DNA of 37,496 nt from Bacteroidota bacterium (GTDB lineage Bacteria; Bacteroidota; Rhodothermia; Rhodothermales; Bin80): contig JAPPNA010000016.1 of NCBI GenBank assembly GCA_028873925.1, positions 1 to 37,496 of the forward strand, in the 5' to 3' direction. A program made the translations under genes and the position numbers. This document shows positions 1-37,496 of this stretch, one piece after another. Each line of letters begins with the position of its first letter. Position 1 is the stretch's first letter. The notes below the pieces were generated by a model. That model was given only the letters and a program-made list of their open reading frames with translations, was not told the DNA's origin and did not search any database.

Positions 1-230
1 CAGAGTATGCCCGCCCTCTTATGAGTCGGACAATGTTCGGTTCCATAGTTTTGCACGAGGCTCGTTTGCCAGAAAAACCCAAATTTCGAAATTCCGAAAG
101 TGCGATGGCTGGCATTTGGGTAATTTGGAAGGCATTGTGAGGCGTGACAGTTCGAACTTAGCATAATTCGGCCTCTGCCCTCGCTGTAAGTCCGTTTTGG
201 GCTAGTTTCGGCCAGATTTTTAAGTGCCAA

Positions 231-1390
231 ATGGACCGACTAGGCGCACTCCTGACCATTGCAGATAGGTTGGCACATTTCCGGGTGCCCGTGGGTGGTT
301 CTGCGCCGCCTTTCGGCGTGCCAGATGCCACGCCTCGTACCGCTTCTGCTGCACCTCTCCAATCTGGTCCAGCCGACGGACGTTTGCCGCGACCACTCCA
401 AGGGCTATCTTACGAAGCCGTGGGTCCGTATGCGTTCCAGCCCGCGGTGGTTCAGATTGTTGATCGCCGACTCAATCGCCGGATGCTGCCGACCCGCTTC
501 CACAAACTCCGGGGCTGATTCCCGCTCCTGGTTCGCCTTTGATTTCCCCGCTTTCTTCGGCAGCGCGTTCACCTTCAGCAACTTATCCAACTTCGCCCGC
601 TTGCGTGGCGATCAGTAGCCGCGGTCGGTGCTGATGGAGCCCAAGGTGGGATAACGACGCTGGGCCTGTTCCACCAAGGGCCGAGCAGGACCCGGTGGTG
701 CAGGATGAACGGATGCTTATGGTAGCACACCGCCAGCCCCAGCTCCGCCTTACCGTGCGCCGTGGAACGGCGCGTTTTCCTTGCGGGTGCGAATCCCGCC
801 CATTAATTATCGTGGTAGCAGCCGTGGCGTGTTATGGAGGTAACGATGTAGCATGAAGCACTGCGGTGTCAAAGGGTTGTCCGTGAGGAAGTGCACATTC
901 GTCTTGGTGACCGCTGAGTCCAGTCGGCCCTCAAGCGAATCGATGATTATGCAGGTTGTGCCTTTACAACCACGACGATGTTGACCTTCAGCAGCACATC
1001 GCAAACTCACATAGTCAATAATCGCCTGCAGCTCATACACGTTACGACCAAAAACATCCGCATGACCGAGCATCTGGCGCTATCCCAATTAGCTGCAGGC
1101 CAGAATCTGGAGGCGGTCAAAATCACAGTCAAGGGCCTGCCTGACTACGCCCAGGACAAAATGTGCCGCAGATCCATGCCCGGAGGCCCCCGGTTATGAT
1201 CCACCTGAGGGCGCACGCGCTCTTAAGGATCTCAAAAACCTTATTGCGAATTTCTTCGTCCGTGTACAGGGCCTGCAGCCCCATCAGCACGGCCGGAATG
1301 TTATCGCGGTGCTTGGGACTGAACCAAGTCTTCCGCCGGACGCATAGCCGGGAAAACAGCTCAAGCACATACGGACCCAACGATACGGCT
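231..1390 (-). pseudogene. Decayed ISNCY (ISDol1-like) transposase
   Basis: Read on the minus strand, fragments of one transposase appear in order but in different frames. The N-terminal part (about 1380-1200) has DNIPAVLMGLQALY. Next comes HNRGPPGMDL, then DCDFDRLQ (about 1130-1095). A central piece (1073-810) has MLGHADVFGRNVYELQ and TNVHFLTD. Then comes LGLAVCYHKHPFILHH (about 740-700). The C-terminal part (590-405) has QHPAIESAINNL, and the tail continues in another frame to about 231. These match the conserved blocks of ISNCY/ISDol1-family transposases as I know them. In-frame stops are visible at 1089-1091 and 1080-1082, and frames change at least three times, so no active enzyme can be made. 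I could not define terminal inverted repeats or a target-site duplication. It marks this end of the window as a place where mobile DNA has landed and decayed. Confidence 0.8.
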
Positions 1391-1582
1391 TAGCGCCCGG
1401 TATCGGTCCCAAATCCGGCGATTTCAGCGAAAGTTAATCAAGACTCGAGAAAAAAGCCAGCAAGACCTGTACGCCACAAACTGCTGTAAATCCCTGTCAC
1501 AGCAACCGAAACCGGCCAAAATCATCCTGAATGCTATCCGTATCCAGCCCAGCACTCATTAGATCTTGTATTTGGCGTTCAG

Positions 1583-1610
1583 TAGCGGCACCCATTTAGA
1601 TGTGCCGCTA
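1583..1610. repeat. Inverted repeat, 9-bp arms
   Basis: TAGCGGCAC (1583-1591) and GTGCCGCTA (1602-1610) are perfect reverse complements around a 10-base spacer. No T-run follows on the plus strand, so a simple intrinsic terminator is not supported. It could be an IS-related end structure or a protein-binding site. Confidence 0.5.
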
Positions 1611-1621
1611 GTGCACGATCA

Positions 1622-1635
1622 CGCGGAATTCCGCG
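1622..1635. repeat. 14-bp perfect palindrome
   Basis: CGCGGAATTCCGCG is fully self-complementary and lies 11 bases after the previous inverted repeat. It may be an operator-like site or part of the same decayed element end. Function unknown. Confidence 0.45.
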
Positions 1636-2495
1636 CCTTAGCAAGAATTAGCCGCTACATCCATCGATCGAAAATCTGGGTGTTTTTTGGGGCGCATACA
1701 TTGGAGCCCCGAATCCTTGCCCATTTGATCCCCGAGTTTTGCTAAATCGTAACATTTCGCACCGGAAGAATCGTGGTACTGGTGGTAAGATATGCCAACG
1801 CATGGCTGCACCCAAACCTGAATCCGGAATTTACTATGAGCACGGCTGAGTCAGCCACAATGGCTACATCGCATTGGGCTTATCCTGAAAGCTCGGGCAT
1901 AGTCCATCCCAATCTGGTCTCAGAAGGGCGTACCCCATCAAGGACGGACCTCGGCAACCTTGAGAGCGAACCCGGAAGAATGCATCAAGTATCGGGTGTC
2001 AGTAGACCGAAGGGTCATTTGTCCGGTCTGCAGTTGCGGGTGGCTCAGTCCATTTCCACCATAGGCATCCGAGGCCGAATGACGAAAGGTTCAGTGCAGC
2101 CGAAAAAATGCGCCAAACAAGCCATCCGGACTGTTGACATTGCTCAACGGATTTTCTCGGGTATTGGGTTGGGGAGATTGAGCACCTCAGGTGGCTGTGA
2201 GCGGGACCTACGGCACTCTCTTCGCGGAAATTGAATGGAAAGCCAAGCGCTCCCCGCTCTCTTGAGACATCGTTCAGGGCACTGCCCGTGCCAGACATCG
2301 CGGTGGCCGATCGTTCGGAAGGGTTGGGTTTGGTCAGAAAGCACCAATACTGACCGGGAATTCCAATTTGGAAGGCTGTCATCGGCCGTTAATGGGTCGG
2401 GATTCCGTATTTTCTGGGCGGAGCCATCAAGCGGAGCGGTGCTCAGATGCTTGATTTAGCTCCACTCATGGCCAGATTATTGACCTGCTAGATCC

Positions 2496-3686
2496 ATGTT
2501 GCGTCCCAAGTTTTTGGCCGTAGATTTTTTTTGCGGAGCAGGCGGCACCACCAGGGGGATGCTGGATGCCCAAGGGTATGTAGTCGCCGGATTGGACAAG
2601 GATGAGGCCTGCCGCAAGACTTATGTGCGAAATAACCCCAACATATGCGCAGATGGCACACGCCCTCATTTCTTGGGGATGGATCTCCATCCGGCATCCA
2701 GCAGCTACCCGCAGGGCCAGCAGGCACAAGCGATGGCCGCAATCGATCGACTGCTGGCTGAATCTAAGGCCCAATTTCCAGGAATACCAGTCCTGTTCGC
2801 AATCTGCGCGCCCTGCCAACCCTTTACCACACTGAGCCGGGCCCACTTAAGCGAAGATAGGGTGATATCTCGCAATCGAGATCGAGGCCTGCTCGCTCAC
2901 GCCTGCAGGTTCGTAGAGCGGTTCGGGCCAGACCTTATTCTATCCGAGAATGTGCCGGGCATTACGGAGCCCCGGTATGGCGGGGTGTGGGGCAAATTTG
3001 AGACCCGGTTGCGGGGACTAGGATACCTGGTCAAGTCGCGACGAGTGTGCACATCTGATTTTGGGATCCCTCAGCACCGCAAGCGAACCATGCTCGCCGC
3101 GGTTCGAGAGTCCTCAATCGGCTCAACGGCTGAATTCGAGTTACCTGCTGAAGACTCTGATGCGGAGATCCGAACTGCAGGTCATGCCCTTGAGGGACTT
3201 CCCCGATTGGATCCCGGAGAAAAGCATGCTGACATACCCAACCATGTTGCCCGTAACCTCAATGAGTTGAACCGCAAGCGTATCGCCTATGCGAAGCCTG
3301 GTGAATCCAACGAGTACCTGTTGCGCACCCCAGAAGGCGATCTTTCGCTCGATTGTCACAGACGAGTAAATCGCAAGATGCGTGTGCGGTGCTTTACCGA
3401 TACGTACACTAGAATGGCACCCGGTCGACCCTCACCGACCATTACGACACGCTGTCACAGCATCACAAACGGACGGTACGGTCATCCTGATGTGACTCAG
3501 ATGCGGGGAATCTCAATGCGCGAGGCTGCACGTCTGCAGTCGTTTGAAGACGATTACAGGTTCTATCCGCTGGACCAGATTGTGGCCGTTGCCAAGATGA
3601 TCGGCAATGCAGTACCGCCCGCACTGGTCCGGTTCTATGCGCAGTGCCTGGTGCAGTTGTATCAAACGCGGATACTCAATCAGTGA
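2496..3686 (+). CDS. DNA (cytosine-5-)-methyltransferase
   Basis: A 396-residue C5-cytosine methyltransferase, which transfers methyl from S-adenosylmethionine to C5 of cytosine in a specific DNA sequence. The diagnostic motifs are all in order: motif I DFFCGAGG (residues 10-17, SAM site), motif IV with catalytic Cys in APCQP (C107), motif VI SENVPG (E151), motif VIII QHRKR (193-197), and a C-terminal motif X with MIGNAVPPAL (about 368-377). The segment between motifs VIII and IX (roughly 215-335) is the expected target-recognition domain, so the target cannot be read from sequence. Length is normal for the family and the enzyme looks intact. The gene lies 16 bases upstream of the GHKL-ATPase gene on the same strand, so it is probably co-transcribed and acts as the self-protection partner of that protein. 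A decayed IS upstream and an absence of housekeeping genes suggest horizontal acquisition. Confidence 0.95.
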   Translation: MLRPKFLAVDFFCGAGGTTRGMLDAQGYVVAGLDKDEACRKTYVRNNPNICADGTRPHFLGMDLHPASSSYPQGQQAQAMAAIDRLLAESKAQFPGIPVLFAICAPCQPFTTLSRAHLSEDRVISRNRDRGLLAHACRFVERFGPDLILSENVPGITEPRYGGVWGKFETRLRGLGYLVKSRRVCTSDFGIPQHRKRTMLAAVRESSIGSTAEFELPAEDSDAEIRTAGHALEGLPRLDPGEKHADIPNHVARNLNELNRKRIAYAKPGESNEYLLRTPEGDLSLDCHRRVNRKMRVRCFTDTYTRMAPGRPSPTITTRCHSITNGRYGHPDVTQMRGISMREAARLQSFEDDYRFYPLDQIVAVAKMIGNAVPPALVRFYAQCLVQLYQTRILNQ

Positions 3687-3690
3687 ACCC

Positions 3691-3695
3691 CAGGA
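3691..3695 (+). promoter_or_regulatory. Shine-Dalgarno-like site before GHKL ATPase
   Basis: CAGGA ends seven bases before the ATG at 3703, inside the 16-base gap after the methyltransferase stop. Good Shine-Dalgarno matches are rare in this window, so it supports the chosen start and possible foreign origin of the cassette. Confidence 0.35.
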
Positions 3696-3702
3696 TTAAT
3701 CC

Positions 3703-5664
3703 ATGTCAGTGACCAAGAAACTCACGCTTAGCTTTCACGGGCGCATACTTGACTCGCTCGGCATACAGATGTATCAGAGCCCAGTAGCAGCCATTGCGGA
3801 ATTAATCGCCAATGCGTGGGATGCGGATGCCGAGCAGGTCAAGATCACGCTTCCAGATAGGGTCGGCGATGCCACGGCCACCGCGTCTGTGACCGATGAC
3901 GGTGTTGGCATGACCTTTGACGAGTGCCAGCAGTGCTACTTGAAGGTGGGTCGTAACAGGCGCTTGGAAGACCACTCCTCGCAAACGAAAGGAGGTCGAC
4001 CTGTACTGGGACGGAAGGGTATTGGCAAGTTTGCGGCATTCGGTATCGCCGTAAAACTGAAAATTGATACAGTCAGTCGTATCAATGGAGAAAGGACCGT
4101 TTTTGAACTGGACTTGGAGGAGCTTAGAGGAGATGAATTTGTCAGCACGAACGAGACTGAAATAAGGGTCGTCGACTACCAAGCTCCGTCCGAGGAGCGG
4201 AAGGCGCGCCATGGCACGACCGTAACTCTGCGCAATCTGAAGTTGAAGCGAACGCCCAATTCGAAAAGATTTGCCGAGTCGATCGCTCAACGATTTCTTC
4301 TGGCGCAAACAGCACATAGATTTGAAGTTATGGTCAATAGGGAATCTCTTTCAGACGAGAATGAACTGGCTGGCATCCAGTTTGATTTTCCAAGAGAGTA
4401 TTCCAAGTCAGAGCGCCCAGATGGTCTGCGAATTGAAGAGGGATTTGGGATTGAGCGACTGGGATCGAATGAAATCCGCTGGCGAATCCGATTTACAAAG
4501 GATCCCATTAATTCGGACGAGCTTCGAGGCATCTCCGTATTCTGTGGAGTCAAGCTGACCCAGACTCCATTCTTTTTTGGTCTGTCAGGAGGATTGCCGG
4601 GCCAGCATGGTCAACAATACATCTCGGGCGTAGTCAAGGCAGATTATCTGGATCAGTTCGCTGAAGATCTGATCACTACGGAGAGGCAGCGAATCAATTG
4701 GGAGCATGATCAGGCTCAATTACTCAGGACATGGGGTCAGGAGAGGATTCGTGACTTGTTGAGACTGTGGAAGGAGCGCCGTTCGGATCATCGGGTAAAG
4801 CAGGTGATGGACAGAATGAGTAGCCTCGGTAAACGGCTTGACCGACTGCCTGGCCATGAACGCCGTGTTGTGGAGCTGGCCCTCAGGAAAATTGCGTCCA
4901 TTGAAACCCTGGCCGATAGTCAGTATAAGGACCTCGCTGGCGCTATACTAACAGCTTGGGAAGGTGGACGGCTACAGGAGCTAATTATCCATGTTGCCGA
5001 TGTAAATGCAATGGACGAGGTATCGTTGTTGAATTTGCTGATCGAGACTCAAGTCCTAAATGCCTTGCATGTAGCGGAGGCGGTAAAGGCGAAGCTGGGC
5101 ATTATTGAGGGACTTCGCCGAAGAATTGGAGAGAAAGAGCTTGAGACCAGGGTGCGCGACTACATAGCGGGAAATCCGTGGCTGCTTTCACCAGAATGGG
5201 AGACATTCAAGAAAGAGACTACTCTCGGTCGCTTGATGGATGAGGTTGCACCGAAGGTTGGACTGGGAAAAGATGAAGCCCGGCGCAAGCGTGTGGACCT
5301 AATAATGTCCTCAGGCGATCAGCTACTAATCGTAGAGTTCATGCGGCCGGGCTTAACAGTGGATTATGATCATCTTTCCCGCTTTCAGTATTATGTTGAT
5401 CGGATTGGGAGCGCTATTGAGGGCGAAACAGCATCAAGGTTTGCGAGAGTTTCGGGATTGATAGTAGCCGACGTGATCAATCGAAGAGGCGAAAATCGCA
5501 GACTGCTTAAACGCATGGCAAGTGCGAATATGCGTGCCTTGAGTTGGGATGGACTACTCAGACATGCAGAAGACCAATGGCGTGAGTTCATGCATGTCCT
5601 GGCTGATCGGTCGCCCGACGATGGATGCCTGCAGCACATAGCTTCAGCTGGCCGGAATGGGTGA
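3703..5664 (+). CDS. GHKL (Hsp90/MORC-like) ATPase with PD-(D/E)XK-like C-terminal region
   Basis: A 653-residue protein. The N-terminal third is a GHKL ATP-binding fold: motif I AELIANAWDADA (E33, N37, D40), motif II DDGVGM (65-70), the ATP-lid motif III GRKGIGK (103-109) and motif IV HGTTVTL near 168-174. The middle (about 345-500) is charged and mostly helical. The C-terminal part (about 485-600) looks like a restriction-type nuclease core: D532 in RVDLIM, then a beta strand ending E545-F-M-R-P, then Q562 with YY in a helix, the order seen in PD-(D/E)XK enzymes, but Met547 sits where the catalytic Lys is expected. Prokaryotic GHKL/MORC-type ATPases linked to cytosine methyltransferases were described by Iyer, Abhiman and Aravind (2008) as parts of restriction-modification systems. 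No Vsr nuclease or Z1 helicase gene is beside it here. AGA, AGG and ATA codons are common, unlike the neighbouring metabolic genes, which suggests transfer. The ATPase call is firm. The nuclease call is inference. Confidence 0.85.
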   Translation: MSVTKKLTLSFHGRILDSLGIQMYQSPVAAIAELIANAWDADAEQVKITLPDRVGDATATASVTDDGVGMTFDECQQCYLKVGRNRRLEDHSSQTKGGRPVLGRKGIGKFAAFGIAVKLKIDTVSRINGERTVFELDLEELRGDEFVSTNETEIRVVDYQAPSEERKARHGTTVTLRNLKLKRTPNSKRFAESIAQRFLLAQTAHRFEVMVNRESLSDENELAGIQFDFPREYSKSERPDGLRIEEGFGIERLGSNEIRWRIRFTKDPINSDELRGISVFCGVKLTQTPFFFGLSGGLPGQHGQQYISGVVKADYLDQFAEDLITTERQRINWEHDQAQLLRTWGQERIRDLLRLWKERRSDHRVKQVMDRMSSLGKRLDRLPGHERRVVELALRKIASIETLADSQYKDLAGAILTAWEGGRLQELIIHVADVNAMDEVSLLNLLIETQVLNALHVAEAVKAKLGIIEGLRRRIGEKELETRVRDYIAGNPWLLSPEWETFKKETTLGRLMDEVAPKVGLGKDEARRKRVDLIMSSGDQLLIVEFMRPGLTVDYDHLSRFQYYVDRIGSAIEGETASRFARVSGLIVADVINRRGENRRLLKRMASANMRALSWDGLLRHAEDQWREFMHVLADRSPDDGCLQHIASAGRNG

Positions 5665-5692
5665 GCCTTCTGACACTCTACGGATTAATTGA

Positions 5693-5890
5693 CTATTCGG
5701 CATGGAGCTTTATCGGAGTTGGATCCCACAGTCCCACGCTGGCTGTGCGGCGTACGGAAGTCTCCGGCAGGATTTTGTATCGGCGCGTTAGGTAGAAGCA
5801 GGCCACCCCCGACTGCTCCAGCAGCGGAAAACTGATGCTGTATTCGCTCACGGCCACTACGCGCGGTGGAGCGGCTGATTTCACACGGGA
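5693..5890 (-). pseudogene. Possible C-terminal remnant of an unknown gene
   Basis: On the minus strand about 65 codons ending at the TAG at 5693-5695 read like a protein C-terminus: SISFPLLEQSGVACFYL, then RYKILPETSVRRT and a tail GLWDPTPIKL. The pattern resembles the end of a small secreted or lipoprotein-type beta-rich domain. Upstream of it (above about 5890) the frame becomes low-complexity and Arg-rich, with no credible start or signal peptide. I do not recognise the family. It lies between the methyltransferase/ATPase cassette and the GWxTD operon and could be host DNA truncated by the cassette's arrival. Confidence 0.25.
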
Positions 5891-5959
5891 TCCGTCAATT
5901 CGAGGAACGTATCTCCGCCTAAATCGTGCACTCAGGTAAGAAAACACAGGCAAAGCAGG

Positions 5960-7390
5960 ATGCGCGGATTCCAACTGTTTCTTAGCTCCATGGTCGCAAT
6001 CGCGATGGGCATCGGCCTGGCTCAGCCCTCGGGTGCCCAGGCCGGACTGGATATCGGGGTGGACTACGCCGCCTTCGCCTACAGCCCGTCAGAATCCCTG
6101 GTGGAAATCTATCTCGGCATCGGGGCCGCTTCGCTGGACTACGCAGCAGCCGATAGTGGCTACCAAGCCACGGTCCCCATGGAGTTCGGCCTCTGGCATG
6201 CCTCCGATGCCACCTTGGAATCCACGCCCGAAGCGGCCGTTTGGACGCAGTCCTATGCGATGGACTTTGATGTGCCCGATACCAGTGCACTGGCGGCAGG
6301 GCAGGTGTTTGTCCGCCAGGTGCGGGTGGCCGTGCCGCCTGGAGAATATGAGCTGAGAGTGGCCGTTGCCGCCGGCGGTGATGCGCCGCTGAGTGCAGCA
6401 CGGGACTTGATCGTGCCTGACTTCGCAGTACCGGATGCGTGCGCGTTCTCTGATGTGACGCTCGCCTCACAGATCAGGCAGTCTGACGATCGCGAAGATG
6501 CCTTCTACAAGAATGGTCTGTTTATCCTGCCCAATGCTAGGGAGCTTTACGGGGAAGGGGCCTCAATGCTTTTCTATTATGCCGAAGCCTACAATACCGA
6601 TTGTGCCGCGACCGCCGCGGACGAATACACGCTGCTGACCTATGTGGCGGAAGCCAATCGCCCGGCACCTATCGCCGGCATGCAGAAGCGTACCGTGCGC
6701 AAGGTCAAATCAACTGATGTGCTGATAGGCACCTTCCAGTTGAATGAGCTGGTCTCCGGCACCTACTTCCTGCGGTTTGCCATCCTGAATGCGGAGAATG
6801 AATCGGTCGTAGAGCAGAGCCGGAAGTTCTTCGTATACAATCCGAGCATTTCCGGGATTGCCGCAGAAGACGAGGCGACCGTCTCTTTTGAATCAAGCGG
6901 CTATGCCACAATGCCGGAAGAAGAGGTTGAGACAGCCTTGGGCCATGTTCGTACCATTGCTACCGAACAGGAGGATCGACGCATAAGGCGCTCCACGGAT
7001 CTGGATGAAAAGCGCCGATTCCTGATGGAGTTCTGGCAGGTTCGGGACCCGTCCCCAGGTACCGCAGTCAATGAATTCAGGGACGGATTCTACAGCCGCC
7101 TCATGTATGCGAACGAACGGTATTCAATCCGCAGCCGTGAAGGGTGGGACACCGACCGTGGTCAGGTGCTGATCAAGTACGGAGTGCCCAGCAGTATTGA
7201 ACCCCATTTGTATGAACGTGGACTCAAGCCGTATGAAATCTGGCAATACAACAGTATCCCCGGTGAAGGACAGGCTCAATTTGTATTCGCCGACCTGGAT
7301 GGCTTTGGAGATTTTGAGCTGATCCACTCCACCGTGGCCGGCGAACGCAAGATGGCAAATTGGCTCAGTGAACTAGGCAGCATCTATTGA
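5960..7390 (+). CDS. GWxTD domain-containing secreted protein
   Basis: A 476-residue exported protein. It starts with a Sec-type signal peptide (hydrophobic LFLSSMVAIAMGIGL, likely cleaved after GAQA near residue 27). The body is beta-rich. The last 150 residues form the GWxTD domain: FLMEFWQVRDP, then REGWDTDRGQVLIKYG with the name-giving GWDTD at 395-399, then YEIWQY. GWxTD proteins (TIGR04514-type) are found mainly in Bacteroidota-related and Acidobacteria-type genomes. Their biochemical role is unknown, but they are exported. The ATG at 5960 gives a proper signal peptide. The stop TGA overlaps the TTG start of asnS by four bases, so the two are translationally coupled although functionally unrelated as far as is known. 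No close promoter was identified. Confidence 0.85.
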   Translation: MRGFQLFLSSMVAIAMGIGLAQPSGAQAGLDIGVDYAAFAYSPSESLVEIYLGIGAASLDYAAADSGYQATVPMEFGLWHASDATLESTPEAAVWTQSYAMDFDVPDTSALAAGQVFVRQVRVAVPPGEYELRVAVAAGGDAPLSAARDLIVPDFAVPDACAFSDVTLASQIRQSDDREDAFYKNGLFILPNARELYGEGASMLFYYAEAYNTDCAATAADEYTLLTYVAEANRPAPIAGMQKRTVRKVKSTDVLIGTFQLNELVSGTYFLRFAILNAENESVVEQSRKFFVYNPSISGIAAEDEATVSFESSGYATMPEEEVETALGHVRTIATEQEDRRIRRSTDLDEKRRFLMEFWQVRDPSPGTAVNEFRDGFYSRLMYANERYSIRSREGWDTDRGQVLIKYGVPSSIEPHLYERGLKPYEIWQYNSIPGEGQAQFVFADLDGFGDFELIHSTVAGERKMANWLSELGSIY

Positions 7391-8892
7391 GCGTGAAAGC
7401 GGTCACCATAGACACCCTGGCCCCCCATATCGGCCAGCGCGTTACAATTCGCGGATGGATTCACAACAGGCGCGCGGCCAAGGGGCTGGTCTTCCTGGTG
7501 GTCCGTGATGGAACCGGACTGGTTCAGTGCGTAGTCAATCAAAAGGATGCCGAGCCCGACACCTGGCTTACCGCTGAATCGCTCACCCAGGAAAGTGCGG
7601 TAGCCATTGCGGGTGAAGTGGTTGCTGATGCGCGGCAGGTCGGGGGCGTGGAAATGCAGGTCACCCGACTGGAGCTGATTCACAAGGCGGTAGACTATCC
7701 GATCACGCCCAAGGCGCACGGCGTGGAATTCCTGATGGAACGGCGACACCTGTGGCTGCGCAGCCGACACCAGTGGGCCATCATGCGGATACGGAACCGG
7801 ATCATCATGTCAATCCACCACTTTTTTCAGGAGCAGGGCTTCCTCCAGATGGACGCACCAATTCTGACCGAAAACGCAGTGGAAGGCACCAGCACCCTGT
7901 TCGGCATTGATTATTTCGGCCAACCCGCGTACCTCACGCAAAGCGGCCAGCTCCATGGCGAAGTCATGGCTATGGCCTTCAACAAGATCTACACCTTCGG
8001 ACCGACATTCCGGGCGGAAAAGTCCAAGACCCGGCGGCACCTCACGGAGTTCTGGATGATCGAGCCCGAAATGGCCTTCTATGATCTGGATATGAACATG
8101 GAGCTGGCGGAAGACCTGCTGTGCCGGATTGCCCAGGACGCTCTCAAGGACTCTTCGGTGGAGCTGGAGGTGCTTGGCCGCAAGGTCAGCGCACTTCAAT
8201 CGGTCCGCAAGCCGTTTGTCAGAATCAGCTATACCGACGCTGTGGACCTGCTCAATAGCGACAAAACCGCGGACCTGCTCAGCACCCACGAGTCCACGCT
8301 GCGCACGGAACAGATTGAACTGGAAAAGGAACGCGCCCACAACAGCTCAGTCTACGGGCAGGCCAAGAAATGGAAAAAACGCCGTCTGGATGCGCGCGCC
8401 ATTGAGATCAATGCCAGACTGGATGAAATCACCGAGGTGCTCCGCAATATTCCCGTATGGCGCAGCTCGGCACGGTCGTTCGAATGGGGAGGGGACTTTG
8501 GCGGTAGCGATGAAACACTGCTGAGCTGGCATTTTGATCGTCCGGTGATCGTGCACCGATATCCGGCCGCAGTGAAAGCCTTCTACATGAAAAGAGATCC
8601 AGAAGACGACCGCCTCGCCTTGGGGATGGATGTACTGGCCCCGGAAGGATTCGGTGAAATCATTGGCGGCGGCCAGCGTGCGGATGACTTAGCATTCCTG
8701 GAAGCACAAATCGAAAAACACCAGCTCCCGCGCGAAGCGTTTGAGTGGTATCTGGATCTGCGCCGCTACGGCAGCGTGCCCCACAGCGGATTTGGACTGG
8801 GGCTGGAGCGCACCGTTTCCTGGATCTGCGGGCTCGACCATGTGCGCGAAACCATTCCCTTCCCAAGGATGCTGGGGCGATTGTCACCGTAG
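7387..8892 (+). CDS. asnS: Asparagine--tRNA ligase (AsnRS)
   Basis: A 501-residue class IIb aminoacyl-tRNA synthetase that charges tRNA-Asn with asparagine in the cytoplasm. The N-terminal OB fold (about 15-110) binds the anticodon and contains VTIRGWIHNRRAAKG. Class II motif 2 is FRAEKSKTRRHLTEF (R209 in the ATP site) and motif 3 is FGLGLERTVSW (R475). The start is TTG, overlapping the upstream stop as TTGA. No in-frame ATG precedes the OB fold, so TTG is the best choice. At 501 residues it is longer than E. coli AsnRS (466). The excess is a highly charged insertion at about 299-355 (ELEKERAHN, KKWKKRRLDARAIE), predicted to be a coiled coil, inside the catalytic domain. The 3' neighbour begins three bases after the stop, so the operon continues. 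Confidence 0.97.
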   Translation: MSVKAVTIDTLAPHIGQRVTIRGWIHNRRAAKGLVFLVVRDGTGLVQCVVNQKDAEPDTWLTAESLTQESAVAIAGEVVADARQVGGVEMQVTRLELIHKAVDYPITPKAHGVEFLMERRHLWLRSRHQWAIMRIRNRIIMSIHHFFQEQGFLQMDAPILTENAVEGTSTLFGIDYFGQPAYLTQSGQLHGEVMAMAFNKIYTFGPTFRAEKSKTRRHLTEFWMIEPEMAFYDLDMNMELAEDLLCRIAQDALKDSSVELEVLGRKVSALQSVRKPFVRISYTDAVDLLNSDKTADLLSTHESTLRTEQIELEKERAHNSSVYGQAKKWKKRRLDARAIEINARLDEITEVLRNIPVWRSSARSFEWGGDFGGSDETLLSWHFDRPVIVHRYPAAVKAFYMKRDPEDDRLALGMDVLAPEGFGEIIGGGQRADDLAFLEAQIEKHQLPREAFEWYLDLRRYGSVPHSGFGLGLERTVSWICGLDHVRETIPFPRMLGRLSP

Positions 8893-8895
8893 CAA

Positions 8896-9558
8896 ATGGC
8901 CGTTGAGGTATACCCCCAGGTGCCGCTGGTACACGAGGAGCTGGAGCCCGGCGTGATGCTGGATCGCGCTGGTAACCTGCTTGCCGCCATGCAGCGGCGG
9001 CGCTCCGTTCGCGAATTCAGCGACCAGCCGGTACCGCGCGAACTGATTGAACATGCCATTGCAACGGCCGGGACCGCGCCCAGCGGCGCGCACCGTGAGC
9101 CGTGGCACTTTGTGGCCATCAGCAGGGCGGAGCTGAAGTCCGAGATCCGCAAAGCAGCCGAAGCGGAAGAAAAGGAAAGTTATACGCGGCGAATGCCGGA
9201 AGCCTGGCTGAAGGCGATTGCGCCGCTGGGCACGGACTGGCGCAAGCCGTTTCTGGAGATTGCTCCCTGGCTGGTGGTTTGCTTTGCCAAGAACACGGGG
9301 GATGACAGGCTGAAGAACTACTATGTCCAGGAGAGCTGCGGCATCGCCTGCGGCTTTTTTATTGCGGCGGTGCATCACATGGGGCTTGTGACGCTGACCC
9401 ACACGCCCAGTCCCATGGGGTTTCTGCAGCGGATCCTGGGTCGTCCGCGCAATGAGCGCGCCTATATGTTGTTTCCGGTAGGGTATCCTGCACCAGGCGC
9501 TACCGTTCCCGTGCTGGAACGAAAGCCGCTTGAGGCACTGGTCAGTTGGCACGAGTAG
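8896..9558 (+). CDS. Nitroreductase-fold flavoprotein, iodotyrosine deiodinase-like
   Basis: A 220-residue FMN-dependent nitroreductase-superfamily protein, most similar in my reading to the iodotyrosine deiodinase (IYD) branch. FMN-binding signatures are RRRSVREFSD (34-43) and GTAPSGAHREPWHF (about 59-72). The C-terminal half shows SCGIACGFFIAA, GLVTLTHTP, ILGRPRNE and FPVGYPAPGATVPVL, closely following the vertebrate IYD sequence as I recall it. The substrate-clamping triad of IYD (Glu-Tyr-Lys; mouse E153, Y157, K178) is present with identical spacing: E92, Y96, K117. Vertebrate IYD removes iodide from mono- and diiodotyrosine. Bacterial homologues exist and their natural substrate is uncertain (halogenated phenols or tyrosines, or another redox role). 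It lies three bases after asnS, so it is co-transcribed. No membrane anchor is present, unlike the animal enzyme. An alternative is a generic NAD(P)H nitroreductase. Confidence 0.88.
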   Translation: MAVEVYPQVPLVHEELEPGVMLDRAGNLLAAMQRRRSVREFSDQPVPRELIEHAIATAGTAPSGAHREPWHFVAISRAELKSEIRKAAEAEEKESYTRRMPEAWLKAIAPLGTDWRKPFLEIAPWLVVCFAKNTGDDRLKNYYVQESCGIACGFFIAAVHHMGLVTLTHTPSPMGFLQRILGRPRNERAYMLFPVGYPAPGATVPVLERKPLEALVSWHE

Positions 9559-9571
9559 GGCGCAGTGCGTC

Positions 9572-9590
9572 GGACCTGGCCGCCAGGTCC
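9572..9590 (+). terminator. Hairpin after the GWxTD-asnS-IYD operon
   Basis: GGACCTGGC and GCCAGGTCC are perfect 9-base arms around one C, 13 bases after the last stop. No T-tract follows, so it is at best a weak intrinsic terminator or an mRNA-stabilising 3' hairpin. Confidence 0.35.
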
Positions 9591-9807
9591 GTGATTACGA
9601 AGCCTTGGATCAGTCGGCATTCCTGCCGCCGGGTGCCATCAAGCTATCGGGTGCCGGTCGTAATGCGGCAAATCTGCAGCCGCGCAACTTGAGACTGAGG
9701 TCGGTACCCGCTGGGCCAGCTATTCGGGGTACTCGCCAGTAACCGTGGCCAGAGCCGCAAACCGGGTGATCAGATGAAAGTCCGGGCAGGGGAATGAAGG
9801 TTCGGCA

Positions 9808-11001
9808 TCAGTAGCCTCCGGTCTCAGTGGCGGTTATGGCATACGCGATCACGACGGGTGCCCCGTCTTCTTCGCCCACGCCGACTGCGCGGTCACCCGC
9901 AATGGTCTGCAGCCGGATACTTAAGGGCAGAGTGGTGGTTGCCACGGTGCGGCCTTCAGGATCGACCACGATCCAGTCGGCATCTGTGCTGTCCTGAAGT
10001 GTGCTCAGCTGCAGCCACATACGCCCCGCATTATCAATGATCAGTGCCTGGTAAGCGGGTTTTGTCTCCGGAAGATGTTTGCGCAGCTCCACCTGCATGT
10101 TGGCCCTGCGGTCTTCAATCGCTCCTCTTCTCTCTTCTGCGGTGATCGGCACCGGATCGTGCGGAACCGTTATCGTACGATGTGCAGGGTCACCAACCTT
10201 GCCGATACCGACCGCAATCGCCTCATTGGTGCCGTAGTACAGGAGGTGTTCTCGGCTCAGCACGAAAAAAGCATCCCGCCCGAAGGACACAACAGACATG
10301 CTGATTACGCCGCTTGCGTTGCCCGCGTAAACGACTTTTCGGTCCGGCAGCTCGTACAGGGTGTCAGCCAGCACCGCGCCGTTCCGATCAAGGAGTTTGA
10401 TGCCTTTGCGCTCAGGTCCGGACATGTCCGTCAAGAACGGGATGGCCGAATTATCGTAGCTGACGATGATCCCTTCAGGCGTTACGCCAACCAGGTCAGC
10501 CACCGTTTGAAAACTGCTGAGGTCTTCCCCAAAGCTGGCAGCATTTGAAATGTCAATGGTTTCCAGAGCCACATGGTCACCCGGGGAGAACACGGTTATC
10601 CGGTCCGAGTTTGTGTCCATTGCATACAAGGTGTCCTGTGTACCCAAATACAACTCAGGACTGTCGGAGAATTCGCCCGGTCCCTGACCGCTGCGACCGA
10701 TGGTTCCCAAGCGCTCACCACTACCCGAGTACAGCCGGATGCTATGGGTCTGTCGATCGGTAATGTACAGTTGGCCTCTGGAGTCCTGGGCCACCTGAAT
10801 GTTGCTGCCAAACAACACCGTGTCACCCGCAGCTTCATCGCCGATACGGAAGGCTTCCGTCAATATGTATTCAACCGAAGGAACCGGCAATAACGGATCT
10901 GACTGCTGAGGCGATCCGCAGCCGCCGAGTACCAGCATCAGCACCGCAGCGCATAATAGATCGGGTGAGCCACGCCGGGTACGCCGTACATGGGTTCTCA
11001 T
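9808..11001 (-). CDS. 6-bladed beta-propeller lipoprotein
   Basis: A 397-residue exported protein. It begins with a basic N-terminus and a hydrophobic stretch ending in the lipobox VLGGC (C28), so it should be lipid-anchored after signal peptidase II cleavage. The body has repeated beta-propeller blades: GQLYITDRQTHSIRLY, GERLGTIGRSGQGPGEF and TLYAMDTNSDRITVF are the typical NHL/6-bladed blade signatures (residues about 75-160), with weaker repeats to the end. The precise ligand is unknown; such lipoproteins are abundant in Bacteroidota. It stands alone, with about 400 bases before the next gene on the same strand. The ATG at 11001 gives a good signal peptide. Function cannot be deduced beyond a likely envelope-facing binding or structural role. 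Confidence 0.8.
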   Translation of the reverse strand: MRTHVRRTRRGSPDLLCAAVLMLVLGGCGSPQQSDPLLPVPSVEYILTEAFRIGDEAAGDTVLFGSNIQVAQDSRGQLYITDRQTHSIRLYSGSGERLGTIGRSGQGPGEFSDSPELYLGTQDTLYAMDTNSDRITVFSPGDHVALETIDISNAASFGEDLSSFQTVADLVGVTPEGIIVSYDNSAIPFLTDMSGPERKGIKLLDRNGAVLADTLYELPDRKVVYAGNASGVISMSVVSFGRDAFFVLSREHLLYYGTNEAIAVGIGKVGDPAHRTITVPHDPVPITAEERRGAIEDRRANMQVELRKHLPETKPAYQALIIDNAGRMWLQLSTLQDSTDADWIVVDPEGRTVATTTLPLSIRLQTIAGDRAVGVGEEDGAPVVIAYAITATETGGY

Positions 11002-11402
11002 GAGCTTTAATGAATGATTTCGGGCCCTCTAACTGATGAATCCATCCCGGAGTGCCGCGGCCGTGCTCATCCGGCACACCGCCCTGCAGCCGCAATTCCA
11101 ATGGACGGGCAGCTGCGACATCGATCTGTTGATGAAACCGGCAGGCACGCGGCCTCAGTTTGAAACGCACCATAGAAGGGCTGCTACGGGCACCAGGACA
11201 TGGCCCCCCGCCCGGAAGAGATCAAGCTTGGGTGGCGTTCGCTGCTTTGACAATTCCGGCTGGCCTGCGCGTGCAGATTCGGGAATTTTGACGGTCGCGT
11301 GGCCACTCCGACCCCCAATGGGTCCCGGTTCAAAGATTGTCGGCAGAATTAGCCATTTAGCCGCTCACCGAGTGCCGGCCATCTTTTGTCCCGGCAGGCG
11401 CA
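11002..11402. other. Intergenic stretch between propeller lipoprotein and glycosyltransferase
   Basis: About 400 bases. Open frames here (for example the plus strand 11036-11452, which runs into the glycosyltransferase gene on the opposite strand) have proline/arginine-rich translations with no recognisable motif. It should include the promoter of the propeller lipoprotein near 11001-11100 on the minus strand, but I see no clear box. Nothing else found. Confidence 0.4.
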
Positions 11403-12533
11403 TCACTTGTCAGCCGAGGCCAATTCGGACAGCAGGGCATCGAATTTGCTGACATGAGTGGACCAGTCAAGGCGCTCCACAATGCTGCGCAGGGTGGGGG
11501 TCGGCAACGGACGCTCCTCCTTTTGCAGGATGGACTTCAGGATGGTGAAGAGCTCTTTTTCGTCCTGGTACAGGATCGGCGCGTGCAACAGCGGCCTGTG
11601 CAGGCTTGACGGGATGAGTTCAGGATAGCTCAGGTGGTCAGGCAGTAGCGGATGGCACCCGCAATAGATGGCCTCCATCATGGCAATGCCGAAGAATTCG
11701 TGGATCGCAGTGGACACCACGATATCGGCCCGGTGAAGCAGCTGACTGTATTCCGCAAAATCCTCCGCGTACCCGTAATGAAGAATCCGCTCGGCGTACC
11801 GCTCAAAGGTCTCGTCAAACTGGCTGTGCTGTTTCTCAAAGTGTTTCCCGGCTAGGATAAGCCGGAACTTGCAGCCAGTATCATCGAGGCGGTTGATCAG
11901 CTTAAAGAATGCGTCAGGGTTCTTGTCGTACTGCCAGCGCTGGTTCCACAGGATTACCGGCGGAAGGCCGGAATCCTCTTTGCCGGTCGAAAATTGAGCG
12001 TGTGAGGTAAGATCAAGGCCCACATGCAGGACACTGCTCTTGGCGCGGATCTCGGCGATGGTGTGCAGGTGCGTGTAATCCGGGTACACGCTCAGCAGCC
12101 CCGGCAGCGCCCGCATGAACTCGTCATAGTGAAACTGCGAGTTGAACACCACGCGGTCCGCCGCCAGGCAGGACAGATAATTGATGTGCGCGTAGGACAG
12201 ATCCCGCTTTTCCTCCTCCGGGAGGGGATAGGTCAGCTGATTGTCGTGCAGGTAGTACAAAAGCGGCACGCCGGGCAGCTCACGCCGCGCAAGGGCCAGG
12301 AAGGCCGGCACATTGACCATACTGGAAGCAAGCACCACATCCGGCGTAAATCCGGATTCAACCAGCTGCCGGGTCTTGCGGGCCAGCGTATGGGCACCAC
12401 CGTGCAGTCGCCACTTCCAGAAACGGGCGGCCATAGTAACGAGCCTGATGTCGTGGCGGCTGTTTTCTGTCAGACCCTTGAAGAAATTTCGGTGCGAGCC
12501 GCCGTACCACGGCTCCAGTGCCAGTACATTCAT
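11403..12533 (-). CDS. tRNA-queuosine alpha-mannosyltransferase-like glycosyltransferase (DUF3524)
   Basis: A 376-residue GT-B glycosyltransferase. The N-terminus MNVLALEPWYGGSHRNFF, followed by MAARFWKWRLHGGA (about 33-47), is the hallmark of the DUF3524/GTDC1 family. The human member (QTMAN/GTDC1) mannosylates queuosine in tRNA-Asp. The C-terminal half has a Rossmann nucleotide-sugar lobe, with VILWNQRWQYDKNPD and, near the end, ADIVVSTAIHEFFGIAMMEA carrying the acidic EFFG-type donor motif. The N-terminal DUF3524 domain plus GT-B lobe and the length agree with bacterial homologues. No queuosine-synthesis genes lie in this window, so the tRNA substrate is an inference from family. No signal peptide, so it is cytoplasmic. 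The ATG at 12533 gives the canonical N-terminus. It appears to be a single-gene transcription unit. Confidence 0.88.
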   Translation of the reverse strand: MNVLALEPWYGGSHRNFFKGLTENSRHDIRLVTMAARFWKWRLHGGAHTLARKTRQLVESGFTPDVVLASSMVNVPAFLALARRELPGVPLLYYLHDNQLTYPLPEEEKRDLSYAHINYLSCLAADRVVFNSQFHYDEFMRALPGLLSVYPDYTHLHTIAEIRAKSSVLHVGLDLTSHAQFSTGKEDSGLPPVILWNQRWQYDKNPDAFFKLINRLDDTGCKFRLILAGKHFEKQHSQFDETFERYAERILHYGYAEDFAEYSQLLHRADIVVSTAIHEFFGIAMMEAIYCGCHPLLPDHLSYPELIPSSLHRPLLHAPILYQDEKELFTILKSILQKEERPLPTPTLRSIVERLDWSTHVSKFDALLSELASADK

Positions 12534-12875
12534 TCAAACAGCAGGAATCGGCCGCCTCCGGCCAGATTCAACGTCCCATTCAGCGGGTCCATCCAGTGCT
12601 CCCAATCGTTTGCAGGCAAATATAGGATGTTGCGACCAGTTCATCAGCGTACCTTTGATGCATCCGACTTAGAACTGACCGCGTGCGGTTCATAGGGCGG
12701 ACTTGAACAATTGACCGGGCAGGTGTTTCAGGCCAACACTTAGGTGCAAAATGGAATTCAGCCGCTATTTCCGGAATGCAGTCACACATTCTCTCCGGTG
12801 TCGGAGCACTGCTCGGCGCTCTCGTTTGTCCCTTAGTGCCGGGTCCCGGCAGGGCCCTAAACAGAAACACTCTTG
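12534..12875. other. Divergent intergenic region upstream of the AAA ATPase
   Basis: About 340 bases between divergently transcribed genes (glycosyltransferase minus, ATPase plus). No credible gene. It contains two small hairpins: CTCCG/CGGAG (12793-12806) and a perfect TGCCGGG/CCCGGCA palindrome (12837-12851), 25 bases before the ATPase start. Promoters for both genes must be here, but clear boxes are not visible. Confidence 0.4.
12837..12851. repeat. Palindrome upstream of the AAA ATPase
   Basis: TGCCGGG and CCCGGCA are perfect 7-base arms around one T, ending 25 bases before the ATG at 12876. With no T-tract it does not look like a terminator. It could be an operator or a leader hairpin that limits expression of the ATPase. 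Confidence 0.4.
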
Positions 12876-14213
12876 ATGGCTAATCCCAAGACAACGCTTA
12901 CGCAACTTCGGGTAGGCCATTTTCGGTGCTTCAACACGGAGCAGTCAGCTCGGCTGGCACCGTTGACATTGCTGGTTGGGGACAACAGCACCGGCAAGAC
13001 TTCCTTTCTGGCCCTGATTCGGGCCCTGTGGGACTTGAAGGTTCGCCAAGTAGTGCCCAATTTCAAAGAGCCCCCCTACGACCTGGGCAGTTTTGACGAA
13101 ATCGTACACTTCAGGGGTGGCCGTGGTGGACGGGCTGAGAGTTTTGAGGCCTATCTGGCTTCCAGCGATGGTGTTGGGTATCGCGCGCAGTTTCGACAGC
13201 AGGGTACGGTGCCCATGCCGGTCCTGATCGAATATAAGCACGCTGATGCCTGGGTTAGGATATTCCATGACGCAGGCCTGCGCAAACACACATTTGAGCT
13301 CGGTACAGCCCGCGGGACTTGGAGGCTGGACCCAACAAGTGTTGAAGGCACACGCTGGCCCTTTGAGAGCGGCCGCGATGTTCGACTGCACATGGTGAAC
13401 CTGACCGCGCTATTGCTCGGCCAGGAGATTACCGGAAAAATCCCGATTCATCCCCTCGGTGACGCTCCGGCCTATGACTCGTCTGCGGCGGCGCAGATTC
13501 GACCGCTGCTGGATGTGTTGCGGTCTCGTGCCTGCCGTCCGTATGCGAGTGCTCCGATCCGTTCCAAACCTCGCCGCACCTACGACCCTTCGACTTCTGA
13601 CAGGGATCCAGAGGGCGACTATGTGCCGATATTTCTGGCGGAGCTCTACAGCCGCGACAAGGATAGATGGGAGAAGCTCAAAGGGAAGATTGAGCAATTC
13701 GGAAAGGAGGCGGGATTGTTTGATGAAATTGTAATCCGGCGATTGGGAGGACCCTTTCAGGTCTGGATCCGAAAAGGGGGACGCAGGCTGAAGGGTCCCC
13801 TGCGCAACCTGATCGATATGGGGTACGGCGTCAGCCAGATTCTGCCGATCGTTGCGGAGATCAATCGCGAAGACTGCCCTGACCTGTTCCTGCTCCAGCA
13901 GCCGGAGGCTAACCTGCACCCAAGCGTGCATGCAGCGTTGGGAAGTTTCTTCTGCCGTGCTGTTGCCGAGGGTAACCGTCAGTTCATTATTGAAACACAC
14001 AGTGACCGTCTGATGGACCGAATCAGGATGGATGTTCGCGATGACGGTACGGGAATAACGCCTGAGGATGTCTCAATTCTATTCTTTGAGCGGGACGAAT
14101 CGGAGGTCAGGATCCATTCGCTGGGTGTGGATACGCAGGGCAACATCCTGAATGCGCCCCGGAATTACCGGGCGTTCTTTATGCAGGAAACCCGACGCTC
14201 TCTGGGTCTTTGA
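12876..14213 (+). CDS. AAA_21/OLD-like ATPase of unknown role
   Basis: A 445-residue ABC-type ATPase of the AAA_21 (RecF/OLD-like) group. It opens with LTQLRVGHFRCFNTEQSA, then the Walker A motif GDNSTGKTS (35-43). The signature-like motif DMGYGVSQILP (314-324) is followed by Walker B LFLLQQPEANLHP (337-349) and a His switch FIIETHSDRLMDRIR. In Walker B, Gln341 takes the usual Mg-binding acidic position; I believe QQPE occurs in relatives, so it may be a family trait. No nuclease or TOPRIM domain is fused and no partner gene follows: the next 170 bases before recX have no convincing frame. Related ATPases occur in defence islands (Septu, OLD/Gabija, PARIS), usually with an effector, which is missing here. 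I prefer the ATG at 12876 over the TTG three bases earlier. The gene sits alone between housekeeping genes, suggesting insertion. Confidence 0.85.
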   Translation: MANPKTTLTQLRVGHFRCFNTEQSARLAPLTLLVGDNSTGKTSFLALIRALWDLKVRQVVPNFKEPPYDLGSFDEIVHFRGGRGGRAESFEAYLASSDGVGYRAQFRQQGTVPMPVLIEYKHADAWVRIFHDAGLRKHTFELGTARGTWRLDPTSVEGTRWPFESGRDVRLHMVNLTALLLGQEITGKIPIHPLGDAPAYDSSAAAQIRPLLDVLRSRACRPYASAPIRSKPRRTYDPSTSDRDPEGDYVPIFLAELYSRDKDRWEKLKGKIEQFGKEAGLFDEIVIRRLGGPFQVWIRKGGRRLKGPLRNLIDMGYGVSQILPIVAEINREDCPDLFLLQQPEANLHPSVHAALGSFFCRAVAEGNRQFIIETHSDRLMDRIRMDVRDDGTGITPEDVSILFFERDESEVRIHSLGVDTQGNILNAPRNYRAFFMQETRRSLGL

Positions 14214-14435
14214 CGAACATGCGGAATCCCTGGCACGACTTGGGTCGGCAAACTCCCGGATCCCTATCGCACCAAAGCCGGTGGGGAGTTGGAATGGCCC
14301 AAGGGGGAGGCTTTCCGACGAGCTCAATCAACAGGCAGCGGCTGATCAGAATCGGGGTCACCGCGCCCGCCTTTCAGGCAGACTTTGTCAGCGGAAAATG
14401 TATATTCCAACGTCGCGGGCCACCGATTCCGACTG

Positions 14436-14906
14436 ATGCGTGATGCTCCCTCCGATAAGGCGCTCATGGATGCTATGCGCGTTGCTAATCAGTACCTGGC
14501 GTATGGTCCGCGGTCGGCCTCGGATGTGCGCAGCCGCCTCAGAAAAGCGGGCATCCCGGACGCACTGGCCCAGGCCATCGTTGAACGCCTCTCCAGTTCC
14601 GGCGTGCTCAATGACGAGTCCTACGCCATGGAATACGTAAAGACGCGCGTCCGGCACAAACGATACGGCCCGCAGCGCCTGCAGGCAGAGCTGCGCCGAC
14701 ATGGGATCGATGACCAGCTGATCCGAAAGGCCTTGGCGCAGATTACACCTGAGGTGGTAACCCGCGGAGCGAACGAACTGGCCGCTCATTTCTGGCCCCG
14801 GACACAGGGGACCATTTCGGTCCGGCGCAGGAAAGTGCGGGACTATCTGCTGAGGCGCGGGTACTCGCCGAGTCAGGCCATGGCCGCCATCCGGCCACTG
14901 CGCTGA
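14436..14906 (+). CDS. recX: RecX-family regulatory protein
   Basis: A 156-residue RecX-type protein, which in characterised cases binds RecA filaments and inhibits or modulates recombination and SOS signalling. The three helical repeats are visible: NQYLAYGPRSASDVRSRL (repeat 1), GVLNDESYAMEYVKTRV with KRYGPQRLQAEL (repeat 2), and VRRRKVRDYLLRRGYS near the end (repeat 3). I chose the ATG at 14436. A TTG at 14385 would add 17 residues not typical of the family, and ATG at 14466 is also possible. No recA is next to it. It heads a plus-strand series (DUF3276, hisD, hisC, DUF151, bshC) separated by short gaps, so it may be co-transcribed with them, though the roles are unrelated. Confidence 0.85.
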   Translation: MRDAPSDKALMDAMRVANQYLAYGPRSASDVRSRLRKAGIPDALAQAIVERLSSSGVLNDESYAMEYVKTRVRHKRYGPQRLQAELRRHGIDDQLIRKALAQITPEVVTRGANELAAHFWPRTQGTISVRRRKVRDYLLRRGYSPSQAMAAIRPLR

Positions 14907-15002
14907 TGAGATTTTTTCATATTCGGGGCAGGCGTGACCCTATGGGGTTGCGTTTTGGTGAGATTATTCGGATTTTATCTGAGGAAATTACCGGCTAAAC
15001 AC

Positions 15003-15329
15003 ATGTCGTACCATCCTGATTATGATTCCGGCTCTCACGATTCCGGCCCCAAGTACCGGGACGAGGTGTTCTCAAAGCGGGTGCCGGCCGGCCGCCGGAC
15101 CTACTATTTTGACGTGAAGACGACGCGGTCCGGCCAGGACTACTTCATTGTGATCACCGAGAGCAAACGGGTCGGCGAACACCGCTACGAAAAGCACAAA
15201 ATCTTCCTCTACAAGGAGGATTTCGCCAAATTCGTCCGCGGACTCCATGAGGCTGTTGACCATATCCGGTCGGAATGTCTGCCGGATTTTGAATTCAACG
15301 GATACCCTGAAGTGGAATTTCCGGAGTAG
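15003..15329 (+). CDS. DUF3276/PUR-family nucleic-acid binding protein
   Basis: A 108-residue protein matching the DUF3276 (PUR-alpha-like) family of Bacteroidota and spirochaetes. The core DEVFSKRVPAGRRTYYFDVK, then DYFIVITESKR and RYEKHKIFLYKEDFAKF, is the family signature: a small beta-sheet/helix whirly-type fold that binds single-stranded DNA or RNA. Residues 1-20 are Asp/Ser/His-rich and probably disordered. An upstream in-frame start (14934) would add 23 residues that look like non-family sequence, so the ATG at 15003 is preferred. It lies 42 bases ahead of hisD. Its cellular role in bacteria is not established. Confidence 0.85.
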   Translation: MSYHPDYDSGSHDSGPKYRDEVFSKRVPAGRRTYYFDVKTTRSGQDYFIVITESKRVGEHRYEKHKIFLYKEDFAKFVRGLHEAVDHIRSECLPDFEFNGYPEVEFPE

Positions 15330-15371
15330 GGGACCCGCAGAAGCGGGCCAGCTAGCCCGCCAATCGGCGGC

Positions 15372-16637
15372 ATGATTCCACTGATCACCCCGCGCCGGTG
15401 GGCGCGCAAACCGCACGAGCTGCATCCGGAAATCCTTGCCGCCGCCGGACAGATCGTCCTGGATGTGGCCCAGCGCGGCGACGCAGCCGTAATGGACCAT
15501 ACCCTCCGGTACGATGGCGTGGAATCGGTCTCGCTGCAGGTGCCCTCCACAGCGCTCCAATCGGCATTTGATGCTGCCGACCCGGAGCTGCTGAGGATCA
15601 TAGCGGACGCGGCCGACAATATCCGGCGGTTTCACACCCACCAGAAATCTTCAACTTGGTACATCGACGAGGGTGACGGGGTCCGGCTGGGTCAGCGGGT
15701 TATTCCCGCGGAGCGGGCAGGCCTGTACGCGCCCGGAGGTGCGGCCGCCTATCCGTCCAGCGTGCTGATGACGGCCATCCCCGCCCAGGTGGCTGGCGTA
15801 AAGCAGATATTTCTAGCCAGCCCGCCTCAAAATGGCGGCCTCCCGCATCCGGTCGTATTGGCGACAGCCCGGTTCCTGGGCCTAACTCAGGTCTATGCCA
15901 TCGGCGGCGCGCAGGCAGTGGCGGCCTTTGCCTTCGGCACCGAGTCGGTACGGAAGGTTGATGTGATCGCCGGCCCGGGTAACGCCTACGTTACCGCAGC
16001 CAAGAAAATCGTGTACGGCCAGGTGGGGATCGACAGTCTGGCGGGTCCGAGTGAAGTGGTCATTCTGGCGGATGATTCGGCCAATGCCGTATGGATTGCG
16101 CACGACCTTTGTGCGCAGGCGGAACACGATGTGCTCGCGTCGGCCGTCCTGGTGACCTCCAGTCGCGCATTGGCCGCCGAGGTCTGTGAGCAGGTACTGG
16201 ACCTGGTGCAGACGCTGCCGCGGGCTGCCATACTCAACCGGTCGCTCAGAGAACACGGAGCCTGCATCGTGACCGGATCCCTGGAGGAGTCAATCCAAAT
16301 GGTCAACCGGATCGCGCCAGAGCACTTGGAGCTGATGGTCCAGGATCCCTGGTCGGTGCTGGAGCACATTGATCATGCGGGCGCGGTCTTTGTCGGCGGC
16401 ATGTCGCCGGAATCCGTCGGAGATTACTACGCTGGCCCCAATCATGTGCTGCCCACCAGCGGGACCGCGCGATTTGCCTCAGCCTTGGGTGTAGACGACT
16501 TCGTACGCAGACAGAGCGTTATCGGCTACACCCGGAAGCGTCTGGCATCAACGGCTGCGGACATTGCCGCCTTCGCGCGCAGTGAGTCGCTGGAAGCACA
16601 TGCCCGAAGCGTAGAAGTGCGACTGGAATGTCCGTAA
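15372..16637 (+). CDS. hisD: Histidinol dehydrogenase
   Basis: A 421-residue HisD, which oxidises L-histidinol to L-histidine in two NAD-dependent steps, the last reactions of histidine synthesis. Family signatures are visible: ERAGLYAPGGAAAYPSSVLM, DVIAGPGNAYVTAAKK, then LAGPSEVVILAD and the zinc-site helix AQAEHD (Gln and His ligands). The catalytic Glu-His pair is in RIAPEHLELM, then the GDYYAGPNHVLPTSG block, and a C-terminal zinc His in AHARSVEVRL. Length is standard. The start of hisC overlaps the end of hisD by ten bases, so they form a translationally coupled operon. Other his genes are not in the window, so the pathway genes are split in this genome. Confidence 0.97.
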   Translation: MIPLITPRRWARKPHELHPEILAAAGQIVLDVAQRGDAAVMDHTLRYDGVESVSLQVPSTALQSAFDAADPELLRIIADAADNIRRFHTHQKSSTWYIDEGDGVRLGQRVIPAERAGLYAPGGAAAYPSSVLMTAIPAQVAGVKQIFLASPPQNGGLPHPVVLATARFLGLTQVYAIGGAQAVAAFAFGTESVRKVDVIAGPGNAYVTAAKKIVYGQVGIDSLAGPSEVVILADDSANAVWIAHDLCAQAEHDVLASAVLVTSSRALAAEVCEQVLDLVQTLPRAAILNRSLREHGACIVTGSLEESIQMVNRIAPEHLELMVQDPWSVLEHIDHAGAVFVGGMSPESVGDYYAGPNHVLPTSGTARFASALGVDDFVRRQSVIGYTRKRLASTAADIAAFARSESLEAHARSVEVRLECP

Positions 16638-17719
16638 ACCGACTGCAGCGTGCCGTGGAGCATGTCCGGCCCGCCGTGCGCCATCAGCATGCCTACCTCG
16701 TGGGTGGAGAAAAAGCTCCCGTCCCCATAAAGCTCAACCAGAATGAAAGCCCGCTGGACCTGCCGGAAGACCTGAAGGCGGAAATTCTCCAGGGCTGGGC
16801 CTCCATTGCCGCCAACCGGTATCCGGCTGAACAGCCCGCGGACCTGTGCGATGCCATCGCCGAATACGCCGGCTGGGTGCCGGAGGGCATCATGGCAGGC
16901 AACGGGTCCAACGAACTGACCTACCTCATCGGCATGGCCTGCGTGGAAGCCGGCACCCGCGTGGTCCTCCCGACACCGATGTTCGCGTTCTATGAGAAAG
17001 TCGTCCGACTCTATGGCGGACAGGTGATATCCGCGGAATCAGATGACGAACTGAGATTTGATGCGCAGCGGATCGCGAAGCTGACCCGTCAGCACCAGCC
17101 GGCGCTGGTGGTACTGGTTTCGCCAAACAATCCCACCGGGATGGCCATGACTCCGACGGACATTACGGCCGTAGCGGAAGCCGCACCCGGACTGGTGCTG
17201 GTGGATGAGGCGTATGTGGAATTTTCAGGTCAGCCCAGCGCTCAGGCACTGCTTTCAGCGTTTCCCCACCTGATCCTGCTGAGAACATTCTCAAAGGCTC
17301 TGGGCCTCGCCGGGATCAGACTCGGATACCTCCTGGGGCATCCTGCCCTGATGCGTGAGCTGCTCAAGGCCAGGGTGCCGTTCATGGTGGATCGATTCAG
17401 TCAGCATATGGCCCTGACCGTACTCAGGCGACCCCGCCTGCTTCAGGAGCGTATACAGCTGATGAAGTCGGGAACGCGCCATTTGTATCAGACCCTTTGT
17501 GAGATGCCGGGATTTAGGGTGCTGCCAACGGAAGCGAACTTTGTGACGTTCCGCCCGCCTCAGGATGCAGGCGTACTTATGCGTGCGCTCCTGGAACAGG
17601 GCATCATCGTACGCAATATGAGCGGCTACCGTGAGCTGGATGGGTTTTTGCGCGTAAACTCAGGTACTCCGGAAGAGAACCGGGCCTTCATACAAGCGTT
17701 ACAAGACGTGCGCGCATAA
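16628..17719 (+). CDS. hisC: Histidinol-phosphate aminotransferase
   Basis: A 363-residue fold-type I PLP aminotransferase converting imidazole-acetol phosphate plus glutamate to histidinol phosphate, two steps before histidine. Motifs: substrate-phosphate segment KLNQNESPLDLP near the N-terminus; AGNGSNELTYLI; LVSPNNPTGMAM; LVLVDEAYVEFSGQ with the pyridine-binding Asp; the PLP Schiff-base lysine in RTFSKALGLAG (K223) followed by IRLGYLLG; and a C-terminal Arg in FLRVNSGTPEENRAF. It overlaps hisD by ten bases. The nearest family alternatives (tyrosine/phenylalanine aminotransferases of the same subfamily) are less likely because of linkage to hisD. Confidence 0.95.
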   Translation: MSVNRLQRAVEHVRPAVRHQHAYLVGGEKAPVPIKLNQNESPLDLPEDLKAEILQGWASIAANRYPAEQPADLCDAIAEYAGWVPEGIMAGNGSNELTYLIGMACVEAGTRVVLPTPMFAFYEKVVRLYGGQVISAESDDELRFDAQRIAKLTRQHQPALVVLVSPNNPTGMAMTPTDITAVAEAAPGLVLVDEAYVEFSGQPSAQALLSAFPHLILLRTFSKALGLAGIRLGYLLGHPALMRELLKARVPFMVDRFSQHMALTVLRRPRLLQERIQLMKSGTRHLYQTLCEMPGFRVLPTEANFVTFRPPQDAGVLMRALLEQGIIVRNMSGYRELDGFLRVNSGTPEENRAFIQALQDVRA

Positions 17720-17756
17720 ATTATTGAGGTCAACTCCGGTATGTGGGCACGGCAAC

Positions 17757-18317
17757 ATGGAGCTAGTTCAGGTAAAAATTATCGGGCTTTCCATCAGCGC
17801 ATCCAGCGGAGGTGCCTATGTGATGCTGCTGGGTGAGCCCGATGGCCGATATAGGCTGCCGATCATTATCGGTGGGTACGAAGGGCGGGCCATTGAACTG
17901 GGACTCGAACAGATCAAGCCCGCCCGTCCGATAACTCACGACCTCCTCTGCCAATTCCTGGACTCGTTTGAGGTGCAGGTGGTTGATATCGTCATTCACA
18001 AACTTCACGAGCGGACGTTCTTTGCCGAAATACGCTATCGCCTCAACGGCAAAGAACACGCCATGGATGCACGGCCCAGTGATGCGATCGCCCTGGCGGT
18101 GCGAACAAATGCGAACATTTTCGTTTCGGCTTCCGTCTTGGAGGAAGCTGGCATTGTGGCTGATCTGGACGGGGAAGACAGCGGCGGGTCAGACGAAAAC
18201 CTGTCGCCGGTGGAACGCATGGAACGGCGGCTCAATAAAGCGATCGCGGTGGAGAATTATGAGGAGGCGGCCCGCTTGCGCGACGCGCTGAAAGAACTGA
18301 AGGGTGATCAGGTCTAG
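17757..18317 (+). CDS. Bifunctional nuclease family protein (DUF151) with UVR domain
   Basis: A 186-residue protein of the bifunctional nuclease (BFN/DUF151) family. The N-terminal domain shows VQVKIIGLSISASSGGAYVM, LPIIIGGYEGRAIELGLE and MDARPSDAIALAVRTNANIF, the family signature; plant BFN members have RNase and DNase activity. The C-terminal 30 residues (VERMERRLNKAIAVENYEEA, then ARLRDALK) form a UVR (UvrB/UvrC-interaction) motif, a common fusion in Bacteroidota. The ATG at 17757 gives the conserved start MELVQVKI; a TTG at 17724 would add 11 unrelated residues. It overlaps the GTG start of bshC by 14 bases. The physiological role is unknown. Confidence 0.9.
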   Translation: MELVQVKIIGLSISASSGGAYVMLLGEPDGRYRLPIIIGGYEGRAIELGLEQIKPARPITHDLLCQFLDSFEVQVVDIVIHKLHERTFFAEIRYRLNGKEHAMDARPSDAIALAVRTNANIFVSASVLEEAGIVADLDGEDSGGSDENLSPVERMERRLNKAIAVENYEEAARLRDALKELKGDQV

Positions 18318-19941
18318 ACCGCTGACAGCCCCTCGTGCGGGTACGCTGCTTATCCCGTACAGTGGTATAAAGGGCATCTCCAGTCTGTACGCAACGTACT
18401 GCGACGACTATCACCAGTTGGGCGCGTTTTTCGGCGGTGACTGGCGCAGCACGGACAGTTACCGGGAGGTAGCCGATCGGCTGGATGCGAATCCCATTCC
18501 GCGCGAACGGCTCGCCGATGTGCTGATCCGCCAGAACGCACGCTGGGACAACGCGTCCCCGGTCCATCAGCTGAAGGATCCGCGAGCGCTCACCATCGTG
18601 ACCGGACAGCAGGTCGGGCTGTTCGGCGGCCCGCTGTACACACTCTACAAAGCCATCACCGCGGTCAAACTGGCGCGACATCTGTCCGACCGGCTGCAGC
18701 GGCCCATCGTCCCTGTGTTCTGGCTGGAGGGCGGCGATCACGATATTGAGGAAGTCAGCAGCGTCTGCCTGCGAAGCACCGGTGACTGCGCGCGCATTCA
18801 TTACCGGGGCCAGCAGCGGCCCGCCAACGGCAATCTGGGCAGCGTGGGTTCGATGGTCTTTACCGAAGATATGACGCGCGTGCGGCAGGAAGTCCGCAGC
18901 TGCCTGCCCGCATCCGCGTTCAGGGATGAGGTGCTGGAACACTACTACGCGGCCTACCGGCCGGGTGTCACCTTTACCGATGCCTTCGCCCGCACCCTCA
19001 GCATGTTGCTGGGCGACTGTCAGATCGTGCTGATGGATCCCGAAGACTGTGACCTCAAGGAGCTCGCAGCCCCGATCATGCGCCGCGAAATCACCGACCA
19101 CGCCCATACATTCAGTGAGCTGGCCGCCACCACCGCGGAACTGCAGGACCGGTTTCATGCTCAGGTCAATGTGCGTCCGTTCAATCTGTTTGTGCTCAGC
19201 GACCACGGACGGGAAGCCGTCCAGTCCGATGGCGAACAGTTCAGACTTCAGCAGTCCGGCCGGACTGTTACCCTGGCGGAACTGCTTGATCTGGCCCCCT
19301 GCCTGCTGAGCCCGAATGTCGTGATGCGGCCGCTGGTGCAGGACTATCTGCTGCCTACGCTCAGCTATGTGGCCGGACCCGGCGAAATTGCCTACTTCGC
19401 GCAGTTCAAGTCCCTGTATGACTGGGCGGGGCTGCCGATGCCGGTGGTGTTTCCACGCTCTTCGCTCACGCTGGTGGAGTCCCGCACGCGCCGGGTCATG
19501 GAGCAGTACGGACTGGACCTTCCGGGCATGACCGAGGAGGTCAGCGTCCTTATGCGCAGGATCGTCCTGAGCGGCACACCGCTGGAAGATGCCTTTGCCC
19601 GGGCCGGTGATTCACTGGCCGCCTGTGCCGGAGCGCTCAAAGACGAAGTGTCCCGCGTTGAGCACACGCTCGGCCGATCCGCCGAGGCCACCCTTCGTCA
19701 GTGGCAGAAAGAACTCGCCAAACTGCAGAAGCGTGTGGAACGTGCCGAAAAGAATCGTCACGAGCAGCTGCAGAACCAGCTCACCCGGTGCCGGCACGCG
19801 CTGTATCCGCAGGGACAACTGCAGGAGCGCACCCTATCGGTGCTCAGCTACCTGGCCCGATACGGGGATGGTATTCTGCGGACGATCTACGAAGGCATGG
19901 ACATCGGAAGCACCGGGCACCATCAGGTCCTGCCCATCTGA
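18304..19941 (+). CDS. bshC: Bacillithiol biosynthesis cysteine-adding enzyme BshC
   Basis: A 545-residue BshC, which adds cysteine to glucosaminyl-malate in the last step of bacillithiol synthesis. The signature is clear: IVTGQQVGLFGGPLYTLYKA at about residues 98-117, followed by PVFWLEGGDHDIEEV, the conserved nucleotide-binding region of BshC. The C-terminal third contains a long coiled coil (about 450-500: DEVSRVEHTLGRSAEATLR, then QKELAKLQKRVERAEK) typical of the family. The length fits. The GTG start overlaps the previous stop by 14 bases. bshA and bshB are not in the window, so synthesis needs genes elsewhere. Its presence predicts a bacillithiol-using organism, as in many Bacteroidota, Firmicutes and Deinococcus. 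Confidence 0.93.
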   Translation: MIRSRPLTAPRAGTLLIPYSGIKGISSLYATYCDDYHQLGAFFGGDWRSTDSYREVADRLDANPIPRERLADVLIRQNARWDNASPVHQLKDPRALTIVTGQQVGLFGGPLYTLYKAITAVKLARHLSDRLQRPIVPVFWLEGGDHDIEEVSSVCLRSTGDCARIHYRGQQRPANGNLGSVGSMVFTEDMTRVRQEVRSCLPASAFRDEVLEHYYAAYRPGVTFTDAFARTLSMLLGDCQIVLMDPEDCDLKELAAPIMRREITDHAHTFSELAATTAELQDRFHAQVNVRPFNLFVLSDHGREAVQSDGEQFRLQQSGRTVTLAELLDLAPCLLSPNVVMRPLVQDYLLPTLSYVAGPGEIAYFAQFKSLYDWAGLPMPVVFPRSSLTLVESRTRRVMEQYGLDLPGMTEEVSVLMRRIVLSGTPLEDAFARAGDSLAACAGALKDEVSRVEHTLGRSAEATLRQWQKELAKLQKRVERAEKNRHEQLQNQLTRCRHALYPQGQLQERTLSVLSYLARYGDGILRTIYEGMDIGSTGHHQVLPI

Positions 19942-19950
19942 GCCGGCGAC

Positions 19951-21351
19951 CTACGGGCTGAGTACGCGCAGCGAGTCAAGCGCCGCCACCAGCGCGGCGG
20001 CGGTATCCGGCTCGATTGCGTAGAGGTTGTTCTGCTCGGCCGGATCCGTGCTGAGGTTGTAAAGCTGTCGGGGCGGGCCGGCCTCCGACGTGTCCGCACG
20101 CGTAAAGCCGCCGGAGCCCTTGCCATCAATGAGCTTCCAGGAGCCCCGACGGATGGCGAGCATGCCGTTAATGGACTGGTGAACGGCCTCCTGGCGCAGA
20201 TGCCCCGGGGGATGCCCCGTCAATACGGAAAGAAAGCTGAAGCTGTCTGAGGTCCGATCTGCCGCCCCCACCAGGTCCGCAAAGGTGGCCAGAAAATCCG
20301 TATGCACCGTCAGCTGATCAGTCACCCCGCCCGCCGGTGTCCGGTCAGGCCAGCGGACAATGAACGGAACGCGGTGGCCGCCCTCATGGATGTCCGCCTT
20401 CATGCCGCGCCAGCGATGATTGGCCAGATGCTCAAAGCGCTCCTTGAACGGGTCCGGCCAGTAGGCACCGTTATCGCTGGTCATAATCAGGATCGTATTG
20501 TCCGCTTCGCCGGTCTCGTCCAGGATTTCCATGATCGCACCCAGGGTGGCATCCACCTGTACCGTAAAGTCACCGTACTCGCCGGCACGGCTGGAGGAAA
20601 GGTACTCTTCGGTAGGCAGCCATGGGGTGTGCGGGGCCGCGAGGGCCAGATACAGGAAAAACGGCGTGCGACTCCGTGACCTTGTCCGAATATACTCCAC
20701 CGATCGGGTCGTAAGGTCAGGCAGCACATCGGTGTGATCAAAATTCGGTGCGATGGCCCCGGACCGCCAGAATGCCCCCGTACAGCAGCCGACGGGATTC
20801 TCCGCGTGCAGCGTGGGTGCGGCAGTCACCGATTCGTTTTCCACCCAGACATAGGGGGCCATGTCCAAGGACGCGGGGATACCATAGAAGTAATCAAATC
20901 CCATGGCGCGCGGACCCGGTGTCAGCGGGTTCGCATAATTGACAGGCTCCTCGGTGCCCAACCCTAAATGCCACTTACCAATGGCCGCTGTATGGTACCC
21001 GGCCGCCCCCAGCACATCGGCCACCGTCGTGATGGCGGTATCCGCAATCAGCGGCGAGTAACCGTTGGTGACACCTGAGGCCAACTCGGGCAGCCGGAAG
21101 GCATACCGGCCGGTCAGCAGTGCATAGCGGGTCGGCGTGCACACCGCAGATGGGGAATGGGCATTGGTAAACCGGATCCCCTCATTAGCCAGGCGGTCCA
21201 TGTATACCGTAGGGATCCTGGATTCCGCATTGTAGGCACCCGGGTCCCCATAGCCCATGTCATCGGCGAGAATGAGGATGACGTTGGGATGGACAGACGA
21301 CTGCGCGCAACCCGCCAGGCAAAGCACCAGACACCAGACAGTTCGGCTCAT
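19951..21351 (-). CDS. Type I sulfatase lipoprotein
   Basis: A 466-residue sulfatase. Metal-site Asp pair D30-D31 lies in LILADDMGYGD, and the formylglycine sulfatase consensus is C71-T-P-T-R (in SPSAVCTPTRYALLTGRY). The Cys must be oxidised to formylglycine by a maturase encoded elsewhere. Later blocks are GKWHLGLGTEEP, FFLYLALAAPHTPW, TILIMTSDNGAYWPD and a Lys/His region GMKADIHEGGHRVPFI. The N-terminus is a short signal with lipobox CLAGC (C15), so it should be exported and lipid-anchored. The ATG at 21351 was chosen; a TTG at 21375 would overlap the upstream aldolase gene. It lies ten bases downstream of the aldolase gene, so the two are one operon and may act on sulfated sugars. The exact substrate (polysaccharide, glycosaminoglycan or arylsulfate) cannot be told. 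Confidence 0.93.
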   Translation of the reverse strand: MSRTVWCLVLCLAGCAQSSVHPNVILILADDMGYGDPGAYNAESRIPTVYMDRLANEGIRFTNAHSPSAVCTPTRYALLTGRYAFRLPELASGVTNGYSPLIADTAITTVADVLGAAGYHTAAIGKWHLGLGTEEPVNYANPLTPGPRAMGFDYFYGIPASLDMAPYVWVENESVTAAPTLHAENPVGCCTGAFWRSGAIAPNFDHTDVLPDLTTRSVEYIRTRSRSRTPFFLYLALAAPHTPWLPTEEYLSSSRAGEYGDFTVQVDATLGAIMEILDETGEADNTILIMTSDNGAYWPDPFKERFEHLANHRWRGMKADIHEGGHRVPFIVRWPDRTPAGGVTDQLTVHTDFLATFADLVGAADRTSDSFSFLSVLTGHPPGHLRQEAVHQSINGMLAIRRGSWKLIDGKGSGGFTRADTSEAGPPRQLYNLSTDPAEQNNLYAIEPDTAAALVAALDSLRVLSP

Positions 21352-21361
21352 CAGACAGGCA

Positions 21362-22264
21362 TCAGAGAAACTCAAGGGCCAACAGCCGCTGCTCCAGCCG
21401 CCGCAGATCAGACTTGGTGAGGTTGCTCAAGGGGGCCCGAACCGGGCCCAGGTCCACCCCGAAAAAACTCATGCAGGCCTTGGTAGAGGCAATATCGCCA
21501 GCCTCCGCCAGCGCCCGACCCAGACCGGCAATTGCCGTGGAATGCTCACTGGCACGGGCGAGCCGGCCCGCACGGTAGGCCAGCTCCATCTTCCGGTAGC
21601 GGGAGGCGGCAAAATTGTACGTGCTGCCAATGGCGAGCCGGCAGCCGGTCGCCATGGCCCCCAAAAGCAGCTCATCCACCCCGAAATACACCTCAAACTG
21701 ACCCTCATTAAGCTTGACGCACTGCTCAAAACCGAACATGCGGCTGGCGGCGTACTTGATCCCGCGCAGGTTGGGGATACTGTCGGTCCCGCGCAGCAGA
21801 AAGCTGGACGGATTGAAGCGAACGCTGGTCAGTCGGGGCAGATGGTAATAATAGAAGGGGACCTCCGGGGCCCGCTTCGCCACCTCTGCACAACACGTAA
21901 TCAGGCTTTCCGTCGATGGCGGCTTGAAAAAACTCGGCGCATACATGGCAATACCCGCCGCGCCCAGCGAGGCTGCATGCTCGGCCATATTGCCCGCTTC
22001 ACGGAGACAGTTGTGACCGATATGCACCATGATCCTGCCGCGGAACGCGTCCTCAGCCGCCCAGCGTTCAGCCAGGGCCATACGCTCTTTGGTGGTCAGC
22101 GAGGGTGCTTCGCCGGTGGCACCGCCTACAAAGATCCCGGATATGTCCTGAGTCTCCAGATGGCGGGCCTGGTCACCGACTACATCGAGATTCAGGCTGC
22201 CATCACGCATCATCGGCGTGTGCACCGCGGCAATGAAGGTCATGCGGCTGTTGCGTTCGGCCAT
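21362..22264 (-). CDS. DHDPS/N-acetylneuraminate lyase-family aldolase
   Basis: A 300-residue class I aldolase of the DHDPS/NAL superfamily. The substrate-binding loop reads GGATGEAPSLTTKERMAL (in place of GTTGE), the catalytic Tyr region is PFYYYHLPRLT, and the Schiff-base Lys is in LRGIKYAASRMF. The YYYHLP version and GIK context favour the N-acetylneuraminate-lyase/2-keto-3-deoxy sugar-acid branch over lysine-pathway DHDPS. The true start is the ATG at 22264 (MAERNSRMTF); upstream codons in this frame would run into the divergent transporter gene. It is followed ten bases later by the sulfatase gene and divergent from the Nramp-like gene by about 60 bases, so these three may share control. 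Likely role: cleavage of a keto-sugar acid to pyruvate. Substrate unknown. Confidence 0.88.
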   Translation of the reverse strand: MAERNSRMTFIAAVHTPMMRDGSLNLDVVGDQARHLETQDISGIFVGGATGEAPSLTTKERMALAERWAAEDAFRGRIMVHIGHNCLREAGNMAEHAASLGAAGIAMYAPSFFKPPSTESLITCCAEVAKRAPEVPFYYYHLPRLTSVRFNPSSFLLRGTDSIPNLRGIKYAASRMFGFEQCVKLNEGQFEVYFGVDELLLGAMATGCRLAIGSTYNFAASRYRKMELAYRAGRLARASEHSTAIAGLGRALAEAGDIASTKACMSFFGVDLGPVRAPLSNLTKSDLRRLEQRLLALEFL

Positions 22265-22325
22265 GTCAATGCTCGGTAAGCCGGGACCGATCAGGTGATT
22301 ATGGCGAATATTATAGATACGCAGT
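22265..22325. promoter_or_regulatory. Short divergent promoter region, aldolase / Nramp-like transporter
   Basis: Only about 60 bases separate the aldolase ATG (minus) and the earliest Nramp-like start (plus). The centre is AT-rich (GATTATGGCGAATATTATAG) and should hold back-to-back promoters for both units, suggesting co-regulation. I could not assign individual boxes with confidence. Confidence 0.35.
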
Positions 22326-23708
22326 TTGTATGTTCCAATCGGAGCCAACCGACTGCGCACGCTGGATTCATACGCACTTGTTCCGGAACGTGTCCGGGAC
22401 GCACCACCCGGTTTCCGGCAGCGCCTGCGGTTTTTGGGCCCCGGATTCATACTGTCGGCATCCATTGTGGGCAGTGGAGAGCTGATTGCCACCACCCGCC
22501 TGGGAGCCGAAGCCGGTTGGGTGACGCTCTGGGTGATCCTGGTAAGCTGTCTGGTGAAGGTGGCGGTGCAGCTGGAATTCGGCCGGCATGCCATATACTC
22601 CGGCAAAACCACCATGGCCGCGCTGAATGCGCTGCCTGGACCCCGACTCGGAAGGGCCAACTGGTCGGTGTGGCTGTGGCTGCTGCTGATGACGATCAAA
22701 CTGCTGCAGGTCGGCGGCATAGTCGGCGGCACTGCGCTGGTGCTGGCAATGGTGTTTCCGGGCGCACCGCTCTGGCTGCTGTGCTACAGTACCGCCGTGG
22801 TTGTGTCACTGATCATCTTCCGGGGACATTATCAGCCCATCGAAAAAATTGCGCTGGTGCTGATTGCGCTCTTTACCGTGCTGACGATCATCTGCGTGGT
22901 TGCGGTACAATCCACCCCGTACGCGATTACCGGAGCAGACCTCATCAGCGGACTGTCGCTGCAGCTTCCGCCCCATACCGTGATCATTGCCATCGGTGCC
23001 TTCGGCATCACCGGGGTCGGCGGTGACGAAATCATGGCCTACAACTACTGGCTGCAGGAAAAGGGCTATGCCGCGTTTGCCGGCCGGCGTGATGACTCCC
23101 CGGAGTGGGCTGCGCGCGCCAGAGGCTGGATCCGGGTCATGATCCTGGATGCGCTGCTGTCGATGGGTGTCTATACCGTGATGACCGCGGCGTTTTACCT
23201 GTTGGGGGCCGCAATCCTGCATGAGCAGGGACTCCTGCCGGAGGGAATGGCACTGGTCGAAACGCTGTCAGTCATGTACACCGAAAGCCTGGGGCCCTGG
23301 GCCGGGGCGCTGTTTACGGCGGGTGCGTTCGTTGTGCTGTTTTCAACGCTGTTCGGGGCGCTTGCGTTATGGACGCGAATTTTCGCGGATGCCTTCGCCC
23401 AGATCGGGTGGCTGGATTTTCATGACCTCAGGCAGCGCCGCCGGGCCATCGGGCTGATCGCCTGGATCGTTCCGATCATCTGGGCCTCGTTGTTTCTGCT
23501 GGTCAAGCTGCCTGCCCGGATGGTGATTATCGGCGGCGTAGCCGGTACCGGCATTCTGCTGATTGTGGTGGTGGCGGTCGTGCACTTCCGGTACGCTGAA
23601 GCTCCGGCTGTCCTGCGCGTATCCAGAGGCTACGATATAGCGCTGTGGATGAGCATTACGGTGATTGCGCTGGTCGCGCTATACGGATCGTGGCAGGTTT
23701 TTCAGTGA
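22326..23708 (+). CDS. Nramp-fold transporter lacking the canonical metal-binding motif
   Basis: A 460-residue integral membrane protein with 11-12 hydrophobic segments and the start pattern of the Nramp family, LGPGFILSASIVGSGELIAT (about 37-56). In true Nramp metal transporters TM1 carries DPGN, which binds the metal. Here that position is G49-S-G-E52. In TM6 the usual MPH motif is replaced: the helix reads GITGVGGDEIMAYNYW (227-242). It therefore belongs to the Nramp-related families without the classic site, and transport of Mn/Fe should not be assumed. The TTG at 22326 is the earliest start; a start slightly downstream is possible, since the first ATG inside is far into TM1. It is divergent from the aldolase/sulfatase pair, so an organic substrate related to that catabolism is conceivable, but this is inference. 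Its last seven bases overlap the convergent mscS gene. Confidence 0.85.
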   Translation: MYVPIGANRLRTLDSYALVPERVRDAPPGFRQRLRFLGPGFILSASIVGSGELIATTRLGAEAGWVTLWVILVSCLVKVAVQLEFGRHAIYSGKTTMAALNALPGPRLGRANWSVWLWLLLMTIKLLQVGGIVGGTALVLAMVFPGAPLWLLCYSTAVVVSLIIFRGHYQPIEKIALVLIALFTVLTIICVVAVQSTPYAITGADLISGLSLQLPPHTVIIAIGAFGITGVGGDEIMAYNYWLQEKGYAAFAGRRDDSPEWAARARGWIRVMILDALLSMGVYTVMTAAFYLLGAAILHEQGLLPEGMALVETLSVMYTESLGPWAGALFTAGAFVVLFSTLFGALALWTRIFADAFAQIGWLDFHDLRQRRRAIGLIAWIVPIIWASLFLLVKLPARMVIIGGVAGTGILLIVVVAVVHFRYAEAPAVLRVSRGYDIALWMSITVIALVALYGSWQVFQ

Positions 23709-24745
23709 TTGCCATCCTTCTCCAGCATCACCTGCATGTGGGGGAACGGGATCTCAATGTCCGCTTTGCGCAGCGCCTCCCGGATCCGCTCGGTATACTC
23801 ATAGGTGATTTCACACTCACGGCCGGGGTCGATGACATAGACCCAGAGCATCATGTCAATGCTGCTGTCGTTCAGGGAGGTCACAACGACCTCCGGTGCG
23901 GAATCTTTGGAAAGCCGTTCGTCGCCGACGGGCAGTTTGAGCACAACGCGGCGGGCCTCCTGGGGGAACTCCTTATAGGCAATTGAGAAGGGGATGTCAA
24001 TTCGAAGATTACCCCCAACCGAATGATTGCGGACCGGATTATTGGCCATCTGGCGGTTCGGCACGATCACGGTCTCGTGGTTGGGCGTACGCAGGCGCGT
24101 CGTACGCAGCGTGATTTCCTTAACCTCGCAATAGATGTCATTGAATATGACCATGTCGCCGATCTTGATGGCACCATCAGCAAGGATGCTGACCCCGGAA
24201 ATGATGTTTTCCACCGTGTCCCGCGCGGCAATGCCCAGGGCGATGCCGGCCACGCCGATCCCCGTCACCAGGGCTGCGGGGTCAAACCCGACCGACTGCA
24301 GGGTGGTAATCCCAATGCCGATCAGCGCCGCGAGACGAAAGCCCTGCAGGGCCAGTTTTTCCAGGCCGGGCCGGATATAGCGGGTACGGCTCAGCACGCG
24401 CCTCAACAGATTCAGGACAATCCGATAGAGCAGGTACAGAAACAGCAGCAGCACAAGCGCGATGACGATCTTGGGGGCCACCCGGGCAATCTCATGCACC
24501 AGCGCAAAGCCAATCAGCTCAGCGGCGCTGTCGATCTGTCCCGTGTACAGGTAACTGGCGGTCCGTGAGAGCAATTCATCAAGCGGCACATGCGCCAGCC
24601 CTTCCACCGATGAATCCGCAGCCGCCGACCCGAAGAGGGAGTCCGCGAACATGGCAGATGCATCCGGCGCAGCCTGCAGCGTGTCGGGGGCGGCCTGCAG
24701 TATATCGGGCGCAGCCTGCAGGGTGTTGGGGGCATCCTGGCGCAT
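23702..24745 (-). CDS. MscS-family mechanosensitive channel
   Basis: A 347-residue small-conductance mechanosensitive channel that releases osmolytes upon hypo-osmotic shock. Two N-terminal hydrophobic segments (IVIALVLLLFLYLLYRIV and LAALIGIGITTLQSVGF) precede the pore helix TM3, VTGIGVAGIALGIAARDTVE, then GDMVIFNDIYCEVKEITLR, TVIVPNRQM and the C-terminal alpha/beta domain with YEYTERIREALRKADI, IPFPHMQV. The order and length fit MscS. Odd: residues 3-30 contain three tandem 7-residue units of the type DTLQAAP encoded by a 21-bp minisatellite. The ATG at 24745 shares one base with the folD stop (TGATG), so the two are coupled. The 3' end overlaps the opposing Nramp-like gene. Confidence 0.93.
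   Translation of the reverse strand: MRQDAPNTLQAAPDILQAAPDTLQAAPDASAMFADSLFGSAAADSSVEGLAHVPLDELLSRTASYLYTGQIDSAAELIGFALVHEIARVAPKIVIALVLLLFLYLLYRIVLNLLRRVLSRTRYIRPGLEKLALQGFRLAALIGIGITTLQSVGFDPAALVTGIGVAGIALGIAARDTVENIISGVSILADGAIKIGDMVIFNDIYCEVKEITLRTTRLRTPNHETVIVPNRQMANNPVRNHSVGGNLRIDIPFSIAYKEFPQEARRVVLKLPVGDERLSKDSAPEVVVTSLNDSSIDMMLWVYVIDPGRECEITYEYTERIREALRKADIEIPFPHMQVMLEKDGNH
24666..24728 (-). repeat. 21-bp minisatellite, three copies, in mscS 5' end
   Basis: Three head-to-tail 21-base units (24666-24686, 24687-24707, 24708-24728) differing at a few positions, all sharing GCCTGCAG on the plus strand. They encode near-identical 7-residue units of the type D-T/I-L-Q-A-A-P near the channel N-terminus. 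The unit length is a multiple of three, so copy-number change would not break the frame. Confidence 0.75.
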
Positions 24746-25626
24746 CACAGCCCGGTATGCCGCTGCGCTGCAAGCAGCGTGTTTTTGAGCAACATCGCAA
24801 TCGTCATGGGACCCACCCCGCCTGGCACGGGCGTGAGGTGAGCGGCCTTGTGCCGCACCGCTTCAAAGTCCACATCTCCGGCGAGTCGGTAGCCGCGCGT
24901 TCGGGACGGATCCTCCACCCTGTTGATCCCAACATCAATGACGGCAGCTCCAGGTTTGACCATGTCCTCGGTCACAAAACAGGCCCGTCCAATGGCCGCT
25001 ACAACTATGTCGGCCGACCGGGCGAGTGCTTTGAGGTTGCGGGTCCGGCTGTGACAGATGGTAACGGTCGCATCGAGGCCCTTTCTGAGCATCAGATTGG
25101 CCAGCGGCTTGCCTACCAGATTGGAGCGGCCAAGTATGACCGTGTGTTGTCCGCAGGTGGGGATGTCGCTGCGCGTCAGCAGTTCAACGATTCCGGCTGG
25201 GGTGCACGGCAGGAATCCTGCGCGACCGGTGACCAGCCGTCCGGCATTGATGGTGTTGAGTCCGTCCACATCCTTGTCCGGGTTGACCGCCCCGATAATC
25301 CGGTCCGGCCGGATATGGGCCGGCAGCGGCAACTGTACCAGTATTCCATCTACCGATTTGTCCCGTCCCAGCCGCGAGACGGTTTCCAGCAGTTCCGATT
25401 CGGGCACATCCGCGCCGAAGGCAAGCGTGTCACCCATAATGCCCGCCTCCTGGCTTGCACGGATCTTGCCGCGCACGTAAGAGGCAGACGCGGGGTTGTC
25501 GCCGACCAGTACAACGGCGAGATAGGGCGGGCGATGGCCCTGCGCCGTCCATCGATCCACCTCAGCGCGCACTTCCGTGCGGATCTGACCCGCTATGCCC
25601 CGTCCATCTATGAGTTGCGCAGACAT
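24745..25626 (-). CDS. folD: Bifunctional methylenetetrahydrofolate dehydrogenase / cyclohydrolase
   Basis: A 293-residue FolD, which interconverts 5,10-methylene-, 5,10-methenyl- and 10-formyl-tetrahydrofolate using NADP and water. Motifs: active-site lysine region SYVRGKIRASQEAGI, DGILVQLPLPAHI, PCTPAGIVELL, the Rossmann motif VILGRSNLVGKPLANLML, and the C-terminal GGVGPMTIAMLLKNTL. The length is usual. I chose ATG at 25626 (MSAQLIDGRGIA); longer versions add a non-family N-terminus lying over the opposite-strand TonB-receptor promoter region. It is divergent from the TonB receptor gene by about 50 bases and runs into mscS with a one-base overlap. Confidence 0.96.
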   Translation of the reverse strand: MSAQLIDGRGIAGQIRTEVRAEVDRWTAQGHRPPYLAVVLVGDNPASASYVRGKIRASQEAGIMGDTLAFGADVPESELLETVSRLGRDKSVDGILVQLPLPAHIRPDRIIGAVNPDKDVDGLNTINAGRLVTGRAGFLPCTPAGIVELLTRSDIPTCGQHTVILGRSNLVGKPLANLMLRKGLDATVTICHSRTRNLKALARSADIVVAAIGRACFVTEDMVKPGAAVIDVGINRVEDPSRTRGYRLAGDVDFEAVRHKAAHLTPVPGGVGPMTIAMLLKNTLLAAQRHTGL

Positions 25627-25676
25627 TCCATTTCGGATTGGCGGCAGTTGAACGCGTATGGGCAACATTAGTACCA

Positions 25677-27938
25677 ATGTCAGACCTTGGCCGCATGCTT
25701 CGAGTCGCCTTAGCCAGTTTGGTACTGATCTGTGCCGCGTCATCGGCTACCGCCCAGATCCTGCGCGGGTTTATCTCCGACCAGGCGACTGGAGAGCCGT
25801 TGATGGGGGTCAATGTCGCGCTCATCAGTAACGACGGGAGCCTCTACGGGGCGGCCACAAACCTTGATGGTATCTATCTGGTACCGCGCTTTCCCCCCGG
25901 CACCTACAACCTCCGCATCACCTACATTGGATACGTCACGCACCTGGATACGCTCACCTTCGCACCGCAGCAGACGCAGGTGTTGGATCTGGCTATGGAG
26001 GAAGCCACATCCCGGCTGGGCGAGCTCGTCGTGGAGGGGGATGCGGATGATGCCATGGCAGACGTTATCGCGGGGCTGGAGCGTATTGAGCCAGCAGCCA
26101 TTGAGCGGATTCCCGGCCCCGATGTGTCCGGTGATCTGGCCGCCTACATCGCGACGCTGCCCGGCGTGATTCTGGTGGGAGATCAGGGCGGCCAGTTTTA
26201 CGTCCGCGGCGGGGAGCCCACCCAGAACCTGGTGCTGCTCGATGGCATGCTGATCTATCAGCCCTTCCACATTCTCAGCTATTATTCCGCATTCCCCGCA
26301 GAAATCCTCCGCACCGTGGACCTGCATGCCGGCGGCTTTGGCGCACGGTACGGCGGCCGCATTTCTTCGGTTATTGAGGCTTGGAGCCGGCTTGGCAACA
26401 ACACGGGAGTGGCCGGTTCCGGCTCCGTCTCCCCGTTTGTGGCGGGGGCCCATGCGGAAGGACCGATCACCGCTAACGGCCGGTTTACGTTTCTGGCCTC
26501 TGCGCGTCAGTCGCTGGTCGAGCGCCTAGCCGGTCCGGCGATCAATCAATCCATTCCGTTGCAATTCGGGGATCAGTTTGCCAAATTACAGGGGCAGATA
26601 AGTCGGAATGCCCGGTTGTCTGTTTCGGGGTTGCACACCTATGATCGCGGCCGGATTGGCTCGGAGATCGCACGCGGTGTACCCACGGAGGTGCGATGGA
26701 CAAATGATGCGTTGGGTGCCCGCTATCTGTTTCTACCTGGCAATCTGCCGATTCTGGCCGAGTTCATGGCCTCGTATTCGTACCATGCTATGGAGCTGGG
26801 CCCATCTGAGGCCCCCCTCCGCGCCTCTACGACGGGTCGCATCAATATGGAGGCAAATCTGGTACACTATTCGCGGCGGGGCGACATGCGCTGGGGCATG
26901 TTTGCCCGAACGCTGACGTTGACCAGTGAGCTGGGTGGTCTCTATCAGGAGCTGGATCTGGAAACCGAGTACGTTACCGAAGCGGGCATCTATGTTGCCC
27001 CCGAGCTTCAGATAAACAGCGAACTGTCCGTCTCACCAGGTCTGCGGGTTCATCATTTTCCGAGTAAGAGTGCATTATTCTGGGAGCCGCGCTTTAGGGC
27101 GGAGTGGGAGAGAGGGCCGGACCGGGTGAGTGTAGCCGCCGGACTGTATCACCAGGAGATCGTCGGGATCAACGACCGCAGGGATGCCGCCAGTGTGTTT
27201 ACCGCCTGGGCGGCCGTGCCGATCGGCAGCGTGCCGAGAGCCTTCCACGTGCTGGCGGGCTACAACCGGGTGTTTCGGGCAGGCTGGCAGGCCTCGGCGG
27301 ATGTATACTTCAAACGTATGAAGAATCTCTACATCGCAGAATGGACCGCCCGGCCTCGACTGACTTCCCGGCTTCAGCAGGCCAACGGCAGGGTATACGG
27401 ACTGGATCTGCGCATGGAATACCGCCGCCCCCGGTTGGGCCTGTTTGCCAATTACGGATTAGCCTCCGTGCAGTATCGGGCGATGCAGCCGGAACTGCTG
27501 GATTGGTTCGGCTCGGCCGACTACTCGTTCCGACCGGCCCACGACCGGCGGCACCAGCTCAATCTGACCGCGAGTCTGGAGTACAGGGAATTCATCATCA
27601 ACGCGCGATGGCAGCTCGGGTCCGGCCGCCCGTTCAATCAGGCTCTCGGGTTTGACGGATTTCTGCTTATGGACGGGTCCAGGGATGTATTTACCGAGCC
27701 GGGCGAGCGTCGCGTCATCTACGAACGACCCTTTAACGGCATTCTTCCCACCTATCACCGACTGGACCTGTCCGTAGAGCGGACCATAGTCGCCGGTCCG
27801 GCCCACATTGCGGCTCAGATCAGTGTGATCAATCTGTACGATCGCGCCAACATCTTCTATCTGGATGTCTTCACGTTGCAGCGGGCCGATCAGCTGCCGC
27901 TGCTGCCTTCGCTGGGGATCAAAGTAGATCTGGGCTGA
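25677..27938 (+). CDS. TonB-dependent outer-membrane receptor with carboxypeptidase-like regulatory domain
   Basis: A 753-residue outer-membrane receptor. After a signal peptide (VALASLVLICAASSATAQ; ATG at 25677, with 25695 possible) comes a CarboxypepD_reg-like domain: LRGFISDQATGEPLMGVNVA, GIYLVPRFPPGTYNLRITYI (residues about 27-105). A Plug domain follows: GQFYVRGGEPTQNLVLLDGM, LIYQPFHILSYYSAFPAEIL and DLHAGGFGARYGGRISSVIE. The rest is a beta-barrel ending in TonB-receptor-like strands. Such receptors import ligands across the outer membrane using TonB energy. The substrate is unknown. The TGA stop shares one base with the ATG of the DUF4249-type lipoprotein (TGATG), so the two are an operon; this pairing is typical of Bacteroidota. 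It stands divergent from folD. Confidence 0.92.
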   Translation: MSDLGRMLRVALASLVLICAASSATAQILRGFISDQATGEPLMGVNVALISNDGSLYGAATNLDGIYLVPRFPPGTYNLRITYIGYVTHLDTLTFAPQQTQVLDLAMEEATSRLGELVVEGDADDAMADVIAGLERIEPAAIERIPGPDVSGDLAAYIATLPGVILVGDQGGQFYVRGGEPTQNLVLLDGMLIYQPFHILSYYSAFPAEILRTVDLHAGGFGARYGGRISSVIEAWSRLGNNTGVAGSGSVSPFVAGAHAEGPITANGRFTFLASARQSLVERLAGPAINQSIPLQFGDQFAKLQGQISRNARLSVSGLHTYDRGRIGSEIARGVPTEVRWTNDALGARYLFLPGNLPILAEFMASYSYHAMELGPSEAPLRASTTGRINMEANLVHYSRRGDMRWGMFARTLTLTSELGGLYQELDLETEYVTEAGIYVAPELQINSELSVSPGLRVHHFPSKSALFWEPRFRAEWERGPDRVSVAAGLYHQEIVGINDRRDAASVFTAWAAVPIGSVPRAFHVLAGYNRVFRAGWQASADVYFKRMKNLYIAEWTARPRLTSRLQQANGRVYGLDLRMEYRRPRLGLFANYGLASVQYRAMQPELLDWFGSADYSFRPAHDRRHQLNLTASLEYREFIINARWQLGSGRPFNQALGFDGFLLMDGSRDVFTEPGERRVIYERPFNGILPTYHRLDLSVERTIVAGPAHIAAQISVINLYDRANIFYLDVFTLQRADQLPLLPSLGIKVDLG

Positions 27939-28777
27939 TGCGGGCGTTGTGGGTCTTGGCCGTCTTGTGTCTCGGGGCCTGTGAATCTGGAGTCGTTGCC
28001 GTGATCGGGACCGAGCGGGCCTACACGGTGTACGGGTATTTGAGTCCGCGGGCGGATACCCAGGCGGTACGCGTGTTTGCCATTGACGGGACCATCGATG
28101 AGATCCGCCCTGATCCGCTGGATGCAAGGGTGGAATCGGTCAGTCTGGACACCGGTCAGCGCCATGCCTGGCGCGATTCGGTGATTCAGTTTGCCGAGAA
28201 CAACTTCGGGCATGTATTCTGGACCCGCTTTACGCCGGCGTACGGCGAACAACTGCGCCTTTCGCTGACGCGCCCGGATGGACTCGCAGCGACCGTGGAC
28301 ATTGCCATGCCTCCGCTGGCGGAACCGTTGCTGGAGGCTCCTACGGTGAGTCCGGGATATGTTGAGCTGCCGGTTCTGTGGCACCTGGCACCACGCCTCA
28401 ATAATGTTCGGGTCCGGTACTACACAAATAAGGGCAGGTTTGATTTTGACTACGGCAATGTGCAGCGGGCCAGCCCCGACGGACCGATTGCAGCTGTCCT
28501 TCCGCATCAGGACGCGCGCACCATTTTCAGCGAGGTATTCCGCACCGGTGGCGACACCCGGGAGGTCAGGCTGCGGCGCATTGAGCAGTTTGTGCTGGTT
28601 TCATCGGCCAACTGGGCACCTCCCGGCAACGTATTTGACCCGGATCTGCTGATTGAGCCCGGGCATTTTTCCAATGTGACGAACGGATTCGGCTTCGTCG
28701 GTGCCGGATATGAGGCATCGTTTCTGTATGAGGTGCCCGACAGCATCGCACTGGCCGCAGGCTTCTTTGTTGATTAG
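27938..28777 (+). CDS. DUF4249-like lipoprotein paired with TonB receptor
   Basis: A 279-residue lipoprotein. The N-terminus LWVLAVLCLGACESG ends in a lipobox (Cys15). The body is beta-rich, with YTVYGYLSPRADTQAVRVFA, then LSLTRPDGLAATVDIAMPP and a later domain ending in GAGYEASFLYEVPDS. The position immediately after a TonB receptor and the domain pattern fit DUF4249, a family commonly encoded beside TonB receptors in Bacteroidota; it is probably a surface or periplasmic partner of that receptor. The overlap TGATG indicates coupling. Shorter than many DUF4249 proteins (about 300-400 residues), so the family call is moderate. It ends ten bases before the convergent phosphatase gene. Confidence 0.7.
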   Translation: MRALWVLAVLCLGACESGVVAVIGTERAYTVYGYLSPRADTQAVRVFAIDGTIDEIRPDPLDARVESVSLDTGQRHAWRDSVIQFAENNFGHVFWTRFTPAYGEQLRLSLTRPDGLAATVDIAMPPLAEPLLEAPTVSPGYVELPVLWHLAPRLNNVRVRYYTNKGRFDFDYGNVQRASPDGPIAAVLPHQDARTIFSEVFRTGGDTREVRLRRIEQFVLVSSANWAPPGNVFDPDLLIEPGHFSNVTNGFGFVGAGYEASFLYEVPDSIALAAGFFVD

Positions 28778-28787
28778 TTGCCCGCTA

Positions 28788-29807
28788 TCAGCGCCGTTTC
28801 AGCACGATCATCGTAACGTCATCCTTTAATTCACATTCCGCTCTCCAGGCCAGCCCCGCCTGCCGGATCCCCTCAATAATGTCGCTGCTGCGGGTGCGGG
28901 CCAGCTCTGCAAGCAGGCACCGCACCCGGTCCGACTGAAACATCTCGCCGGAAGGGCTCATCAGTTCGGTGAGGCCATCACTGACCATCAGCGCGACATC
29001 GCCCGGGGCAAGGAATACGGATTGCACCGAATAGGGGAAGCCGGTAAAGCTCCCCGGCGGTGCGCCCTTAACGGCGACTTCCTCCACCTGACCGGATTCC
29101 GATCGATAGACCAGCGCGGGCGGCATGCCGCCGCCCGTAAGGTCCAGCCGGCCCTGGTGATAGCGGCCCAGTGTCAGGTGCATATAGGTAGCCCGCAGGT
29201 TCAGCCGCTTCAGGATGCGGGACATCTGCCGGATCAGGTCCAGTAGAGAACCCTGCCCGGCAAAGGTGGTAAACAGGGTCTTGGTGGCCACCACCATCAT
29301 GCCGGCCCGTGTGCCGTGACCGGTGGCATCTCCGATGGCCAGCGTCAGCGATCCGTCGTCGGTCAGATTGAAATCATAGTAGTCCCCGCCTACTTCTGAT
29401 GCGGACCGCTGGAAGGCGGCAATGTCCAGCTCCGGGTGGTCAGGGAGGGACACCGCCAGCATTTCCCGCTGCGCACGGCTGGCCGTATTCAGTTCTGCGG
29501 ACTGTCGCTTGAGATCCCGGTGCTGGGCCAGCGTTACCACGGTGGACTCCGGCTGATCCACAAAGGCATCCGGGCCGTATTCGTTATAGCGTCGGATGAC
29601 CTCAACAATCCAGGGTTCCGAATACCCCGTCACGCTGGCAATCTCGGCAATCCTTTTGCCCTGACTCTTGAGGTAAATGACCTGCCAGTGCGTACGCTCC
29701 ACGCCGCCTATAGTGCGGCGATAATGGTCAAACACGCCCATAGGGGGCAGATGCGCCGCCAGCGGCAGGCGCTGCGGGGAGCTGGTCAGATCTGACGTAC
29801 TGCTCAT
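28788..29807 (-). CDS. HTH domain fused to SpoIIE-type PP2C phosphatase
   Basis: A 339-residue protein with an unusual layout. Residues about 40-80 form a helix-turn-helix of transposase (HTH_29/IS630-like) type: WQVIYLKSQGKRIAEIASVT, GYSEPWIVEVIRRYNEYGPD. A linker follows, then from about 110 a PP2C/SpoIIE serine/threonine phosphatase domain with all metal-site motifs: SEVGGDYYDF, AIGDATGHGTRAGMM, GGGMPPALVY, VALMVSDGLTEL and KDDVTMIVL. SpoIIE-type phosphatases usually reverse anti-anti-sigma or partner-switch phosphorylation. The HTH may bind DNA or another protein. No anti-sigma or STAS gene adjoins it. The ATG at 29807 is used; an internal ATG (residue 23) is also possible. It lies about 100 bases after the porin gene on the same strand. 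A regulatory protein linking phosphorylation state to DNA is an inference. Confidence 0.88.
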   Translation of the reverse strand: MSSTSDLTSSPQRLPLAAHLPPMGVFDHYRRTIGGVERTHWQVIYLKSQGKRIAEIASVTGYSEPWIVEVIRRYNEYGPDAFVDQPESTVVTLAQHRDLKRQSAELNTASRAQREMLAVSLPDHPELDIAAFQRSASEVGGDYYDFNLTDDGSLTLAIGDATGHGTRAGMMVVATKTLFTTFAGQGSLLDLIRQMSRILKRLNLRATYMHLTLGRYHQGRLDLTGGGMPPALVYRSESGQVEEVAVKGAPPGSFTGFPYSVQSVFLAPGDVALMVSDGLTELMSPSGEMFQSDRVRCLLAELARTRSSDIIEGIRQAGLAWRAECELKDDVTMIVLKRR

Positions 29808-29816
29808 GGAATTATC

Positions 29817-29853
29817 CGGGAGAGATCACGCCGTTAAACGCCGACCTCTCCCG
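29817..29853 (-). repeat. Inverted repeat between porin and phosphatase genes
   Basis: CGGGAGAG (29817-29824) and CTCTCCCG (29846-29853) are perfect arms; two further inner pairs form after one mismatch. On the minus strand it lies between the porin stop and the phosphatase start. It may be a stem-loop attenuating or processing the transcript. No clear T-run. Confidence 0.4.
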
Positions 29854-29906
29854 AATACTTGATCAATTGCGGTGCCGACTGCGTATTCACGCAGCATTAA
29901 CACCGG

Positions 29907-30608
29907 CTACGGAGTAATGCTGATGCCGAATACAAGGTACGACCGCTCATGCGTGGGGTTTACGATGTAGCTTACACTGAGCGGTAGGGCAAACGAGTCG
30001 GTGACACGCAGCTCTTTGGCAGCTGACAGGCCGAGATTGATCACGGAAGCGGTTGCTACGCCGTAGAAGGCGCTTTCATTGGCGACCAGCCCCAATGTGA
30101 GGCCCAGGTCGACCCCCGGAGCGGATACCGGATAGCTGGCCTCCACATAGAGCGAGCCATCCGGATCGTTGTGCACCATCATAAGCCCCGTGAGCGAGAT
30201 CGGGAAACCGGCAGGTCCGGTAACACCGGCCATCAGCTCAATCCAGTGAGCCCCATCCCCATCACCCTCGTAATTGCTCCAGTCGGCACCCTCGGGGGCG
30301 GGGAAGTAGTAGTCGGTCACGCCGAGGGTGACTGAACTCTGATTACCCAGATCAAAGCTATAGGCCGCATACAGGTCGTGCTCGTTGGCCCCGGCCCCGT
30401 CCGCACTGACTGAGTAAGAGGCCCATGTGCCGATTTCAAAACCGCCAGCGCTGTACGCCAGGGCCGGCTGGAGGCTCAGCGACTCGCCAAAGTCAATGCC
30501 GCGCCAGATATAGCGGCTGACCACATCCGCCCCGAGGGACCACTGGGCCAACGTCCCGAGCGGGGTGCCGAAGGCCAATATCACAATCAGAAAAAGAAAA
30601 CGTGTCAT
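29907..30608 (-). CDS. TorF-family putative porin
   Basis: A 233-residue outer-membrane beta-barrel protein resembling the TorF (TIGR02001-type) family. It has a clean signal peptide: MTRFLFLIVILAFGTPLGTL, cleaved after LAQ. The mature protein begins with the family-typical segment SLGADVVSRYIWRGIDFGE, followed by SLQPALAYSAGGFEIGTWAS and alternating beta strands; DLYAAYSF, GVTDYYF and a terminal strand SYLVFGISITP ending in Pro complete the barrel. The ATG at 30608 was chosen because the upstream in-frame start (30647) would put 13 residues before the signal peptide. Function: outer-membrane pore or structural protein of unknown specificity. Divergent from gltB across about 370 bases. Confidence 0.82.
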   Translation of the reverse strand: MTRFLFLIVILAFGTPLGTLAQWSLGADVVSRYIWRGIDFGESLSLQPALAYSAGGFEIGTWASYSVSADGAGANEHDLYAAYSFDLGNQSSVTLGVTDYYFPAPEGADWSNYEGDGDGAHWIELMAGVTGPAGFPISLTGLMMVHNDPDGSLYVEASYPVSAPGVDLGLTLGLVANESAFYGVATASVINLGLSAAKELRVTDSFALPLSVSYIVNPTHERSYLVFGISITP

Positions 30609-30800
30609 GGTTCGTAGGTTTTTAAAAGGCTGCCCGCGAGGCCGCACTGCGGGCCGGAAGAGTGGTGTGCGCCGCCGGAATCCCCCAACCGGACCGCGAA
30701 CTCCGCAGCACCACCCGCAATCTGGAGGTTACGGACAACCGGGCACAAATGGATCATGAATTCATTGTGAACGACAGTTTACGCTCAATCGCGCATTACT

Positions 30801-30828
30801 AATATATCAAGGCGAAACGTAAAGTTAA
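30801..30828 (-). promoter_or_regulatory. Candidate promoter for the porin gene
   Basis: On the minus strand TTAACT (30828-30823) and TATATT (30806-30801) are separated by 16 bases, a fair match to -35/-10 elements in the AT-rich region about 190 bases upstream of the porin ATG. Bacteroidota often use different promoter boxes, so this is weak evidence. Confidence 0.25.
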
Positions 30829-30926
30829 CCAAAATAATTTAGGCAAATGGCAATCTAGAGCATTGGATTATTAGGAAAAGCGCTACCAAAACATGAATCC
30901 TGCTGTGCCTATATTGGCGCTTGCAC

Positions 30927-30956
30927 TTGTTATTACAGTGTGCCAAGCCGTATTAA
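30927..30956 (+). promoter_or_regulatory. Candidate promoter for gltBD
   Basis: TTGTTA (30927-30932) and TATTAA (30951-30956) with an 18-base spacer lie 24 bases before the GTG start and 45 before the ATG at 31001. It is sigma70-like, but the consensus in this lineage may differ. Confidence 0.3.
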
Positions 30957-30979
30957 TGTAGGGTGGTTTCCCATATACC

Positions 30980-35460
<4,481 letters not shown>

Positions 35461-35464
<4 letters not shown>

Positions 35465-36918
35465 TGGGGAAGCTGACCGGTTTTATGGACTTTGACCGTG
35501 AGCTGCCGGCGACCCGCCCGGTGGGCGAGCGGCTAAAGGACTGGCGCGATGTTTACAGCTCGTTTGAAACGGCCAGCCTTCAGAAGCAGGCGGCCCGCTG
35601 CATGGATTGCGGCGTGCCGTTTTGCATGTCCGGATGTCCGCTGGGCAATGTAATTCCAGACTGGAATGACCTGGTGTACAGCGGCCACTGGCATCTGGCG
35701 TATGAGCGTCTGGCGGCGACGAACAACTTCCCGGAGTTTACCGGGCGCATCTGTCCGGCACCGTGCGAAACCGCCTGCGTACTGGGCATTATTGACGATC
35801 CGGTAACGATCGAACGCATTGAGCAGGAGATCATTGAGCGGGCTTTCAGGGAGGGCTGGGTAAGGCCCGCAATTCCCGCAGAGCGTACGGGGCACCGGGT
35901 TGCGGTGGTGGGATCGGGTCCGGCCGGTCTTGCGGCCGCCGACCAGCTCAATCGGGCCGGACATCGGGTAACCGTATTGGAGCGTGACGATCGGATCGGC
36001 GGCCTGCTACGCTATGGCATCCCCGACTTCAAGCTCGAAAAATGGATCCTGGACCGTCGCATTGAGCTCATGGAGCAGAGTGGTATTGTGTTTGTTACCC
36101 GTGCAGATGTGGGAGGCAACTATATGGCGGAAAAGCTTCGGGACTTTGAGGCCGTGGTGCTGTGTACGGGAGCCACAAAACCGCGGGATCTGCCGGCCGA
36201 AGGGCGGGGTCTGGCCGGCATTCATTTTGCGTTTGACTATCTGCGACAGCAGAATAAGCGGGTCGCCCGGGATGATCTGCGGCGTGAGGGGATCAGGGAG
36301 ATTACCGCCCGGGGCAAACATGTAATTGTCATTGGCGGTGGCGATACCGGCAGTGACTGTGTGGGCACGGCCAACCGCCAGGGTGCGGCATCAGTGACGC
36401 AGTTTGAGCTGTTGCCGGTGCCCCCGGAGGATCGGCCGGTGCACCAGCCGTGGCCTTTTTATCCAATGATTCTGCGCACCAGCACTTCCCATGAGGAGGG
36501 AGTTGACCGCCATTGGAGTCTGATGACCAAGGCGTTTGAAGGACCTGAAGGCCATATACGCCGGCTGCGCACGGTTCAGGTCCGGTTTGACGATCGGCGC
36601 TTGGTTGAGCATCCGGGCACAGAGCGGGTCTGGCCGGCGGATCTGGTATTGCTAGCCATTGGCTATCTGGGCCCGGAGGCGGACCATCTGACCGAAGCGT
36701 TCGGGTTTGATCTGGATGTCCGGGGCAATTTCGCCACAGGGTCGGACTACCAGACGAGTGTACCTGGCATATTTGCCGCCGGGGATGCCCGCCGGGGTCA
36801 GTCTCTGGTGGTTTGGGCGATCAGTGAAGGGCGTGAGGCGGCCCGCCATGCGGATGCCTGGCTGTCGGGCTTTATGGCTTTGCCGACCAAAGGCATCGGT
36901 GATCTGCCGCGCAAGTAG
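35461..36918 (+). CDS. gltD: Glutamate synthase, small subunit
   Basis: A 485-residue GltD, which takes electrons from NAD(P)H through FAD and iron-sulfur clusters to GltB. The N-terminal 4Fe-4S region has CMDCGVPFCMSGCPLGN and ICPAPCETACVLGI. The FAD dinucleotide fold follows, VAVVGSGPAGLAAADQL with DDRIGGLLRYGIPDFKL, then the NAD(P)H fold HVIVIGGGDTGSDCVG, and a C-terminal FAD-closing segment GIFAAGDARRGQSLVVWAI. The length is typical. The start ATG overlaps the gltB stop (ATGA). The subunits, adjacent and coupled, give the GOGAT complex for ammonium assimilation. Confidence 0.97.
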
Positions 36919-36946
36919 ACCGCGCAGTTGCATCCGCAGATATTCC

Positions 36947-36962
36947 TGCGCTCCCCAGCGCA
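36947..36962 (+). terminator. Weak hairpin after gltD
   Basis: TGCGCT and AGCGCA are perfect 6-base arms around CCCC, 29 bases after the gltD stop. There is no T-tract, so termination is only possible, not shown. Confidence 0.25.
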
Positions 36963-37057
36963 CCATCCTGGAATGCGGCCGGTACATTCAACGAAACCGG
37001 AGCTGCTGAATTCGGGTAGGAAAGCATCCATACAAGAGCGCTAGGGCGCACACAGAC

Positions 37058-37195
37058 ATGTTATTCTTTGGATTCCCCGAAATCCTCATTCTACCCGTGG
37101 TTGCAGCTTGGTGGATTTGGATCCTTTGGCTCATGGTTTCATTGACGAAGTTTCTCAAACGTGAGAACAAACGGGTCAGGGAGGACGGGAATTAG
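37058..37195 (+). CDS. Small single-span membrane protein
   Basis: A 45-codon frame from ATG 37058 to TAG 37193. The translation begins MLFFGFPEILILPVV, continues through a Trp-rich hydrophobic span (AAWWIWILWLMV) and ends in a basic, positively charged tail (KFLKRENKRVRED). A strong hydrophobic-then-basic design in one frame is unlikely by chance in this GC-rich DNA. The start MLFFGFPEIL is loosely like TatA, but the Tat amphipathic helix and usual length are missing, so I do not call it TatA. No family recognised. A weak ribosome site. It lies 140 bases after gltD, so it may be a separate unit. Function unknown. Confidence 0.5.
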   Translation: MLFFGFPEILILPVVAAWWIWILWLMVSLTKFLKRENKRVREDGN

Positions 37196-37496
37196 TCCGT
37201 TTTCAACGAACAGCTCCATAATGTCTGCCGGGTGTGGGTAGGGGAGGGCTGTGAGTAACAATCTACCGGAGCCTGGCTGTTGCCATCCGTGTCCTGGATG
37301 GCAGAGGATGGTGGGAGCCAGCCTTGAGGACAGGGGCAGCAATCCTCACCTGCACCGGGCTGTACCCGGGTTGCACAGCTGATCCGGTGAAGTGCGCCGG
37401 GCTGATCAAGCTCGGATCGGTCCGTATGAAGGAATACCACAGATCCCGGATTATTCATGACGATTCGGAATTTCCCGGAATCTGCGCCAAGGATTG
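37196..37496. other. Terminal stretch without a gene, hairpin-containing
   Basis: Open frames on the minus strand here (37139-37342, 37192-37458) have Pro/Cys-rich translations I do not trust. A stem of 8-base arms TGCCATCC/GGATGGCA (37281-37303) and a nearby CCGGG/CCCGG pair suggest structured RNA or an element end. The last 40 bases may start the next gene or its promoter. No family (RNase P, tmRNA, group II intron) was recognised. Confidence 0.35.
37281..37303. repeat. Inverted repeat near the right edge
   Basis: TGCCATCC (37281-37288) and GGATGGCA (37296-37303) are perfect 8-base arms around a 7-base loop. With the neighbouring CCGGG/CCCGG stem it could fold as a small structured RNA or act as a terminator for the small membrane-protein gene on the plus strand. 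No T-run. Confidence 0.4.

What the first reader, a model, noticed from the sequence alone, without database searches (positions are those of the whole stretch)
2496..5664. Two-gene cassette: C5 methyltransferase + GHKL ATPase with nuclease-like end
An intact cytosine-5 methyltransferase is followed after 16 bases by a GHKL/MORC-like ATPase (E33/N37, DDGVGM, GRKGIGK) whose C-terminus looks like a PD-(D/E)XK core. The pair sits beside IS debris with no restriction endonuclease gene, Vsr or Z1 helicase in the neighbourhood. Iyer, Abhiman and Aravind (2008) described GHKL ATPases in restriction-modification systems, often with more components. A minimal two-gene version, with the ATPase and putative cutting region in one chain, is a good candidate for a distinct compact restriction or anti-phage system. 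The seen part is motifs and arrangement; the restriction role is inference.
Basis: partly seen in the sequence, partly recalled or inferred. Interest (0 to 1): 0.78.

Follow-up and report, generated by a model that had tools for sequence, protein, structure and literature searches.

The report
Two-gene restriction system with lysine-less nuclease
This is a compact two-gene DNA restriction system of a known kind (a DNA methylase plus a DNA-cutting enzyme fused to an ATP-driven clamp), but it belongs to a widespread branch, also found in E. coli prophages, whose cutting domain has lost the lysine normally needed for cutting and gained a matching arginine and histidine instead.

Summary
An intact C5 methyltransferase (2496-3686) is followed after 16 bases by a 653-aa GHKL ATPase (3703-5664). 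Its last ~170 residues are predicted with confidence as a PD-(D/E)XK nuclease fold (pLDDT 92.5; Z 12.3 to EndoMS/NucS). The system is not new in kind. The ATPase is a full-length relative of the BbrUII/HgiDII restriction enzymes (NCBIfam 299 bits, below the 550-bit equivalog cut-off), i.e. the paraMORC3 architecture of Iyer et al. 2008. So the 'missing' restriction endonuclease is this protein, and Vsr is present beside the closest relatives.

What is new here is the branch. In 25 of 27 non-redundant clade members the catalytic lysine is methionine, and in two it is valine. All 27 also carry His557 and Arg560; lysine-bearing relatives have Gln at 560 in 20 of 23. The branch is one clade when the motif columns are left out, the nuclease domain is under strong purifying selection, and 24 of 27 have a C5 methyltransferase next door. 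Best reading: an active restriction-modification system with a rebuilt, lysine-free active site. A non-cutting, clamp-like action is not excluded. No activity was tested.

The parts
2496..3686 (+). C5-cytosine DNA methyltransferase, 396 aa, all catalytic motifs present
   Evidence: PF00145 E=1.6e-38; PADLOC MTase_II 204 bits; 52-65% identical to the MTases beside the ATPase of L030, L031, L033, L036
3703..5664 (+). GHKL-S5-PD-(D/E)XK protein (paraMORC3 / BbrUII-HgiDII-like restriction enzyme), 653 aa
   Evidence: NF050001 E=6.4e-89, residues 14-632 of model 8-644/659, 299 bits versus cut-off 550
3784..4218 (+). GHKL ATPase domain (residues 28-172): E33/N37, D65-D-G-V-G-M70, G103-R-K-G-I-G-K109
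   Evidence: PF13589 E=1.5e-20; Foldseek of the whole model hits TRAP1/Hsp90 and MORC ATPases, E about 1e-13 to 1e-11
5143..5610 (+). PD-(D/E)XK-fold nuclease domain (about residues 481-636)
   Evidence: AF2 model of residues 470-653, pLDDT 92.5, pTM 0.86; EndoMS 5gke Z 12.3 rmsd 2.4 over 108; NucS 2vld Z 12.2
5290..5382 (+). Rebuilt active-site motif R530-x-D532 ... E545-x-M547-R-P-G ... D554-x-x-H557-x-x-R560
   Evidence: M or V at 547 with H557 and R560 in 27/27 clade members; K547 with Q560 in 20/23 others; HMM alignment to NucS pairs M547 with the ELKR lysine and R560 with its Q
3687..3702 (+). 16-base gap between the genes, consistent with one transcript
   Evidence: sequence; most clade relatives have short gaps or overlaps, some a Vsr gene between
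200..1760 (.). decayed mobile-element-like repeat upstream (not part of the system)
   Evidence: 24 matches in the genome, itself included; the partial copies elsewhere are 70-96% identical

Best explanation
A two-gene restriction-modification system. The C5 methyltransferase marks a short DNA site on the host chromosome. The partner is a GHKL-clamp restriction enzyme of the paraMORC3 / HgiDII-BbrUII kind: two chains close through the ATPase domain on DNA and bring two PD-(D/E)XK domains together to cut unmethylated sites. In this branch the nuclease keeps the metal-binding pair D532 and E545, but the lysine is methionine or valine, and H557/R560 on the following helix probably take over its charge-stabilising role. 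Shown here by computation: gene pair, folds, linkage, covariation, purifying selection, location at a known phage-defence hotspot in an E. coli prophage. Inferred: dimer clamp, DNA cutting, site protection, role of H557/R560, ATP dependence, recognition site.
For: Full-length match to NF050001. Nuclease fold by AF2 and structural comparison. C5 MTase adjacent (or one gene away) in 24 of 27 non-redundant clade members, in either gene order, sometimes overlapping by a base; all 14 clade members found in IMG/VR likewise. The window's MTase subclade (L030, L031, L033, L036) sits beside ATPases from the same subclade. M/V547 with H557 and R560 in 27/27; one clade with motif columns left out, SH-aLRT 92. 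dN/dS of the nuclease domain 0.012-0.12, like the ATPase domain 0.03-0.16, in pairs where dS could be estimated. E. coli copies with EFMRPG: in a P2-like prophage between the replication endonuclease (gpA) and the portal gene, the spot PMC9122126 describes as an antiviral hotspot, and in a lambda-like prophage. An ATPase and a nuclease point mutant of the K-type paraMORC3-like VcSduA both abolish phage defence (PMC12137116).
Against: Loss of the PD-(D/E)XK lysine usually means an inactive nuclease, and K557A kills VcSduA. Three of 27 lack an adjacent MTase: L034 (one 7.5 kb away), L046 (contig ends), L085 (none on its 97-kb contig). No palindrome is clearly avoided in common by four genomes with this branch, so no site could be assigned. 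The window protein is well below the family's curated cut-off. Some dS values are saturated, so the dN/dS figures are rough.
Confidence: 0.68

Rival explanations
1. The nuclease domain is catalytically dead and the protein works as an ATP-gated clamp that blocks or silences unmethylated invading DNA, like eukaryotic MORCs, with the MTase marking self.
For: Lysine replaced by hydrophobic residues throughout the clade; whole-model similarity to MORC ATPases; fixed C5 MTase linkage. A dead domain that still binds DNA could be under purifying selection.
Against: D532 and E545, the metal-binding pair, are invariant in A4; K to M/V goes together with gain of H557 and R560, which simple decay does not predict.
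Confidence: 0.15
2. An ordinary HgiDII/BbrUII isoschizomer (GTCGAC) whose active site tolerates methionine, with nothing else changed.
For: Full-length relationship to NF050001.
Against: 299 bits versus a 550-bit cut-off; the K-type copy in the same genome scores 557 although truncated. GTCGAC is avoided in a K-type control genome (21 seen, 45 expected, z -3.6) but not in the window's genome (17/18) or clearly in three others of this branch. MTase target-recognition regions differ.
Confidence: 0.08
3. A Shedu-like stand-alone nuclease with an MTase that is nearby by chance.
For: Fold similarity to Shedu (Z 9.1); VcSduA is a GHKL-PD-(D/E)XK protein filed under Shedu.
Against: 24 of 27 clade members have the MTase adjacent, across several phyla; the window protein had no Pfam SduA_C match at E up to 1.
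Confidence: 0.05
4. The pair in this genome is a decaying remnant beside IS debris, with no present function.
For: Adjacent debris; other broken GHKL/MTase genes in the same genome (C82).
Against: Both window genes are intact with all conserved residues.
Confidence: 0.04

Closest known systems
BbrUII / HgiDII restriction-modification systems (GTCGAC; NCBIfam NF050001)
   Same: C5 MTase plus a GHKL protein of about 650 aa as restriction enzyme, full-length alignable; MTases homologous
   Different: Window protein scores 299 bits against a 550-bit cut-off; M instead of K in the active site, with H557/R560; no sign of GTCGAC avoidance
paraMORC3 (Iyer, Abhiman and Aravind 2008, PMC2292703)
   Same: GHKL + S5 + C-terminal nuclease of the restriction-endonuclease fold in one chain, in R-M neighbourhoods
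   Different: paraMORC3 was defined with conserved E-D-ExK; here ExM/ExV
VcSduA, GHKL-type Shedu of Vibrio cholerae (PMC12137116)
   Same: GHKL ATPase N-terminus and PD-(D/E)XK C-terminus; anti-phage activity shown
   Different: Described as a system of its own; catalytic K557 is essential there and has no counterpart here
EndoMS/NucS mismatch endonuclease (5gke, 2vld)
   Same: Closest solved fold of the nuclease domain (Z 12.3 and 12.2); weak sequence match across the motif (E=0.046)
   Different: NucS has ELKR and Q where this has EFMR and R; no GHKL domain
paraMORC-Ymh (HEPN) proteins in R-M neighbourhoods (PMC3710099)
   Same: Same N-terminal ATPase half beside C5 MTases
   Different: C-terminus is a predicted RNase (HEPN, PF09509), not PD-(D/E)XK

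Membership tests
paraMORC3 | N-terminal GHKL domain with intact ATP-binding motifs | tested here: met
   PF13589 E=1.5e-20; E33, N37, D65, G67, G69, G103-K109 conserved
paraMORC3 | C-terminal nuclease domain of the restriction-endonuclease fold | tested here: met
   AF2 domain model, Z 12.3 to EndoMS
paraMORC3 | conserved E-D-ExK active site | tested here: not met
   E505, D532, E545 present; K is M547
BbrUII/HgiDII restriction enzymes (NF050001 equivalog) | score above curated cut-off 550 bits | tested here: not met
   299 bits
BbrUII/HgiDII restriction enzymes (NF050001 equivalog) | paired C5 MTase | tested here: met
   window 2496-3686; 24 of 27 clade members
BbrUII/HgiDII restriction enzymes (NF050001 equivalog) | recognises GTCGAC | tested here: inconclusive
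   no avoidance in the window's genome (17 seen, 18 expected) while a K-type control shows it (21/45); avoidance is only indirect evidence
Type II restriction-modification system | cuts unmethylated DNA at the MTase's site | not testable with these tools
   needs biochemistry
Shedu (SduA) | DUF4263/SduA_C domain (PF14082) | tested here: not met
   no PF14082 match at E up to 1 for the window protein; fold similarity only
MORC-helicase-type R-M system (Z1/SF2 helicase) | linked superfamily II helicase | tested here: inconclusive
   no helicase among the six following genes that were scanned with Pfam; the debris upstream gave no Pfam match and the contig starts 2.5 kb upstream

The most novel reading that the evidence does not exclude
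The clade is a restriction system that does not cut: the MTase marks self, and the ATP-driven GHKL clamp with a lysine-less nuclease-fold domain recognises and topologically traps or silences unmethylated DNA, a bacterial counterpart of MORC silencing.
Probability: 0.13. Interest if true: 0.8.

Novelty: new variant of a known kind. Interest (0 to 1): 0.47.

Why it matters
The lysine of PD-(D/E)XK nucleases is treated as a hallmark of activity, and its loss is routinely read as inactivation. Here is a whole MTase-linked, often phage-borne clade in which it has been replaced once by Met/Val together with a His and an Arg. If these enzymes cut, they show a different way to build this active site and mean that motif-based searches miss active nucleases. 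If they do not cut, they would be a non-cleaving kind of restriction. Either outcome can be tested directly, because close homologues sit in ordinary E. coli prophages, annotated only as 'ATP-binding protein' and 'DNA cytosine methyltransferase'. It would also bear on why a Type II-like enzyme carries a full GHKL ATPase.

Tried and rejected
Reading this as a new minimal system: rejected, since the architecture and gene pairing are known. Vsr absence as a defining trait: rejected. Sequencing error for M547: rejected, since M occurs in 25 independent records and V in two more. Recognition site by palindrome avoidance: the window genome avoids GGCGCC (24/119), TCCGGA (92/192) and GACGTC (1/23), but none is shared by the three other carriers and the genome holds several R-M sets, so no assignment. 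phmmer of the whole protein against the PDB gave only weak GHKL hits. Model coordinates are not readable in the Python box, so distances between M547/H557/R560 and D532/E545 were not measured. Literature searches for a described K-to-M swap in this fold found none in the held library, which is no proof of absence; REBASE could not be searched.

Full report
OBSERVATION. The two open reading frames are as described: 2496-3686 (396 aa) and 3703-5664 (653 aa), 16 bases apart. The first is a C5 cytosine methyltransferase with all motifs (PF00145 E=1.6e-38; sequence). The second has a GHKL ATPase domain (PF13589 E=1.5e-20) with E33/N37, DDGVGM and GRKGIGK. The region before the pair is a decayed repeat with 24 matches in the genome. 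The following genes are ordinary (GWxTD-domain protein, class II tRNA synthetase of the D/K/N group, nitroreductase). The window is contig C57 of a 3.93-Mb, 98.6% complete genome in 185 contigs. It is placed in the same class as Fodinibius halophilus (L018 and L044 are the same 99,215-base contig), so it is probably a Rhodothermia-like member of the Bacteroidota (inference).

WHAT THE ATPASE IS. The NCBIfam model for BbrUII/HgiDII restriction enzymes aligns over its full length (E=6.4e-89, residues 14-632, model 8-644 of 659), but at 299 bits against a cut-off of 550. PADLOC also files it with Type II restriction enzymes (1.8e-40). M.HgiDII is a characterised m5C MTase of GTCGAC and M.BbrUII a characterised m5C MTase (PMC5867850). 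Iyer et al. 2008 defined paraMORC3 as GHKL + S5 + a C-terminal nuclease of the restriction-endonuclease fold with conserved E-D-ExK. So the architecture and the two-gene design are known, and the 'missing' endonuclease is this protein.

NUCLEASE FOLD. AlphaFold2 on residues 470-653 with 26 rows gives pLDDT 92.5 and pTM 0.86, with a helix-strand(31-38)-helix-strand(61-68)-strand(71-77)-helix(86-105)-strand(113-120) core. The second-look aligner gives EndoMS Z 12.3 (rmsd 2.4 over 108), NucS Z 12.2, FokI 10.4, Shedu 9.1. The full-length model (pLDDT 80, pTM 0.57) matches TRAP1/Hsp90 and MORC ATPases. The relative placement of the domains is not reliable at that pTM.

THE ODD FEATURE. Where PD-(D/E)XK enzymes have E-x-K the window has E545-F-M547-R-P-G. 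A genome scan, a viral scan, a plasmid search and relatives' genomes gave enough homologues for a non-redundant alignment of 50. In it, 27 have M (25) or V (2) at 547, and all 27 also have H557 and R560; 23 have K547, of which 20 have Q560, two R and one K. An HMM alignment to P. abyssi NucS (weak, E=0.046) pairs M547 with the lysine of ELKR and R560 with a glutamine. With columns around the motif left out, the M/V rows form one side of a branch (SH-aLRT 92; the K group needs one change, 0 of 500 shuffles as low). So this is most simply one ancestral swap, kept through wide divergence (members 33-56% identical to the window protein). The nuclease domain shows dN/dS 0.012-0.12 in pairs where dS could be estimated, no higher than the ATPase domain (0.03-0.16). 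It is not drifting.

LINKAGE. Of the 27 clade members, 24 have a C5 MTase next to them or one gene away, before or after, sometimes overlapping by a base. The three others: L034 (Sphingomonas) has its only C5 MTase 7.5 kb downstream, L046 ends on a contig edge, L085 has none on its 97-kb contig. All 14 clade members from IMG/VR have it too. The window's MTase belongs to a subclade (52-65% identity to those of L030, L031, L033, L036) whose ATPases also group with the window's, which suggests that the pairs travel as units. Vsr genes stand between or beside the two in L030, L033, L043, L046 and L084, so Vsr absence in the window is a local feature.

PHAGE CONTEXT. 27 of 5,426 complete E. coli genomes match the pair (8 over at least 80% of its length). 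Of two examined, strain A13 carries it in a P2-like prophage between the replication endonuclease and the portal gene and strain H9 in a lambda-like prophage before DUF1367/DUF1133 genes; both proteins carry EFMRPG. The gpA-portal interval is the antiviral hotspot described in PMC9122126. A K-type homologue named ParaMORC3 with a Dcm gene occupies the same interval of phage PhiR44_1 (751 bits to NF050001). A K-type GHKL-PD-(D/E)XK protein, VcSduA, blocks phages, and both E27A and K557A abolish this (PMC12137116).

MECHANISM. Most likely the MTase marks a site, and the ATPase protein dimerises on DNA through its GHKL domain and cuts unmarked DNA with its paired nuclease domains. The M/V clade keeps D532 and E545 and probably replaces the lysine's role with R560 and/or H557 on the next helix. 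Cutting, ATP use and the role of these residues are inferred. The main rival is a dead nuclease in a DNA-trapping clamp. Purifying selection and the coordinated replacement argue against plain decay but do not prove cutting.

SITE. A genome with a bona fide K-type enzyme avoids GTCGAC (21 seen, 45 expected), while the window's genome (17/18) and three other carriers do not clearly. No other palindrome stood out as common to the carriers. The site of the window system is unknown.

VERDICT. The new element is a conserved lysine-free active-site variant with a covarying His/Arg, present in E. coli prophages and directly testable.

Noticed in passing
L050, L052, L053, L056, L058 (genome-contig loci) and L022: Shorter GHKL proteins (546-578 aa) with the same N-terminal half sit beside C5 MTases. 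In the four scanned (L022, L050, L053, L058) the C-terminus is Hypoth_Ymh (PF09509, a HEPN family), a predicted RNase. The fusion is described in PMC3710099; the C5 MTases of L052, L053, L056 and L058 are the nearest to the window's MTase outside its own subclade.
   Followed up: partly
G000:C49:38864-40540, L013: The same genome holds a second, K-type BbrUII/HgiDII-like ATPase-nuclease (557 bits), cut off by the contig end.
   Followed up: partly
G000:C82 (L002) and G000:C134 (L007, L008): Further GHKL/C5-MTase sets in the same genome: C82 has an MTase matched in two separate pieces and a GHKL gene with an internal stop, C134 has two GHKL proteins and a C5 MTase.
   Followed up: no
genomes G266, G399, G401 (same family as the window's genome): Related genomes carry three to five GHKL-nuclease genes each, an unusual load; two of them are the valine variants L084 and L085.
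   Followed up: partly
window genome sample of 324 kb (L109-L124 and window): Strong avoidance of GACGTC (1 seen, 23 expected), GGCGCC (24/119) and TCCGGA (92/192), presumably from resident R-M systems; which one is unknown.
   Followed up: no
window 200-1760: Decayed repeat with partial copies (70-96% identity) scattered over the genome, probably an old IS family.
   Followed up: partly
window 11403-12533 (-): tRNA-queuosine alpha-mannosyltransferase-like protein (QTMAN_N E=9.8e-58).
   Followed up: no
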